A DNA stretch of 64,000 nt from Leptolyngbya sp. BC1307 (GTDB taxonomy: Bacteria; Cyanobacteriota; Cyanobacteriia; Phormidesmidales; Phormidesmidaceae): assembly GCF_002286735.1 (NCBI RefSeq), contig NZ_NRTA01000004.1:1-64000 (forward strand), in the 5' to 3' direction. Positions 1 to 64,000 of this stretch are shown in pieces; the stretch's first letter is position 1; the number at the start of each line of letters is the position of its first letter. The notes beneath the pieces were generated by a model, which was not told the DNA's origin, did no database searches, and saw only the letters and a program-made list of their open reading frames with translations. A program made the position numbers and the translations under genes.

Positions 1-307
1 CTTTGTCCCCGTCATTCGACAGTTTATTCTAGAAAACGTAACAGAAGCTACTTTCGCTTGACCATAGTTTCGTTTTGCTGTCAATGCGTAACTCCTAAGC
101 AATATAGCCAGCCATCCCTGATGCTGACAGACAGTCGGGACTCCCGATGGCGGGGCCGCATTGAGATCTTGAGCCAAAATATAGAGAGTAAATTTACTGG
201 CCAAAGCGAAGTAAATGCAATCGTCGTCTACAGCTTAACCGCATTGAAATTTAGCTAGCAGCGTCAAACGAGACCCTCCTGAGCGCTGGCCTTGGGAGCG
301 CTTTAAT
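1..307. other. Non-coding or unrecognised window edge
   Basis: I see no supportable gene here. A 66-codon open frame on the plus strand opens only from TTG and resembles nothing. Just beyond the guaD stop lie two copies of the palindrome AGCGCT (about 281-286 and 297-302), which could fold into a weak hairpin on the guaD transcript, but no T-run follows, so I do not call a terminator. Confidence 0.4.
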
Positions 308-1687
308 TTAAGCGGTAGCGGTATAGGGGGGAGAAGCTTTACCCTTCTGGTAGACGATTTCTCCCAGAATGTAGGTGGACTGAATAGCGCGGTCGTCTCC
401 CATCATCACGAGCGAAAAGGTGCGGTCTGCGAGGTCGCTGAGGGAGCTAGCAACAGCAGCAGGATTGCGAAAGGCCATCAGCGGGGTCGCTCGCAGGTCA
501 AGCACGATAAAGTCTGCTTCTTTGCCGACTTCAAAATTTCCCAGGGTGTCTTCCAAGCACAGCGCTCTGGCACCGCCTAGCGTGGCTAAAAATAAAGCCT
601 GAAAAGACGACAGCTTTTGCTGACGTAGCTGCGCTACTTTGTAGGCTTCATTGGCAGTTTGCAAAAGTGAAAAGCTGGTGCCGGCTCCCACATCTGTACC
701 CAGGCCCACTTTGACCGGGTGCGCTGCTGATTTTGCCTGATCAAGGCTGAAAAGGCCACTGCCGAGGAACAGATTTGAAGTGGGGCAAAAGGCGATCGCG
801 CTTTTCATTTCCGAAAGCCGCTGGAATTCGGCATCGGTCAGATGCACGCCATGTGCAAAAACAGATCGCTCCCCCACCAGTCCCGCCTGATCATACGCAT
901 CCAGGTAGCCCTCGCAATCGGGGAAAAGCTCCTTCACCCAGGCCACTTCATTGACATTCTCTGAGATATGCGTGTGCATATACACATCTGGAAATTCCTT
1001 CAGCAACTCTCCTGCTTTGCGCAGCTGTTCATTACTAGAAGTGATGGCAAACCGGGGCGTAACCGCGTAGCGCAGGCGTCCTTTTTTATGCCACTTTTGA
1101 ATTAAAGCTTTAGTCTCCTGATAGGAAGATTCAGCGGTGTCACAAAGGTAGTCTGGGGCATTGCGATCCATCATTACTTTGCCCGCAATCATGCAGAGCT
1201 GACGACGCTCTGCCGCTTCAAAAAATGCCTCTACGGACTGCGGAAAGACAGCGGCAAATACCAGCGCTGTCGTAGTGCCATTGCTCAACAGCTGATCTAG
1301 AAAGATCTCAGCAACTTTTTGAGCGTAGGCTTCATCTTGAAACTTCTCCTCAGTCGGAAAAACATATTGATCCAACCATTCCAGCAGTTGTTCGCCGTAG
1401 GCCGCAATCATCTCGGTCTGAGGATAGTGAATATGGGTATCGATAAATCCCGGCATGATCAGCCGTTCAGCATAGACCGTAGTGGGCAGATCCCCATATT
1501 CACTTTGCAGATCGGCGTAAGCGCCAAATGCCTTGATTTTGCCGCCATCGAGCACTAGCAGCCCGTCTGCTATGTAGCGGGCACTGTCTGCTTCGGGCGC
1601 ATAGAAGGGATCGTCTACAAAATCTAAGAACGATCCGCGAATGGTCTTGAGAGGTGGCTGACCGGATTGGCTCGATTGAGAGGTCAT
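308..1687 (-). CDS. guaD: Guanine deaminase
   Basis: Hydrolyses guanine to xanthine and ammonia in the cytosol, feeding purine salvage or nitrogen scavenging. It is an amidohydrolase-superfamily protein of 459 aa from the chosen start, close to the usual 430-450 aa. Visible metal and catalytic elements are PGFIDTHIHYPQ (His85 and His87), HTHISEN (His240, Glu243), FAHGVH (His279) and GLGTDVGAG (Asp332). I chose the ATG at 1687 because family homology begins just after it; the frame is open for 75 more codons upstream, but only with a TTG start and a Lys/Arg/Thr-rich sequence that looks non-coding. The purine permease gene lies upstream on the same strand, so the two probably act together in uptake and deamination. 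Family confidence is high; the start is likely rather than certain. Confidence 0.93.
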   Translation of the reverse strand: MTSQSSQSGQPPLKTIRGSFLDFVDDPFYAPEADSARYIADGLLVLDGGKIKAFGAYADLQSEYGDLPTTVYAERLIMPGFIDTHIHYPQTEMIAAYGEQLLEWLDQYVFPTEEKFQDEAYAQKVAEIFLDQLLSNGTTTALVFAAVFPQSVEAFFEAAERRQLCMIAGKVMMDRNAPDYLCDTAESSYQETKALIQKWHKKGRLRYAVTPRFAITSSNEQLRKAGELLKEFPDVYMHTHISENVNEVAWVKELFPDCEGYLDAYDQAGLVGERSVFAHGVHLTDAEFQRLSEMKSAIAFCPTSNLFLGSGLFSLDQAKSAAHPVKVGLGTDVGAGTSFSLLQTANEAYKVAQLRQQKLSSFQALFLATLGGARALCLEDTLGNFEVGKEADFIVLDLRATPLMAFRNPAAVASSLSDLADRTFSLVMMGDDRAIQSTYILGEIVYQKGKASPPYTATA

Positions 1688-1697
1688 CGAAGTAGCG

Positions 1698-1985
1698 CTA
1701 CTGTTTGTTTTGATAGGACTGCTCTTGCTGAGCGTACTGTTTTTTATTGGCGTCTGCCTGGCTGGTTTGTTTCTCCTGGGCTTTAGCCTGGTCTGCTTGT
1801 TTGTCGGTGTAGCTGTAGTCAGCAGATTCCTGTTCTTGACCGTACTCCGCTTGCCCAGTATGGGACTGCCCTTGCTGGCTTTGGCTGTAGTCTTGAGTGG
1901 CTGCGATCGCAACCACCGTTACCAGATCGAACAGCGGCTGCATAGGGCGAAAGCGATCAACCAAAGCGTAGGGCCTCGAACGCAA
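1698..1985 (-). other. Low-complexity open frame between permease and guaD
   Basis: A 95-codon frame opens from TTG, overlaps the 3' end of the permease gene by 29 bp and stops 10 bp before the guaD ATG. Its product would be rich in Gln, Ala, Ser, Tyr and Lys, with imperfect short repeats. The same DNA is also open in the guaD frame (Lys/Thr-rich) and on the opposite strand (very hydrophobic). That is what a compositionally biased, repeat-derived spacer would give. I see no ribosome binding site and no recognisable domain, so this is probably not a gene. Confidence 0.2.
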
Positions 1986-3396
1986 ACCTGAAAACGAAAA
2001 CGGCGGCTAGAATCCAAGTAATCACCGGAATTTCGCGGGAGCGTCCGGCAGCTAACTTGGTAAACGGGTAAAGGATGAGGCCCGCAGATAGTCCAGCGGC
2101 AATAGAGAAGCCCAGCGGAATAAAGAACATGGTGACAAAGGCAGGAATCGCCTCTGTCAGGTCGCCCCAGCGAATGCTGAGAACGCTAGACATCATCAGT
2201 ACGCCCACAATTAACAAAGCAGGGGCAGTCGCAAAGGCCGGAACCGCCTCGAAAATAGGCACAAACAGGAGTGCAATCATAAACATGATGGCAGCAACTA
2301 CGGCGGTGAACCCTGTGCGCCCGCCTTCAGCAACCCCAGCAGCGGATTCGGCGAAGGTGGTAACCGTGGAGGTTCCCATGATTGCGCCGGCTGTAGTGGC
2401 GATCGCATCTGCAGACAGTGCCTGATTAGCCCGAGGTAACTCTCCTCTATCGTCAATGTAGCCCGCTTGCGTGCCAACGCCCATCAGTGTGCCAATGGTG
2501 TCAAACATATCTACAAATAAGAAGACCAGCAGCACCGCGAGAAAGTCAATAATATTACTGCCGTTAATGCCACCGAGCCCCACAAATGCCTGACCAAAGA
2601 GATTGGACGGAAATGCGGGGGCGGCGATGATACCAGTCGGAGCCTGGGCCACTCCGAACATCCAGCCCAAAATAGCGGTACCGCCTATGCCCCAAAGCAG
2701 CGCCCCTTTGATTCTTCTGACGATGAAGAAAACCGAGATAAAGATGCCAAAGGTAGCCAGCAGGGTAGCGGGCTCTCTAAAGCTACCAAAAGCCGTCTTA
2801 GTCACCTCATTCGCGACAATCAGCCCCGCCCCGCCCAATGCTGTGTCTCCGCTCAAGCCAATGTAGGCAAGAAACATACCAATGCCGACAGTCGTCGAGG
2901 CTTTGATGCAGTTAGGAACAGCCGCAATCAGGTGACGGCGAATATCGGTAACGGTAAGAGCAATGAAGATAATGCCCTCAATCAGCACAGCGGCCAGCGC
3001 TACTCGCCAGTCAATTCCTAGCCCCAAGACAACAGAATAGGCAAAGAAAGCATTCGTCCCCATTCCGGGTGCTTGCACAAATGGATACTTAGCGTAAAGC
3101 CCCATGACCAGAGTGCCGATGGCGGCGGTAATACCGGTCACCATCACCAGCTCTCGGAACAGATCACCTGGCTCTTGCAAAAACACCGCATCCGACATAA
3201 TCAGCGGATGCACCACCAAAATGTAGGCCATGGTCATGAAGGTGGTTAACCCGGCCAAAATTTCGGTGCGAAAGTCGGTTCGGTGATGCTCAAAGTTAAA
3301 ATATTTGGCAACCGATGCCTGCCATCCCGAGTAGGGCGGTGGCGATGACCCAGGCGGCTTTTGCTGAAAATCCATATCAGGATCAGGCTGATTCAT
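1957..3396 (-). CDS. NCS2-family purine (guanine/hypoxanthine) permease
   Basis: Inner-membrane nucleobase:cation symporter of the AzgA-like NCS2 branch, expected to import guanine, hypoxanthine or adenine. It has 479 aa with a cytosolic N-terminus followed by about 12 hydrophobic segments. Family landmarks are LTTFMTMAYILVVHP near residue 50, GMGTNAFFAYS near 115, LFVDMFDTIGTLMGVG near 290 and the signature ESAAGVAEGGRTG near 350. The ATG at 3396 is preceded by a GGGGA box. guaD follows on the same strand, which supports a purine substrate. A CTGTATACAG palindrome about 190 bp upstream resembles the one in front of the nearby GntR gene, so repression by that protein is plausible. Exact nucleobase specificity cannot be read from sequence. 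Confidence 0.92.
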   Translation of the reverse strand: MNQPDPDMDFQQKPPGSSPPPYSGWQASVAKYFNFEHHRTDFRTEILAGLTTFMTMAYILVVHPLIMSDAVFLQEPGDLFRELVMVTGITAAIGTLVMGLYAKYPFVQAPGMGTNAFFAYSVVLGLGIDWRVALAAVLIEGIIFIALTVTDIRRHLIAAVPNCIKASTTVGIGMFLAYIGLSGDTALGGAGLIVANEVTKTAFGSFREPATLLATFGIFISVFFIVRRIKGALLWGIGGTAILGWMFGVAQAPTGIIAAPAFPSNLFGQAFVGLGGINGSNIIDFLAVLLVFLFVDMFDTIGTLMGVGTQAGYIDDRGELPRANQALSADAIATTAGAIMGTSTVTTFAESAAGVAEGGRTGFTAVVAAIMFMIALLFVPIFEAVPAFATAPALLIVGVLMMSSVLSIRWGDLTEAIPAFVTMFFIPLGFSIAAGLSAGLILYPFTKLAAGRSREIPVITWILAAVFVFRFAFEALRFG

Positions 3397-3583
3397 AACA
3401 TTCCCCGGAGAACAGTTTTTCTTTTTCTATGCCACACAGAGTTTGGAGTTTTGCTAGCAGGATGAGGGCTTAACGCTGAGCGGATTTTTTACGACTCTAC
3501 CGGGGGTCTCCCACGCAGGTTGTCAAACACATCACACACTGAAAAGCAGGCTTCTCCCTGACGGCATACTTTCGCTATGCATA

Positions 3584-3593
3584 CTGTATACAG
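3584..3593. promoter_or_regulatory. Candidate GntR operator upstream of the purine permease
   Basis: Perfect 10-bp palindrome CTGTATACAG, sharing the TGTATACA core with the 19-bp palindrome ahead of the GntR gene at 4851-4869. GT...AC half sites of this kind are common operators for GntR proteins with an FCD domain. Binding is inferred. Confidence 0.45.
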
Positions 3594-3675
3594 GCAAAAA
3601 ATGGGGAACTGTGCTAAATGCTACAGTTTGATGCTTGGAGAGACTGCTGCCGTTTTTCGTCAGGCGGCTCCTGCT

Positions 3676-3713
3676 AAAATGCCCTCCAGATCTAGAGATC
3701 TGAAGGGCATTTT
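3676..3713 (-). terminator. Hairpin terminator after the 78-aa gene
   Basis: Inverted repeat AAAATGCCCT (3676-3685) and AGGGCATTTT (3704-3713), extended inside by CAGATC/GATCTG after one mismatch. On the minus strand the stem ends in TTTT. It sits 26 bp after the stop of the 3739-3975 gene, and the symmetry could also make it bidirectional. Confidence 0.75.
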
Positions 3714-3738
3714 AGGCTGATTAAGACAGCATTTTCGC

Positions 3739-3975
3739 TCAGCTTGCGTAGAGTCGCTCAAGCCAGTCGCGCCGTTCTTCTTCGATTGGCAGGTAGGGAT
3801 AAAGGCTGGCTTTGTTGCTGTAGCGCTCTTCGGGTGAGATCAGGGTCGACTGAACAGATGTCTGAGGACGATGCACCATAAAGTCTATGATCGCTATGAG
3901 CGCCTGCGCTAATCTTGGTTGAAGTGGAGGCTGCTTTTGACTGTCAGATGGGTGGGGATGAAATTGATTCTGCAT
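3739..3975 (-). CDS. Small hypothetical protein
   Basis: 78-aa protein from an ATG, not recognised. The N-terminal 30 residues are Pro/Gln/His-rich. A short hydrophobic helix follows (ALIAIIDFMV), then a basic and acidic C-terminus ending EEERRDWLERLYAS. No signal peptide or catalytic motif is visible. Support for a real gene is the good hairpin terminator directly downstream and its position between two well-defined genes on the same strand. It may be co-regulated with the neighbouring purine genes, since an imperfect TGTATA-type repeat lies just upstream at 3996-4012. Confidence 0.5.
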   Translation of the reverse strand: MQNQFHPHPSDSQKQPPLQPRLAQALIAIIDFMVHRPQTSVQSTLISPEERYSNKASLYPYLPIEEERRDWLERLYAS

Positions 3976-3995
3976 GATCTAACGGGAAATTAAAA

Positions 3996-4012
3996 CTGTA
4001 TATCCAGATACA
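3996..4012. promoter_or_regulatory. Imperfect TGTATA/GATACA repeat, possible third GntR site
   Basis: CTGTATATCCAGATACA lies 21 bp upstream of the 78-aa gene. It keeps both TGTAT-like arms of the palindromes at 3584 and 4851 but with mismatches and wider spacing. Weak evidence on its own. Confidence 0.25.
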
Positions 4013-4091
4013 ATTTTAACCCTTAAATCAGACCTTGCCGGCGTAACCCTAAGAAAAATCAGCAACCTATCTCTTATGGCTAGGGCTGCAG

Positions 4092-4787
4092 CTATGACTG
4101 ATGGTTCTGAATTTCTTTGACCACTCGTGCCTTGCTCGCTAACAAATGAAGCTGTATTGCAGCGGTTGCCGTAGCGGCATCTCGGCTAGCGATCGCCTCG
4201 TAAACCTGACGATGCTCCAGTCGAATTTCCAGCACCAGTGGATTTTTCTGGAGCGTCTGGATGCGAAGCAGCGCCATCGCGTCAAACAGCTGATCGAGCA
4301 GTGAAACCAGCCGTCGGTTACCCGAGCTTTCAGCAATCAAATGATGAAATCGGTAGTCCAAATCCAGCAATCCTAGCAGGGTCTGCACGTCAACATCTTG
4401 CGGATCTCGCGCTTCAGCCTGGAGCACACATTGCTCTAGCGCCTTGAGCTGCGGCTGACTAGCATGTTCGCAGGCTCCGGCCACCGCTAGCTTCTCTAGC
4501 ACCAGGCGGCAATCGTACAGCTCTATCGCATCAGTGGCTGAAATAGTTGCTACCTGCAGTCCGCTGGTGTCGGCAATCACCAGGCCTTCTTTTTGCAGCT
4601 GGCGCAAGGCCTCTCGCAGCGGCGTCCGACTGACGTTGAGCCACTCAGTCAGCTGAGTTTCGACCAGACGGCTGCCTGGCACAAATGTACCGGTCAAGAT
4701 TCCGGCTCGCAAAGCACTATAAACCTGCTCGTAAAGAGATTTGCGGCGCTGGATGGGCGAACGGGAAGATAATGTTGTTGGGTTCAC
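4092..4787 (-). CDS. GntR-family transcriptional regulator with FCD domain
   Basis: 231-aa DNA-binding repressor or activator. Residues about 15-80 form the winged helix typical of GntR (SLYEQVYSALRAGILTG near the start, then SRTPLREALRQLQKEGLV). Residues about 90-220 form an all-helical FCD ligand-binding domain with conserved metal- or ligand-binding His and Asp positions (LDLDYRFHHLIAESSGNRRL). The start is a GTG, and no nearby ATG is available. A perfect 19-bp palindrome lies 64 bp upstream, which suggests autoregulation. The nearest targets are the purine permease and guaD, so the effector may be a purine or purine breakdown product. That last step is inference from gene order and shared palindromes. 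Confidence 0.88.
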   Translation of the reverse strand: MNPTTLSSRSPIQRRKSLYEQVYSALRAGILTGTFVPGSRLVETQLTEWLNVSRTPLREALRQLQKEGLVIADTSGLQVATISATDAIELYDCRLVLEKLAVAGACEHASQPQLKALEQCVLQAEARDPQDVDVQTLLGLLDLDYRFHHLIAESSGNRRLVSLLDQLFDAMALLRIQTLQKNPLVLEIRLEHRQVYEAIASRDAATATAAIQLHLLASKARVVKEIQNHQS

Positions 4788-4850
4788 AGACGTTACTGAA
4801 AGCTGACTAAAAGGTTAACTGAATTTGCTAGAAGGTACTATTATTCTATC

Positions 4851-4869
4851 GTTGTATACGGTATACAAC
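4851..4869. promoter_or_regulatory. 19-bp perfect palindrome, likely GntR autoregulatory operator
   Basis: GTTGTATAC-G-GTATACAAC is perfectly symmetric about one base. It lies between the divergent GntR gene (start 4787) and the ABM-domain gene (start 4963), so it could control both. It matches the GT...AC operator style of FCD-type GntR proteins. Confidence 0.65.
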
Positions 4870-4962
4870 TGGCTGTTGAGGGTTTAGCTGTAACCAAGAC
4901 GACTGTCTGACCTGGATCACCCCGATACACTGCTACTTAACATGACACGTTAGAAAGAACTA

Positions 4963-5640
4963 ATGGCTGATCCTGATGTGGGTGCGCTAGTAGGTGCCAG
5001 TCTGGTGATAGAACATACCGTCCCGGCTGGGGAGGGGCTGGCTTTTCGCTGGTGGCACGCTAAGGTGACCCGAGCGGCTAAGAACTTTAAAGGGCATATT
5101 CGCACCGATCTGTGTGCGCCGGTGAAGGGGCGGCAGCCCAGTCAGCCGATGAAGTGGTATTCGCTTGTTCACTTTGATTCGCCCGAAATGTTGAACCAGT
5201 GGGTTAATTCGCGCGATCGCGAAGCGCTGATTAGAACCGGGCGCAAAACGTTCGCCTCCTATCAGTTCATCTCTTTTTCTACCGGGCTCGAAGGCTGGTT
5301 TTCTCGCAGAACAGGCACCGAACAATCAGGATTGGGGCCACCGGCCTGGAAACAAAACGCAGCCGTCATTTTAGCGCTGTATCCCACGGTAATTATTCAG
5401 TCGCTGCTGTTTTCGGCACTGGGCCTGATGCAGTCTTGGACGCTGCCAAATTCTATGATCATCAACAACATTATTACCTCTTCTGTTCTGACCTGGGGCG
5501 TCATGCCTTTGGCCACCAAGCTACTGAGGTTTTGGCTTCGGCCTACCTATCAGCCGACAAATTGGAAAACAGATGCGCTGGGCGCTGGTGTTGTAGTTGT
5601 GGCCTTGGGCTCAATGGTGCTTTTGTTCAATGGATTTTAG
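4963..5640 (+). CDS. Membrane-anchored antibiotic biosynthesis monooxygenase (ABM)-like protein
   Basis: 225-aa protein. Residues about 10-110 look like a dimeric alpha+beta-barrel ABM domain (SLVIEHTVPAGEG, then KWYSLVHFDSPEMLNQW). ABM proteins often oxygenate quinone-like or haem substrates, but catalytic residues are not conserved enough to name a reaction. Residues about 130-225 hold two or three hydrophobic helices, so the protein is probably an inner-membrane protein with a cytosolic ABM head. The ABM-plus-TM arrangement is known in other bacteria but its role is unclear. It is divergent from the GntR gene with a perfect palindrome between them, so GntR control is possible. Confidence 0.75.
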   Translation: MADPDVGALVGASLVIEHTVPAGEGLAFRWWHAKVTRAAKNFKGHIRTDLCAPVKGRQPSQPMKWYSLVHFDSPEMLNQWVNSRDREALIRTGRKTFASYQFISFSTGLEGWFSRRTGTEQSGLGPPAWKQNAAVILALYPTVIIQSLLFSALGLMQSWTLPNSMIINNIITSSVLTWGVMPLATKLLRFWLRPTYQPTNWKTDALGAGVVVVALGSMVLLFNGF

Positions 5641-5959
5641 GCTCAGCGAACGTATGAACAGCTTCTACAGTTTGCGGAATGTTGTTCTGGCTATTGTCAT
5701 AACTAGCTTTGTGCTGGGCTGGGCCTGGCTTGGCTGGCTGACGCCAACTGGGAGCAGCTTGCATGAGCCTTTAGCTCAGCCTATTGGTGAGACTGCCCTC
5801 ACTCCGTCTTTGAAGCAGCTATGAGTCACAACAACAGCAGATTCGGGCGTGGGCTCGCTACGCTGGGCGATCGCTCAGGCAAACGCAGCCCCAGATAGCG
5901 ATCTAATTGACTTGAGTGGGGTAAAAGGAGCGATCGCTTTAGAAAGTCCCCTACCCGCA

Positions 5960-5996
5960 ATTACCAACAGCCTGACGCTGGCAGGCTGTTGGTAAT
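5960..5996. repeat. 15-bp perfect inverted repeat at the first frameshift
   Basis: ATTACCAACAGCCTG (5960-5974) and its exact complement CAGGCTGTTGGTAAT (5982-5996) with a 7-nt loop. Removing TGTT from the right arm would restore the reading frame as AGGNTISG, so the arm looks as if it was made perfect by a templated 4-bp insertion. Confidence 0.85.
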
Positions 5997-6231
5997 ACTA
6001 TTAGCGGCAACAGTCAGCACCGCATCCTTGAAATTAATAGGGGAGACGGTGGCAATGGGGGAAATGGCGGCTTTGGCGGGGCTATTTTCGTGCGTTCAGG
6101 CAGCTTAATATTGCACCAGGTGCGGTTTGAGCGGAATGTAGCGATAGGTGGGGGAGGGCGATCGCCCGGTCAGGGCAAAGGCGGCGCAATCCTTATTAGT
6201 CCGCACAGATCGATAGACCAGGCTGGGGCTG

Positions 6232-6271
6232 GGGCGATTCACCTAGCGTTTCGTTGCTAGGTGAATCGCCC
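6232..6271. repeat. 16-bp perfect inverted repeat at the second frameshift
   Basis: GGGCGATTCACCTAGC (6232-6247) and GCTAGGTGAATCGCCC (6256-6271) with an 8-nt loop. It lies exactly where the beta-helix pseudogene changes frame a second time. Confidence 0.85.
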
Positions 6272-6431
6272 GTCTTTATCGAGAACAGAGCTGCTGATGC
6301 GGCTGATCTGACCACCGATAATAACGATGTCTATGGGACAATTTCTCAGCGGTAAAGCAGCGCTATGAGTTCTGGCAGGCGGAGTTTCTATCGTATGAGA
6401 TAATCGGGCGGTCAGCCGAGAGTTTGAACTT

Positions 6432-7409
6432 ATGCAACCCGCTCTTCCTCCTAATCTTTCTAAGATGGGCTGTGGCACCTGGGCCTGGGGCAATCGTCTC
6501 CTTTGGAACTATGACGAAGCGATGGACGATGAGCTGCAGTCTGTGTTTGACCACTGCGTCACCCAGGGCGTCACCCTGTTTGATACCGGTGACTCCTACG
6601 GTACCGGTAAGCTCAATGGCCAGAGTGAAAAGCTGTTGGGCCGATTTAGCGCAGCTTACCAGGGCGAAAACAAAGCGCAGATCTGTCTGGCTACTAAGCT
6701 TGCCCCCTATCCCTGGCGGCTGACTCGTCAGTCGATGATTGCTGCTGGACGGGCTTCCAGGCAGCGATTAGGACGGCTGGATTTAGTGCAGATGCACTGG
6801 TCTACCGCTAACTATTTGCCCTGGCAAGAGCGACCTTTACTGGACGGTCTAGCGGCGCTATGCGATCAGGGGTTGGCGCAGAGCGTTGGCCTTTCCAACT
6901 ACGGGCCTGAGCGATTGCAGTGGGCACATCAGCGCTTAGCTGACCAAGGAATTAAGGTTCAAACTTTGCAGGTTCAGTATTCGCTGCTGTCTACCTATCC
7001 GGTCACGACTCTAGGTCTCAAGTCGGTCTGCGACGAGCTAGGCATTCAGCTGATTGCCTATAGCCCGCTGGCGCTGGGCCTGCTTACCGGCAAGTACGCT
7101 GACAAATCCGATTTGCCCAAAGGACTGCGAAAGTTTGCGCTAGGCCAAATTTTGCCAGGCGTGAAGCCGCTGCTGGGCTGTCTCAAAGCGGTGGCCACCG
7201 CTAGAGGTAAGACTATGGCTCAAGTGGCGATTAACTGGTGTATCTGCAAAGGGACAATCCCGATTCCGGGTGCTAAAACGCTGCGCCAGGCCAAGCAGAA
7301 TACCGGGGCGTTAGGCTGGCAGCTCGACAACGCCGAGGTGAGCGAGCTAGATACGGCCTCAGCCGCCTGCGATAAACAGATGGTGCAAAATATCTTCCAG
7401 ACTGGCTAG
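6432..7409 (+). CDS. Aldo/keto reductase family protein
   Basis: 325-aa cytosolic NADPH-dependent carbonyl reductase of the AKR fold. The catalytic tetrad is visible: Asp51 and Tyr56 in FDTGDSYG, Lys89 in ATKLAP and His122 in VQMHW. GLSNYGP and IPIPGAKTLRQA mark the cofactor-binding end of the (beta/alpha)8 barrel. The length is normal. The substrate cannot be predicted; plant and cyanobacterial relatives are often annotated only as aldo/keto reductases or pyridoxal-reductase-like proteins. The ATG follows the decayed surface-protein gene by about 75 bp, so it probably has its own promoter. Confidence 0.92.
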   Translation: MQPALPPNLSKMGCGTWAWGNRLLWNYDEAMDDELQSVFDHCVTQGVTLFDTGDSYGTGKLNGQSEKLLGRFSAAYQGENKAQICLATKLAPYPWRLTRQSMIAAGRASRQRLGRLDLVQMHWSTANYLPWQERPLLDGLAALCDQGLAQSVGLSNYGPERLQWAHQRLADQGIKVQTLQVQYSLLSTYPVTTLGLKSVCDELGIQLIAYSPLALGLLTGKYADKSDLPKGLRKFALGQILPGVKPLLGCLKAVATARGKTMAQVAINWCICKGTIPIPGAKTLRQAKQNTGALGWQLDNAEVSELDTASAACDKQMVQNIFQTG

Positions 7410-7495
7410 ACCGCATCACTCAGCAGGCAAACCCGATTAAACTGAAGGGGTGACAACAGCGTTTCTGTGCCTTTACCCTCATTAGCTTGCTCTTT

Positions 7496-8710
7496 ATGTC
7501 CTCTGTTTCCCTTAGCTGGTCTGAGCTAGAAGCCCTTACCGATTTTCAGATAGACACCGTCAATGGGCCAACCAATGCGCAGGCCCGGTTGCGGTTGTTT
7601 GGCCGCAGCGAGGCCGATGTGCGGGTAACGCTATACCGTGACAATCATGCCTGGTGCCCCTACTGTCAAAAGATTTGGCTGTGGCTAGAAGAAAAACAGG
7701 TGCCCTACCGCATCGAAAAAGTCACGATGTTTTGCTACGGAAAAAAAGAAGACTGGTATAAGGCTAAGGTTCCCTCTGGTATGTTGCCTGCGGTTGCGCT
7801 TGATGGGCGGCTGGTCACGGAGAGCGACGATATTTTAATGGCGCTAGAGGAGACGTTTGGGCCGCTGGGCTCAGGAATGCAAGATTCTGCTGTTTTAAAG
7901 CTGCGGCAGCTAGAGCGTTTGCTGTTTAGAGCCTGGTGCGGCTGGCTCTGTCAGCCTGCCCGCTGGTTTTGTCAGGAGCAGTCCAACCATGACCAGTTTG
8001 TGGAAGTCGTCGCTCAGGTAGAAGCCGCGTTAGCTCGCACGTCTGGGCCTTACTTTCTCGCAGACTTTAGCACTGCCGATGTGATCTTTACGCCCTACGT
8101 AGAGCGGATGAACGCCAGCCTGTACTACTACAAGGGCTATTCGCTGCGAGAAAAAAATCCTCACCTGTCTGCCTGGTTTGATGCAATGGAGAGCCGCGCT
8201 ACCTATCGGGGTACCCAGAGTGACTTTCATACTCACGTTCACGATTTACCGCCTCAAATGGGTGGCTGCTGGGAAAATGGCGAGCCGCAGATGCTGCGCA
8301 ATAAAGACCGGGTAGATAATGGCCCCTGGCAGGGATTGCCAGATGCGACTTACCCTGAGCCAGAAAGCGCGACGGCTGAAGCCTTGCAGCGGGTGATCAA
8401 ACATCGGCAGAATATTGTGCGAGCAAACCCTGATAACGAAGATCGCTTTGATCAGGCGCTGCGCTGCGCCCTGACGCAGATGATGACAGGCGAAATCTGC
8501 CGTCCACCGGCTGATAGTGATCTGGGTTTGCGGTATTTGCGCGATCGCATCAATGTCCCCCGCGATATGTCAATCTACGCGGCTAAGCGATTGAGAGCAG
8601 CGCTAGAAGACACGGCGGCGTTAGCAGGCGATCGCCAGGGGCCACCCATCCCGATCAGACATCGACGCGATCAAGATCCGGCTACCTTTGCTATGCAAGC
8701 GAGTGGATAG
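7496..8710 (+). CDS. Glutathione S-transferase family protein with CPYC active site
   Basis: 404-aa cytosolic protein. Residues about 43-125 form a thioredoxin/glutaredoxin-like GST N-domain with CPYC (Cys54, Cys57) and the cis-Pro loop PSGMLPAV. Residues about 140-250 form the helical GST C-domain. Roughly 150 further residues, rich in charged and Arg residues, are unlike ordinary GSTs. The dithiol motif points to glutathione-dependent reduction or deglutathionylation rather than conjugation. The ATG at 7496 is preferred over a TTG three codons earlier. The neighbouring aldo/keto reductase might share a detoxification role, but the genes are 86 bp apart and nothing proves an operon. Confidence 0.88.
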
Positions 8711-8746
8711 TTTTCATCTGCATTATTCGAGCGATCGCTGCGCTAG

Positions 8747-11512
8747 CTACAGCCAGCTACCGAGCAAAATGTAAGGAGCCCAGTAGATCGGATGCTGGTA
8801 TTGAGGGTCTTTGAGTAGCTGTACTTGGGCCGTGCGTAGGGCAGCGGCTCGGGTTGCGCCGGGCTGCTTGAGCTGCTTGTAAAAATAGCCGGCAAACTGA
8901 GCGGTAGCTTCGTCATTAATGGCCCACAGCGTAGCTACCGTACTGCGAGCACCGGCTTTAATAGCGACCCCTGCCAGCCCTAAGGCGGCTCGTTGATCGC
9001 CGCTAGCCGTTTCGCAGGCGCTTAAGACCAGGAGCTGAATGGTAGCGCGATCATTCGGATTAACCTGCAGTATCTGGCTCAATTCTCTCACCGTGATCCG
9101 GTCGTCCCAGGCGATTAAATAAGTCTCTTCTGGCGTAGAGCTAAACTGACCGTGCGTAGCAATGTGAACAATTGGATAGTTGGCCGACTCTAGTTTTTCA
9201 GGCAGTGACTTCTGCGTAAAATCTCGGTTTAAGAGCACAGTGCTGCGCTCAAAAGTAGCTGTGATCTTTTCAATTTCGCTAGCGACATAGGGAAGGGGCG
9301 ATCGCCCCAAACGACCCTCTGTCAGGCCAGCGACGAGCACATCCAAATTTGTTGTGTCCCAGGGCTCAGGCTTTAACAGCTTGAGGCCGGGTGCTAAAGC
9401 AACACCGTAGTCTTCAATCAAAAAGTGGCGGCCATCGTAGAGTGCGGCCATCGGCAGACTTTGCAAAGGCCCATCTAAAACAAACACCAGCGTGTCTACG
9501 CCGCTGCTGTCAATCGCCGCACGAGCTGGGCCAATCAGCCACTGATAAACTATTTCAGCTGTAGAAAAATACTCTCTACGACTGCGGATGACTAGCTGTT
9601 GGCGCAGTCGAGCGGCCGTCTCAGTCACCACGCTCGCTGAGACTGTCGTCGTGAAGTATTGCAGCGGCTGGTCGGGCAAACGCAAAATCACCGCCAGGCG
9701 ATCTTTGAGAATAATCGAATAGACAATTGCTGCTCTAGGGTCTACCTGATTGATGTTGATGGGCTCAATATCGGCGCAGGCTTCTTTGAAATAGTCGTCG
9801 AGTTCTGCTAATCGCAATGATTCGATCACCGCTTGCGCATTGACCAGATCTGCCTGACTGACCGCGTCCGACGATAGCAGCAGCCTCACTAACTGGCGAT
9901 AGATGGGCTCTGCATTCTCCTTAAACGAAAACTGAGCGCTATCTCCGACTGCTGCTAAGTCGCCGCGCAGACCAGAGAGGGTGGCGATCGCCTGATTATA
10001 AGCATCGAGCGCTGCGGGCACAGCCTGCTGCGGATTGTTAGGAGCCTGCCAGATTCTACCTAGCTGCCACTGCCATTGATAGGTCAAGGCAGCCGCATTC
10101 AGGCGGTTGCTCAGTTGGAGGGCTTGCTGAGTGAGATCTTGGGCGATCGCCCACTGCTGAGTTTGCTCATATACCCGACCTAGCGTGCCGACGGCGTAGG
10201 CTTCGGCTCTCATATCTCCTAGCTCACGGGCCTGCTGGCTGGCTCGCTGTAGCTGCTGAGCAATCGTCATCCAGCTAAGGCCGACGGCATTGGGATCGGT
10301 CTGCTTGATCCGGATCAGGCTGTGCGCCCAGTTGACCTGGAGATAAACAGTTGTGCGGCTAGGCGGCAAACTGGCAAACTGCGCCTGAATCTCAGGCCAT
10401 AGCACGGCAGCAGTAGACCACTGAGCGGTCTCCACCCCCAGCTCTAAGAGGGCAAGCTGAACGGGCACTCTCTGGGCGGCTGAGCCGCTTTCTAAGCTCA
10501 GTGCCTGCTGGTAGAAGGCTTGAGCTGCTGCTTTATCGCCCCCGCTATAGGCAGTGTGGCCCAGACTGAGCAAAGTAGCGCTGACTTCTGCGGGCAGATC
10601 GTATTGTTGGGCGATCGCCAGGCTCTGAGTCAGCGTCGTCTGCGCTTCTGCAAGCTGACCGTTCAGGCGCAGGGTCTCTCCAATCCGCCTGAGCGTTGTT
10701 GCCTTCAGCGGTGAAGGCGGCTGCTCGGCCATCGCTGCAATGACGCTGGTGAGCCGTTCAAGTGCCTGCCGGTAAAACCCCAATTCTCTCAGAGCCTGGG
10801 CCTGGTTGATGCGAGCGCGATCGCTGCCAGTGGTATCGCCGCCCTGTCGGTAGGCCGCTTCAGCCTGTTGCCAGATTTCCAAAGCCTGGCGGGAGTGACC
10901 TAGCGCCATTTGCAGACTGCCCTGAGCCATCAGCACTTGGGCCTGTATTCGCTGCTGCATAGGTGTTTCAGGCTCACCTAACATGGCCAGGCTGCTATCA
11001 ATCGCAGCCTGTGCGTCTGTCCAGCGGCCTAGCTGCTGATAGGCCAGTGACAGGTTGCTCAGGGCACCGGCCTCGGCAATAGCGTTCTGCTGGGCGGCGT
11101 AGCTTTGCGCTAGATGTTGCCAGAGAGCGATCGCGCCCAAAAAATCACCATCGAGATACCGCGCTCTGCCCTGCTGCTCCAGCTGAGTAGGCGTGAGCTG
11201 AGGAGCGGATTGACTAACCTGGCTGACGATTAAGCGCTTGGCTGCTGTCGAATCGGTTGTCTGAGCAGTGACTATGGTCTGGGCAGTGACTATGGTCTGA
11301 GAGACAGTGATCTGAGAGACAGCGGTCTGAGAGACAGCGAGATTGTTGCCGGGCTGATGAGCCCATGCAAACGAGCCCATACCCATATAGGAGGAGCCGG
11401 TTAATCCAGCGCTACAAAGGCTGATGAACCATCCTAGAAGGAGCGCTCTCACAAATTTCAGTTGGTACCATTGTTTTCGCCCTGAAGATTTTTGCGCTGA
11501 AGACTTTTGCAC
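8747..11512 (-). CDS. CHAT domain protein with TPR repeats
   Basis: 921-aa exported protein. An N-terminal hydrophobic helix (FVRALLLGWFISLCSAG) suggests a signal peptide. Residues about 100-470 contain TPR-like helical repeats (ALSNLSLAYQQLGRWTDAQ and similar). The C-terminal third is a caspase-like CHAT peptidase domain with the expected dyad: His787 in VHIATHG and Cys833 in LSACETA. The start is taken as GTG at 11512 because an AGGAG box lies 8 bp upstream; an ATG at 11569 would overlap the preceding gene and has no such box. It follows the FHA-domain gene by 25 bp, a gene pair common in cyanobacteria. The role may be processing or export of that surface protein, which is inference. Confidence 0.88.
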   Translation of the reverse strand: MQKSSAQKSSGRKQWYQLKFVRALLLGWFISLCSAGLTGSSYMGMGSFAWAHQPGNNLAVSQTAVSQITVSQTIVTAQTIVTAQTTDSTAAKRLIVSQVSQSAPQLTPTQLEQQGRARYLDGDFLGAIALWQHLAQSYAAQQNAIAEAGALSNLSLAYQQLGRWTDAQAAIDSSLAMLGEPETPMQQRIQAQVLMAQGSLQMALGHSRQALEIWQQAEAAYRQGGDTTGSDRARINQAQALRELGFYRQALERLTSVIAAMAEQPPSPLKATTLRRIGETLRLNGQLAEAQTTLTQSLAIAQQYDLPAEVSATLLSLGHTAYSGGDKAAAQAFYQQALSLESGSAAQRVPVQLALLELGVETAQWSTAAVLWPEIQAQFASLPPSRTTVYLQVNWAHSLIRIKQTDPNAVGLSWMTIAQQLQRASQQARELGDMRAEAYAVGTLGRVYEQTQQWAIAQDLTQQALQLSNRLNAAALTYQWQWQLGRIWQAPNNPQQAVPAALDAYNQAIATLSGLRGDLAAVGDSAQFSFKENAEPIYRQLVRLLLSSDAVSQADLVNAQAVIESLRLAELDDYFKEACADIEPININQVDPRAAIVYSIILKDRLAVILRLPDQPLQYFTTTVSASVVTETAARLRQQLVIRSRREYFSTAEIVYQWLIGPARAAIDSSGVDTLVFVLDGPLQSLPMAALYDGRHFLIEDYGVALAPGLKLLKPEPWDTTNLDVLVAGLTEGRLGRSPLPYVASEIEKITATFERSTVLLNRDFTQKSLPEKLESANYPIVHIATHGQFSSTPEETYLIAWDDRITVRELSQILQVNPNDRATIQLLVLSACETASGDQRAALGLAGVAIKAGARSTVATLWAINDEATAQFAGYFYKQLKQPGATRAAALRTAQVQLLKDPQYQHPIYWAPYILLGSWL

Positions 11513-11520
11513 TATCAAAG

Positions 11521-11525
11521 CTCCT
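11521..11525 (-). promoter_or_regulatory. Shine-Dalgarno deciding the CHAT gene start
   Basis: AGGAG on the minus strand, 8 nt before GTG at 11512. It supports the GTG over the upstream ATG codons that lack a box. Confidence 0.6.
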
Positions 11526-11537
11526 GAGCCAGCGGCA

Positions 11538-13727
11538 TCACCCGGCACACGGTGCATCAATCTGCCCATCTGAAGTCGCTGCTTGGGGCGCTGTGGTTAG
11601 CACGATCTGGTTTTGATTGTTCGTTGCCCAGCTGCTAGCCTCTATCCATCCCGACGAGGTGAGCGAGTTCTCTCCGGGTTTCTCTGTCGGGCTAAGCGCT
11701 GCTTCACTGCTAGATAGCGGCGCTGGTGGTAAGGTCTCCCAATCAACCGGCCCTAAGTCAATCAGTGGCGCTGTTATTTCTATGGCCTCGGTTGGCGCTG
11801 CGGGCAATCCGCCTCGTCCGGTAATTACAAAGCGGTTATCCTCAGCCTGACAGCTCTGGACGACGGCAGCCTCACTCTCTAAAACTTGCCTGGGTAGCTC
11901 TGTCGTCGCTTGGTCAACGTTTGCGGTCGGCTGATCAACTGCAATGGTCCCGCTGATCCCAAAGTCGGAGCTAGCGTCAACATCGTTAGTGCGATTGCCC
12001 GCGATCGCCCGTCTCTCAGCAATGCCGTACAGCCCTAGGGTCTCAATGGTAATATTACCCCCCCGTCCTTGAGCGGCTCTGGCAATAATGTCGCTATCTT
12101 CTAAAGGAGCCGCCACTACAAAACCCGCCTCAATGGCAATATTGCCCCCATTGCCCATGCCGTTGCCCGTCCCCGCTTGCGCCGAAATCACACTGCCGCG
12201 TCGCAGTACCAGAGTTTCTAAATTATCCAGCCGAATATTGCCGCCGTTGCCAAAGGCTGCCGCCGCTGTCAGCCGGGCTCCATTGTCTAGCCTGAGCGAT
12301 CGCGCATTGACCGCCAGCGTACCCGAATCACCTAAGCCAAAACTGTCAACCGCTATCCGACTACCCTCGTTGATGCTCAGTGAATCTGTATTAATAGCCA
12401 GATTGCCCCCACTGCCAGCCCCAAAGGACACCGACTGAATTTGAGCACCCTCAGTGACGGTGAGCTGACGGGTGTTAATAATTAAGTCACCGCCTGCTCC
12501 TGAGCCTTCCGTCGAGGTGGTTATTAGACTGGGCGAGAAGCGCCCTGATCCCCTCAGCGTAACCGCATCTGAGGCGTTGATGGTCAGCGTGCCGCCATCA
12601 CCCGCCCCAAAGGTGCCGCCAGAAATCAGTGCGCCAGACGTTACCGTTAATTGCCGGGTAGCGATGCTTAAGCTAGCGCCATCACCGTCAAAGGCTGAAA
12701 AGAGAATGCCTGTGCCGGTAATGACTACAGACTCACTCGCGATCAGCGCTATTGATCCGGTTGATGAACTACCTAAGCTAAAGTTAGTGATCGCTGATTG
12801 CTCTGCCACCGTAACGCTGCGACCCTGAAGCGTGATTTGCCCACCTTCACCGCTAGCATCGACCAAAGATCTGTCGGTGAGCTGAATGTCTCCAAAAGCC
12901 TCTGTGTCTGAGTAGCCCAGTCTGAGGTCGGGCAAGAGCAAAACCTGACTATTGGCAGCGACACTGCCAATTCCTATCCGCCCGCTGCTAGCCGTCAGGC
13001 TACCGTTCTCCAAAGCAACGAAACCGCCCACTAACGAAAGCGTTCTGCCAGCGTCCACCTCTAGACCAGCGGGCTCTCCTAAGGCATTACTCGCGCCAGC
13101 TAGGCTAGCCTGAGACCGGTTGATGATAGAGCCTGGGCGATCGCCAAACTGAAATCCAATCGGGGCGCTGACCTGCAGCGTGGGCAGCGTGCTGTCTGTC
13201 GCACTAAACCGTACGCCGTTTGAGAACATCACACTGTCAGCAGTGCTAGCGATGAAAGAGCCTGGGCTCACCAAAGCCGACTCAGGGCCGAAAATAATAC
13301 CCCGAGGATTGATCAGAAAAAAATTGGTCTGGCCACCACCAGCGATCGCCAGCGTCCCCTCAATCGTAGAAGCGATGCCAGAGACCCGAGCAAATATATT
13401 AGCAGCGCCCCCACTTTCAAACGTAGCGGTAACACCAGCTGGAATACTCAACTCGCTGAAACTATGAAAGAGGCTGTCGTCTAGTCGGCTGCCGCCCAGT
13501 ACTGTGCAGTCTGTCGCACAGTCGATTCCGCCAACAAGGGTGGTCTGCGTCGTGCCATCGGGCCTTACCCTAAGCGGCTCGCTCTTGGCAGGTAGGCCAA
13601 GGCTGTAAAAAGCAACGGCAAAACCACTGACAAAAAGAGGTATAAAGCTATACTGTTTGGCCATGTGAGCTGATGAGGATATAGAAGCTGACGAAAGGGT
13701 CAGTGCGCATCTGTAGGAGACAACCAT
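11538..13727 (-). CDS. Filamentous haemagglutinin N-terminal domain (TpsA-like) surface protein
   Basis: 729-aa protein likely secreted by a two-partner (type Vb) route. After a signal segment (FIPLFVSGFAVAFYSLGLPAKS) comes the TPS domain with the diagnostic NPRGIIFG near residue 140. A beta-helix built of Ser/Ala/Gly-rich strands (GSGGNLAIN, GDGGTLTIN types) follows. The C-terminus carries the CQAEDNRFVITGRGGLP stretch typical of cyanobacterial FHA proteins. ATG at 13727 is chosen for its AGAGG box 8 bp upstream; the frame is open to a TTG at 13784, and an ATG at 13664 is also possible. The TpsB (FhaC/ShlB) partner is not in this window. The CHAT/TPR gene directly downstream is probably co-transcribed. 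Confidence 0.9.
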   Translation of the reverse strand: MVVSYRCALTLSSASISSSAHMAKQYSFIPLFVSGFAVAFYSLGLPAKSEPLRVRPDGTTQTTLVGGIDCATDCTVLGGSRLDDSLFHSFSELSIPAGVTATFESGGAANIFARVSGIASTIEGTLAIAGGGQTNFFLINPRGIIFGPESALVSPGSFIASTADSVMFSNGVRFSATDSTLPTLQVSAPIGFQFGDRPGSIINRSQASLAGASNALGEPAGLEVDAGRTLSLVGGFVALENGSLTASSGRIGIGSVAANSQVLLLPDLRLGYSDTEAFGDIQLTDRSLVDASGEGGQITLQGRSVTVAEQSAITNFSLGSSSTGSIALIASESVVITGTGILFSAFDGDGASLSIATRQLTVTSGALISGGTFGAGDGGTLTINASDAVTLRGSGRFSPSLITTSTEGSGAGGDLIINTRQLTVTEGAQIQSVSFGAGSGGNLAINTDSLSINEGSRIAVDSFGLGDSGTLAVNARSLRLDNGARLTAAAAFGNGGNIRLDNLETLVLRRGSVISAQAGTGNGMGNGGNIAIEAGFVVAAPLEDSDIIARAAQGRGGNITIETLGLYGIAERRAIAGNRTNDVDASSDFGISGTIAVDQPTANVDQATTELPRQVLESEAAVVQSCQAEDNRFVITGRGGLPAAPTEAIEITAPLIDLGPVDWETLPPAPLSSSEAALSPTEKPGENSLTSSGWIEASSWATNNQNQIVLTTAPQAATSDGQIDAPCAG

Positions 13728-13735
13728 AACTCCAT

Positions 13736-13740
13736 CCTCT
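13736..13740 (-). promoter_or_regulatory. Shine-Dalgarno favouring the 13727 start of the FHA gene
   Basis: AGAGG on the minus strand, 8 nt ahead of the ATG at 13727. Neither the TTG at 13784 nor the ATG codons at 13772 and 13664 have a comparable box. Confidence 0.5.
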
Positions 13741-13841
13741 TTCTGACTTTGAGAAAGCTGGAAGTCAGGCATTCTATCAATCAATTATTCCCAATATGTC
13801 GATTCGTCAACTGCTTTATTGAGTTAGCTTAATAAAACTGT

Positions 13842-13874
13842 AAAAAAGACCCTGAACCAGCGGCGTCAGGGTCT
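13842..13874 (-). terminator. Rho-independent terminator of the small secreted-protein gene
   Basis: AGACCCTGA (13847-13855) pairs with TCAGGGTCT (13866-13874). Read on the minus strand, the hairpin is followed directly by TTTTTT. It lies 43 bp after the stop of the gene at 13918-14112. Confidence 0.85.
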
Positions 13875-13917
13875 ATATCAGAGCTATTCTAAATCTTAAA
13901 ACCAAAACCAATTGGCC

Positions 13918-14112
13918 CTATACGCATATCCAGCCGTAGCCAGGAACTCGAAAACAGTAGTTCAATTCAGTCCCTATCTGGTCACCTGAGGCGGTGACTT
14001 CAGGTGCAGATATCGATAGATCGTCAGACTGAGCTTTAACAGCTGCAGGCAGAGCGATCGCCGCAGAAATTATGAGTAAACCTGTCAATGACTTAGCTAT
14101 ATTGAACTTCAT
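13918..14112 (-). CDS. Small secreted protein of unknown function
   Basis: 64-aa protein with a clear Sec signal peptide: MKFNIAK, a hydrophobic core SLTGLLIISAAIALPAA, then the cleavage motif VKA-Q near residue 27. The predicted mature part is only about 37 residues and ends with two Cys (YCFRVPGYGWICV), which could form a disulphide. ATG at 14112 is preferred to the ATG two codons earlier because an AGGA box then has normal spacing. A strong terminator follows. I do not recognise the family. It stands alone between the FHA and DUF928 genes, so an envelope or surface role is the only hint. Confidence 0.65.
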   Translation of the reverse strand: MKFNIAKSLTGLLIISAAIALPAAVKAQSDDLSISAPEVTASGDQIGTELNYCFRVPGYGWICV

Positions 14113-14118
14113 TGGCAT

Positions 14119-14697
14119 AATCCTAGGATTAAGGGAATTATGAATCTGGAAGACTGCCAGGGCAGTGCTTTAGACGCATCCGGATAATAATCTTAAAGTT
14201 TGGGATAAGCAAACAGTAGGAAGCATTTTCCTGCGTAAAAATTGATATAATTAAGTGTAAGTATTTACCCTTAAAAAGCTCAGCAGACCTAAGAGCCTGG
14301 GTACCTAAGAGCCTGGGTTTAGATAGCTTTGAAATTCTTTTCTTTCCATCAGCATCGGCGCGAGATTGATGCGTGCCTGAACATCAAAGCCAGTAGGGAA
14401 ATCGCTGAAGCTATCTATTCTCGCGATATCTCTATGTCCCGCTGAAGCTGCCCAAGGAATAACTTAAAATAACCTGCGTAGTTATCGCGTATTTCTAAAG
14501 CGCTTTACTAAATCCTCTTTTTAACCTCGGTATCTTTTCTGTTCTTGAATAAAAAGACTTTTTATAAAATGCAAAGAGCCCCAGAGATAAGGAAGCGACT
14601 GCGGCTACATACCTGTATATAAAGATACAAAAAAGATATAAAGATACCGATATCCATCACAAATAACGATCAACGAAACGTTCTCAAGACATAACTC
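14119..14697. other. Long intergenic region before DUF928
   Basis: About 580 bp without a supportable gene. It contains a 16-bp tandem duplication at 14287-14318 and AT-rich sequence with several GATATAAAGATAC-like copies at about 14620-14650, just ahead of the DUF928 start, probably promoter territory. A 40-codon open stretch at about 14330-14450 has no start and no recognisable family. Confidence 0.5.
14287..14318. repeat. 16-bp tandem direct repeat
   Basis: ACCTAAGAGCCTGGGT occurs twice with no spacer (14287-14302 and 14303-14318). It looks like a recent slippage duplication, with no evidence of function. Confidence 0.85.
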
Positions 14698-15480
14698 ATG
14701 AAAAGATTTGCTTGCGCAGCTATGTTCACGGGTCTGAGCAGCTTGGCTCTCATGGTAACAGCAGTACCGGCTAGCTGGGCCTCAGCTGTAGATGTGACAA
14801 TCAGCAGTAAAGATAAAGACGACAGCGACCTACAGCAAGGCGTGCCCGGACGACGGGTAGGCGGCGGTACCCGGGGCGATCAGATCTTTGCCAACGCCGA
14901 TGCTACGCTGGCTGCGCTGGTGACCTCAAGCAATTTGAGTGTGACGACATCGGCCTATCCTACCCTGCTATTTTATGTACCCGAGATGATGGCAGCTAAT
15001 AGCGTCGAATTTGTTTTGAGAGATAGCCGCGATGAGCTAATTTATGAAACGACTTTTCAGCTAAGCCAGGCAGGCGGTTTGGTCAGCGTTCAGACAGATG
15101 AGTCGATTATGCCACCGCTGGCTCTCAACGAAAACTATCAGTGGTACTTTTCTATTGTGCCTAACGCAGCAGACCGGGCTAACGATGTGGTGGTAGAGGG
15201 CCGTATTCGTCGAGTAGATCAGAGTGATTGGCTCGCGCAGCAGCAGGTAGCCGCTAGCCTATATGACCAGTTAGCGATCGCCCCACCGCTAACTAAGGCA
15301 AGACTGCTCTATCAGCAGGCAAACATGTGGCACGATGCTGCCCTGATTCTCGAAGAGCTGCGCCAGCGCGAGCCCAATAATCCGGCGATCGCCGCTGAAT
15401 GGAATCAGCTGCTCGACTCAGTGGGCTTATCAAGCACTTTGCAAGACTATCCCTCCCCTATTCAGATTGGCTTAAACTGA
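14698..15480 (+). CDS. DUF928 domain-containing protein
   Basis: 260-aa exported protein with a signal peptide (MKRFACAAMFTGLSSLALMV...ASWASA). The mature protein has the DUF928 landmarks: GRRVGGGTRG near residue 52, TLLFYVPE near 93, and ALNENYQWYFSI followed by a helical tail near 145. DUF928 is largely cyanobacterial and commonly sits beside CHASE2, CHAT and FHA genes, as here. Its molecular function is unknown. It is convergent with the CHASE2-GGDEF-EAL gene. The 580-bp upstream region suggests its own regulated promoter. Confidence 0.9.
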   Translation: MKRFACAAMFTGLSSLALMVTAVPASWASAVDVTISSKDKDDSDLQQGVPGRRVGGGTRGDQIFANADATLAALVTSSNLSVTTSAYPTLLFYVPEMMAANSVEFVLRDSRDELIYETTFQLSQAGGLVSVQTDESIMPPLALNENYQWYFSIVPNAADRANDVVVEGRIRRVDQSDWLAQQQVAASLYDQLAIAPPLTKARLLYQQANMWHDAALILEELRQREPNNPAIAAEWNQLLDSVGLSSTLQDYPSPIQIGLN

Positions 15481-15540
15481 AGTCTACAAAGTCTGACTAC
15501 CATCTCTGTCCATCGTATCCGAGGGGTTGGTAATCTGGCT

Positions 15541-18261
15541 TCAGATCATCTTGTCAGCCCAAGGCTCTGGGCCAGATAACAAAGACTCCACCGCCAAGGG
15601 GGGTAGTGGTTTAGCAAAAAGATAGCCCTGTCCGTATTCGCACTGCATGCTCTGCAGTCGCCGCGCTTGTTCGGCGGTCTCAACCCCTTCAGCGACGATA
15701 TCCATCTCCAGGTTGTGGCCCAAAGCAACAATGGTTTTGACCAGCTCAGCGGTGCCGCTCTGCGCAGTCATCGCTGTGATGAACGACTGATCTATTTTCA
15801 AGGTGTCAATCGGAAAGCGCTGGAGACAGCTCAGAGAAGAATAGCCAGTGCCAAAGTCATCAATCCCTAAATGCAGCTTTAGGTCCTTCAGCTGTAAGAG
15901 CACCGCAATCGACGCTTCTACGTCTTCCATCACCACACTTTCGGTTAGCTCCAGCTTTAAAAGGCTGCGCTCTAAACCAGTCTCGACCAAAACGCGATCA
16001 ATTTGTCCTACGAGATCTGGTTGGGCAAACTGCCGCCCTGAAAGGTTAATGCTGATAAAGGGCGATCGCTCAGGAAATTGCTGATGCCATTTTTGCGCTT
16101 GCTCGCAGGCCGTTTCGATAACCCACTGGCCTATCGGCACAATCAATCCGGTCTCCTCAGCGACGGAGATAAATGCGTCTGGAGAGACTATCCCCCTGTC
16201 GGGATGCTGCCAGCGAATCAGCGCTTCAAAGCCAGCCAGCGTTAGCGTTTTAAGACAGATGATCGGCTGATAATACAGCAGAAATTCCTGACGCTCTAAA
16301 GCTTCACGCAGATCGGTTTCTAACCACAGCCGGTGGGAGAGCTGGACGCGCATATCAGCCACAAAAACCTCACACCGCCCCTGACCATTCGCGCTGGCCC
16401 GAGACAGCGCAGTCTGAGCATCCCGCAGCGCATCTTCGGCCCTTAAAACATGGTCAGCTGAGTGAGCGCTACTAAAGGCAATGCCGATGCTGACGGAGGG
16501 AAACAGCCGCTGACCGCTAAGGTCTATCGGCTCAGATAGCTGCTGATTGAAGACTGCAGCCAGCGCTAGAGCAGTGTCCGAACCGACGGGGCTGAGCAGT
16601 ACGGCAAATTCACCGCCAGCTACGCGGGCAACGGTAGCGGTGGGCGGCACGGTTTGCTGAAGTCGCTTAGCTGTCACCTGCAGCAGGCGATCGCTTACCT
16701 GCGGGCCAAAGCTCTCATTAAACGCCCTAAACCGGTCTATGCTCAGTAAAATCACGGCTACCGAGCCGTGGGGCTGCCACTTTATTAGCTTTTGCAGTAC
16801 TTGGGTCAGGCGAGCGCGGTTGGGCAGGCCAGTCGTCGCATCGTAATACGCCCTGCGAAATTCTTTATAGGCCCTTAGCCTGGCACCTGTCAGGCTAAAA
16901 GTTGCCATCGGCAGTACCCAGGGCACCCAAATAGCCTGGGTAAACAGTAACCAGGTAATTGCCCAAAGCCCGACTAATCCGCCCGTGGCAAAAATCATGA
17001 CGATCCGCAGACGAGAAAGCCGACAGGCCAAGCATCCGCCTCCGAGTCCCCATAGATAGACCCAGATGAATTCTCCCCACTGAGGCCATACCCCTAATAG
17101 CGCTCGCTGATCCAGGGCGGCGCTCAGCATCTGGCGGGTCATTTGGGCATGTAGAGCTACCCCCGACATCAGCAGTTTGTCTTCAGCGACATAGCTAAAA
17201 GGCGTGTAGAACAGATCTTTTTGGCTGGGCGCGGTGGTGCCAATCAAAACGATTTTGTCTTCGATCCAGCGGGGGTCGAAGTTGCCTGAGAGCACGTCGG
17301 TAAGCGAAAGCTGTCTGGCTGTTTGGGTCGGGGCAAAGTATCGCACTAGTGTCTGGTAGCCGGTGGCGTCTATGGTTTGATAGCCGCCCGCATTGGCCTC
17401 AATGCGCTGAAATCGGGTATTGCCAACCTGAAGGGCCTCTCGTTCTGGCGTAATTGAGAGGCCCTGAGCGGCCAAAAATTTCTCTACTAGCCGCAGCGAA
17501 AATGAATAGAGCTGGCGATCGCCCACTACCGCAAACATGAAATTACGCCGTACCACCCCATCCGGGTCGATTACAAAATCGTTAAAGCCTACTCGACTAT
17601 CTGGCACCTGCAGCGGCGACGGCACTTCTACTGCGCCGATCTCGTCGAGCTTAGTAATGGTCACCACATTAGATTGCTGCAGCTGCACGGCGAGGGCCTC
17701 AGTCCCCGGCTCGTGCGGCACATCCCGGTAGATATCTAACCCAATGACTCGGGGATTGTATTGCTGTAGCTGAGCGAGCACTTGAGCAAAGATCTGATCA
17801 GAGAGCGGCCACTGTTTCTGGCGCTGAATGTCTTCTTCGGTGATGGCAACGATGACGACCGGGGACGGGGCCGCATTCGCTAGTCGCTGAGAGCGCTGAG
17901 TGGTCAACCGTGTGAATAGATCGAAGGCTTCTAACTCTAGCGGTTGAAAGAGCCCAAACTGAGCTAACCCTAGCAACCCTATTGTGACGGCGCTGCTCAG
18001 GGCGATCGTCATCTGCCAACTGCACTGGCGACGGGGATTGTGCCAGTGCTTGGGTGATAAGCGCCGCTGTACAAGACCCACAGTCTCCCTAAACAGGCTT
18101 CTTAAAATTTTCAAAGCCAAGGCACCAACCAGAGTTAAATAGCAGAACTCCGATTCTAAGACGTTCATTTGACAATTGACGATGCCCAGGGCCGGATCAG
18201 TATTTGAACGAGTGCTTGTGCCTTCGTCGCTGGCGGCGAGATACCGTTTGGCCCAAGCCAC
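15541..18261 (-). CDS. CHASE2-GGDEF-EAL protein, probable c-di-GMP phosphodiesterase
   Basis: 906-aa membrane signalling protein. After a hydrophobic helix near residue 90 comes an extracytoplasmic CHASE2 sensor (VVIVAITEEDI, VIGLDIYRDVPH, GFNDFVIDPDGVVRR). Three hydrophobic helices follow near 395-465, then GGDEF and EAL domains. The cyclase signature is degenerate: residues 548-552 read AGGEF instead of GGDEF, so cyclase activity is doubtful. The EAL domain keeps EAL (679-681), NLS, ELTES, DDFGTGYSSL and KIDQSFI, so hydrolysis of c-di-GMP is likely. The first start is GTG, 6 bp after the M15 gene; ATG at 18168 is an alternative. CHASE2 near FHA, CHAT and DUF928 suggests a surface or biofilm signalling module. 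Confidence 0.92.
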   Translation of the reverse strand: MAWAKRYLAASDEGTSTRSNTDPALGIVNCQMNVLESEFCYLTLVGALALKILRSLFRETVGLVQRRLSPKHWHNPRRQCSWQMTIALSSAVTIGLLGLAQFGLFQPLELEAFDLFTRLTTQRSQRLANAAPSPVVIVAITEEDIQRQKQWPLSDQIFAQVLAQLQQYNPRVIGLDIYRDVPHEPGTEALAVQLQQSNVVTITKLDEIGAVEVPSPLQVPDSRVGFNDFVIDPDGVVRRNFMFAVVGDRQLYSFSLRLVEKFLAAQGLSITPEREALQVGNTRFQRIEANAGGYQTIDATGYQTLVRYFAPTQTARQLSLTDVLSGNFDPRWIEDKIVLIGTTAPSQKDLFYTPFSYVAEDKLLMSGVALHAQMTRQMLSAALDQRALLGVWPQWGEFIWVYLWGLGGGCLACRLSRLRIVMIFATGGLVGLWAITWLLFTQAIWVPWVLPMATFSLTGARLRAYKEFRRAYYDATTGLPNRARLTQVLQKLIKWQPHGSVAVILLSIDRFRAFNESFGPQVSDRLLQVTAKRLQQTVPPTATVARVAGGEFAVLLSPVGSDTALALAAVFNQQLSEPIDLSGQRLFPSVSIGIAFSSAHSADHVLRAEDALRDAQTALSRASANGQGRCEVFVADMRVQLSHRLWLETDLREALERQEFLLYYQPIICLKTLTLAGFEALIRWQHPDRGIVSPDAFISVAEETGLIVPIGQWVIETACEQAQKWHQQFPERSPFISINLSGRQFAQPDLVGQIDRVLVETGLERSLLKLELTESVVMEDVEASIAVLLQLKDLKLHLGIDDFGTGYSSLSCLQRFPIDTLKIDQSFITAMTAQSGTAELVKTIVALGHNLEMDIVAEGVETAEQARRLQSMQCEYGQGYLFAKPLPPLAVESLLSGPEPWADKMI

Positions 18262-18267
18262 TGGCTC

Positions 18268-19053
18268 TTACCAAAGTGGCACTTTCGACCCTCTAGGATA
18301 GGCCCATTGAGCGGGCGCGCCCGGTCGCAAATCTAGATGGACAAACCCACTGCCCACTGCCAGCCCTCCTTTGGGATGGTACTTTTTCAATCGATTAAAC
18401 ACATCGACTACGCCCAGCCCTTCTACCGAAAAATCGACCGCATCGCCATACATATGCCGCGAATTACGAGCGCCGCCAACCCGCCGATTGCTGATCGGGT
18501 CGCGGTAGCCAGAGGTCACCCGAATCGGGCGGCTCCCTAGAAATGTGCGAACTTCGTCCATATACTTGCACAGCTTGACAATGCGCTGAGTGACGGTGGC
18601 ATTGACCGGGATGCGTGTGCCGCCTTTGGTCATTTCAGACCAGGTAAAGCTAGAGACACTCGGCTGAAAGTAGATGGGTTCATAAATGCCCACCGGGCGG
18701 CTAATTCCCGGAATGGAGATGGTCGGGCCGAAGTCTTTGACCTTGGCTGGTTTGGGCTCGGCGGGGTCGTCTTGGGGGTCGTTGTCGGGTTCGGTGCCTT
18801 CTATATGGGAGTGCAAACCATAGACAAACCAGCGAATGCCCTGATGCCCTTCTGGGGGCTGAGCTAGCTGAAAAAAAACGTGATCGTCGGCCTCAGTGTT
18901 GGGCAGTCCCTCGTAGGGAGAGTAATCGACAATTTCGAAGACTGTGCCTGCTTTGGTGAAAATGAGCTGGTCGGGGAGATCTTTTTCTTTGAGCTGAGCT
19001 GCCTGAACAGGCAAAGCTTTGAGGAAGGTATCGGCAGTAATAGCGAGCTTCAT
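18268..19053 (-). CDS. Peptidase M15 (YcbK-like) family protein
   Basis: 261-aa protein. The C-terminal 130 residues are a zinc D-Ala-D-Ala peptidase-type M15_3 domain with ligands His200 and Asp207 in SRHMYGDAVDF and His239 in GFVHLDLRP, plus the lead-in RVTSGYRDPISNRRVGG. The N-terminal half (residues 1-110) is unlike known peptidases and may bind substrate or cell wall. No signal peptide is evident, which is odd for a wall enzyme, although some family members are released by lysis or phage-like routes. The CHASE2 gene starts 6 bp after the stop, so the two may be translationally linked. Confidence 0.87.
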   Translation of the reverse strand: MKLAITADTFLKALPVQAAQLKEKDLPDQLIFTKAGTVFEIVDYSPYEGLPNTEADDHVFFQLAQPPEGHQGIRWFVYGLHSHIEGTEPDNDPQDDPAEPKPAKVKDFGPTISIPGISRPVGIYEPIYFQPSVSSFTWSEMTKGGTRIPVNATVTQRIVKLCKYMDEVRTFLGSRPIRVTSGYRDPISNRRVGGARNSRHMYGDAVDFSVEGLGVVDVFNRLKKYHPKGGLAVGSGFVHLDLRPGAPAQWAYPRGSKVPLW

Positions 19054-19245
19054 GATGCTTAAAATTCCTTACTTAGGTGAAATTAACCCATGAGCTCACC
19101 ACGCTATCATGCCTGCTAGGGGCGATCGCTGCTACGACGTATCGCGCATCAAAAAACAAAAAATCTTAAATGTCGGTGAGGGTTCACTCATAAAGCAGCG
19201 GGCAAATTAACTAAAGCTAAAGTGATCAACGCTATGGACGCCTGT

Positions 19246-19920
19246 TCACCAGGGCAGCACCTGGCCGTTTGAATGCCAAAACGTCCCTGTGGTTTCTAGC
19301 GTCAGCTGATCAATTCTGGCGAGCAGTCCTTCGACCGATTCTGTCGGGGAGATGCCGCTGTCTGTAAAGTTAGTCATGCCCGTACTGACTAGCCCCGGGT
19401 GCAAAATCGCCACGGCAATCCCTTTTGGCTTCAGATCGTGCGAGAGCGACTTACCCGTCATCGACACCGCCACTTTGGACATGCGATAGCCATAGCTGCC
19501 GCCCGAGGTATTGTCTTCAATAGAGCCCATGCGGCTAGTCATAATGGCAACTTTGCCACCCGATGCCAAATTCGGCAGTAGCGCCTGGGTGAACCGAAGG
19601 GGCGCGATCGCATTCACCTCAAACTGTTCTCGAATGCCGTCTACATTTAAATTTTCCCAGCTGGACTGACGGTAAATGCCTGCATTGTTGATGAGTACAT
19701 CTATCGGCTGGCCCTCTAGCGCTTTGAGCAGGGTGGCGATCGCCTGCTCGTCACTAATATTAACGCCCGCTTCTATCCGTACGCCCAGGTCAGCCAGATG
19801 ATCAAGCTCTGCCGAACTGTGGCGGCAGACGGCGATCGCGCGATCGCCTCTAGCCTGAAGCTGTCTGCAATACTCGTAGCCAATGCCGCGATTAGCCCCT
19901 GTCACCAAATAAGTCGCCAT
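19246..19920 (-). CDS. Short-chain dehydrogenase/reductase
   Basis: 224-aa NAD(P)-dependent oxidoreductase of the classical SDR fold. It has TGANRGIG (residues 7-14) for cofactor binding, NNAG near 78 and the catalytic Ser129, Tyr145 and Lys149 (YRMSK). The C-terminus (ILHPGLVSTGMTNF) resembles the C-factor-like carbonyl reductases. ATG at 19920 is preceded by a GGAGAC-rich purine tract, and the upstream TTG frame is only that tract translated. The substrate is unknown. It lies in the same direction as the FKBP gene, 82 bp downstream of it. Confidence 0.92.
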   Translation of the reverse strand: MATYLVTGANRGIGYEYCRQLQARGDRAIAVCRHSSAELDHLADLGVRIEAGVNISDEQAIATLLKALEGQPIDVLINNAGIYRQSSWENLNVDGIREQFEVNAIAPLRFTQALLPNLASGGKVAIMTSRMGSIEDNTSGGSYGYRMSKVAVSMTGKSLSHDLKPKGIAVAILHPGLVSTGMTNFTDSGISPTESVEGLLARIDQLTLETTGTFWHSNGQVLPW

Positions 19921-20002
19921 GTTTTCCGTCTCCTGTCTCCTGTTTTCTGTCTCCTCTCTCCCACCCAATCACCCTCAGCCTAATCTGCTATTCTCCCCAA
20001 CC

Positions 20003-20431
20003 TCAAAGAATCGCCACCAGCTCTAGCTCAAAGGTCAAATCCTGCCCTGCCAGTGGATGATTGCCATCGAGGGTGACCTGATCCCCCTGCATATCGGTGA
20101 TCGTCACCGCCATTGACTCGCCGTCAGGCACCTGCATTTGCAGCCGCTGGCCAACGGCTAGCTCAAAGTCAGCCGGAATATTCTGCCGCTCAATGTCAGC
20201 TACCATTTCCCTGCGATAGGGGCCATAGGCTTCATCTGCCGGAATCGTCGCTGTTACTGACTCACCCGGACTTAGCCCCGTCACTGCCTGGTCAAAGCCT
20301 GGGATCACCATGCCCGATCCCAAGGTAAACTCCAAAGGCTCACGGCTTTTAGAAGAGTCAAACACCCGACCGCTGTTGAGAGTGCCCGTGTAGTGAACTT
20401 TGACGGTATCGCCTGCTTTTGCCTGAGCCAT
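20003..20431 (-). CDS. FKBP-type peptidyl-prolyl isomerase, SlyD-like
   Basis: 142-aa cytosolic prolyl isomerase and chaperone. KVHYTGTLNSGRVFDSS and FTLGSGMVIPGFDQAV form the FKBP active site, and the IF-like chaperone flap lies between residues about 70 and 120. The C-terminus (VTLDGNHPLAGQDLTFELELV) is the SlyD signature. The His/Cys metal-binding tail of E. coli SlyD is absent. ATG at 20431 gives the normal family N-terminus (MAQAKAGDTVKVHYTG); a frame extension upstream consists of a short repeat of TGCAATCAC. Confidence 0.93.
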   Translation of the reverse strand: MAQAKAGDTVKVHYTGTLNSGRVFDSSKSREPLEFTLGSGMVIPGFDQAVTGLSPGESVTATIPADEAYGPYRREMVADIERQNIPADFELAVGQRLQMQVPDGESMAVTITDMQGDQVTLDGNHPLAGQDLTFELELVAIL

Positions 20432-20458
20432 AGTGATTGCATGTACCTGTGATTGCAT

Positions 20459-20972
20459 AAACCAGAACGCTTTAGAGTTTAAACGGTTTATGTCGCCAGG
20501 ATCGAGTTTGCAGGCCTCCGAGTAGTTGCGCTCAATGGCTCCGTTCGCCCGCTACAGGGCCGTATGGCGACCCAAATGGCCGCAACAGTGCTATGTTTAT
20601 AAAGTGTATTAAATACTACACCTGGTAAGCAGTTCATAGGCAGCGCCTTTGAACCCCGCCATAATAAGACTGTGTAAGCGGGCAAAATAACGCTAATTTT
20701 ATTTCTCTGAAATTTTTCCGTCTGGCGTATTTTCGGTTGCCCTGTCGTTTTGAGTGCTGTTTTCCTTCAGCGCTAGCGGCTCGCAATTCAAACGGTCTTT
20801 ACCCAATTGTTTGCTAAGGCAGCGCCTTGAGTGGACATTTGAACAATTGCTTGCAATGTCTACAGCTCCGGCTTAGTCAAGGTTTGGCTGGCTAAAAGTG
20901 GCCAAAAAATTTTGGTTTTTTATTTTCTTTTAGAAAATCAAATTCTTATCTCAAAGTGTCTGGAACGCTCTC
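20459..20972. other. Intergenic region with no recognisable gene
   Basis: About 510 bp. A 65-codon minus-strand open frame at its left end has no family resemblance and no box. The right half is AT-rich and probably holds promoter sequence for the following open frame. I saw no RNA gene or mobile element here. Confidence 0.5.
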
Positions 20973-21359
20973 TTGATTAGAGTGACAGATACTCGTTTTT
21001 CTTTCTTCCCAATTCCAGTGTCTTATCGTCATCCCAAAAACCCCTCCGAAAACCTTTCTAAAAAACTATGGATTCGGTCAGCCTGTATCGTGACGCTGCT
21101 AGTTGCTGCGCATGGGCTTCAGCGCTTGGCTGAGGAAAACCCGCTCAGCGGCCTAAGCGCCCAGCAGATTAGTTTTTCACAGGCTATGAGTAAAAGCGAC
21201 TTACGCCAGGCCGACCCACGCTTAGTAGAGGGAGGCATACCCTTTGGCGATGGGAACATCTGGCTGACTGAGGTGGCCGAGCGGGTTACCTCTAATGCCA
21301 TACTACCGGCTGAAGATGCTAGCTGCGAAAAGGCAAAGGGCGATCGCCATAGCTGCTAA
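20973..21359 (+). CDS. Hypothetical protein, possibly membrane-anchored
   Basis: Open frame of up to 128 aa, not recognised. The first possible start is TTG at 20973, with GTG choices at 20982 and 21021. A hydrophobic helix at residues about 33-48 (IRSACIVTLLVAAHGL) would anchor or export it. The rest is polar with no domain I can name. A terminator-like hairpin lies about 110 bp downstream. Without an ATG or clear ribosome binding site, the gene remains uncertain. Confidence 0.35.
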   Translation: MIRVTDTRFSFFPIPVSYRHPKNPSENLSKKLWIRSACIVTLLVAAHGLQRLAEENPLSGLSAQQISFSQAMSKSDLRQADPRLVEGGIPFGDGNIWLTEVAERVTSNAILPAEDASCEKAKGDRHSC

Positions 21360-21794
21360 ACCCTACGCTGATCAAGCAGATCCCCTCAATCACAGCTTTG
21401 ATTTGACTATCGATAGCTAGGGGTACCGCTCCGAGCTAATCCGGCAAAGTGGCCAACGCTACATTTAGACACAAGCTGTATAGCGCCGCTTCACAGCTTG
21501 TGTCATTTCCCTCGTAAAGTCAGAGCAGAAAATCTGAATTCCTTATTTTTCAGGCAAATCTTTAAGCGGCAATCCTTAAAAATGAATATCAGATGAAGCT
21601 AGCGACTATTTTGACCGTTATTATCCTGATTTCGCCATGATATATTGAATTAAGTTAATAGACTGAGTTGTTTGGTGTAAATCTTACGGTGAGATATCAA
21701 CGCATGTCAGGCAGAGTGCATCGGCTGGCCACTCAGGTTTATTGCTGCTGTGAGCGCAGTTATTTAAAGAACATACATATCCCCACTTTTTACC
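21360..21794. other. Intergenic region upstream of the polysaccharide genes
   Basis: 435 bp. It holds the hairpin at 21468-21504 and, further right, AT-rich sequence (TTGAATTAAGTTAATAG near 21645) that may include the promoter of the HpsE-like gene. I see no coding sequence. Confidence 0.5.
21468..21504 (+). terminator. Terminator-like hairpin
   Basis: GACACAAGCTGT (21468-21479) pairs perfectly with ACAGCTTGTGTC (21493-21504) across a 13-nt loop. The following bases are ATTTCC, so the T-run is short and termination strength is uncertain. Confidence 0.5.
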
Positions 21795-22802
21795 ATGACT
21801 GTATCGCCGTCTGATGCTTACTTGTCTGGTGATCCACCTGTAGCTGACTGCTCTTGTATGAGCTTTTCGGTGGCGGTCTGCACTTACAACGGTGCAGAGC
21901 GAGTGGGTAAGGTTTTAGAATATCTTTATGTTCAGACGGGTACTGAGAAATTTGGCTGGGAGGTTATTGTTGTCGATAACAACAGTTCCGACCAAACTCA
22001 AGAAACCATACAGCATTACCAGTCAGTGTGGCAGGGCAGCGTTCCGCTCAGATACTGTTTTGAACCCAAGCAAGGGCTTGCTTTTGCTAGACAGCGTGCT
22101 GTAGAAGAAGCTCGTGGCAAGCTGATTGGGTTCTTGGATGATGACAATTTGCCCGGGACGGACTGGGTTGCTAAGGCATTTGCTTTTGCCCAAAGCCACC
22201 CTAAGGCAGGGGCTTATGGCAGCTACATTGTAGGCGAGTTTGAGACTAAGCCACCCAAAAACTTTGAGCGCATTGCATCGCTTTTAGCGCTGACGAACCG
22301 GGGCGATAAAGCACTCTTCTACTACCCGAGTAAGAAAGTGCTGCCGCCGGGAGCGGGGTTAGTCGTCAAAAAACGGGCGTGGTTAGAGAATGTGCCGAAG
22401 TCATGTTTTTTGCAAGGGCGAGTCGCCGGTCATCAGTTGCCTGGAGAAGACTTAGAGGCTTTGCTGTACATTCAACGGGCAGGCTGGGGAATTTGGTATA
22501 ACCCTGAGATGACGCTGCTGCACTGCATTCCCAGCTGGCGACTAACCCCCGAGTATTTGCTTAAGCTCTGTCAGACGATTGGGCTCAGTCGCTTTTATAC
22601 AAGGATGCTCAGTGTTCAAAAATGGCAGCGCCCGGTGGCAACGCTGGCGTATATGGGCAGAGATTTGTTTAGAGTGTCTCGTCATCTGCTCCGGCATAGA
22701 AACAATTTAGATAGCGATCTGATTGCTCTGTGCGAATTCAAGCTCTACTTGAGTAGCTTGGTCAGTCCTTTTTATCTGCTGAGAAAGCAGATTGGCCTGT
22801 GA
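21795..22802 (+). CDS. hpsE: HpsE-like GT2 glycosyltransferase
   Basis: 335-aa cytosolic family-2 glycosyltransferase that transfers a sugar from a nucleotide donor to a growing polysaccharide. The GT-A fold is shown by VAVCTYNGAERV, WEVIVVDNNSSDQT and the metal-binding DDD at 115-117 (FLDDDNLPG). LRYCFEPKQGLAFARQRAV and KKVLPPGAGLVVKKRAWLENVP match the hormogonium polysaccharide HpsE group of cyanobacteria closely by eye. No membrane helix is seen. A membrane-protein gene follows 50 bp downstream, and an opposing four-gene polysaccharide operon faces it. Family GT2 is certain; the HpsE assignment is from recalled similarity and needs an alignment. Confidence 0.82.
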   Translation: MTVSPSDAYLSGDPPVADCSCMSFSVAVCTYNGAERVGKVLEYLYVQTGTEKFGWEVIVVDNNSSDQTQETIQHYQSVWQGSVPLRYCFEPKQGLAFARQRAVEEARGKLIGFLDDDNLPGTDWVAKAFAFAQSHPKAGAYGSYIVGEFETKPPKNFERIASLLALTNRGDKALFYYPSKKVLPPGAGLVVKKRAWLENVPKSCFLQGRVAGHQLPGEDLEALLYIQRAGWGIWYNPEMTLLHCIPSWRLTPEYLLKLCQTIGLSRFYTRMLSVQKWQRPVATLAYMGRDLFRVSRHLLRHRNNLDSDLIALCEFKLYLSSLVSPFYLLRKQIGL

Positions 22803-22852
22803 GTGGCCGTAACTCTTGTAGAGTGGGCGCATAGGACTAGAAAAAGGGTTTT

Positions 22853-23566
22853 ATGGCAAGTCATTTTTTGCACCAAGTTGGAAGGCTGAAAAAAGATTGG
22901 GCGTTTTGGCTTCCTAACTTGCTGGCAGTCGCTTCGTTTGGTATCTTGGGCATTTTTGGCATTATTTATCGAGGGGTGGGTGGCAGAGTCATTATCACTC
23001 TGTTCGAAGAAAGCTTTGCGCAAAAGCGCCCCTATCAGGGCGTTTTGACCGAGGCCTCTGAGATCCTCTGGAGCTTAGCGGCGGGCATTTTATGGTTCAC
23101 TTTCAGCTATTTGAAAGCAAAACATCCGTCAGCGGCTCAGTCAGCGACTCAGTATGTTCAAAAGAGCATGCTCTTTTTGTGTTTGTTGGTCACGATGTTT
23201 TTGCTGGACGACAACTTTCGCATGACTTTGATGCTGAGTTTTTACTTCAAAATTCCTAAAGTCCTGATATACGGCGTTTACTCTATTTGCTTAACTGCCT
23301 ACGTTCTATCGTTCAAAAAGTTTATTCTCAAAACACCCTATCTGCTGTTAGTCATCTCGATTTGCCTACTGTCAATATCTTCTCTAACAGATGTTATTCA
23401 TCCGCAGGGCCAAGGTTTACCCGTGATGTTAGAAGACGGCACTAAGTTTATCGGTCTTTTGAACTTTTTGATCTACTGTTGGAAAGTGAGTCTTTTGTTG
23501 ATTCGCGATCGCCAGTCTGCCCTTTTAGAAATGGCGAGCGATCGCCGGGTTCAGACCAGGCCATAA
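22853..23566 (+). CDS. Multi-pass membrane protein of unknown function
   Basis: 237-aa protein with about six hydrophobic helices (for example NLLAVASFGILGIFGIIY near 20, MLFLCLLVTMFLLDDNF near 105, LLLVISICLLSIS near 165). A conserved-looking LLDDNFR turn and the C-terminal LEDGTKFIGLLNFLIY stretch occur in other unnamed bacterial membrane proteins. No enzymatic motif is visible. It follows the HpsE-like gene in the same direction, preceded by AAGGG, and its 3' end overlaps the opposing GT4 gene by 42 bp. A role in polysaccharide export or modification is possible but unsupported. Confidence 0.7.
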   Translation: MASHFLHQVGRLKKDWAFWLPNLLAVASFGILGIFGIIYRGVGGRVIITLFEESFAQKRPYQGVLTEASEILWSLAAGILWFTFSYLKAKHPSAAQSATQYVQKSMLFLCLLVTMFLLDDNFRMTLMLSFYFKIPKVLIYGVYSICLTAYVLSFKKFILKTPYLLLVISICLLSISSLTDVIHPQGQGLPVMLEDGTKFIGLLNFLIYCWKVSLLLIRDRQSALLEMASDRRVQTRP

Positions 23567-24667
23567 GACGGGTAAATAGTTCTCTACAGCCGCCTTTAGG
23601 GTAAATTGCCGGAGCCAGTCAGCCCCTACCGATCTCACATTGCCGTCTAGTACCTTCTCTATCGCGATCGCCATTGCCTGACTATCGCCAATCTCAACTA
23701 GCTCGCCGTATTTACCCTTTGCCAGAATCTCGGCGGCCCCGCTCGGGCAATTAGTTGAGACAACAGGCGTCCCTACTGCCATCGCCTCGATTAAGACATT
23801 GGGTAAGCCTTCCCACTTAGAAGAGAGTACAAAAACATCAGATTGTTTCATGTAGGCGTGCGGGTTGTTGACAAATCCGAGGAAGTCCACATCGGCCTTA
23901 ACGCCTAAGCTAGCAGCTAATCCCGACAGCGCTTGACGCTCTGGCCCCACCCCCAAAATTAGTAAATGGGCGGCTCTATGCTGGCGAACCTGAGCAAAAG
24001 CTTTGATCAGCGTCGAAAAATCTTTTTGTTCAGATAATCGGCCCACTCCAAGCACGACGGGAGTCGCTTGGTTCTGGTTCGCTTGGTTAACTAGCCAGGG
24101 ATGATCGAGATCGGCTTTTGAATTTTCTATGAGAGAGGGCGTGATGACGGGGTTGTAAACCACTTTGATGCGGTCAGCTGGCATACCCGTTACTTGCAAG
24201 AGATCGTCAGCAACGCCATGAGAGACGGCGATGACTTCATCGGCCCAGGGATAAAACCATCTGGCCAATCGGCCTGACCATTGGTCGGTCTTGCAATATT
24301 TTGACTGGCTAGAGAGCGTATTGGCTTCCCGCACAGATAGCCGAGTATTCACACCGGCCAGACGCTTCGCCCAAATCGCAATTTCGATGTTGTAATGCAG
24401 CGTAGTTAGCATGGCAGCCGGTCTTTCCCGCCTCAGGTACCCAGCTAGTTTGGGCAGCCCCTGAAGCATTCGAGGTGCGTGCAAGTCGATGATCCTTACC
24501 TGGGGGGGCACCAGATTCAGGTACGGGCCATCTGCTTTATTGAGCACCAAATCTACTGATAGCCCTTGATCGACAAATCCCTGCATGAGATTAACCATCA
24601 TCCGTTCAGCCCCGCCACCGGATAAAAGCCGCAGGTAAATTGCGATCTGAGAAGATGAGTTACTCAT
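23525..24667 (-). CDS. GT4-family glycosyltransferase
   Basis: 380-aa GT-B fold transferase. The N-domain has GGGAERMMVNLMQGF, typical of family 4. The C-domain has VLGVGRLSEQKDFSTLIKAF near 205 and the E-x7-E donor site in SKWEGLPNVLIEAMAVGTPVV near 285. It likely transfers a hexose in polysaccharide or glycolipid assembly. Its ATG overlaps the stop of the upstream PepSY-type gene in the ATGA arrangement, so the two are translationally coupled. It is last in an operon of four minus-strand genes. Confidence 0.92.
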   Translation of the reverse strand: MSNSSSQIAIYLRLLSGGGAERMMVNLMQGFVDQGLSVDLVLNKADGPYLNLVPPQVRIIDLHAPRMLQGLPKLAGYLRRERPAAMLTTLHYNIEIAIWAKRLAGVNTRLSVREANTLSSQSKYCKTDQWSGRLARWFYPWADEVIAVSHGVADDLLQVTGMPADRIKVVYNPVITPSLIENSKADLDHPWLVNQANQNQATPVVLGVGRLSEQKDFSTLIKAFAQVRQHRAAHLLILGVGPERQALSGLAASLGVKADVDFLGFVNNPHAYMKQSDVFVLSSKWEGLPNVLIEAMAVGTPVVSTNCPSGAAEILAKGKYGELVEIGDSQAMAIAIEKVLDGNVRSVGADWLRQFTLKAAVENYLPVLWPGLNPAIARHF

Positions 24668-25257
24668 GGTTTTTCAGCGGTTGGGCCGACAGCCCGGGCG
24701 TTACGAAAGATGTCTAGCATCGGAATGCCGGTTATCAATAGGGCCAGCAGCCCGACACCAACTAAAGAGACATAGGCCAGATGCAGCTTGGGACTGAGAT
24801 AAGACCCTTCGTGAATTTTGAGAAAAACCTTGACGTATTTATCTTCTAGGCCCAGCCAGGCTTTGCCTACCCGATAAGTGATGCCGGTTAGAGCGCTGAT
24901 CAAGAGGGGTAAAAACAATATGGGCGACAGCAATTTGTGAACTGCGCGGAAGCTCATTCTCAGCGGACTTGCTGCCGACTGAGGTCGCCGCCTGCGCCGA
25001 ATAAATAGACTGATACCAGTCACTAGCAGCGTGATCAATCCGATGCCCATGAGCAGCACGTATAGGGGCGCTAGGCGATCGCTCAGCACCCTGCCATCGT
25101 GCAGCCGCAGCATCCAGTTGCCAGCGTCATCTGAAAGGCCAAATCTGTTTTTGCCAATTCGGTAGATTAACCCGGTCACACTGGCAACAAGCAGCGGTAA
25201 GCACAAAATCGGCGCGGCTCTGCGGTGTAGCCTGCTGGCGTTAATTTTTATAGTCAT
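24664..25257 (-). CDS. PepSY-associated-type membrane protein with internal duplication
   Basis: 197-aa inner-membrane protein with four hydrophobic helices. It is an obvious two-fold repeat: the first half has PLLVASVTGLIYRIGKNRFGL then RLHDGRVLS, and the second half has PLLISALTGITYRVGKAWLGL then KIHEGSYLS. Each half is a helix pair with a conserved His in HDG or HEG. The pattern matches PepSY-associated transmembrane helices, often of iron-uptake reductases or unknown function. It overlaps the GT4 gene by 4 bp. A haem or metal role for the paired His residues is speculation. Confidence 0.75.
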   Translation of the reverse strand: MTIKINASRLHRRAAPILCLPLLVASVTGLIYRIGKNRFGLSDDAGNWMLRLHDGRVLSDRLAPLYVLLMGIGLITLLVTGISLFIRRRRRPQSAASPLRMSFRAVHKLLSPILFLPLLISALTGITYRVGKAWLGLEDKYVKVFLKIHEGSYLSPKLHLAYVSLVGVGLLALLITGIPMLDIFRNARAVGPTAEKP

Positions 25258-25339
25258 GTTTAAAGCGGTTGACCTAGCACAGTAAAGTATTCATCCCAAT
25301 CATCCCTCTACCCGTAACAATTCCAATCCGTTTTACAGC

Positions 25340-26407
25340 TCAGGCCATCTTAAAAGCTGCCAATAAGTGCTGCCTGAAATATCGGTCGTAGGCGACCTGC
25401 AAACCGTATGAAAGGGCCATGATCAGCGGCAAACCACCGACAATTAACGCGGCTAGTATAAAGTATGGACTGTCTATTGAGAACTGATTGACCAACAGCT
25501 CACGCATCACGTACCAGACGGGTCGATGAAATAGGTACATGCAGTAGGAGATATAGGCTATAAATTTCATTCCGGGTTGAAATCTTAACCGCTGTGCCAA
25601 CCAGTAGCAAACGTTATAGGCACTGATCACAAACGAAAGCATAAAAATGTTGAGCAGCAAATATTTCAGAATAAACGTACTGTCTGAACCAATTAACGGC
25701 CCAAAATCGACATCAATGCCGACAAATACCGCTACAAATAAAGCAGCGGACACCTGCGATAAGGGCCTCCAGATCTTAAGTCGCGGCAGATGTTTTTCAG
25801 AACAGAGAACACCAAACCAGAAGATGGCCCAGTACAAAGATATTCTATAGTCTGTCAGATCAAAATATCCATTGAGAAACAAAGGGATAGCCCACGAAAG
25901 TACTAAAATATAAATCCTGAACCCTCTATCAAGGTTGCTGCTTTTGACGACCGCAAAGATAAAGTAGTAGACCGTAATTAGCCCTACAAACCAAAGCGTA
26001 CGAATAGGAATTGAATGGGTTTGAGTTGTGAAAATCAGCTGAAGACCCAGCGCATGAATTAAGAGCTTGATCGGATTGCGAACATCCTCTGTAAAAGAGA
26101 AGATAACTAAGGCCAGGTAGTACAGTGGGAGAATTCTGATTAGCTTGTGCTTAGCGAAAGACAGGACTTCTCCCCAGGTAGAAAAGTATACTTTTTTGGC
26201 GTTAAGTAAGTAGCCTGACGTAAAGATAAACAGCGACAGCCCAAGGTATCGGCTAAGTTCGTTTACGATTGTGAAATCTAACGGAATACCGAAGTTTCTC
26301 AAATCGTAGAAGTTGAACGTGTAATTTGGCAGATGGTGAAAAATGATTGTAATGATGGCTACAGCTCGAATCCAATCAAAGACCGGTAATCGCTTACTCC
26401 TAGACAT
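25340..26407 (-). CDS. Acyltransferase family 3 (membrane O-acyltransferase)
   Basis: 355-aa inner-membrane protein with about ten helices. The N-terminal signature FDWIRAVAIITIIFHHLPNY includes the His residues essential in the family. LSLFIFTSGYLLNAKK and FIAYISYCMYLFHRPVWYV are also typical. Members O-acetylate or acylate polysaccharides and peptidoglycan on the outer face. It sits between the HTTM gene (28 bp upstream) and the PepSY-type gene (82 bp downstream), next to two glycosyltransferases, so exopolysaccharide decoration is a reasonable inference. Confidence 0.88.
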   Translation of the reverse strand: MSRSKRLPVFDWIRAVAIITIIFHHLPNYTFNFYDLRNFGIPLDFTIVNELSRYLGLSLFIFTSGYLLNAKKVYFSTWGEVLSFAKHKLIRILPLYYLALVIFSFTEDVRNPIKLLIHALGLQLIFTTQTHSIPIRTLWFVGLITVYYFIFAVVKSSNLDRGFRIYILVLSWAIPLFLNGYFDLTDYRISLYWAIFWFGVLCSEKHLPRLKIWRPLSQVSAALFVAVFVGIDVDFGPLIGSDSTFILKYLLLNIFMLSFVISAYNVCYWLAQRLRFQPGMKFIAYISYCMYLFHRPVWYVMRELLVNQFSIDSPYFILAALIVGGLPLIMALSYGLQVAYDRYFRQHLLAAFKMA

Positions 26408-26435
26408 CTAGATACCTCCTAAATCCTGACTCGCA

Positions 26436-28043
26436 TTATTTTGCGATGACTTGCTTTTGCGCGGGTGTGTTCCCCTGTACTTCATTGATCTTCAAAGCAT
26501 AGTTGCCAACGACACTACCGAAATTTTTATCTAACGGATTGGCCTTGAAGTCCCACTTCTTGCGCTGTACGTCAATCTCTTGGATTTTATTATTGCTGTG
26601 GCCTGGCTGGCTGTTGTAAGCAGAGGCTAAGGCTCCTAAGTATTCGTCACAGACATAGAGCTTTTCAGTCTCTTCTGAAAAGCACTGCTGGGTCACCTGC
26701 TTATAAGAGGCAATACCTTGTGCCGGAATGATGTCTTCGGGATAGATGCGGGCGGTTTCTCCGGAGGCATATTGCGCGTAGACTTGTTCGTATGTCACTA
26801 CGCCTGAAACGTCTTTATACGCAAACAGATGAAGACCCGTGAGAGGATAAAAGTAAATTTTATAAAACCAGCACACTGCGAAAACAGTAGATAAGACAGA
26901 AATTAACAGAGGGTAGCGAAAGGCATTTAAAGGACGAACCAGCGTATTTTCTGCTACGGGCCGATCAGCACTTGAGAACAAACCCCAGCGAGATAAAAGC
27001 TGCTGAGCCCAGTTCAGGTCTAGAAAAACAAGCTGCAAAATGATGAAATCGATAAATAAAATGTTTTGAAAAGTCCAAATTCCTAAATGCAAGCTCACCA
27101 TAAAGAGCGGCATAATCCGTCGGGCTAGCGAGGAAAACAGTACCAGCACAAAAGCTAGCTCTGCAAAAGTGCCAGCCATACCGAATAGAGAAAAGACAAA
27201 GTCAGGTAGGTGAGGGCCAACCTGCAAAGCAACGTCCCAGTCGTAGTTGTTGCACCGCTGTAGCGTGCAGGAATACATCATGCCCCGCAGGTTAGTCGGG
27301 TCGAGCCATGAGGGCCCTACTACTGCGAGCTTACTCCCGCCAGAGGCCAAATACGCTAAGACTAAGACGACCCAGCAGGTATAGCGCGACCAGCCATACA
27401 CAGGCGTCGGGCGTTGAGTATCGACAACGGGCTTGCCTCGCCGCTTGGCCAACCACCAATCAGCCGATAGCCCATCTCCGCAGGGCATGAATGATAAAGC
27501 GACCAGCATGTATACAACAATCAGTCCCTGATGGTACAGATAGAAGTACTGGCGGGTGAGCCCGCCCAGTAGGCAATAGGTGAGCGCGCCCAGCGGAATG
27601 GTGAAGCGAGTCCACAGGCCAACCATGCCTAAGCACAGGCATAGAACTGTCAAAAGTTCGAATCCTTGTAGCCATCCCTGACTTCTTGAAAAAGCCTCAA
27701 ACCCAGGAATAGCGTAGAGAAACTGGATGGTTCCCATCGGTTGCCGAATAGCTTCTGGCAGCAAAGGGGATGTCGGCAAATCTTCTAGCCACAGCGCTGT
27801 TACGATCAAGTTTATACAGGCAATAATTCTGATAAACCCGAGTTCGTTGGCGGTTGCTTCACCGACAAAGCGTTTGGCAAAGCCGGGATCAGTGGCTATC
27901 CAAAGCAGTAGCCCCAGACCCAGGCAAAAGACTATGCCCAGATCTATGAAGCGATAGCCCGCAAAAGGCTGTCGCAGCCCCAACCATATAGCTACCGATA
28001 GCAGTATTGAGATTAGACAGAGCCAAAAACGTGTTTGACGCAT
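26436..28043 (-). CDS. HTTM-domain membrane protein
   Basis: 535-aa multi-pass protein. The central 300 residues resemble the HTTM domain, related to vitamin K-dependent gamma-carboxylase: FYLYHQGLIVVYMLVALSF, then FMPCGDGLSADWW near 190, and ASGGSKLAVVGPSWLDP near 245. The last 150 residues are a soluble extension. Bacterial HTTM proteins are mostly uncharacterised. It is the first gene of a four-gene operon with an acyltransferase, a PepSY-type protein and a GT4 enzyme. An envelope lipid or polysaccharide function is likely from context only. Confidence 0.8.
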   Translation of the reverse strand: MRQTRFWLCLISILLSVAIWLGLRQPFAGYRFIDLGIVFCLGLGLLLWIATDPGFAKRFVGEATANELGFIRIIACINLIVTALWLEDLPTSPLLPEAIRQPMGTIQFLYAIPGFEAFSRSQGWLQGFELLTVLCLCLGMVGLWTRFTIPLGALTYCLLGGLTRQYFYLYHQGLIVVYMLVALSFMPCGDGLSADWWLAKRRGKPVVDTQRPTPVYGWSRYTCWVVLVLAYLASGGSKLAVVGPSWLDPTNLRGMMYSCTLQRCNNYDWDVALQVGPHLPDFVFSLFGMAGTFAELAFVLVLFSSLARRIMPLFMVSLHLGIWTFQNILFIDFIILQLVFLDLNWAQQLLSRWGLFSSADRPVAENTLVRPLNAFRYPLLISVLSTVFAVCWFYKIYFYPLTGLHLFAYKDVSGVVTYEQVYAQYASGETARIYPEDIIPAQGIASYKQVTQQCFSEETEKLYVCDEYLGALASAYNSQPGHSNNKIQEIDVQRKKWDFKANPLDKNFGSVVGNYALKINEVQGNTPAQKQVIAK

Positions 28044-28743
28044 ACTAAAAATGTTCCTGGACTACAAAAGGCAGGTTTCTCGAAAAGATCGCGCTTTCGC
28101 TACTACAAAATCCGAATCTTTCTGGATCGATGCTTTGACATTTCAGCACTGCTGTAAGTACGGATTTCATACAACAGATCTTTGCTCAATCATAAACTAG
28201 CTCACAGGACAAACGGATACTCCTCCACGAAGGAGTCCGAATAGACGGCCTTTTCCTAGAGTTATAGCCCTGCAACCTGGCTAATATGTAACTTTAGAGA
28301 CCATTTTTGATAGATCTTTTACGGATTTTGGGAGAGAAGAAATTAGTAGCGTCAGCGGTGACTCATCTGCTAAAAGCGCCTATCTTTAAGGGAAAAAGTG
28401 AATGATGGAGGTATGAAAAAAGCGGGAAGTCTTCGAGCAGTCTCCGCGAGAACTGGGATCGTAAAGAGAGGATTAAGCAAACTAATTTTCTTGATGAAGC
28501 GGTGAAGGGCGGTGTTGCGATCGCAATTTTCCCAACCCAAATTTAGCGCCATTTAGCGACAGTTCCTAAAAAAGGATCTTGTAGAACTGTTAAGAAGACA
28601 CTGAATTGAATTAAGAGGCCGGTTCTATAGCTAACGAGCTGTTTGACCCGCCGCTATAGAATTGTCATCTATAGGCTGAGTTTGCCGCGCTGCAACAGAG
28701 CGAGCGAGCTGAACTAGACTAGAGACTAAAGGGAGGTGGTGCC
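28044..28743. other. 700-bp divergent intergenic region
   Basis: Separates the HTTM operon from the GTPase gene. A small hairpin with arms ACTCCT/AGGAGT lies near 28219-28236. A 60-codon minus-strand frame near 28370-28552 has no box or family resemblance. A GGGAGGTGG ribosome binding site precedes the GTPase start. I saw no RNA gene. Confidence 0.5.
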
Positions 28744-30699
28744 ATGATGATGCGAGTGAAGCCCTGGCAAGTGGCTGTGCTGATTGCGCCGATCGCTGTG
28801 ATCGTTGTCTTTTTGCTGATTGCGGCGGGGCAGCAGATCCGCGCTTGGGGGATCAACTGGATCTGGGCCGTTTTTATCTTTGTGTTGGTGGGCTGGCGAT
28901 GGCTGGTAGCCCGGTGGACTCGACCAGCGATCGCTCAAGCAGAAGCTCTGGTGTCAGAAGTAAATGCCGAACTAGAGGCCGCGACTCAGCAGGCAGTAGA
29001 AGCCGCGAGTGAGGCACAAGGCCCGGCAGCCTACCCGACCAGTTTGCAGGTAGAAGCCGCCCTCACGCAAACCCTCCAGGCTGCCAAAGACGATCCACCG
29101 ATCTGGGAAGACTGGACTACCTTTTGGCAGCGCTGTCTGGCACTGGTCACGGCGGTTTCTCAGGTATATCACCCCGAAGTTAAGCGACCTTTACTCAATA
29201 TCTACGTGCCCGAAGCCTATGGCCTAATTCGCGGTACGGTCGATGATACTGACCGGGTGATGCAAAAGCTCTCGCCCGTGCTCAGCCAGATATCGGTTGG
29301 GCAGATGGTCGAAGGCGTAGAGGTCTACCGCAAGCTAGAGCCCTCGGCCAAAAAGCTAATCAAAGCCTTTAACTGGGCGCAGTGGCTGCTCAACCCGGCA
29401 GCGGCGATCGCCCGGCAAACCAGCGCCAGATATACAGACCAGGCTAACCAGCAGATATTGCTTAACCTCGGCAATATGCTGCGAGAGACCGCCCTGCGAA
29501 ACCTCGCTCAGCAGTCGGTGGCGCTTTATAGCGGTGGTACACAGGCGACCCTTAGCGCAGTCGCGGCGGACCCGGTTCTCCCGGCAGCAAAGACCGAGAC
29601 TCTGCGAGAAATCTTAGAGCAGGCTGAGCCGACTGTAACTGTCGAGCAAAAGCCGGTGAATATTTTGCTGGTAGGACGGACGGGCGCGGGCAAGAGCAGC
29701 GTCATCAATACCCTGTTTCAGGCAGAGCTAGCAGCCGTCGATGTGCTGCCTAGTACTGATAAGATTCAGAGCTATCGGTGGCAAGCTCAAGCGTCTGGTA
29801 ACGCTGATGAAGCCCTGACGCTGTGGGACACTCCCGGCTACGAGCAGGTAGCCCGCCCCGACTTACGCGAGCAGGTCATTGACTATGCGACCCAAGCCGA
29901 TCTGCTGCTGCTGGTCACCCCGGCGCTCGATCCGGCTTTGCAAATGGATGCCGACTTTTTGAGTGAAATGCGGGCTGAGGTCACTGACTTGCCCGTGATT
30001 GCTATCGTCAGCCAGGTCGATAAGCTGCGGCCCATTCGCGAGTGGAGTCCGCCCTATCAATGGCGCACTGGCTCCTGGCCTAAAGAAACCGCTATTCGAG
30101 CAGCCGTAGAGTATCGGGCTGAGCAGCTCAATGAGTTTTGCCAGCAGGTGCTGCCGCTGGTTGCTCGCACGGGGCAGCGAGATGCCTGGGGCACTGATGA
30201 CCTGGCAGCGGCCTTGATGGGGGCGATCGCTCCTGCCAAACAGCTACGCCTGGCCCGATTCCTCCGCAGCCAGAGTGCCCGCACGACTGCCGCCGCCAAA
30301 ATTATCGACCGCTACACCTTTCAAATGACCACCACCGAAGGGCTCACCAAGCTGTTCAAAAGCCCGATTTTGCAGTTTATTTCTACCCTGACCACCGGTA
30401 CGCCTGCGCTAGGCGCACTTCTCACCGAGAGAATTCCGGTAGAAGAGGTGCCGATTGTGCTGGGTAAGCTGCAGATGGCCTATGAGCTATTTACGCTTTT
30501 TAGCGAAGGCGATCGCCGTCAGGCTATCGGTGCGGCTAGCTTCGACTTGCTTGCCCTCTGGCCGCTGCTATTGCAAAATGCACCACCTGCCGACAAAAAT
30601 GCCTGGGCCTTTGGCCATGCCCTCACCGAATACTGGACGCAGCATATTCCTATTGACCAGCTAGAAAAGCGGATCGATTTTTATCTGGAGCAGGCGTAA
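28744..30699 (+). CDS. Membrane-associated GTPase, DUF697/YcjF-like
   Basis: 651-aa protein. Two hydrophobic helices near residues 10-55 form a membrane anchor. A helical region (about 60-290) precedes the GTPase domain: G1 GRTGAGKS (311-318), G3 DTPG (362-365) and a G4-like SQVDK near 424. The C-terminal part (about 505-651) is helical with hydrophobic stretches, as in the DUF697 group. Close relatives are cyanobacterial GTPases of unknown role, possibly in membrane remodelling. A strong GGGAGG box precedes the ATG. Two more GTPases of this kind occur at 59.7-62.6 kb. Confidence 0.85.
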   Translation: MMMRVKPWQVAVLIAPIAVIVVFLLIAAGQQIRAWGINWIWAVFIFVLVGWRWLVARWTRPAIAQAEALVSEVNAELEAATQQAVEAASEAQGPAAYPTSLQVEAALTQTLQAAKDDPPIWEDWTTFWQRCLALVTAVSQVYHPEVKRPLLNIYVPEAYGLIRGTVDDTDRVMQKLSPVLSQISVGQMVEGVEVYRKLEPSAKKLIKAFNWAQWLLNPAAAIARQTSARYTDQANQQILLNLGNMLRETALRNLAQQSVALYSGGTQATLSAVAADPVLPAAKTETLREILEQAEPTVTVEQKPVNILLVGRTGAGKSSVINTLFQAELAAVDVLPSTDKIQSYRWQAQASGNADEALTLWDTPGYEQVARPDLREQVIDYATQADLLLLVTPALDPALQMDADFLSEMRAEVTDLPVIAIVSQVDKLRPIREWSPPYQWRTGSWPKETAIRAAVEYRAEQLNEFCQQVLPLVARTGQRDAWGTDDLAAALMGAIAPAKQLRLARFLRSQSARTTAAAKIIDRYTFQMTTTEGLTKLFKSPILQFISTLTTGTPALGALLTERIPVEEVPIVLGKLQMAYELFTLFSEGDRRQAIGAASFDLLALWPLLLQNAPPADKNAWAFGHALTEYWTQHIPIDQLEKRIDFYLEQA

Positions 30700-30737
30700 G
30701 CAGAGCAGGTGCTTTCTATTCGGCAAGATAAGTGTTC

Positions 30738-31205
30738 TTAAGTGGTAGATACCAAGATAGAATCGCCCTCAACTTTGGCTATGTACTGAGCCAAGGGTTC
30801 ATCGGCTGGGCCATCGACGACGCTGCCGTCTGGGCCAAACTTAGAGCCGTGGCAGGGGCAGGCGAAGAGGTCTTCTTGCCAGGCGACGGTGCAGCCAGCG
30901 TGTGTGCATTTAGCGCTGAGGGCAATTAGCGCCTCGGGGTTAGCTGGGTCAGCAATGACGACAATCGGGTTTTCTGCGCTGTCGGGCGTAGCCAGATAGC
31001 CCTGCTGCTCTAGCTCAGCGGTTGTGCCAATCGCCATAAAGTCACCGGCGGCGGTGTCACCCCCAGCAGCGTCCGGAGCGTCTGGTGGCGCGGCGGCAGT
31101 TTCATCGGCAGTTTCAGAATCGGGACTGCAGGCTGCGATCGCTACTGGCAAAGAGGCCGCGATCGCCCCTACACCAATCCAGTTCATAAAATCACGACGT
31201 TTCAT
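30738..31205 (-). CDS. Rieske [2Fe-2S] lipoprotein
   Basis: 155-aa exported iron-sulphur protein. The N-terminus MKRRDFMNWIGVGAIAASLP has a twin-arginine motif and then a lipobox-like AIAAC with Cys26, suggesting Tat export and lipid anchoring. An acidic, Ala-rich linker follows. The Rieske ligands are Cys100 and His102 (CTHAGC) and Cys116 and His119 (CPCHGS), with Cys105 and Cys118 for the disulphide. It is too short and lacks the context to be the cytochrome b6f PetC; it is more like stand-alone Rieske proteins. Electron partner unknown. Confidence 0.9.
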   Translation of the reverse strand: MKRRDFMNWIGVGAIAASLPVAIAACSPDSETADETAAAPPDAPDAAGGDTAAGDFMAIGTTAELEQQGYLATPDSAENPIVVIADPANPEALIALSAKCTHAGCTVAWQEDLFACPCHGSKFGPDGSVVDGPADEPLAQYIAKVEGDSILVSTT

Positions 31206-31340
31206 TGTCTATGCTCTCCGGCGTAAATTCGTTAGGTTAAAAATAGCCAGTCTCGTAAAGCCCTCTAAAAGAGCTGCCTAGCTATAGTGTCTGACAGGGT
31301 TCTTAGCAATAGTGTTACATAGTGTAAATGGAAGGCCAGC

Positions 31341-32225
31341 ATGTTACCTAACAATCAGCGCTTTAAAGTTTCTCCCTGGCTGTGTTTGGGAGCGCTGAGC
31401 CTGGCTCTGATGATAGTCGCGTTGCCTGGAGGCAGTAGATCAGCCGCGATCGCCCAGCCTGCTATCATCGAGCGATCGCAGACCAAAAGCAATATCTTGC
31501 AGGCGATCGCCACCGCCCAAGTCGTGTACTTAGGCGAGACCCATGATGACCCGGCAGACCATACGGCTCAGCTAGAAATTGTACAGGCGCTAGCTCAGCA
31601 AAATGAGGTTGCGATCGCCTTGGAGATGCTTCAGCGTCCCTTTCAGCCAGTGCTAGATGCCTACCTAGCTGGCACTCTCACCGAAGCCGAGCTGATTGCC
31701 CAGAGTGAATACGATACCCGCTGGGCCTTTCCCTGGGAGTTTTATGCGCCCATTTTGCGCTACGCCAAAGCCAACCAAATTCCGCTGATCGCCCTTAACA
31801 CCCCTGCCGAAGTTACCCGCCAAGTCGCCCGCACCGGACTAGATAACCTGACTGATGCAGACCGGCAGTACATTCCGCCCTTGGCCGACATCGACACCAC
31901 CAACCAGGCTTACCGTGACTGGATCGGCGCAGCCTTCAGCGCCCACGGCAGCGATCACGGTCTCGATTTTGATAATTTCTTTGCCGCCCAAGTACTGTGG
32001 GATGAAACGATGGCCGAAGGCATCGTAGAGCAGCTAGCCACCGATCCCGACCGCCAAGTGATTGTCCTCGCAGGCGAAGGCCACATTGCCTATGGCTACG
32101 GCATTCCCAGCCGCGTCGCGCGTCGCCTACCCACCACTACCCAAGCCACCCTCATGCTCATACCCGCTGCTGAAGCCCCCGAACCTGCCGCCGCCGACTT
32201 CTGGTGGCCCACTGCCAACTTCTAA
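31341..32225 (+). CDS. ChaN-family (DUF399) haem-binding-like protein
   Basis: 294-aa exported protein with an N-terminal hydrophobic helix ([18 protein letters not shown]). ChaN landmarks are [18 protein letters not shown] near 65, [19 protein letters not shown] near 95, and [17 protein letters not shown] near 245. Campylobacter ChaN is an outer-membrane lipoprotein that binds haem between its subunits. No lipobox Cys is evident here, so this copy may be periplasmic. The 3' end overlaps the opposing rlmN gene by 99 bp. Confidence 0.88.
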
Positions 32226-33308
32226 CTCCTGCCTACTGTCCACTCCCGCCTTCGACGCCCGCAACTGCCCACAAGCCGCATCCTTCTCCAACCCCCGAGA
32301 GTAGCGCACGCTCACCGCAATGCCTTTGTCTTTGAGCTGCTGCGTAAACCCTTCTACTCGCTGGCGGCTAGGGCGCTGGTAGTCTACTTCACTGATTGGG
32401 TTGTAGGGAATCAGGTTGACGTGGCTCTGAAAGCCGCGCAGCTCACTGGCGAGTTCAACTGCGTGCTCAGGCTGGTCATTGAGATCGGCTAGCAAAATGT
32501 ACTCAAAGGTAACGCGCCTGCCGGTGATTTTTATATAGTCGCGGCACTCGTCTAGCAGGGCCGCTAGGGGATAGCGCTCAGCGCTGGGAATTAGCTTGGT
32601 TCGTAGGGCTTGATTGCTGGCGTGCAGGCTGACAGCCAGAGTCACTTGCAGGCGCTCTTCAGCCAGACGGCTGATGTGACCGGGCAAGCCTACTGTAGAA
32701 ACCGTGATCTGACGCTGGCCAATGCCCACGTCTTGATTGAGCGATCGCACTGCCGCTACCACATTGCCAGTATTCAGCAGCGGTTCGCCCATGCCCATAA
32801 ACACCACATTGCTCACCCGCCGCTGAAAGTCTGACTGCACGGTCAGCACCTGATCGACAATTTCATGAGTCTCTAGATTACGCGCAAATCCCCCTTTACC
32901 CGTCGCACAAAAATCGCACCCCATCGGACAGCCAATCTGCGACGAAACGCACACCGTCAGCCGCTGGTCGGCGGGAATGCCCACTGCCTCAATGATGTGA
33001 CCATCGGTGAGGCGCAGCAGATACTTAACGGTGCCGTCGGGCGATTCGGAACGGTAGTGTAGGTGCGATCGCCCCACCGGAAAGTCTTTGACCTCAGCCC
33101 GCCACTGCTTAGAAAATACCGTAACTTCGTCGAGAGAACGAATGCCCTTTTGATAGATCCACTGGTGCAGCTGCTTTCCTCGGTAGGCGGGCTGGCCCTG
33201 CTGGCATACCCACTCAGTGAGTGACTCCACCGAGCGCCCGAGCAGCGGAACGGGCGGCTGAGCCGTCTGCGCTGCCGATATATTATTTGCCGCTGTCTTC
33301 ACAACCAT
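32127..33308 (-). CDS. rlmN: 23S rRNA (A2503-C2)/tRNA (A37-C2) methyltransferase RlmN
   Basis: 393-aa radical-SAM enzyme that methylates C2 of adenine in 23S rRNA and some tRNAs. The [4Fe-4S] ligands are Cys127, Cys131 and Cys134 (CPMGCDFC), the second methyl-carrier Cys346 lies in ACGQL, and [10 protein letters not shown] marks the SAM site. RlmN normally stops soon after ACGQL. Here a 44-residue Gly-rich tail follows, and it exists only because the frame runs on across the end of the opposing ChaN gene. The tail is probably neutral read-through. Function is secure. Confidence 0.95.
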
Positions 33309-33430
33309 GGGAATACCGTCTAGAGAAGCCGAAAGGGTAAATCACATCACCCCAAGTTCGTCGGTCTCTATTCTATAGCTTCGGCCCCTATAGCGTTTAA
33401 CCCTAAATCTTTGGGCCTAAATCTTTGGGC

Positions 33431-34225
33431 CTATGACCCAGAAGAATTGGAGCTGTCGCCTTCGTTAATCAGGTCTACCAAGCCTTCAGTCAGTGACCTC
33501 GGATCCATAAACAGTACCTTGGAGTTATCACTTTCGCCGATTTTCAGATTGGCTTCTACGTAGCGCTGAGCCAGCATGTAGTTTAAGACTTCGCGACGAT
33601 TGTCAGTGTTATCTAGCGCGTGTGAGAGCAAACGCATCGATTCGACGGTGGCTTCGGCCTCTAAAATAGTGGCGCGTTTGGTAAAGTCAGCGGCCCGCTC
33701 CTTTTGCATTGCTTCGAGAATATCTCGCGGCGGTTCGAGCTTTTGAATTTCTACCCGATTTACTTTCAAGCCCCAAGGGGCAGTCGCTTCGTCGAGCACA
33801 TCAAGTAGGGCGCTGTTAATTGTCTCCCGGGAAGAAAAGAGGCTCTGAAAGTCCATTTTACCGACCTCGGAGCGCAGGGCGGTGATCACCAGTTCCTGCA
33901 TAGCAAACTCTACATCTTCGATGGCGTAGTAGGTGCGCTCTAAATCGTAGATTCGCCAGTAGATAATCGCGTCTACTTCCAGGTTGACGTTGTCTTTGGT
34001 GATGGCCTGCTGGGGCGGCGTATCCAGCGTTTGCTCTCGTAAAGAGTCTTCGAGCACCACCGCATCTAGCAAAGGCACGATGAAATTTAGCCCTGGTGTA
34101 AGGGTGCCTTTATACCGACCCAATCGTTCGACTAGCGCCCCATTGCCTTCTTTGATAATGCGCACTGAGCCGACCGTATAGCCAACGACTAAAAAAGAGA
34201 GGATGGCTAAAATTGACGAAACCAT
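33431..34225 (-). CDS. SPFH/stomatin-like (band 7) protein
   Basis: 264-aa protein with one N-terminal membrane helix (ILAILSFLVVGYTVGSV). The SPFH domain follows: GALVERLGRYKGTLTPGLNF, then DAIIYWRIYDLERTYYAIED and ALRSEVGKMDFQSLFSSRE. A helical tail with EAEATVES probably oligomerises. Stomatin-like proteins form membrane microdomain scaffolds and modulate proteases. No NfeD partner gene lies beside it, although that pairing is common. It is near QmcA in type. Confidence 0.9.
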   Translation of the reverse strand: MVSSILAILSFLVVGYTVGSVRIIKEGNGALVERLGRYKGTLTPGLNFIVPLLDAVVLEDSLREQTLDTPPQQAITKDNVNLEVDAIIYWRIYDLERTYYAIEDVEFAMQELVITALRSEVGKMDFQSLFSSRETINSALLDVLDEATAPWGLKVNRVEIQKLEPPRDILEAMQKERAADFTKRATILEAEATVESMRLLSHALDNTDNRREVLNYMLAQRYVEANLKIGESDNSKVLFMDPRSLTEGLVDLINEGDSSNSSGS

Positions 34226-34548
34226 GGGCGGTCACTTATAAAGTGTGCTCTCTACTTAGCACGGTTGCCAGAGAAAGTATAGATGAAAGTATAAACCTAT
34301 CCCTAGATTTGTGACCATGCTCCCGGTTGCTTAAGCCGTGTATTTGGGTAGAGGCTGGCAAGTGCCCAGAGGGAATGTTAGAAGCATGAGCCTGATTGAA
34401 CTGGGATACGCTGGCTGAACAGGCTGACTAGATCAGCAGTTCACTACAGCCGTTCATCTTAGCGGTGGGATTGAACAATCTGGAAGGTTTTCCGATACCG
34501 CTCGATTTAGGGTCATTTGATGTTACCCAACTTATTTGATATATTCTC
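34226..34548. other. Divergent intergenic region
   Basis: 323 bp between the SPFH gene and the DUF2135-like gene, presumably holding both promoters. I see no gene, strong hairpin or repeat. Confidence 0.5.
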
Positions 34549-35235
34549 ATGCGTACTCAAACAATGTTTGCCGGGGGGGTTGCTGCCCTCTGTGGAGTAG
34601 CCTACGGGGGATCGCTGACGGGTCTGAGTGCGATCGCTTCCTCTGCTACTCTCAATGCTACGAGCGATGCTCCGAGCCTCACACCAACTCATCTAGCTCA
34701 GGTAAACAACGCCGACTCGGCCTGCTATCTGCGCAGTCCAGATGGCCAGGAATACGATTTAAGCGCCCTCTGCGGCGGCTTTGACGCCACTTCAGAAGTT
34801 GTTTTGCAAACCGGCGATGTTCAGGTTACGCTGCGCTGGAACACCGCTGACGACCTGGATTTGTTCGTACAAGATCCGAGCGGTGACAGGGTGTCTTACG
34901 CCAATCCCTCAGTTCCCTCAGGCGGTTTGCTAGACGTAGACGCCAACGCTGCCTGCGCCGAGAGAATGGCCTCACCGGTAGAAAATATATTTTGGCCGAC
35001 CCATGGCGGCGTGCCCGGTAACTATGTGGTGTCCGTTGATCTGTTTAGCCACTGCGGTGCGGAAGCGCCTGTAGATTTCACCCTGATAACTCTGGTACAG
35101 GGACAAGTCCAAACGCAAACTGGCACCGTATCAGCTAGTCAAACTTCAGTAAGCTTTCCCTTTTCCTTTCCCTCAGCCCCTAATTCCTCAGCCCCTAGCA
35201 CTAGCACTCAGACCTCAGCTCAAAACGGACGGTGA
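34549..35235 (+). CDS. Secreted DUF2135-like beta-sandwich protein
   Basis: 228-aa exported protein with a signal peptide (residues about 1-28, Ala/Gly-rich). The central domain has TLRWNTADDLDLFVQDPSGD, LDVDANAAC, PVENIFWP and GNYVVSVDLFSHCG, matching the DUF2135/YfaP-type module found in bacterial secreted and chaperone-associated proteins. The Asp-rich turn may bind calcium. The last 30 residues are Ser/Thr/Pro-rich and look unstructured. Its 3' end overlaps the opposing histidine kinase gene by 21 bp. Confidence 0.8.
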   Translation: MRTQTMFAGGVAALCGVAYGGSLTGLSAIASSATLNATSDAPSLTPTHLAQVNNADSACYLRSPDGQEYDLSALCGGFDATSEVVLQTGDVQVTLRWNTADDLDLFVQDPSGDRVSYANPSVPSGGLLDVDANAACAERMASPVENIFWPTHGGVPGNYVVSVDLFSHCGAEAPVDFTLITLVQGQVQTQTGTVSASQTSVSFPFSFPSAPNSSAPSTSTQTSAQNGR

Positions 35236-36909
35236 TTGTATGGCAGCCTCTAAAGGCAGCTCTACGATAAAAGCCGTTTGACCGTGGCCGCTTTCTATAT
35301 CAATACTGCCTTCGAGGTGGCTGACTAGCTTTTGCACAAGGGCGAGTCCTAACCCTGTGCCCCCCTGTTTCCAAGGATCAGCGCTAGGCACCCGGTAAAA
35401 TTTATCAAAAATTCGCTGACGCTCTTCTACTGCAATCTCAACGCCAGTATTGATCACACTGAATCGCAGGGTCTGTTGATCGCCAGTCACTGCTACGCAG
35501 ATAGCATGCTCCGGCGGCGTATATTTGCAGGCATTGTTGAGCAATTCTGCCAGCACCCGCTCGATACTCGCGAGGTCTGAGCGTAGCTGAGGTAGGTCTG
35601 TTGGGACGGTGAGCGTCAGGGTTTGCTCGCGGCTACTGGCTCTAGGTCTAAAGCTATCGACCAGATTAGGCAGCCAGTTAACCAGGTCGATGGGCTGGAT
35701 CATCATCGGGTGGTTGCCGACATCCAGGCGCTGCAGGTCTAGCAGGTCATTGATCAAGCTGATTTCTCGTTCGCACTCCTCTTGTAAGATGCGGTAGTAG
35801 CGGGTGAGACGGCCCTGCTCTAGCGGGGGTTTGGCAAGTTCGGCTTGGAGGTCAAATTCTTGGCTGAGTGTCACGCCGAGCAGCTGTAGGGCGACTCGCA
35901 TACTGGTGACGGGCGTGCGCAGCTCATGAGAGACGGTGCTGAGAAAATCGTCTTTGAGTTTGTTTACCCGCTCTAGCTCGCGCACCTGCGATTGCGATTC
36001 TTGGTAGAGCCGTGCCTGGCGGATGGCGATCGCACAGTGATTAGTCACCTGCTGCACCATCCGAATGTGCATTTCGGTGAAGCAGGCATCCATGTCATTG
36101 ATCAGCCACAGATCGCCTAATACGCCGCGATCATCTAAGATCGGCGCGGCAAACATAGACACCCGACCGCGTTCTGGATTGGGGAAAATGGAGCAAAACT
36201 GCAGGTATTGACCGGCCAACAGCTGATGGTACACCTCAGAATAGGCTTCCATTTGAGAGACCCGGCCTTGCATCGGGGCCAGCCCGGCTGAGCATTCGTA
36301 ATAGACCGTAGAGGTGCCTTGCTCCAGGTCATAAAGTGCTGTGTTAGCCGCTTTTACCCCTAAAGCGTGGACCAGCTCTTCGACAGCGGTTTGTAAAATC
36401 TGCTGCTCATCTAGACTGTCGCGGACACGATCGCTAATTCGCTTTAAGGTAGATTCTAAAAGTAGCGCCGTTTTGAGATTGTCGCGGTTTTTCTCTAAAG
36501 ACTGCTTGAGAGCTGCGTTTTGCTGCCGAATGCCGATGAGTTCTGTGATGTCTTGCAGCGTGTTGATGAGGACGGGCTGTCCCTCTCTCTGAATCAGGCG
36601 GCGCTGGCCCTGCCACTGATGCCGATTGGGAAAGGTAAGCGGCGCGGTGCTATTTTGCTGGGTGGTAAAAAAGGCGTCGTCTTGCGCTCTGAGCTGCTGG
36701 GCCACTGGCTGAGGCAAAAAATCGGTTTCGCTACAGCCTACAATGGCGTCGGCAGCGCGACCCATGAGCTTGGCTCCGGCCTGGTTGATATAGATCCATT
36801 GATGCTCAGCGTTCTTAATATAGACGGGCTGCGCGATCGCATCTAATAGCTCAGACCCTGATAGATCAGATATAGCCACTGATTTAGACGGACTCATGGA
36901 GAGGCTCAT
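35215..36909 (-). CDS. PAS-GAF sensor histidine kinase
   Basis: 564-aa soluble two-component kinase. A PAS domain occupies residues about 15-115 (QPVYIKNAEHQWIYINQAGA), a coiled linker follows, and a GAF domain spans about 155-305. The dimerisation domain carries phospho-acceptor His328 in SHELRTP, and the ATPase domain ends with GGTGLGLALVQKLVSHLEG. No membrane helices are present, so the signal is intracellular. No response regulator is adjacent, making it an orphan kinase. The GAF has no obvious Cys for bilin attachment in the usual context. Confidence 0.92.
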   Translation of the reverse strand: MSLSMSPSKSVAISDLSGSELLDAIAQPVYIKNAEHQWIYINQAGAKLMGRAADAIVGCSETDFLPQPVAQQLRAQDDAFFTTQQNSTAPLTFPNRHQWQGQRRLIQREGQPVLINTLQDITELIGIRQQNAALKQSLEKNRDNLKTALLLESTLKRISDRVRDSLDEQQILQTAVEELVHALGVKAANTALYDLEQGTSTVYYECSAGLAPMQGRVSQMEAYSEVYHQLLAGQYLQFCSIFPNPERGRVSMFAAPILDDRGVLGDLWLINDMDACFTEMHIRMVQQVTNHCAIAIRQARLYQESQSQVRELERVNKLKDDFLSTVSHELRTPVTSMRVALQLLGVTLSQEFDLQAELAKPPLEQGRLTRYYRILQEECEREISLINDLLDLQRLDVGNHPMMIQPIDLVNWLPNLVDSFRPRASSREQTLTLTVPTDLPQLRSDLASIERVLAELLNNACKYTPPEHAICVAVTGDQQTLRFSVINTGVEIAVEERQRIFDKFYRVPSADPWKQGGTGLGLALVQKLVSHLEGSIDIESGHGQTAFIVELPLEAAIQSPSVLS

Positions 36910-37037
36910 TGCGCAATTTAACGGATGTCACTAGATTAAGATGCCCTTCGCTGCCATCAAAATATAAGCCATTTTTGATGGATATACTGTGAGCCCCGTC
37001 AGATCATTAACAAGACACAACCTACTTCCTAAAGCCC

Positions 37038-37745
37038 ATGTCTGTCCCTACTCATTCAGCGTTAGCCACTGATGCGGCTGCTCTAGTATCGCCCGATCTC
37101 GCTGTGCCTGCTGGTATTCAGATTCGAGAAACTAGCGGTGCCGATCACGCGCCGTTGCGGCTGGGCATTATGGCTTCGGGCAGCGGTAGCAATTTTGAAG
37201 CGATCGCAGCCGCCATTGCCCGAGGCGATCTCAATGCCACCATTGAGGTGGTCATCTACAACAATCCGGGGGCAAAAGTAGTCGCTCGCGCTCAGCGGTT
37301 GGACATTCCGGCTCAGTTGCTCGACCATCGCACCTTTGAGAGCCGAGAATCGCTCGACCAGGCAATTGTAGAAGCACTACAGGCAGCGGACGTAGACTGG
37401 GTGATCATGGCTGGCTGGATGCGCCGGGTGACGCAGCGGCTAATTTCGGCTTTTCCCCAGCGTATTCTCAATATTCATCCGAGCTTGCTGCCTAGCTTTC
37501 CGGGCATTCGCGCTGTTGAGCAGGCTTTGAGCGCCGGGGTGAAAATCGCTGGCTGTAGCGTTCACTACGTAGAGCTGGTCGTCGATAGTGGGCCAATCAT
37601 TATGCAGGCAGCCGTCCCTGTGCTGCCTGACGACAGTGTAGAAACCTTGCAGGCACGCATTCAGGTGCAGGAGCATGGTATCTTTCCGCAGGCGATCGCC
37701 CTAGCCGCTCGTCAGGCGTTGTCTGGCTCTAGTGAAGTAACCTGA
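37038..37745 (+). CDS. purN: Phosphoribosylglycinamide formyltransferase
   Basis: 235-aa PurN, which transfers a formyl group from 10-formyl-THF to GAR in step three of purine synthesis. SGSGSNFEAIA (47-57) binds the phosphate, and NIHPSLLPSFPG, GCSVHYV and DSGPII carry the catalytic Asn, His and Asp region. An extension of about 40 residues precedes the fold, as in other cyanobacterial copies; an internal ATG at MASGSGS would be too short to keep the first strand. It is divergent from the histidine kinase, with about 130 bp between. Confidence 0.95.
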   Translation: MSVPTHSALATDAAALVSPDLAVPAGIQIRETSGADHAPLRLGIMASGSGSNFEAIAAAIARGDLNATIEVVIYNNPGAKVVARAQRLDIPAQLLDHRTFESRESLDQAIVEALQAADVDWVIMAGWMRRVTQRLISAFPQRILNIHPSLLPSFPGIRAVEQALSAGVKIAGCSVHYVELVVDSGPIIMQAAVPVLPDDSVETLQARIQVQEHGIFPQAIALAARQALSGSSEVT

Positions 37746-37777
37746 ATCAGACCTGGCTTAGCGTTTGTTCCGATTTT

Positions 37778-38287
37778 TCAACGTGGATACGCTGCCGCGA
37801 ATCTATAAATCATGGTTAGGGAGGTATCGCCTACGCGATTTATCACTTCAGACCCCGCTACCGCTACAAATCCTAGCCGCTGGTAAAGTCGCAAAGCTGG
37901 ATTGCTCATCCGAATGCTCAGAGAGACTGCCGGATAGTGGGTCTGGGCTAGCGCTAAGAGTTGCTTTAGTAGCGCCGTCCCGACGCCCTGCCCGCGAATT
38001 TCTGGAATGACGGCGATCGCCAGCTCAGGAATCTCATCAGCCAGATAGCCGTACCCTTTATCCTCACCAGACCACAACCGTAGCCAGGCAGCACCCACCA
38101 GCTCGCCGTCCTGCTCAGCCGCGACGCCGAAGTCTCCAGCGCGTCCCCAGTCGTGAACGTACTGAACCAGATCTCGATTGGCTTTCACTGCAGCTAAAGA
38201 AGACTCGTGCGCGGCCTGCATGAGCATCTTCCACAGAAAAGGCTCATCGGAACTTTTCAGAACACGGAGGTCAACGTCATCGCGCAT
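37778..38287 (-). CDS. GNAT-family N-acetyltransferase
   Basis: 169-aa acetyl-CoA-dependent transferase. The acetyl-CoA loop is IPEIRGQGVGTALLKQLL near residue 95, preceded by the beta strand LAIAV, and LRLYQRLGFVAV closes the fold. The acceptor is unknown. The ATG at 38287 sits just downstream of the antitoxin-like remnant. It is convergent with purN, with 32 bp between. Confidence 0.88.
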   Translation of the reverse strand: MRDDVDLRVLKSSDEPFLWKMLMQAAHESSLAAVKANRDLVQYVHDWGRAGDFGVAAEQDGELVGAAWLRLWSGEDKGYGYLADEIPELAIAVIPEIRGQGVGTALLKQLLALAQTHYPAVSLSIRMSNPALRLYQRLGFVAVAGSEVINRVGDTSLTMIYRFAAAYPR

Positions 38288-38305
38288 AGGTGAAACAGCT
38301 CTTTA

Positions 38306-38530
38306 TCAAGGACTAACTTGCCGTAGTTCTAGCGCGGCCTCTAAGCTCAAGGGTATTTCGCCGCGAACTGCTTGCATGGCTCGATGTAATCCCTCATCTT
38401 CGAGAGCCTCAATCAGGCGTTGATAGTCTTTGAGCTGCAAAACGACTTTAAGAACTTGCCCCGTATTGTCAGTTAGTAGCTCCTCTACATAGGGCTAATC
38501 TTCCGCTTGGATATGACTGCATCGCAGGTA
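38306..38530 (-). pseudogene. Antitoxin-like (Phd/YefM-type) gene remnant
   Basis: Read on the minus strand, the frame AED-stop-PYVEELLTDNTGQVLKVVLQL followed by KDYQRLIEALEDEGLHRAM ends at a TGA at 38306-38308. This resembles the core and C-terminal half of small antitoxins, where a strand carrying a D-x-x-G turn precedes a helix with DYxxLIEALE. An in-frame TAG at 38495-38497 and no start codon downstream of it indicate a broken gene. No toxin gene is next to it. Alternatively a non-standard start could express only about 60 residues. Confidence 0.5.
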
Positions 38531-38578
38531 CAAAACTGAGGTCTAAAAGGTCTCCCTCAGCGTAGCTCACAATGCTTT

Positions 38579-38980
38579 CTAATACCGCCTGCCCTCACGG
38601 TAGACGTACATGTTGATGGCAGCGATCGCAAAGCAAATCATAAAGATCATCAGCCGAATGCCGTAAATCGGCTCATTGATCAGCCGCCCGTTGGCAAATA
38701 GCGGCGTCAGTGAAGGCTCTAGCTTAGCCAGGGCGAACCCGATTAAAAAAGCGCTAATGGTCGAAGCCGCCTGACTAAACCGCTTGATCTCTTGACTGGT
38801 GCTAGGCGACACCAAAAAGCCGACTAGCCAGCCCGCGGCCCAGCCAGCTGTGCCAATCAGCACCGTCTGCGCAAAGCCCGCATCGTCAAGCTCCTGATGT
38901 ACCGTGCGAGCAATCCACAGCACCACGCCAAACACAACAAAGCCAATCAGCAGGGTGGCAAAAGAACGCGCTTGATTCAT
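38579..38980 (-). CDS. Four-helix membrane protein of unknown function
   Basis: 133-aa protein from ATG 38980, which follows a GGGGGC box; the frame extends to a TTG at 39004. Four hydrophobic helices are visible: FATLLIGFVVFGVVLWIA, TVLIGTAGWAAGWLVGFLV, TISAFLIGFALAKL and IRLMIFMICFAIAAINMYVY. I see no known domain. It begins 29 bp after the ABC permease stop, so it probably shares its transcript. Confidence 0.72.
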   Translation of the reverse strand: MNQARSFATLLIGFVVFGVVLWIARTVHQELDDAGFAQTVLIGTAGWAAGWLVGFLVSPSTSQEIKRFSQAASTISAFLIGFALAKLEPSLTPLFANGRLINEPIYGIRLMIFMICFAIAAINMYVYREGRRY

Positions 38981-39009
38981 AGAGCCCCCATACACTTTTC
39001 TCAACCGAG

Positions 39010-40065
39010 CTAATTCAATCGGGAGAGCTTAATCCTTGGATCGACAAATGAAAGCGCCAGGTCGGCTAGCAAATTACCGACTATCAGCATGACTGCCCCC
39101 AACACCAGGCTCGCCATGATCAAATACAAATCTTGCGCCTGTACCGCCTCCAGGGTGAGCTTACCCAGGCCCGGCCAGCTAAAGTAGTTTTCGACGATAA
39201 ATGAACCGCTCAGCAACGCCGCAAATTCAAACCCCAAAATCGTAATCAGCGGATTGATCGCGTTGCGCAGCGCATGGACATAGATTACCTTGTTTTCGGG
39301 CAGCCCCTTGGCCCGCGCCGTTTGGATATAGTCCTGCCGCAATACGTCTAGCAGTTGGCCTCGCATCAGTCGCTGCAAGCCAGCAAAGCTAGTGATACTC
39401 AGCGCCAGCGTCGGCAAGATCAGGTGCCAGGCGACATCGAGAATTTTGCCAATAAAATTGAGGTCTTCGTGATAGAGGCTGGTGCGTCCTCCGACCGGAA
39501 ATAAAGGCGCAGTGAGCTGGGCGAAAAACAGCAGCAATAGGCCGGTAATGATAGTCGGAAAGCCCTGGCCAATATAGCTGAATACTCGCAAAAAGCGGTC
39601 GGGCCAGCGATTTTGGTGGACGGCGCTGACGATGCCGAGGGGAATGGCGATCGCCCAGGTCACAAAAAGAGAAGCCGCCGATAGCAAAATTGTATTCGGC
39701 ACCCGCTCCCACAAAATTTCTAGGGCGGGCCGCTGGTAGGCAAAGCTCATGCCAAAGTTAAATTTGGTCACCACCTGCTGCAGCCAAGCCAGATACTGAT
39801 CCCATACGGGCTGATCCAGGCGGTACTGCTGCTCTAGCGCCGCCAGCGTCTCTGGAGAGATGTCAGGATTTTGCCGGTAAGGCGTGAGAAAATCGCCCGG
39901 CGCTAGCTGCACGACCAAAAAGCTAAAGACCGTTGCCAATAGCAAGGTAATCAACGCCTGTATGAGTCGCTTGATAATATAGAGAGTCGTCTCGCTGGTC
40001 GTAAAGTCTCGGAGCGTTAGCGCAGCCCGAGTCAAGGGAGAAAGCTGCCGGGTGGGTGACGACAT
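39010..40065 (-). CDS. Peptide/nickel-type ABC transporter permease (DppB/OppB family)
   Basis: 351-aa inner-membrane permease. The N-terminal helix FSFLVVQLAPGDFLTPY and ALEQQYRLDQPVWDQYLAWL are typical of DppB-type subunits. The EAA-like coupling loop is QTARAKGLPENKVIYVHALRNA near residue 240. The ATPases, second permease and binding protein are not nearby; dispersed subunit genes are usual in cyanobacteria. The substrate is probably a peptide. It likely pairs with a DppC-type subunit encoded elsewhere. Confidence 0.92.
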   Translation of the reverse strand: MSSPTRQLSPLTRAALTLRDFTTSETTLYIIKRLIQALITLLLATVFSFLVVQLAPGDFLTPYRQNPDISPETLAALEQQYRLDQPVWDQYLAWLQQVVTKFNFGMSFAYQRPALEILWERVPNTILLSAASLFVTWAIAIPLGIVSAVHQNRWPDRFLRVFSYIGQGFPTIITGLLLLFFAQLTAPLFPVGGRTSLYHEDLNFIGKILDVAWHLILPTLALSITSFAGLQRLMRGQLLDVLRQDYIQTARAKGLPENKVIYVHALRNAINPLITILGFEFAALLSGSFIVENYFSWPGLGKLTLEAVQAQDLYLIMASLVLGAVMLIVGNLLADLALSFVDPRIKLSRLN

Positions 40066-40129
40066 AGCGCTACAGGTTTAAGGGAAAGCGGTGAGCAAAA
40101 GTATGAAACCAGAGAAAAGCAGGCCGTCG

Positions 40130-40645
40130 CTAGTACTGAATCAGGCTGATGATTTGGGATTGTGGGGGAAGGCGATCGCGCCCAGCTAACCCTTCTAGCT
40201 CAATGACAAAGCTAAACCCGGCTACGGTGGCCCCTGCTTTTTCAATCAGCTGAGCTGCTGCCGCTGCGGTGCCGCCAGTTGCTAACAAATCATCGACAAT
40301 CAGCACCCTACTGCCTGCTGTAAAAGCATCTTGATGCACCTCCAGCCGGTCTTGACCGTATTCTAGGTCGTAATCGACCCCATAGACAGCGCGAGGCAGC
40401 TTACCGCGCTTGCGAATCGGCACAAATCCGCGTCTGAGCTGATGAGCCACCGGCATCCCAAAGATAAACCCGCGCGACTCAATGCCGACAATGTAATCCG
40501 GCGCTAGCTTAGCTGCCTGCTCAGTCAGCTGAGTCACCGTATACTGCAAGCCCTCTGGATCTTGCAGCAGCGTGGTGATATCTCGATAGACAATACCGGG
40601 CTGCGGAAAGTCCGGAATGTCCTTAATTAGGGCTTTGAGATCCAT
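40130..40645 (-). CDS. apt: Adenine phosphoribosyltransferase
   Basis: 171-aa enzyme that converts adenine and PRPP to [22 protein letters not shown] begins the family, [17 protein letters not shown] is the flexible region, and [17 protein letters not shown] is the PRPP-binding signature. ATG at 40645 matches the family start; GTG six codons upstream is less likely. It complements guaD and the purine permease at the left end of the window, though it lies 36 kb away. The gene stands alone between corA and the ABC permease. Confidence 0.95.
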
Positions 40646-40775
40646 AGCGGCGCGTACCTGCACTCTGTTTACTGAACACCGTTAAAAGCGTCTAAGCACT
40701 CTATCACGGGTATCTTATCAGGACAGTGCGCCTGTCATAGGCTGCGGGTGTAACCTACCTAGATCGCTCGATGAT

Positions 40776-41969
40776 CTATGCCTTGGGTACTTTGGGGGCC
40801 GAATCATCAAACCAGCCTTTACGCCAGAAGTAATAAGACATCGTCAGGGCAGTGGCAATCATCCCTGCCCAGCAAAGGGGGTAGCCCCAGTAAGCCTCTA
40901 GCTCTGGCATATTCCAGGGAGATTCCTCAGTATCAAAATTCATGCCGTATACGCCCACGATGAAGGTGAGCGGAATGAAAATTGAGGAAATCACTGTCAG
41001 AGTTTTCATCACTTCATTCATGCGGTTGCTCACTGAGGAGAGATACACATCCATCAGGTTCGCCGTCAGCTCTCGGTAGGTCTCGACAATATCTAGCACC
41101 TGCACGACGTGATCGTAGCAGTCTTGAAAGTACACCCGCGACTCGGTGCTGATCAGCGGGCTATTGCTGCTAACATCGCGGATCAGCTGATTGAGCGCAT
41201 TGCGCTGGGGCCAGATAGAGCGGCGCAGTGACATGAGCGCCCGGCGCACCCGGTAGATTTTTTGGACGGTTTCTCGCGTGGGGCTGAAGATCACTTCGTC
41301 CTCTAGCGATTCGATATACTCGCCGTATTCTTCTAGCACGGGGAAGTAGGCGTCAATTACCGCGTCTAAAAGGGCGTAGGTCAAATAGTCAGCGCCTTCA
41401 CTGCGGATGCGGCCAGCGTTTTGACGGATGCGGTTGCGCACCGGGTCCAGGCAGTCCTGGTTGAGTTCTTCTTGAACGGTGAGCAGATAGTTTTGCCCCA
41501 GTACAAAGCTGAGCTGCTCGCTGGTAAAGTGCGGATCATCATCTTTAGAGTCGGGGGCCATCATTACCATGCGGGTGATAATTAGCACCTGGTCGTCGTA
41601 ATATTCTACTTTGGGCCTTTGCGGAACGTTGACCACATCTTCTAAGACCAGAGGATGCAGATGAAACACTTTGCCCAGGCGATTGAGCACGTCTTCATTG
41701 CCGAGACCCTGCAAGTCTATCCATGAGATGGAGTGGGTATCGAGGTGTTGGGCGGCTTCTTCGGGCGATCGCAGCCGCCTTCGAATGGCTGAGGTCTCAC
41801 TGTAGTCAATCAGCGTTAGCTCAGTGGGTGAAGCATCTTGATTAATGACTAGCGTGCCGGGGGCCATGCCGATTTCGTCGTAGTGGTAGTCCCAGTGGCG
41901 GCGCTCATCTTCGTCATCATCAGCTGTGGCAAGAGCCTGATTCCAATCTTCGGGTTTTGCTTTTCTCAT
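40776..41969 (-). CDS. corA: Magnesium/cobalt transporter CorA
   Basis: 397-aa pentameric divalent-cation channel. The cytosolic N-domain has HLHPLVLEDVVNVPQRPKVE, the long stalk helix includes YRELTANLMDVYLSSVSNRMN, and the first of two C-terminal membrane helices ends in the selectivity motif YGMNFD. It is slightly longer than bacterial CorA at the N-terminus. It transports Mg2+ and possibly Co2+ or Ni2+. Confidence 0.94.
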   Translation of the reverse strand: MRKAKPEDWNQALATADDDEDERRHWDYHYDEIGMAPGTLVINQDASPTELTLIDYSETSAIRRRLRSPEEAAQHLDTHSISWIDLQGLGNEDVLNRLGKVFHLHPLVLEDVVNVPQRPKVEYYDDQVLIITRMVMMAPDSKDDDPHFTSEQLSFVLGQNYLLTVQEELNQDCLDPVRNRIRQNAGRIRSEGADYLTYALLDAVIDAYFPVLEEYGEYIESLEDEVIFSPTRETVQKIYRVRRALMSLRRSIWPQRNALNQLIRDVSSNSPLISTESRVYFQDCYDHVVQVLDIVETYRELTANLMDVYLSSVSNRMNEVMKTLTVISSIFIPLTFIVGVYGMNFDTEESPWNMPELEAYWGYPLCWAGMIATALTMSYYFWRKGWFDDSAPKVPKA

Positions 41970-42155
41970 TACGCTCTCGCATAGACTGTATAGCTATGAA
42001 ACCATTTGCAGGCAAAAAAGTGCTGCTAGCCGACTGATTGGCCGACAATGTTTCATGAGTTTGAGCTATTATATTTCCGTCTTTGCTGGCTGCTGGCAAC
42101 CCCTGCTAGTGAGAGGCTAGCGGATCTGGTCGCCCTCTTGGTAAAAATGCTGTAA

Positions 42156-43097
42156 GTGAATTCTCCACATTCTCCAGGCGCTTTTGATCGCTCTGTCGCT
42201 AGCCGGGGTGAACCTAAACGGCCCTGCCGGGTTACCGTGACCGCTCCGGGCTGGCACGGGGCACGGACAGCAGCGATCGCCGCTGGCTGCAGCAGCGTTT
42301 CTGACATGCTCGAAAAGCTCGGGCGCGGTGAACTGTCTATTGTCACAAGCGATGCGATTCAGCTCGATCCCGTTGCGGCTAGCCATGCGCCTGTTCATAC
42401 AGAGCAGAGCGTTGCCGTCCCGCTGACGCAGCCTCAGCATATCTACTTTCATACCGCCACCGCCCCGACTGCCGAGCCCGCTGCCGATAGCGAACTGCCC
42501 TCTTCTACCGGGACGGCGCTGCTCAAGCTGATCATTACGGGCCTCTGTGCGGCTCTGATCATTGGCTCGCTGCTCTACATTGCTGATCGCCTGGTTTCGC
42601 TGACGACCCGCACCCTGATTGGCGAAGAAAGTATCGATATAGAAGACATCGTGACGCCGGTGACGGGTGACATTGTGGCTGGCTATGAAGTCAGTGATGA
42701 GTATGGCATTCGCCCTTTTCATCCGGTCACAGGCGAACCCAATGTGCCCCACAACGGCGTAGATTTGGCCACCCCGATTGGCACCCCGATTTACGCCGTG
42801 GGCAAAGCGGGCGATACGGTCACCGTCGAGTGCTGGTGGGATGTCGATGGCGGCGGCTGGGTGGTTGATCAGACGGCGGACTCTTATCCGGGCTATACGT
42901 TTCAGTCTTTGCATATGTCTGAGAATGGCTGCCGGGAGGGGGAGGCGAAGGCGGGTGAGGCGATCGCCTACTCTGGCAACAGCGGCCTTGGCACCGGCGC
43001 TCATTACGACTTTCGCGTCAAGATAGACGGTGAGTACGTGCCGCCAGCTACCCAGTACTTAGAATCTGCGGTAACCGGCGAGCCGCCAAAGGAGTAG
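42156..43097 (+). CDS. M23-family peptidoglycan endopeptidase-like protein
   Basis: 313-aa protein. One membrane helix (LLKLIITGLCAALIIGSLLYIA near residue 130) follows a cytosolic 120-residue N-terminus. The C-terminal LytM/M23 domain has His199 and Asp203 in HNGVDLATPIGTPI. The second zinc motif reads HYDF (283-286) where the family usually has HxH, so Asp285 stands in the place of the third ligand. Activity is therefore uncertain; it might be a divergent enzyme or a regulator of other wall hydrolases. The start is GTG and may be wrong, as no clear box is present. Confidence 0.78.
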   Translation: MNSPHSPGAFDRSVASRGEPKRPCRVTVTAPGWHGARTAAIAAGCSSVSDMLEKLGRGELSIVTSDAIQLDPVAASHAPVHTEQSVAVPLTQPQHIYFHTATAPTAEPAADSELPSSTGTALLKLIITGLCAALIIGSLLYIADRLVSLTTRTLIGEESIDIEDIVTPVTGDIVAGYEVSDEYGIRPFHPVTGEPNVPHNGVDLATPIGTPIYAVGKAGDTVTVECWWDVDGGGWVVDQTADSYPGYTFQSLHMSENGCREGEAKAGEAIAYSGNSGLGTGAHYDFRVKIDGEYVPPATQYLESAVTGEPPKE

Positions 43098-43154
43098 CGA
43101 TAAGAGCCGCGATGCGTGCGTTATTCTGGAAGCAAGCAAGGGAGGTTTTAGACC

Positions 43155-43733
43155 ATGATCGAAACAAAGCTGCGGTTTTTGAGCTATGAAGATTACCTAG
43201 CCTACGATGATGGTACTGATAATCTCTATGAGTTGTTCAATGGGGAACTCGTTAAAGTGGCACCCGAGTCAGGCGATAACGTTGAGATTGCAACCTCTTT
43301 GCTGATCGATTTTGCCACGCTGGTGGGGCGATCGCGCGTCAGGGGCCACGGCTTAGAAATAGAAGTCCGAGGGGAGCCCAAAAATCGTTATCCAGATTTA
43401 ACTATCGTTCGTGAGGAGCATGTCGCGCTGCTGAAGCAACGCAATACTATTCGTCTGATGATGCCGCCGCCTTTACTTGTTGTTGAGGTGGTAAGTCCTG
43501 GGAACCTACAGCACGACCGCGACTACGTAGCCAAACGCAGACAGTACGAAGATATTGGTATTGAAGAGTATTGGATTATCGATCCGCTGTTGAAGCAGAT
43601 TACTGTACTGACAATGAAGGCGGAAAGCTATGTGGAAGTGGGCGTTTTTCGCGATCGCCAAATCATCCAAAGCCCGACCTTTCCAGAATTAGCGATCGCA
43701 GCTAGCACCATACTCAGTACAGAAAAGTCGTAG
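43155..43733 (+). CDS. Uma2-family endonuclease-like protein
   Basis: 192-aa protein of the Uma2 (DUF820) family, a restriction-endonuclease fold very abundant in cyanobacteria. NLYELFNGELVKVAPES begins the fold. The PD-(D/E)xK core is RYPDLTIV with VVEVVSPG, and YEDIGIEEYWIIDP follows. A strong GGAGG box lies 9 bp before the ATG. Cellular role is unknown; these genes multiply like accessory elements. It faces a second, divergent-in-sequence Uma2 gene 21 bp away. Confidence 0.88.
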   Translation: MIETKLRFLSYEDYLAYDDGTDNLYELFNGELVKVAPESGDNVEIATSLLIDFATLVGRSRVRGHGLEIEVRGEPKNRYPDLTIVREEHVALLKQRNTIRLMMPPPLLVVEVVSPGNLQHDRDYVAKRRQYEDIGIEEYWIIDPLLKQITVLTMKAESYVEVGVFRDRQIIQSPTFPELAIAASTILSTEKS

Positions 43734-43754
43734 CAGACGAACTTGAGCGTTGGG

Positions 43755-44378
43755 TCAGTTGGCTCTCAGTTGGTCTCGAAATGCCATAACAGCATCGAAT
43801 TGTTCTTCTAGTTTGATGTAGCTAGCGAGTAAACCAATATCACAATCAGGAAGTAATTCGCTGCTTTCGACTTGCTCGTACCTCTCTAAATGGCTATCGG
43901 AACGGAGGTGATAAAGGGTAAATTTTCTGGCTTCCCATACCCATACTTCAGTGACGCCTAAGCCTTTATAAATGTCTAATTTATCGATGAGGCCACTGCT
44001 CAGCACCACTTCAATGGCTAGATCTGGAAGCTCCTTTTTCCCGCCCAGGCAGTAGCATTCATCAGGCTCTAATCCTCGCTGCTTTGCGGCCTGACGAAAG
44101 GTGGCGGACCCTATGCCATGAAAGCGAGTGCGTGTCTCTTGAAAGTAGGCTTCCATGAGCATCCCAATCATGCTTTTGAGTTCTTCATGCAGCGGGGAAT
44201 TCGTCATGATTTCCAGGGTGCTTTCGAGATAGCTCAGGCGCAATGCTGGGAAGTCGTCACCGAGTGTGACTAGCAACAGTTCATACTGATGCCAGCTCAC
44301 GCCTTGTAATACAACGCGCTGCTCTGGGGATTGCTCTGGGGGGGAGGCGATCGCCGAAAACGCAGCCTGAGAACTCAT
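43755..44378 (-). CDS. Uma2-family endonuclease-like protein
   Basis: 207-aa second Uma2 protein, from a different subgroup than its neighbour. It has VSWHQYELLLVTLGDDFPALR at the N-terminus, LSYLESTLEIM, the core ELPDLAIEVVLSSG and KLDIYKGLGVTEVWVWE. The active-site Asp, Glu and Lys positions appear intact. It ends about 20 bp from the opposite-facing Uma2 gene, and the STAND operon lies on its other side. Role unknown. Confidence 0.88.
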   Translation of the reverse strand: MSSQAAFSAIASPPEQSPEQRVVLQGVSWHQYELLLVTLGDDFPALRLSYLESTLEIMTNSPLHEELKSMIGMLMEAYFQETRTRFHGIGSATFRQAAKQRGLEPDECYCLGGKKELPDLAIEVVLSSGLIDKLDIYKGLGVTEVWVWEARKFTLYHLRSDSHLERYEQVESSELLPDCDIGLLASYIKLEEQFDAVMAFRDQLRAN

Positions 44379-44470
44379 AGGGCTTACCCGCTAATTCACC
44401 TCTTTATCTTAAAGGATGCCCGTCTATCCTTTGCGGCAGTCGATTCGGTTGGGTTTGGTGTGGATGGGCT

Positions 44471-46792
44471 TTATTGCAGTAGCAGGATGATGAGGGCGAC
44501 GATGGCGACTAATGCGAGGTAGGGAAGCCACTTGGAGAGTGAGTTTTGGCTTTGGGTTGAGCGGGCGGGGGGTGCCGTGGGTAAGGATATTGCTAGCCAG
44601 TCGGGTTCAGTGGTTTTAGTGGGTAGAGAAGGGGCTTTTTTGGGAGTGAGAGAGATGATGCGGTTGCGCGCTTGGATGGCTTTTTCGCATTCTTCTACCC
44701 TGTGGGCAAGCTTTAGCTCAGTGAAGATTTCTTTTGCCTGCGCATACCCCTCGCAGGCTTTCCAGTGTTCGTCTATCTTGGCGTAGGCGAGGGCTAAGTT
44801 GAATAGGCTCAGGGCTGTGCCGTTGCGATCGCCGATCTCGCGTCGAATTTCAAGCGACTGCTGTTGGAAGTCGATGGCTCGCTGATAGTCCCCGAGTGAA
44901 CCGTACGCACTTCCCAGGTTGCTGAAAGAGTCTGCTATGCCCTTACGATCACCAATCTCGCGTCGAATCTCAAGGGACTGCTGTAGGAAGTCGATGGCTT
45001 GCTGATGGTTTCTAAGCAAATTATACGCATTGCCCAGATTGCCGAGAGAGATTGCTATGCCCTTGCGATCGCCAATCTCGCGTCGAATTTCAAGCGACTG
45101 CTGTTGGAAGTCGATGGCTTGCTGATAGTCCCCAAGTAAATCGTACGCATTGCCCAGGTTGCCGAAAGAATCTGCTATGCCTTTGTGATCGCCAATCTCG
45201 CGTGAAATCTCAAGGGACTGCTGTAGGAAGTCGATGGCTTGGCGATAGTTCCCAAGTGAATTGTACGCATTGCCTAGATTGCCGAGAGAGGCGGCTATGC
45301 CATTGTGGTCGCCAATCTCGCGTGAAATCTCAAGGGACTGCTGTTGGAAGTCGATGGCTTGCTGATGGTTCCCAAGTGAATTGTACGCATTGCCCAGACG
45401 AGTTAAAGCCCGTCCGAACTTTTCCCATCCTTCAGTATCCTGCGGTGGGTTTGCTCGCCACGCTACGGTCAGTCGTTCATAAGTAACCGCTAAAATGCGA
45501 TAGAAACCTCTCAAATCCAACCACAAAGAGCAGCGATCAACGGTGTCATAGGCTGCTTTGTAGTCTTGACACTCGCAGTAGTGATGAAAACACTCCAGAC
45601 AGTCTTGAATATGTCTTGTCTCTCCTTGAAGCTGAGCCTCAAAGTATTTAATCGCTTTACGGTGCGCGCCCAGCCCTAACCCTTCCGCCCGAAGCGCCGC
45701 TGCCACTAGCTGATTTACCAAAGGATGCAGCCGCCACCGATCTGCTTGCCCTAACAAAAAGCCCTGTGCTTCTAAAGTTGCCAAGCCCGCCTCCGTCACC
45801 TCGGGCTGCATTGCCTGCGTCTGCGCCAAGCTAAACGGCATCCGATAGACCGATACTTCCAGAAACACCGCCTTCAGCCTTTTGGGTAAAGCCGTCAGCA
45901 GCAGCTCAAAGATCTCTCCTACCTGAGTCTCTGAATCGTTCAAGTCATTTTGAAACAGCCGCTCAAAGAAAATTAGATCCTCCTCATTGAGCCGCTGTTC
46001 CGCCGTTTCTTTTAGCCAGGTTGCCGATAGGTTTAGCAATAGCGGATGCCCGCCGCACACACCCGACAGCCGCGACAATCCATCCGATAAAGCGGTAGTA
46101 ATGCCTCGCTTTTGCAAAAAAGCAGCCCCCTCCGCAGGCGTAAACCCCGAAAGCTGCAAACACAAGCCTTCTGAGGACAAAAAACGTTCTCGCGTCGTCA
46201 ACAGCACCGTACTGTTTTGCCCTTGCTGCTGCCACCGCGCAAAAAATGCTTCAAACGCTTCCTTATCTGCCGCCTTAGAGATCGTCTCTAGCTGATCCAT
46301 CACGAGCAAACAGCGTTGCCCAGCTAGCCGATGCACTAGCTGATTGATTGACTCATCATCAGGTGTCTCCTCCTTAATCAAAAAACCCACTTCCTGCAAC
46401 ACCCACCGACCAAATGAGCTAAAAGAAGGCACTTTTGAAAAGTTCACCCAAACTACCCGGTTCGCTTTGGCCTGCTCCGGCTCAGCCGCCCACACCGCGA
46501 TAGACGATTTGCCAAAGCCACCCAGCGCAACCACTTCTATAAGCTTAGTTTGTGGCTCATCTATCCGCCGAAGCAGCTCTGCCTGCACCTGAGTGCGATC
46601 TACCCAGAAGGCTAGTTTTCGCGGTGTCCGATTAGGGTCAATATCTGAGACCAAAATCTGCCGCTGTGTCTCAATTCGGTCTCCAAAGTTGACCGTTTTA
46701 GCATTGACATCGCCGCCAATCACCGTTGGCCGCGACTGACCTTCAGCGCGAACATCTACCCGCTTTTTAAGTGAGCCGTCTTCTGCGCTCAT
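44471..46792 (-). CDS. NB-ARC/TPR STAND ATPase (NLR-like) with N-terminal amyloid-like motif
   Basis: 773-aa NLR-like signalling ATPase. Residues about 12-41 form a short strand-rich segment ending NAKTVNFGD. The NB-ARC domain follows with Walker A LGGFGKSS (90-97), Walker B CLLVMDQLE (Asp166) and the sensor TTRERF. Residues about 485-690 are five near-identical 40-residue TPRs plus a degenerate sixth, the presumed ligand sensor. A C-terminal helix (WLPYLALVAIVALIILLLQ) may anchor it to the membrane, which is unusual for this class. Its ATG overlaps the stop of the upstream small gene by 4 bp. Likely role: sensing an invader or stress and seeding aggregation of its partner. Confidence 0.85.
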   Translation of the reverse strand: MSAEDGSLKKRVDVRAEGQSRPTVIGGDVNAKTVNFGDRIETQRQILVSDIDPNRTPRKLAFWVDRTQVQAELLRRIDEPQTKLIEVVALGGFGKSSIAVWAAEPEQAKANRVVWVNFSKVPSFSSFGRWVLQEVGFLIKEETPDDESINQLVHRLAGQRCLLVMDQLETISKAADKEAFEAFFARWQQQGQNSTVLLTTRERFLSSEGLCLQLSGFTPAEGAAFLQKRGITTALSDGLSRLSGVCGGHPLLLNLSATWLKETAEQRLNEEDLIFFERLFQNDLNDSETQVGEIFELLLTALPKRLKAVFLEVSVYRMPFSLAQTQAMQPEVTEAGLATLEAQGFLLGQADRWRLHPLVNQLVAAALRAEGLGLGAHRKAIKYFEAQLQGETRHIQDCLECFHHYCECQDYKAAYDTVDRCSLWLDLRGFYRILAVTYERLTVAWRANPPQDTEGWEKFGRALTRLGNAYNSLGNHQQAIDFQQQSLEISREIGDHNGIAASLGNLGNAYNSLGNYRQAIDFLQQSLEISREIGDHKGIADSFGNLGNAYDLLGDYQQAIDFQQQSLEIRREIGDRKGIAISLGNLGNAYNLLRNHQQAIDFLQQSLEIRREIGDRKGIADSFSNLGSAYGSLGDYQRAIDFQQQSLEIRREIGDRNGTALSLFNLALAYAKIDEHWKACEGYAQAKEIFTELKLAHRVEECEKAIQARNRIISLTPKKAPSLPTKTTEPDWLAISLPTAPPARSTQSQNSLSKWLPYLALVAIVALIILLLQ
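44831..45420 (-). repeat. Five 120-bp tandem repeats encoding TPR units
   Basis: The same phrase (CCAATCTCGCG on the plus strand) recurs at 44831, 44951, 45071, 45191 and 45311, an exact 120-bp period. Each unit encodes one 40-residue TPR of the form AIDFQQQSLEI-x-REIGD. DNA identity between units is very high by eye. Confidence 0.9.
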
Positions 46793-47235
46793 CGCTGCCC
46801 ATCCCCAAAGTTCACGGTAGTCGCATTGAGTTCGCCGACAGCGTTCACCCTGGCCTCATCCCGCGCGTCAATATTAAAGGTCGTGGCCGTTTGCTGCGGC
46901 TGCCCAATATTAATAATCTGCTGCGCCATTTGCCTCAGGTCGTCGGCCAGCGCCTGATGCTGCGGCTCCTGCAAGTCATCATCTAGATACACTGCCAGCT
47001 TTCTGAGCGCCTCGGTTGATTGCGTGGTTTCTATTTGGGCGATCGCGCTCTCCGCCTTCCCGTTCCCGGCAAAGTGCCGCTTCACCCGCTGCCACATCGC
47101 ATCCACCTGCGTCCCTGCCTGCTTTAGCACAGCAGGCATCACCACCTCACTCGCCTTCACCGCCGCCGTCTCTACAAACTTGCTCGCCGCCAACGCCGCC
47201 AGCATCGCCCCCGTCAAACTCACCGGCTCAACCAT
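46789..47235 (-). CDS. Small helical (Bell-like) effector with C-terminal amyloid-like motif
   Basis: 148-aa protein. The N-terminal 105 residues are helical, opening with a hydrophobic, Ala-rich segment (MVEPVSLTGAMLAALAASKF) and continuing with amphipathic helices. This resembles the Bell domain, described as a bacterial analogue of pore-forming HeLo/4HB cell-death domains. Residues about 108-145 are strand-rich and end NATTVNFGD, matching eight of nine residues in the N-terminal motif NAKTVNFGD of the ATPase encoded next. The stop overlaps that gene's ATG by 4 bp. Family knowledge suggests that the receptor templates fibril formation and frees the helical domain to disrupt membranes. The Bell assignment is by eye, without a profile search. 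Confidence 0.72.
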   Translation of the reverse strand: MVEPVSLTGAMLAALAASKFVETAAVKASEVVMPAVLKQAGTQVDAMWQRVKRHFAGNGKAESAIAQIETTQSTEALRKLAVYLDDDLQEPQHQALADDLRQMAQQIINIGQPQQTATTFNIDARDEARVNAVGELNATTVNFGDGQR

Positions 47236-47393
47236 ATTCTCAAAGCCTCAAAAACTTTCCCACTCCTTTCCATCATCACCAAACATCAGTGATCATTCGA
47301 GCGATCGCCGCTAATCTTCAAAGTAAATTGACATATTCCGCTGGCTTTTGCTGCACACTGAATGATCGCCACCTTTCTGCTGAGCTAAACAAG

Positions 47394-47465
47394 AACCTCC
47401 AGCCCTTAGCCCGACGTAACCTTCGACATGGAAGCGAAGGTTGCCTGATGAAAGAACCGGAGGTT
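47394..47465. other. Nested hairpins between glgP and the NLR operon
   Basis: AACCTCC (47394-47400) can pair with GGAGGTT (47459-47465), enclosing AACCTTCG (47418-47425) and CGAAGGTT (47435-47442). On the minus strand this follows the glgP stop by about 30 bp, so it may end the glgP transcript or shape the leader of the operon at 47235. There is no T-run. Confidence 0.45.
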
Positions 47466-47493
47466 GTTTTAACAAGTAAGCGCAAAGCCTGTC

Positions 47494-50055
47494 TTACGAC
47501 AACCGGGTGCTGTTGTCGGTCAGCATTGTCAGGGTTTTGGCATACTCCTGTAGCTCAACTGGTACTGGCTTGATGTTCCAGATCTGATCGCAATACTCTT
47601 GGATCGAGCGGTCAGAAGAGAACTTACCCATCCGCGCCGCGTTCAAGATAGACATGCGTACCCACTTGTCTTGATCTCGATAGGCCAAGCTCACCTCTCC
47701 CTGACAGTCAATGTACGCCTGATAGTCGGCTAACACCATAAACCGATCTTGATTCAACAGGTTGTCAATCAACGGCTTAAACATCTCTGTATCGCCGCTG
47801 GAGAAGATGCCTGAACCGATGAGATCGATTACAGCACGCAGATCTTCATTCTCTTCATAGTACCGACGCGGGTTGTAGCCTGACTCCTTGAGTTCAGCCA
47901 CCTCGTGCGCCTTCATACCAAACAAGAAGAAATTATCTTCGCCCACTTCTTCGCGAATCTCGACGTTAGCGCCGTCGAGCGTACCGATGGTCAGCGCCCC
48001 GTTTAAAGCAAACTTCATGTTGCCTGTTCCTGAAGCCTCAAACCCAGCGGTGGAAATCTGTTCTGAAAGGTCAGAAGCGGGGTAGATAGGCTGAGCGTTG
48101 GTGACGTTGTAGTTGGGGTAAAAGATTACCTTGATCTGGTCGCGAATAGCGGGGTCGCGGTTGACGATAGAGCCAACTGAGGTAATTAGCTTGATGATTA
48201 GCTTGGCCATGAAGTAGCCCGGCGCAGCTTTGCCCGCAAAGATGAAAGTGCGAGGCACAATGTTCAGCTCAGGGTTTTGCTTGAGCTTGTTGTACAGCGA
48301 AATAATGTGCAGCGCGTTCATCTGCTGGCGCTTATACTCGTGCATTCGCTTAATCTGCACATCAAACATAGAGGTAGGGCTAACCTTTACGCCAGTGGCC
48401 TTCTCAATTCGAGCGGCTAGGGTCTCTTTGTTGGCCTGCTTAATCTGTCGCCATTCGGTACGGAAGCCCGGATCGTCAACAAACTCTTCTAGCTTTTTCA
48501 GCTGAGATAGGTGAGTTGGCCACTCAGTGCCAATGCGCTGGTTGATCAGGCGAGTGAGCTTAGGATTGCTCAGCACCAGCCAGCGGCGAGGGGTAACGCC
48601 GTTAGTCTCGTTGATAAACTTTTCGGGGAAGAGTTCAAAGAAATCGTTGAGAACAGTTTGCTTGAGTAGCTCGGTGTGGAGGGCGGCTACGCCGTTGATG
48701 GCATGGCTACCCACGCAGGCCAGGTTGGCCATGCGCACGTAGCGACCGCCGCTCTCGTCGATAATAGACATGCGCTCAATGCGGACGTTGTCTTGACCGA
48801 ACTTAAGCCGCACGTCTTCTAAAAAGATGCGATTGATCTCAAAGATAATTTCTAAGTGGCGCGGCAAGAGTGAGCCAAATAGATCAATTGGCCAGCGTTC
48901 TAGAGCTTCGGGTAGGAGGGTGTGGTTAGTGTAGGCCAGCGTTTTTTGGGTGATCTCCCACGATTGATCCCAGCCCAGTTCGTTTTCATCCATCAGCAGG
49001 CGCATTAGTTCGGCGACGGCGATCGCCGGATGCGTATCGTTCATCTGCGCCGTGTACTTTTCGGGAAATCTCTCCAGCGGCGACCCTTCTACCCTCATGA
49101 TCCGCAGCATGTCTTGCAGCGAGCAGGAGACAAAGAAATACTGCTGCTCTAGGCGGAGCTGCTTACCTTCTAAATGCTCATCGTTGGGGTAGAGCACCTT
49201 GGAGATATTTTCGGAGACGATTTTGGAGTTGACTGCGCCGTAGTAATCGCCCTGGTTAAACGCGTAAAAGTCAAACGCATCAGGTGACTCTGCCTTCCAC
49301 AGCCGCAGCGTGTTGGCGGTATTGACCTGATAGCCCATAATCGGTGTGTCGTAGGGGACGCCTTTAACGACGCGATCGCTCACCCACTCCACCCGATAGT
49401 TGCCTTTGATATCGGTATAGGCTTTGGTGTAGCCGCCTAGCTTCACTTGAGCCGCCCACTCTGGTCGAGCGACTTCCCACGGATTGCCATTGGCCAGCCA
49501 CTTATCGGTTTTCTCAACCTGCCAGCCGTTCTCTAGCTCCTGCTTAAAGATGCCAAACTCGTAGCGAATGCCGTAGCCCAGCGAAGGAATTTGCAGGGTG
49601 GCCATAGAGTCGAGATAGCAGGCTGCTAAGCGCCCTAGACCGCCGTTCCCAAGTCCTGGCTCCTGCTCTTGAGCCATAAGCTCGGATAGGCTCAGACCCA
49701 AGTCGGCCATTGCACTATCGACAACTTCGTAGAGCCCCAGGTTGATCAGGTTGTTACCCAGGTATGGCCCCATCAAAAATTCGGCTGAAAGGTATACCGC
49801 CGTGCGCGATTGTTGGGCGCGGTAGGTACTCGCCGTACTGAGCCAGTGGTGCAGCATGCGATCGCGCACCGTATGGGCCAGCGCCATATAATAGTCCTGC
49901 AGGGTAGCAATCTCTGGCGACTTCCCCTGCACATAAAACAAATTGTCTAAGAACGCCCGCTTTAAGGTTTCTGGCGTGAGCCCGGTGCGGCCATCTTCTA
50001 CGTGAACAGTCGTCGTCATATGTGCTGGCCCGGCGTTGATCTCTTTAGATTGCAT
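47494..50055 (-). CDS. glgP: Glycogen phosphorylase
   Basis: 853-aa enzyme that releases glucose-1-phosphate from glycogen. The pyridoxal-phosphate site includes the Lys in GTGNMKFALNGALTIGTLDGAN. The N-terminal GNGGLGRLAACYLDSMATL and MNDTHPAIAVAELMRLL are also typical. Length is normal. ATG at 50055 is used; an internal ATG at 50019 is equally possible. glgC lies 5 kb to the right, so both arms of glycogen metabolism are in this region. Confidence 0.96.
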   Translation of the reverse strand: MQSKEINAGPAHMTTTVHVEDGRTGLTPETLKRAFLDNLFYVQGKSPEIATLQDYYMALAHTVRDRMLHHWLSTASTYRAQQSRTAVYLSAEFLMGPYLGNNLINLGLYEVVDSAMADLGLSLSELMAQEQEPGLGNGGLGRLAACYLDSMATLQIPSLGYGIRYEFGIFKQELENGWQVEKTDKWLANGNPWEVARPEWAAQVKLGGYTKAYTDIKGNYRVEWVSDRVVKGVPYDTPIMGYQVNTANTLRLWKAESPDAFDFYAFNQGDYYGAVNSKIVSENISKVLYPNDEHLEGKQLRLEQQYFFVSCSLQDMLRIMRVEGSPLERFPEKYTAQMNDTHPAIAVAELMRLLMDENELGWDQSWEITQKTLAYTNHTLLPEALERWPIDLFGSLLPRHLEIIFEINRIFLEDVRLKFGQDNVRIERMSIIDESGGRYVRMANLACVGSHAINGVAALHTELLKQTVLNDFFELFPEKFINETNGVTPRRWLVLSNPKLTRLINQRIGTEWPTHLSQLKKLEEFVDDPGFRTEWRQIKQANKETLAARIEKATGVKVSPTSMFDVQIKRMHEYKRQQMNALHIISLYNKLKQNPELNIVPRTFIFAGKAAPGYFMAKLIIKLITSVGSIVNRDPAIRDQIKVIFYPNYNVTNAQPIYPASDLSEQISTAGFEASGTGNMKFALNGALTIGTLDGANVEIREEVGEDNFFLFGMKAHEVAELKESGYNPRRYYEENEDLRAVIDLIGSGIFSSGDTEMFKPLIDNLLNQDRFMVLADYQAYIDCQGEVSLAYRDQDKWVRMSILNAARMGKFSSDRSIQEYCDQIWNIKPVPVELQEYAKTLTMLTDNSTRLS

Positions 50056-50223
50056 AGGTCACAAAGAAGATAGATTATCAAAAAATAGAATGTGCGTTCT
50101 GACAGGTCTGCTCACCCGTCAAGACTTCTCAAGGTTATACCCAGATATCTTCGCCGGGGTTGAACTTACTATGAAGTCATAACATCCGGCTTCAGGCGGT
50201 AAAGTGCGATACCGCACCGACTG

Positions 50224-50259
50224 CCAACCCGCTAAAGCTCTCATATTTTGGCGGGTTGG
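50224..50259 (-). terminator. Terminator-like hairpin after ilvC
   Basis: CCAACCCGC (50224-50232) pairs with GCGGGTTGG (50251-50259), extended inside by a wobble pair and AAA/TTT. It lies 39 bp past the ilvC stop but lacks a downstream T-run, so it may be a weak or factor-assisted terminator. Confidence 0.5.
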
Positions 50260-50297
50260 TCACAGCTAAGTGTTAAGTTCTGCTTAAGAAAATGACT

Positions 50298-51305
<1,008 letters not shown>

Positions 51306-51418
51306 TTATAACTGCATAATTGCGAAATTCCCCCTTGCCCAAGCCGCTCGTGCAAAAGGTGTGAATGTGTAGGGTCGAACACTTGATTCTATCAAATATG
51401 CGTCCGCCTCTTAAAGCG

Positions 51419-52861
51419 CTAGAGCGACGGCAGCTTATTGTGCCAGTCAGTCGCCTGCTCGTAGGCATAGCCCACTTCAAACAGCAGATCTTCTCGCAGC
51501 ACGTTGCCGATTAGCTGCAGTCCAATGGGCATCCCGTTGCTGTCAAAACCACAGGGCACGCTCATGCCGGGTAGACCGGCCATATTCACCGGAATCGTCA
51601 TTAAGTCGAGCAGGTACATGCTGAGCGGGTCGTCTTTCTCGCCTGCTTTGAAGGCCGTGGTTGGCACCGTTGGGCTGACCAGCACGTCTACCTCTTCGAA
51701 AGCTTTATCAAAGTCTTGCTTCATCAGCGTTCTGACTTTTTGGGCCTTCAGATAAAAGGCGTCGTAGTAGCCTGCCGATAGGGCGTAGGTGCCGATCATG
51801 ATACGGCGCTTGACCTCGTTGCCGAAGCCTTCTGAGCGGGTTTTGCCGTACATCGAGAGCAGGTTGGCTTCATCGGCGCGCAGTCCGTAGCGGACCCCGT
51901 CGTAGCGGGCCAGGTTAGCCGAGGCTTCGCAGGGAGCAATCACATAGTAGGCGGAGACGCCGTAGTTAAACCGGGGGCAAGAGATGGTTTTAACCTCCGC
52001 TCCTAGCGCTTTGATCTGTTCGATGGCGGCGGTAACGGCGGCTTCTACTTGCGGGTCGAGGCCGTCGCCGAAGGTTTCTTGGATGATGCCGATCTTGCGG
52101 CCCTTGAGGTCTTTTTTGAGTGACTGGGTGTAGTCGGGGATTTTGACCTTGAGACTGGTGGCGTCTTTGGGATCGTGACCGGCGATCGCGCTTAGCAAAA
52201 TCGCCGTATCTTCCACCGTCCGACCAAACGGGCCAATCTGATCGAGCGAAGAGGCAAAGGCCACCAGGCCAAACCGCGACACCAAGCCGTAGGTTGGTTT
52301 GAGGCCGACAATGCCGCAAAAAGAAGCGGGCTGACGAATTGAGCCACCTGTATCCGATCCGAGTGAGACCGGCGCTTGCCCCCCAGCGACCGCTGCCGCC
52401 GAGCCGCCTGACGAGCCACCGGGCACGCGGGTGATATCCCACGGATTGGCGGTGGTGTGAAAGGCAGAATTCTCGGTTGAGCTGCCCATGGCAAACTCAT
52501 CTAAGTTCGTCTTACCAATGAAGACAGCGCCTGCTGCGTCGAGCCGGGCAGTCACGGTCGATTCATAAGGCGGCACAAAATTCTCCAGCATTTTGGAGCC
52601 GCAGGTGGTGCGAATGCCCTTTGTGCAAAAGTTGTCTTTGAGTGCCATCGGAATGCCCGCTAGCAGGCCGATCTCTTCTCCGGCTGCGATTTTGTCATCC
52701 ACTGCTTGAGCTTGAGCCAGCGCCTTGTCTGCGGTCAGCGAGATAAAGCTTTTAAGCTGGGGCTCTAGGGCCTGTGCCTGATCGAGTTGGGCCTGAGCAA
52801 TTTCGACGGCAGTGCGTGTTTTGCTCGTGAGCTGATGGTGCAACTCGCGGATGGCTGACAT
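51419..52861 (-). CDS. gatA: Aspartyl/glutamyl-tRNA amidotransferase subunit A
   Basis: 480-aa amidase subunit of GatCAB, which converts Glu-tRNA(Gln) to Gln-tRNA(Gln). The catalytic triad sits in Lys76-region [10 protein letters not shown] and the Ser-rich [14 protein letters not shown] with [15 protein letters not shown] at 52861 follows GAGGAA and gives the normal length. The frame continues upstream through a short 18-bp tandem repeat to 53005, which I treat as leader. gatB and gatC are not in the window. Confidence 0.96.
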
Positions 52862-52894
52862 AGGGGTTCCTCGCTCCTGTAAGGGCGGTTTTGA

Positions 52895-52930
52895 CTGGCA
52901 GGGTAATTTGGGCTGGCAGGGTGATTTGGG
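52895..52930. repeat. 18-bp tandem repeat in the gatA leader
   Basis: CTGGCAGGGTAATTTGGG at 52895-52912 is followed directly by CTGGCAGGGTGATTTGGG at 52913-52930, with one mismatch. It lies 35-70 bp upstream of the gatA start. Confidence 0.85.
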
Positions 52931-53159
52931 GCTGAGCATCTTCTGGCTCCAGTTAGCTAGGTTAGCAGACCTACTATCTTTGATAAACCGATTTTTTGGC
53001 GGCAATAGTGCTATTCTCAGGCTTTACTAAGATTAGTTAAACCTGCTACTGGCTGCATTTAGGCAGGTTTAACTAATCTATCGCGGCTCTTTACTGGCAA
53101 GTAGTAGCCACGGTGGCTGCTTTAGCTGCTGCGATACCTATCCCCTAAATATCCTTACT

Positions 53160-54563
53160 ATGTCCGGTTTTGGGTACACTACGGCGATCGCCGCTACCTT
53201 TGGCATTGCCTTTGGCATTGTTGGTGGGCTCAAGGTCGCACCGTCAGCCGCTGCTTGGGCATCGCGCACCGTTCTGCCCCAGGCTTTTGACAGGAGCGTC
53301 TTTGACCCAGCTATTTTTGACGATTGGGGCAAATGGCCCTCTAGCCTACAGCGCCAGTCCGCTGAGCCCACTGACCCTGAACTTGAACCCAATACTCCGG
53401 TAAACGCGCTCAGCAGCCCAGCGGCTCGCGACTATAACCGGGCGATGGAGCTAGCTGACCAGGCCGTTTCTGCCTATTTGACAGCCCGCGAATCCGACGA
53501 AGGCGATCGTAGCTTAGCGTTTATCCGGCGCGAGCAATTTTTGTGGCGTGCCTCCCTCCAGAAACTGGCGGCTATTCCTCAAGGCTCAAACCTTTACAAG
53601 CAGGCAGCCATCAAGCGAGAGCAGTATCAGCGGCTGCTGGCAACCGCCGACGGCAAGCTTTTTCAGGCAGAGAGCGCTTTTCTCACTGACATTCTCAGCG
53701 GTATTCAGGTCAACCCTGATCTGGTACATATTACGCTCTGTCAGATTGATCCGGTCGAGACCCGTCTGAGCGCTCAGACAGTCAGTCAATCTGCCAGTCA
53801 ACAAGACAGCCAGGCTCAGTCAGGACAGATTGACGGCGACTTGTGCCGCCATCATCGGGGCGACCAGCCGATGGCGAGCCCCGCTAGCTTGATTAAAGTG
53901 CCGGTGGCGGTCGCCCTGATGCACAAAGTCACCGCCGAAAAGATTGACCTCGATAGCGAAATTTATATCGACCCTGGCAACTTTACCGAAGATGCGCAGG
54001 GGGCCGTCATCGAAGTGGGCAATGAGTACCCCTTACGAAAGGTCATGTCTAGCATGATCAATCAGAGCAACAACACCGCTACTAATCAGCTGATCGACTA
54101 CGTTGGCCGTGACTATATCGCTAAAGCCCTAAATGACTTGGGCTACACCGACACTTACGCGGGTCATAAGCTAATTGGCGACCGGGTGATGCCGCAAAAC
54201 CCCGGCTCTCGCGGAAACCGACTGACCACTAACACCATGACCGCAATGATGGTGCAGATCTATCAGCTAGAGACGCCGGGCGATGAGGAACTAGTGAGCG
54301 CGCTAGTGAGTCAGCACGATCAGGAGCTAGGCTATGAGGCACTCAAAGACTTGGGGCCAGCGGTGCATTGGATTGGGGAGAAAACCGGGCAAAATAACCG
54401 CGTCTTGGGCTCTACCTTGGCCGTGAAAATAGGCGAAGAGCGCTACGCTTTGACCGTTGCCCTCGACCACAGTGGCGATGTCGTCGCCATGCAGCAGAGT
54501 ATTCGGGCGATCGCCGCTCACCTGCTAGAAACCGGTCCGCTATCGGGGCGCGTTGAGCGGTAG
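53160..54563 (+). CDS. Class A beta-lactamase-fold serine hydrolase
   Basis: 467-aa protein. The N-terminus has a hydrophobic stretch (TAIAATFGIAFGIVGGL), probably a membrane anchor, then a helical region to about residue 200. The C-terminal domain has the penicilloyl-serine motifs: SLIK (Ser243 and Lys246), SNN near 303 and KTG in EKTGQNN. The lactamase Glu166 loop is not recognisable, so it may be a peptidoglycan carboxypeptidase or transpeptidase-like protein rather than a resistance enzyme. It begins a 300-bp gap right of gatA. Confidence 0.87.
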   Translation: MSGFGYTTAIAATFGIAFGIVGGLKVAPSAAAWASRTVLPQAFDRSVFDPAIFDDWGKWPSSLQRQSAEPTDPELEPNTPVNALSSPAARDYNRAMELADQAVSAYLTARESDEGDRSLAFIRREQFLWRASLQKLAAIPQGSNLYKQAAIKREQYQRLLATADGKLFQAESAFLTDILSGIQVNPDLVHITLCQIDPVETRLSAQTVSQSASQQDSQAQSGQIDGDLCRHHRGDQPMASPASLIKVPVAVALMHKVTAEKIDLDSEIYIDPGNFTEDAQGAVIEVGNEYPLRKVMSSMINQSNNTATNQLIDYVGRDYIAKALNDLGYTDTYAGHKLIGDRVMPQNPGSRGNRLTTNTMTAMMVQIYQLETPGDEELVSALVSQHDQELGYEALKDLGPAVHWIGEKTGQNNRVLGSTLAVKIGEERYALTVALDHSGDVVAMQQSIRAIAAHLLETGPLSGRVER

Positions 54564-54781
54564 CCGACGCCTTGGCATCTGCACTCAATCTTGCTGGCCG
54601 TACCCTATTGCAATAGATTTTGGCTCACCCCGGAGCAATGTATTTCTCTTGACAAAAACAGATTTTCGCACCGGTATTCGTCAATATATCTACCGATTCC
54701 CCCTTGCCAACTGGCAGGCACAGGCACACACTTAAATGTGAAGTAAGGATGGCTTATTTTCTGTAAGTTAGGGTTGACGTT

Positions 54782-56071
54782 GTGAAAAGAGTTCTTTCAA
54801 TTATTTTGGGGGGCGGTGCTGGCACTCGTCTCTATCCGCTGACCAAGTACCGTGCTAAGCCCGCTGTCTCCTTAGCAGGGATGTATCGTTTAATCGACAT
54901 TCCGGTCAGCAACTGTATCAATTCTGACATTTTAAAGATTTATGTGCTCACTCAGTTCAACTCAGCTTCTTTAAATCGGCACATCTCCAAAGCCTATAAT
55001 TTTTCGACCTTCAGCGACGGGTTTGTCGAAGTGCTCGCTGCGCAGCAAACACCCGACAGCCCTAGCTGGTTTGAAGGGACAGCCGACGCCGTCCGCAAAT
55101 ATCTGTGGATGTTTGAAGAGGCGGATGTGGATGAGTTTATTATTCTATCGGGTGACCACCTCTATCGGATGGATTACTGCGACTATGTGCTAAAGCATCG
55201 CGAAAGCGGCGCAGATGTCACCCTCTCAGTCGTCCCTATCGGCTATAAAACCGCCTCTAGCTTTGGCCTGATGAAGGTCGATGAGAACAATCAGATTGTC
55301 GAATTTTCTGAGAAACCCAAGGGCGAAGCACTCGAAAAGATGAAGGTTGATACGACCGCCATGGGTCTATCGCCCGAAGAGTCTGAAGAGAAGCCGTTTA
55401 TCGCCTCTATGGGCATTTACGTGTTTAAAAAGCAGGTGCTGATCGATCTGCTGAACAAGTATCCCGACCAGACCGACTTTGGCAAGGAAATTATTCCGGC
55501 TTCTGCTCGCGATTACAACGTGCAAGCCTATCTCTTTAAGGGCTACTGGGAAGATATTGGGACTATTGAGGCGTTTTACGAAGCCAATATTGCGCTGACC
55601 AATCAGCCCGATCCGGCCTTTAGCTTCTTTAAAGAAAACGCGCCGATTTACACGCGATCGCGCTATCTCCCCCCCAGCAAACTGCAAGACTGCCACGTCA
55701 CCGAGTCGATTATCAGCCCAGGCTGCATTCTCAAAGAGTGCCGCGTGCATAACTCGGTGATTGGGCTGCGTCAGCGCATTCACGCCGACTGTGAGATTGA
55801 TAGCTCTCTGGTGATGGGCTGCGACTATTACGAAGCAACAGACGAAAGCGGTCAGTTTGATACAGGCAGCAAGATTCCCATGGGCATCGGCGAAGGCTCG
55901 GTAATCCGGCGAGCCATCATTGATAAAAATGCCCGTATCGGTCGCAATGTGCAAATTATCAATAAAGACAACGTCGAAGAGGCCGAACGTGAGTCTGAGG
56001 GCTACTACATTCGCAGCGGCATTGTCGTGGTGATTAAAAACGCGGTGATTCCTGATAACACCGTTATCTAG
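54782..56071 (+). CDS. glgC: Glucose-1-phosphate adenylyltransferase (ADP-glucose pyrophosphorylase)
   Basis: 429-aa enzyme that makes ADP-glucose from ATP and glucose-1-phosphate, the committed step of glycogen synthesis. [19 protein letters not shown] is the nucleotide loop, and [10 protein letters not shown] and [10 protein letters not shown] are catalytic regions. The C-terminal beta-helix ([19 protein letters not shown]) carries the allosteric sites for 3-phosphoglycerate. The start is GTG, preceded by AGGG. The length matches other cyanobacterial enzymes. A small P-loop kinase gene follows 13 bp downstream. Confidence 0.97.
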
Positions 56072-56084
56072 AGATGCGCCGCTG

Positions 56085-56576
56085 ATGGTGCCGCTGATGG
56101 TGATGGTAGGCTTGCCCGGCAGCGGTAAGTCTACCTGGGCTAGGCGCTATACCCGCCGCTATCCGAGCTGGCTGATTGTCTCAACTGACGACATTCGCAG
56201 GCAGCTATACGGCGATGCGGCCATTCAAGGGGAGTGGCGAGACATCTGGCGCAGGGTGATTCAGCAGCTTAGCGGGGGTCGCCTGGCGATCGCCCAAGGC
56301 CAGGCGTCGGGGGTAATTTACGATGCGACTAATGTGCGCCGCCGTCATCGCCGAGAGTTTGTGCAAATGGCCCGAAGCTATGGGTATGCGCCGGTAGTCG
56401 CTGTGTGGATGGATACGCCTTTGGCGACTTGTCTAATGCGTAATCGGGCGCGATCGCGTCAGGTGCCCGCCGAGGTGATCGAAAAAATGTATCGTCAGCT
56501 AACTGCTGCGCCCCCCACTCGGGCAGAGGCGTTGGATCAGGTCTATCGGGTAGAGCCGCCTGAAGCCGCCGTTTAA
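56085..56576 (+). CDS. Small P-loop kinase (AAA/polynucleotide-kinase-like)
   Basis: 163-aa ATP-binding protein. Walker A GLPGSGKST lies near residue 9, STDDIRRQLYG is the catalytic Asp region, VIYDATNVRRRHRREF resembles polynucleotide kinase and Zeta-type kinases, and the lid has MRNRARSRQVP. The substrate is unknown; related small kinases modify nucleic acids or cofactors. It starts 13 bp after glgC, so it is probably co-transcribed, but a link with glycogen is unproven. Confidence 0.85.
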   Translation: MVPLMVMVGLPGSGKSTWARRYTRRYPSWLIVSTDDIRRQLYGDAAIQGEWRDIWRRVIQQLSGGRLAIAQGQASGVIYDATNVRRRHRREFVQMARSYGYAPVVAVWMDTPLATCLMRNRARSRQVPAEVIEKMYRQLTAAPPTRAEALDQVYRVEPPEAAV

Positions 56577-56722
56577 ACCGGCCTGTTTGACCATTAATTC
56601 GACAGGCAAACAGACAATGCCAGCTAAGTCTATAGCGGCTTCCGAGCGTGAATTTCTTCTGCTTGGGCAGTCTTGAAGGCAGTCTGGTATGCTCACAGAC
56701 AAGTTCTGTTTAAACGCAAACA

Positions 56723-58105
56723 ATGAAGCCGGTTCGCCCAGCCTTCGATGACGACGATTTGTGGCCAACTGACCTGTCAGCCGCGCCCCCTGCAGAGACT
56801 GACCCAGATGACCCGCTAGACCCTTTAAAGCTGCGCTGTGCTAGTCAGCTGACCAAAGATATTGCCCGCCTGAAGACCACCAAGACCAAACTCCAAACCG
56901 AAATCACTACGCTGCAGCAAGACTATGAGCGACTGCAAACCGATGTGCAGTCGTTGCGGCACCTGGCAGACTGGGCGGAGCGCGGCGTTGCTATTGGCCC
57001 GGCAGCAGCAGCAGGCGGGCCGCTTTTGCCTGGCGAGTCATCTGTACCGCCTCTAGCTCAGATAGCCTCGACTACTGACGAGCGGCTGGAGTTGCCTATT
57101 CCTGCAACATCGGCGCAGCGTCGTCAGGGCAGCCAATCTCGACAGTCGGTAGGCCAGACTTCTCTGCGAAAAGGGCTGGTGCTAAGTGCGATCGCTACGG
57201 TGCTAGCCGCCTGGAACTACGGGCTAATTGGCGTTTTGGGGCAGGGAGGACTCTGGCTGGGGTTTGAAATCGGGCAGCTTGGCACGGGGTTTGTGCCGTC
57301 CGTGGCCCTGCTGTGGCTGAGAATGCTGGTCATAGTGCCCGCTTTGGTTTTGCTCGCACCGCAGCTCTACGCTCGCACCTGGGAAGACTTGCAGACTTGG
57401 GTCTACACGCAAGAGCAGCTGTTAGCGTTGTTAATTGGCAGCGGCGTGGCCCTCTTTTTCTCTCAGGCGCTGATCTATCAGAGCATTGGCGCAGTTGGCC
57501 CAGCGATTGGGGTAGTGCTGCTGTTTCTCTACCCGCTGACGGCTGTGCCGCTGGGCTTTACCCGCCAGGAACAGGCGGTGACGCCGCTGGGTCTGCTGGC
57601 GCTGGTGGCGATCGCCATGGGCGGCTGGCTGGTGATCAGGCCCGCTCTAAGCACTGCCCCCCCTGCGGCTATTTTGCTGGGCGGCTTAGGCAGCATTTGC
57701 TTCGGCATCTATGTCGGTCTGACCAATCTCAGCTACCGGCAGCGGTGTCACCCTATTCCGGCGAGCATCGTCCAGTTTTCTACGGCGGCGGTGCTCAGCA
57801 GCCTGGTGCTGTTGGTCAAACCGCTGCAGCTAGCCAACATCAGCTGGCCAGGTTTTTTTCTCTGGGGGTTGCTTTTAGGCGTGGTGATGCTGCTGGCCTA
57901 TCTGTTTAACTACAGCAGTCTGCGGCTGATTGGTATTCGCACTGCCATTGTCGCTGCTGCTACGCCAATGGTGGCCGTGCTGCTGGCCTGGAGCTTTATG
58001 CCAACGCCCTCGCTAGAAACCATTCAGTGGACTGGTATCGCGCTGGTGACTATTGGCGGCGTGGCCTTTGGCAAAGAAAAGCTCAGCGACAGCCCTCAGC
58101 CGTAA
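56723..58105 (+). CDS. DMT-superfamily (EamA) transporter with coiled-coil N-terminus
   Basis: 460-aa protein. Residues about 40-85 form a coiled coil (LTKDIARLKTTKTKLQTEITTL). A Gln/Ser-rich linker runs to about 155, then ten hydrophobic helices in two five-helix EamA repeats (for example LLIGSGVALFFSQALIYQSIGAVGP near 240 and NISWPGFFLWGLLLGVVML near 375). The N-terminal cytosolic extension is unusual for DMT exporters and could mediate dimerisation. Substrate unknown. A serine tRNA gene lies just downstream on the other strand. Confidence 0.85.
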   Translation: MKPVRPAFDDDDLWPTDLSAAPPAETDPDDPLDPLKLRCASQLTKDIARLKTTKTKLQTEITTLQQDYERLQTDVQSLRHLADWAERGVAIGPAAAAGGPLLPGESSVPPLAQIASTTDERLELPIPATSAQRRQGSQSRQSVGQTSLRKGLVLSAIATVLAAWNYGLIGVLGQGGLWLGFEIGQLGTGFVPSVALLWLRMLVIVPALVLLAPQLYARTWEDLQTWVYTQEQLLALLIGSGVALFFSQALIYQSIGAVGPAIGVVLLFLYPLTAVPLGFTRQEQAVTPLGLLALVAIAMGGWLVIRPALSTAPPAAILLGGLGSICFGIYVGLTNLSYRQRCHPIPASIVQFSTAAVLSSLVLLVKPLQLANISWPGFFLWGLLLGVVMLLAYLFNYSSLRLIGIRTAIVAAATPMVAVLLAWSFMPTPSLETIQWTGIALVTIGGVAFGKEKLSDSPQP

Positions 58106-58144
58106 GCTCAACTTTGCCTATCGACTTTGCCTAATTTTAAGGAC

Positions 58145-58230
58145 GGAGAGAGAGGGATTCGAACCCTCGAACAAGTTGCCCCGTTACAGCATTTCCAGTG
58201 CTGCGCCTTCAACCACTCGGCCATCTCTCC
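58145..58230 (-). tRNA. tRNA-Ser (anticodon GGA)
   Basis: 86-nt class II tRNA on the minus strand. The acceptor arms GGAGAGA and TCTCTCC pair perfectly, and the discriminator is G. D-loop TGGCCGAGTGG, anticodon loop CTGGAAA with GGA, a long variable arm and the T-loop GGTTCGAATCC are all present. CCA is not encoded, as is common in cyanobacteria. It reads UCC and UCU serine codons. Confidence 0.96.
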
Positions 58231-58341
58231 CTATGGGCGTGTAATGCTCGCATTACAGCTTTGCCATCCTATCAGAAATTGAGCCGTCTATCGCTATCTT
58301 TATGCGATCATAGAACTGCCCTCTGATTTTTTCGCTGATCT

Positions 58342-58710
58342 ATGGCTGAGGTTTACAACGTTCGGATTCACGACCGCCAAAAAGGGACTGACTATACCGT
58401 GCAGGTGCCGGACGATCGCTACATTCTCCAAACCGCCGAAAACCAGACTGCTGACCTGCCCTTTGCTTGCCGCAACGGAGCCTGCACCACCTGCGCCGTG
58501 CGCGTACTCTCTGGCGATCTGCATCAGCCAGAAGCGATGGGCCTATCGCCCGACTTACGCGAACAGGGCTACGCGCTGCTGTGCGTCAGCTATCCGCGCA
58601 GCGATCTAGAAGTCGAGACGCAAGATGAAGACGAGGTCTACGAGCTGCAGTTTGGCCGCTACTTTGGCAAAGGCAAAGTCCGCTTTGGCATCCCGATTGA
58701 AGATGACTGA
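58342..58710 (+). CDS. C-terminally extended plant-type [2Fe-2S] ferredoxin (FdC-like)
   Basis: 122-aa ferredoxin. Ligands are Cys43, Cys48, Cys51 and Cys81 in CRNGACTTC and LLCVSYP, the plant-type pattern. About 25 residues follow the usual end (VYELQFGRYFGKGKVRFGIP), resembling the extension of plant FdC2-type proteins and their cyanobacterial relatives. These minor ferredoxins have redox partners different from PetF. It is divergent from tRNA-Ser and followed 50 bp later by an inositol-monophosphatase-family gene. Confidence 0.9.
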   Translation: MAEVYNVRIHDRQKGTDYTVQVPDDRYILQTAENQTADLPFACRNGACTTCAVRVLSGDLHQPEAMGLSPDLREQGYALLCVSYPRSDLEVETQDEDEVYELQFGRYFGKGKVRFGIPIEDD

Positions 58711-58760
58711 GCCATGACAGCGTAGACTCTTGCTTGTCTGACTAATCAGTTTTTCTACCT

Positions 58761-59594
58761 ATGACCTACTCTCCTGCCGACCTCCAGCGCTTCCTTGACA
58801 TTGCTACAGAAGCCGTCTCAGCCGGGGGCGCAGTGCTTCAGCACTACTGGGGCAACCTCGCAGATATCCGCTCTAAAGGTCGCCCTGGAGACTTAGTGAC
58901 CGAAGCCGATAAAGCTGCCGAGAAGGAAGTGCTTGCCGTCTTGCGGTTGCACCTGCCGGGCCACGCCATTCTCGCAGAAGAGTCGGGCAGTATCGGCACC
59001 CAGACAGACGGCCTTCTTTGGGCGGTAGACCCGCTGGATGGCACGACGAACTACACCCATCAGTATCCGTTTTGCGGCTGCTCGGTGGGTTTACTAATTG
59101 ACGGTAAACCAGCCGTCGGGGCGATTTTTGACCCGGTTCACAATCAGCTTTTTCGGGCGGCGAAGGGGCTGGGTGCGACCTGCAATCGGGAGCCGATCAG
59201 CGTCTCGGGTACGGCATCTTTGGCCGACAGTCTGCTGGTGACTGGCTTTGCCTATGACCGCCGCGAGACGATTGATAACAACTACGCCGAATTTTGCCAT
59301 CTGACCCATCTCACTCAGGGCGTGCGTCGGGGCGGAGCGGCTTCGATTGATCTGGCCTATGTGGCCTGCGGGCGGATAGAGGGCTATTGGGAGAGAGGGC
59401 TGTCGCCCTGGGATTTGGCAGCGGGCGTGATCTTAGTTGAAGAGGCGGGAGGGCAGGTGACGGCTTATGACCAAAGCCCGTTTGAGATTGAGTCAGGGCG
59501 GATTTTGGCGACGAATGGCAAGGTACACAGCGATCTGAGTCGCGCGCTGACGGCTGTGAAGCCACTGGAGCGGTTTGCACCTGAGCAAAGTTAG
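58761..59594 (+). CDS. Inositol monophosphatase family protein
   Basis: 277-aa Mg2+-dependent phosphatase. Metal ligands lie in ILAEESG, WAVDPLDGTTNYTHQYP and WDLAAGVILVEEAGG, all intact, and DLVTEADKAAEKEV begins the fold. Possible substrates include inositol phosphate, histidinol phosphate or 3'-phosphoadenylate; sequence alone does not decide. Same direction as the upstream ferredoxin and downstream GTPases. Confidence 0.92.
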   Translation: MTYSPADLQRFLDIATEAVSAGGAVLQHYWGNLADIRSKGRPGDLVTEADKAAEKEVLAVLRLHLPGHAILAEESGSIGTQTDGLLWAVDPLDGTTNYTHQYPFCGCSVGLLIDGKPAVGAIFDPVHNQLFRAAKGLGATCNREPISVSGTASLADSLLVTGFAYDRRETIDNNYAEFCHLTHLTQGVRRGGAASIDLAYVACGRIEGYWERGLSPWDLAAGVILVEEAGGQVTAYDQSPFEIESGRILATNGKVHSDLSRALTAVKPLERFAPEQS

Positions 59595-59705
59595 GTTTCA
59601 CAGCACAGTCTATTCCCAGGCAAGTTACCGCCTCGGTTCTCCCTACTTTGCCGATTTTGCCTGGTTCTATAGAATAGAGATACAGCAGCTCGCGGTAACT
59701 TTTTC

Positions 59706-61154
59706 ATGCAACTAAAGCGTCCTATCTTAGTCGGTGGTTTGGGTTTGTCAGCCAGCTTGTGGCTGATGAATATTGTCGGGCATTCTCCGCTGGGAGATGG
59801 CTCTGGGCTACTGGGAATGTTTGCTTTGGGCTCCGGGCTCTGGTGGCTGAAGCAGCGCAGCCCAGCAGCAGCGATTGAGCCGCCCCTTGCTTTAGGGCCA
59901 GTTGATAGAGCTGCCGTTGAGCAGATTCTCTCTGAGGTAGAAGCCCGCTTGAATACGCTGATTAAAGAACTGCCAGCCGACGTTCAGGCCGATCAAACTC
60001 AGCCGATCTGGGCGCAGATAGCGCAGCAGCGACAGGCGATCGCCCAAACCCTCGCCAGTCTGAACCGCGAAACGCTAAAATTCGCTGTCGTCGGTAACCC
60101 ATCAACCGGTAAAACAGCCCTAGTTTCCCAGCTCAGCGAGTCCTGGCAGAAGAGCCAGCCGACTGTCGCTGCGATCGCTGAAGTGACCGATGACGTGGCT
60201 TTGCCGCCGGTTGATACCGACCTCGTTTTATTCGTCACTGCTGCCGACCTAATGCAGGCCGAGCTGCAGCGCATTCAATCTTTACTGAAGGCGGGCTACC
60301 GGGTACAGATTGCCTATAACAAGCAAGACCAGCTTGCGCCTTTGGATCGTCAATCTGTCCTGCAGAGAATTCAGACGCGGGTGGAAGATTTGGGGATTGG
60401 GGTGAGTGCGATCGCTGCCCAACCTAGCCCGATAAAAGTCCGTCGCCACCAGGAAAATGGCGACATTGAAGTATCTTTTGAACAGCCGGACCCGCAGCTA
60501 GAGAGCCTGACAGAGAGGCTGACTCAGCTTGTCGAAACAGAAGCGCAGCAGCTTGTGATGACCACGGCTCTGCGGCAGGCCAAAGCGCTCTTGAATACTG
60601 CTCAGCAGTTGATTAACTGCCAACGCCGACAGCGGGCCATACCGCTCGTAGAGCAAATGCAGTGGATCGCCGCAGGTAGCGCTTTTGCCAGTCCGCTCGC
60701 CAGCTTAGATCTACTCGCCTCTACCGCCATCAATGCGCAGATGATTGTTGATTTGGGCGCAGTGTATGGCCAAAAGTTTTCTTTGGAACAGGCGAAAACG
60801 GCGGCAGGCACGCTAGCTGAGCTGTTGGTAAAACTGGGTTTGGTGGAGCTGTCTACGCAAGCTTTGGGCAGTTTGCTGAAGACTCACGCGGCTACCTATG
60901 TCGCGGGCGGCGCTTTGCAGGGTGTGAGCGCGGCTTATCTTACTCGCATGGTGGGGCTCAGCCTGATTGACTTTTTTGAAGAACAAAGTTTGTTGCCTGT
61001 TGAAAAGCAAAACTCTGCGTTTGGAGAGATGGGCGACAGGTTACAGTCTCTTTTTCAAGCCACCAAGAAAGGCGCTGGCCTGCAGGTCTTCGTTCAGCAA
61101 GCACTCGCTCACCTGCCGTTGCCCCAGGCCAAACCAGTTGCCACAGCGCAGTAG
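59706..61154 (+). CDS. GTPase-like protein with degenerate G domain, DUF697-type
   Basis: 482-aa protein. A short hydrophobic N-terminus (LVGGLGLSASLWLMNIVG) is a probable anchor. G1 is GNPSTGKT (130-137) and G4 is NKQD near 205. Between them the chain is shortened and I find no G2 Thr or G3 DxxG, so GTP hydrolysis is doubtful. The C-terminal region (about 320-470) is hydrophobic and helical, as in DUF697. An intact related GTPase starts 9 bp after its stop, so the two may form a heterodimer. Confidence 0.8.
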   Translation: MQLKRPILVGGLGLSASLWLMNIVGHSPLGDGSGLLGMFALGSGLWWLKQRSPAAAIEPPLALGPVDRAAVEQILSEVEARLNTLIKELPADVQADQTQPIWAQIAQQRQAIAQTLASLNRETLKFAVVGNPSTGKTALVSQLSESWQKSQPTVAAIAEVTDDVALPPVDTDLVLFVTAADLMQAELQRIQSLLKAGYRVQIAYNKQDQLAPLDRQSVLQRIQTRVEDLGIGVSAIAAQPSPIKVRRHQENGDIEVSFEQPDPQLESLTERLTQLVETEAQQLVMTTALRQAKALLNTAQQLINCQRRQRAIPLVEQMQWIAAGSAFASPLASLDLLASTAINAQMIVDLGAVYGQKFSLEQAKTAAGTLAELLVKLGLVELSTQALGSLLKTHAATYVAGGALQGVSAAYLTRMVGLSLIDFFEEQSLLPVEKQNSAFGEMGDRLQSLFQATKKGAGLQVFVQQALAHLPLPQAKPVATAQ

Positions 61155-61163
61155 AGTCTACTC

Positions 61164-62615
61164 ATGACAGCGCAAAACCCTTTAGTAGAGCAAGCCCGCA
61201 CCAGTCTCAGGCAGGCGATAGATCGCTATATTCCTCAGCTCAAGATGACCCGGCTAGATGCTCAAGAGCTGAACCGTCAGGCAGCAGTCAAAAGTGGCAT
61301 CGACCAGCTCACTACGCTGATGAACAAGCTGGATAGCTCGCTTTTACGGGTGGCTGTCTTCGGGCTGGTAAGTCGGGGCAAGTCGGCAGTGATCAACGCG
61401 CTAATGGGTGAAAAAGTGTTGGAGACTGGCCCGCTCAATGGAGTCACCCAATGGCCTCGGTCGGTGTATTGGCAACCAAAAATTGAGCAGGAGACAAAAG
61501 ACCCGCTCAAGCTAGAGCTGATTGACACGCCTGGTCTCGACGAGATTGCAGGGCAGTCGCGGGGGGAAATGGCGCGAGAAATTGCTCAACAGGCCGATCT
61601 CATTTTGTTTGTTGTTTCTGGCGATGTTGTCCAAGTAGAATATCTGGCGCTGCAACAGCTTTATGCGACTCGCAAGCCCCTATTACTGGTGTTCAACAAG
61701 GTAGACCTCTATCCAGAAACTGATCGAGAGGCGATCGCTAAAAACTTAGAAGCGCTGTGGCAGAAGACTGAGAGCAAGGCTGATTTGCCAGAAGGCGCGA
61801 GACTTGTCGATGACATTGTGATGATCTCGGCTGAGCCGACGCCTTTGCAGGTGCGGGTAGAGTGGCCCGATGGTCGCACAACTGAAGAGTGGGAGCAGCC
61901 GCCCGCCCAGATAGAACCGCTGAAGAAGACTCTTTTAAAGATTGTTCAAGAAGAAGGCGCGACATTGATTGCTCTGAACGCGCTGAGGCAGGCAGGCGTG
62001 ATCGAACAGCGCTTGGCGGAAGAGACGACTGAGCTAAATCAGGTCAATGCGGACGAGCTGATTTGGCAGTATGCGAAGTATAAGGCGATCGCTGTTTCTC
62101 TCAACCCCGTGGCCATCATCGATATGCTCGGCGGCATCGGCTCTGACATTGTGATGATTCGCGCGCTTTCTCGGCTCTATGGCTTTCCCATGACCCGGTT
62201 TGAAGCCAGTAAGCTCTGGCAGTCGATCATTCGCAGTTCGAGTACGCTGCTGCTGAGCGAATTTGGCACTAGCCTGCTGCTGGGATTTGGCAAGAGTGGC
62301 GCGGCGATCTGGAGTGCCTTTGAAAGCTTTTCAGGGTTTACCGCTTATGCCGGAGCAATGACGGCCCAGGCTGGCGCAGCGGGCTATGGTACCTACGCAG
62401 TCGGTCAAGCGGCCAAAGTATATCTGCAACAGGGCTGCACCTGGGGGCCGACCGGGGTAAATACCGTAATGCAAAACATTCTGGCCAGGGCCAAAGCTGA
62501 CTCTACCCTGGAGCGCTTACAGACTGAAATTAAAGAAACCATTGGCAGCCCACAAAAGGGATCTGAAATGCAGACTAAGCCAGCAGCGGTGAACCCCTCC
62601 TCTCCTGCACAATGA
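61164..62615 (+). CDS. GTPase with DUF697-type helical C-terminus
   Basis: 483-aa protein. The G domain is complete: G1 GLVSRGKS (67-74), G3 DTPGLDE near 122 and G4 NKVDL near 178. The C-terminal half has hydrophobic helices (IIDMLGGIGSDIVMIRAL, AYAGAMTAQAGAAGYGTYAVG) as in the DUF697 group. It is 9 bp from the degenerate GTPase upstream. Function is unknown; dynamin-like membrane association is an inference from the helices. Confidence 0.87.
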   Translation: MTAQNPLVEQARTSLRQAIDRYIPQLKMTRLDAQELNRQAAVKSGIDQLTTLMNKLDSSLLRVAVFGLVSRGKSAVINALMGEKVLETGPLNGVTQWPRSVYWQPKIEQETKDPLKLELIDTPGLDEIAGQSRGEMAREIAQQADLILFVVSGDVVQVEYLALQQLYATRKPLLLVFNKVDLYPETDREAIAKNLEALWQKTESKADLPEGARLVDDIVMISAEPTPLQVRVEWPDGRTTEEWEQPPAQIEPLKKTLLKIVQEEGATLIALNALRQAGVIEQRLAEETTELNQVNADELIWQYAKYKAIAVSLNPVAIIDMLGGIGSDIVMIRALSRLYGFPMTRFEASKLWQSIIRSSSTLLLSEFGTSLLLGFGKSGAAIWSAFESFSGFTAYAGAMTAQAGAAGYGTYAVGQAAKVYLQQGCTWGPTGVNTVMQNILARAKADSTLERLQTEIKETIGSPQKGSEMQTKPAAVNPSSPAQ

Positions 62616-62909
62616 GGATGCCCCTTGTCAAATTTGCATAAACGCGCTCATGCACCTCAGGAGTGGCTAGCTTGTGAGCAGTGTGGCCATCATCTGACGG
62701 CCAAATCCCTATGAAGCAGCCTGCCGGAAGCTATACAAGCCAGGTTCTGCCAAAATTAGTGAAAATACTGTCACTTTCGATGGATTTTATAAAACTTTAA
62801 ATCTGCAACAATTAAGTACGGCAGTCACTATGAAAGTAGTGACTTCAGCGGATATCTATATCGTTGGCAGCCGTTCTCGATTATTTGCTCACCCGTCTCA
62901 AAATCTTTC

Positions 62910-63872
62910 ATGAAAAATACTTCCCAGTCCTCTAGCTTAGTTAGGAGCTACTTAAAAAATATTGGTCGCTTTCCCCTACTTACCCACGAACAAGAAATTA
63001 CCCTAGGTAAAAAAGTACAGAAGTACATGAAGCTTGAGGAGGCCAAATCAGATCTCGTTGAGTCGATGGGCGATACGCCATCTCCAGCGGTGTGGGCCGA
63101 AAGCACGGCTCTCTCTACAGAGGAACTGCAAAGAGCTGTGGAGGTTGGGCAGCGAGCGCGAGCTAAAATGGTCAGGTCTAACCTGCGTTTAGTTGTGTCT
63201 GTCGCTAAAAAGTATGCCGGACACAGCCTGGAGATGATGGATTTGATTCAGGAAGGCACGATTGGCCTGCACCGGGGAGTCGAAAAGTTTGACCCTGGTA
63301 AAGGATATCGGTTTTCAACCTACGCTTACTGGTGGATTCGCCAAGCGATCACCCGGTCAATCAGCAATAATAGCCGGGTCATTCGTCTACCGATTCACAT
63401 TGGCGATAAGCTCAGAAAAATGCGCAAGGCGCAGCGTCAGCTATCTCAGTCATTGGGGCGTCCGGCTACAGTTAAAGAAGTGGCGAGCGAAATGTCGCTA
63501 TCGGTTGAAAAGCTGAGAGAGCTGCAAGAGCAGGGAAGACGCCCGCTTTCGCTAGATATGAAAATCGGCAGCGAGCAAAACACTGAACTTGGGGCGCTGC
63601 TTGAAGACGAAGGCATTTTGCCGGAAGAATATGCCACTCGAAATCTGCTGAAAAACGATTTGAGTCAGCTTCTGTCGAAGACGCTCTCGGAGCAGCAAAG
63701 AGCTGTGATCAGAATGCGCTTTGGGCTTGATACCGGCAGCAAAATGACCCTCCATCAGGTTGGCGACTCGATGGGCATTAGCAGAGAGCGGGTGCGTCAG
63801 GTCGAGCGGTCTGCCTTGAGAAAGCTGCGTCAGCGAGGCGCTTCTCTGAAGGAGTATGCTGCGGTCGGCTAG
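62910..63872 (+). CDS. Group 2 sigma-70 factor (SigB/SigD type)
   Basis: 320-aa non-essential primary-like sigma factor. Region 1.2 is SLVRSYLKNIGRFPLLTHEQE, region 2 has NLRLVVSVAKKYAGHSLEMMDLIQEG and YAYWWIRQAITRSI for -10 recognition and melting, region 3 has RPATVKEVASEM, and region 4 ends with VGDSMGISRERVRQVERSALRKLR for -35 recognition. The long region 1.1 of RpoD is absent. Such factors in cyanobacteria govern stress, dark and nitrogen responses. A strong terminator follows 39 bp later. Which Sig group member it is cannot be fixed by eye. Confidence 0.94.
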   Translation: MKNTSQSSSLVRSYLKNIGRFPLLTHEQEITLGKKVQKYMKLEEAKSDLVESMGDTPSPAVWAESTALSTEELQRAVEVGQRARAKMVRSNLRLVVSVAKKYAGHSLEMMDLIQEGTIGLHRGVEKFDPGKGYRFSTYAYWWIRQAITRSISNNSRVIRLPIHIGDKLRKMRKAQRQLSQSLGRPATVKEVASEMSLSVEKLRELQEQGRRPLSLDMKIGSEQNTELGALLEDEGILPEEYATRNLLKNDLSQLLSKTLSEQQRAVIRMRFGLDTGSKMTLHQVGDSMGISRERVRQVERSALRKLRQRGASLKEYAAVG

Positions 63873-63910
63873 GTCTATCTGCGCTGTAATAGACTGAGAA
63901 TACATAATAT

Positions 63911-63948
63911 AAAAATCGCAAGGGTGCTGCGCGGCTCTTGCGATTTTT
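63911..63948 (+). terminator. Bidirectional rho-independent terminator
   Basis: AAAAATCGCAAG (63911-63922) pairs perfectly with CTTGCGATTTTT (63937-63948) over a 14-nt loop. The T-run on both strands makes it a likely terminator for the sigma factor gene and for any minus-strand gene beyond the window. Confidence 0.9.
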
Positions 63949-64000
63949 GTATGCCCATTCAGCTGACGGTGCTGCCTGCATCAGCTAGCACGACTTGCCC

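Follow-up and report, generated by a model that had tools for sequence, protein, structure and literature searches.

Perfect hairpins at both frame changes of a cyanobacterial pseudogene: probable footprints of quasipalindrome template switching

Template switching at quasipalindromes turns imperfect inverted repeats into perfect ones and gives rise to frameshifts; the process has been described in yeast and phage T4 and is supported in Escherichia coli (PMC7202029). The same paper presents the lacZ reporters QP5 and QP6, covering the leading and the lagging strand, with a 4-bp frameshift in an 18-bp repeat, and refers to the Ripley model and to the thyA hotspot of E. coli (PMC7202029). Short template switches have also been inferred by genome comparison, both in RNA stems (PMC8794818) and in yeast proteins (PMC8604942), and perfect inverted repeats have been reported inside genes of Nematomorpha mitochondria (PMC6649704). 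For bacteria, a review counts quasi-palindromes among the causes of local mutation bias (PMC10710837).

A literature search combining quasipalindromes and cyanobacteria yielded an inverted-repeat survey of bacterial genomes, which cites the mechanism, and among the matches listed in the open-access literature (titles and abstract openings) there was no comparable case of template-switched gene loss. To our knowledge, template-switch mutation, well studied with reporters, has seldom been traced as the cause of gene loss in wild bacteria. Here we describe a gene remnant in Leptolyngbya sp. BC1307 in which both changes of reading frame fall at perfect hairpins, and we put the probability that both frameshifts are footprints of quasipalindrome template switches in a pseudogene at about 0.7.

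A pseudogene of a glycine-rich protein family

The analysed DNA, referred to below as the window, is a stretch of 64,000 nucleotides from a draft assembly of 4.92 Mb (4,916,582 bases in 222 contigs). It contains GCGATCGC sites, which are typical of cyanobacteria, and the homologues of its sequence point to a cyanobacterial host. The remnant, 0.7 kb in length, is located between an intact ORF of 225 aa and an intact aldo/keto reductase gene (6432-7409), and its parts are reported in Table 1. Further along the window, at 8747-13784, two ORFs (940 and 748 aa) lie in tandem on the reverse strand; inspected by eye, they resemble a TPR/CHAT-type protein and a secreted protein of the filamentous-haemagglutinin type.

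Table 1. Features of the remnant and of the ORF upstream of it (window coordinates)
Feature	Position	Strand	Remarks
Upstream ORF, intact, 225 aa	4963-5640	+	ABM-domain similarity under cut-off; synteny marker
Remnant N-terminal segment, frame 2, hydrophobic	5654-5821	+	tblastn against L026: 53% over 32 aa
In-frame TGA	5822-5824	+	Sense codon in homologues, just before the VTT motif
Conserved N-half, frame 2, VTTTADSGVGSLRWAIAQAN...ITNSLTLAG	5825-5986	+	HMM nodes 1-57, 74.8 bits, start just before the TGA
Hairpin 1, left arm	5960-5974	+	Encodes family-like ITNSL; putative template
Hairpin 1, right arm	5982-5996	+	Putative recipient of templated change
TGTT in the slot of one residue, mostly Asn/Asp	5987-5990	+	Complement of left-arm AACA
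Frame 0 stretch: end of N-half (TISGNSQHRILEINRGD) fused to C-half (GGAIFVRSG...GQGKGGAILISP...DQAG)	5991-6227	+	HMM N nodes 56-78, 13.1 bits; C nodes 3-60, 71.2 bits
Junction with missing glycine-rich middle, within glycine-codon repeats	6045-6062	+	About 255-330 residues lost
Hairpin 2, left arm	6232-6247	+	Putative recipient; net +2 within 6228-6241
Hairpin 2, right arm	6256-6271	+	Encodes family-register LLGESP; putative template
C-terminal stretch, frame 2 (SPSVSLLGESPVFIENRAADAADLTTDNNDVYGTISQR, stop)	6239-6355	+	HMM nodes 64-98, 33.2 bits

The full-length homologues have open frames of about 500-720 codons, code for glycine-rich proteins and share one layout: a conserved N-half (consensus VTT.AD.G.GSLRWAI.QAN ... 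SPLP.IT..L.L.GNG..TISG..HRVL), a glycine-rich middle and a conserved C-half (GGAIF.RSG.LIL ... GQGKGGAIF ... P.V..L...P.F..N.A.DA...TDN..VYG) ending near TDNxxVYG. Identity between the homologues and the N-half and C-half pieces of the window ranges from about 38 to 80%. The two halves are matched by the remnant (74.8, 71.2 and 33.2 bits), and the middle, which comprises 264-338 residues in 15 of 17 homologues (it was unmeasurable in the other two), is almost wholly gone, with about 9 residues left in the window. In Pfam, two of four full-length homologues contain DUF4347 and the two remnant pieces have no match, and NCBIfam gave NosD-like matches, far under cut-off, for three of the same four homologues. 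At E <= 0.001 the N-half profile found matches in 175 of the 388 genomes of the class, many of which probably hold more general relatives.

The sequence-only reading had called this stretch a pseudogene broken at two places, a call borne out by the TGA at 5822-5824, by the two frame changes and by a middle that is short of about 255-330 residues. It had overlooked two of these lesions, namely the TGA and the large in-frame loss near 6045-6062, which together mean that the gene is dead. Judged from its sequence, the remnant once encoded a glycine-rich protein, probably a secreted one, and is now a pseudogene that carries a nonsense change, the loss of its middle and two frameshifts; its hydrophobic N-terminal segment could, by eye, be a signal or an anchor.

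A homologue in Filamentous cyanobacterium CCP5 (L026/L081) adjoins the same upstream gene: the counterpart of the 225-aa ORF, 75% identical, is located on G010:C865 directly upstream of L026. This shared neighbour makes the remnant probably orthologous to L026/L081, the contig of which ends inside the homologue. Contig ends fall inside the homologous gene in L025 and L037 as well as in L026; perhaps the glycine-rich repeats break short-read assemblies at these places, and the gene family may be under-reported. A shortened copy was found in another genus of the family (L027:1300-1900, on G016:C60), in which the N-half is joined directly to the C-half (HRWFEHNRAIAG). Its upstream part is altered and its internal deletion differs from that of the window, which implies that the glycine-rich middle has been lost at least twice.

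Hairpins, frame changes and the homologous sites

Perfect inverted repeats of 15 and 16 bp had been claimed at 5960-5996 and 6232-6271, each at a change of frame. Re-derived here, the arms are complementary throughout, with 15 of 15 pairs around a loop of 7 nt in hairpin 1 and 16 of 16 pairs around a loop of 8 nt in hairpin 2 (100% in both). Profile searches place the switches from frame 2 to frame 0 and back to frame 2 at these same hairpins: the remnant matches in frame 2 up to 5986 (74.8 bits), in frame 0 after 5990 and again in frame 2 from 6239 (33.2 bits). Frame 0 is supported by a weak match to the tail of the N-half (13.1 bits) and by a C-half match of 71.2 bits that reaches to 6227. 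The N-half profile was built from 21 sequences (L111, from Leucobacter, was dropped from a set of 22, and L027 stood outside the set on account of its altered upstream part) and the C-half profile from 20 of 21, L027 having been dropped for its own deletion. A second C-half alignment of 12 sequences, mostly shared with the first, gave identical break points at site 2.

Folded as single-stranded DNA, hairpin 1 reaches -17.2 kcal/mol (z -7.4) and hairpin 2 -20.3 kcal/mol (z -8.2), and none of 200 dinucleotide shuffles was as stable as either. Perfect inverted repeats were counted in 680,673 of the 4,916,582 bases of the genome (5 of the 222 contigs, not randomly chosen). With loops of 3-15 there were 16 repeats with arms of at least 11 bp and five with arms of at least 15 bp; hairpins 1 and 2, the starts of which are separated by 272 bp, are two of these five. 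Ten first-order Markov sequences of the same size gave a mean of 2.2 repeats with arms of at least 11 bp, and none with arms of at least 13 bp. Rarity against simulation and stability against shuffles together indicate that the two hairpins are not due to chance and call for a cause. None of the five longest repeats lies inside an ORF of at least 100 aa (ORFs called mechanically and covering 86% of the sample), so that perfect hairpins, as the other three show, arise in non-coding DNA for other reasons too. The longest repeat in the 681 kb, a perfect 22-bp inverted repeat with a 4-base loop at G000:C1:85310-85357 (L149:5310-5357), is situated outside ORFs and is possibly a terminator. The longest inside any ORF of at least 100 aa is a perfect 13-bp repeat with a loop of 7 at G000:C4:81427-81459 (L160:17427-17459), near the 5' end of a 1362-bp ORF.

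In protein-level comparison, left arm 1 (ITNSL) and right arm 2 (LGESP) are found in the register of the profiles, and at each site it is the other arm that carries the odd bases. Since left arm 1 and right arm 2 encode conserved residues, they are the likely templates.

At site 1, left arm 1 reads ITNSL in frame 2 as the homologues do and therefore looks ancestral. The Gly codon of profile node 57 occupies 5984-5986 in frame 2, and the Gly of node 59 occupies 5991-5993 in frame 0 (the latter within the weak 13.1-bit match). At node 58, between the two, the 21 homologues have Asn (10), Asp (8), Gln (1), Ala (1) or Ser (1), and the window has TGTT in this slot. Removing any one base of TGTT leaves TGT, TTT or GTT, none of which is an Asn or Asp codon; a lone one-base insertion thus could not have made TGTT out of such a codon, and copying AACA of the left arm would have done so in one step. 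The TGTT at 5987-5990 is the reverse complement of that AACA. The earlier claim that TGTT is exactly what the left arm would template therefore stands, with one refinement: TGTT seems to have taken the place of a single codon, Asn or Asp in most homologues, instead of having been added as four extra bases.

The net change at site 1 depends on the ancestor. From the Gly codon to the ISG motif the window has 13 nt, compared with 12 in 3, 15 in 17 and 18 in 1 of the 21 homologues. L025 and L026, the two closest full N-halves, belong to the 12-nt (4-residue) group, and L027 has 15 nt. As far as these spacings can tell, the change would be +1 against the nearest syntenic relatives or -2 against most others, the resulting frame being the same; with a net change of -2, the copied tract would have been longer than TGTT. 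The closest copy in DNA at this site is L027: over the 27 bases that run from the left arm to the Gly codon it agrees with the window at 22, an Asn codon comes next, and its perfect repeats do not exceed 5 bp. In the more distant L083 (Pegethrix) the left arm is alike at 14 of 15 bases, and the right side encodes Gly-Asn-Gly and is unmatched. The fold energy of the site in the window, -19.0 kcal/mol, is below that of all 21 homologues (-2.4 to -12.9).

At site 2, the frame 0 match stops at node 60 of the C-half profile (6227) and frame 2 is picked up again at node 64 (6239), leaving 11 nt where 9 fit, i.e. +2. The QAG read in frame 0 of the window is also present in L030 and L038, and L131 has QAK. 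In all three a Pro follows seven residues past that Gln, and the frame-2 Pro of the window accordingly leaves two surplus bases within 6228-6241. This interval lies mostly in left arm 2 (6232-6241 is arm), and right arm 2 would supply the surplus bases; they can be attributed to the opposite arm only if both fall within 6232-6241. The linker from GKGGA to Pro amounts to 17 codons plus two bases in the window and to 17 residues in 8 of 21 homologues, with 14, 15, 16, 29 and 35 also occurring; these lengths come from the 15 of 21 rows that were measured, the Pro pattern having hit the wrong place in L029, L183 and L184 and having failed in L034, L122 and L125. In the near relatives the linker is 35 (L037) or 15 residues (L027), neither of them 17. 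The fold energy of the C site was obtained for 11 of 21 homologues only and was left out of the comparison.

The sequence-only reading had named the same perfect repeats in intact homologues as the observation that would speak against it. These were looked for and were absent from the homologues, some of which are cut by contig ends: perfect repeats did not exceed 9 bp at site 1 in 22 homologues (the 21 and L027 with its 5 bp) or 8 bp at site 2 in 21. Given the distance of the homologues at the DNA level and the truncation of some of them, this absence carries less weight than would a sister allele. Protein and profile searches of 58 relatives, of the family (63 genomes), of the class (388 genomes, N-half only) and of GTDB contigs brought up no near-identical intact allele, and a DNA search of the seven genomes of the genus returned only the copy of the window itself. 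In G005, of the same genus, only a C-half at a contig end (L037) was found, and the N-half profile had no match there. Upstream of the aldo/keto reductase, tblastn over up to 1.5 kb of the sister genomes L005, L006 and L008 revealed no copy (short matches at E > 0.5); L007 provides only 142 bases upstream of the reductase. A plasmid collection gave no match to the 81-aa frame-0 piece. What the protein and profile searches did yield was the syntenic N-half L026/L081 of CCP5, the same-genus C-half L037, the shortened L027 and distant full-length homologues, and the imperfect arms of the ancestor are inferred, never seen.

Template switching and its alternatives

The template-switch explanation put forward in the sequence-only reading is in agreement with the arms at both frame changes, their rarity, the templated TGTT and the lack of the repeats in homologues, strongly so at site 1 and probably at site 2. 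On sequence comparison, quasipalindrome template switching is strongly supported for event 1 and probable for event 2. During DNA synthesis the nascent strand would have folded back on a short inner stem, presumably of about 5 bp at hairpin 1 and 6 bp at hairpin 2. It would then have used the opposite arm as template over a few bases before going back to the proper one. Bases of the recipient arm would thereby have been replaced by the complement of the template arm, perfecting both stems and changing the frame. In the simplest intramolecular model, event 1 would have taken place on the nascent + strand, with the right arm changed, and event 2 on the nascent - strand, with the left arm changed; changed arms on different nascent strands would mean two separate events, the order of which, like the strands, could only be reconstructed. 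That all 31 base pairs are perfect suggests that, measured against neutral change, the events took place recently, or else that correction is a recurrent process; the stems could also have become perfect once the frame had already been lost.

The alternative that deserves most attention, unlikely as we consider it, accepts a templated frameshift 1 and explains frameshift 2 by slippage in the upstream G-runs (GGCTGGGGCTGGGGCG), the 16-bp hairpin having been perfected separately, frame-neutrally or later. The interval of the shift, 6228-6241, does overlap the G-runs, and frame 2 reads SPSVS across much of the left arm, where L037 has SPPSVS. Moreover, the linker is variable in length and is not 17 residues in L037 or L027, so that the same frames would also result from slippage by -1 within the G-runs (6225-6234). 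What tips the balance away from slippage is that both profile searches give +2 (their alignments share most sequences), that the linker of 17 residues implied by +2 occurs in 8 of 21 homologues and that of 18 implied by -1 in none of the 15 measured, and that slippage requires two events where one suffices.

Two further explanations concern the hairpins themselves. Selected RNA or DNA structures may have evolved in dead sequence, for instance as terminators insulating the aldo/keto reductase, with the coincidence with the frame changes being incidental. Hairpin 2 does look terminator-like in a consensus scan, and the other three perfect repeats of at least 15 bp are also outside ORFs, but the T-tail is poor (GTCTTTATCG), the same scan, a lax one, returned 3 sites against 2.4 expected and none at hairpin 1, and no Rfam family reaches its cut-off (one chance-level match elsewhere, none at the hairpins). 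This explanation also leaves unaccounted for that hairpins sit on frame changes and that one arm of each is in the coding register of the family, and we regard it as improbable. More improbable still, to the point of being hardly credible, is a working gene in which the two hairpins are small inserted palindromes or elements of translational bypass, as their similar size at two frame changes might suggest; the TGA and about 255-330 missing residues show the gene to be dead. Both versions were rejected, as the residues encoded by left arm 1 and right arm 2 are those of the family and fall on the profile nodes where they are expected, and as a search of the genome at E <= 0.001 gave no further copy of an inserted hairpin. 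A dispersed repeat was discarded too: a DNA search of the genome with the whole remnant returned only the remnant itself, its own palindrome and a 33-base match to glycine-codon repeats.

If template switching at quasipalindromes is taken to account for both frameshifts, it might even be a leading route of gene inactivation in this lineage, with the locus or its replication as a hotspot. In favour of this could be cited two independent switches, one per nascent strand, in the same 300-bp stretch, with stems that are still perfect; we consider this broader reading unlikely. If it were true, pseudogene hairpins could record template-switch rates in wild bacteria.

Comparison with described systems

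The mechanism is already known, and the locus is a good natural example of it in which the protein register points to the changed arm at both sites. With this pointer in the register of the family protein, the mechanism can be read without a known ancestor, which suggests a cheap survey for perfect hairpins at the frame changes of bacterial pseudogenes.

Among the described systems, the E. coli QP reporters, as presented in PMC7202029, resemble the locus in the perfected repeat, the frameshift of few bases and the opposite arm as its source, and their 4 bp in an 18-bp repeat come close to site 1. They differ in that the events are here inferred from a natural remnant, at two sites in one gene and in a cyanobacterium. 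With the cases reported in PMC8794818 and PMC8604942 the locus has in common that a change of several bases can be explained as one reverse-complement copy from nearby; as described there, those cases rest on phylogenies and ancestral reconstruction, whereas here only distant homologues are at hand and the outcome is a broken gene. Like the mitochondrial genes of Nematomorpha (PMC6649704), the remnant carries perfect repeats in protein-coding sequence, but in those genes, according to the same source, both arms encode protein, while here the gene is broken.
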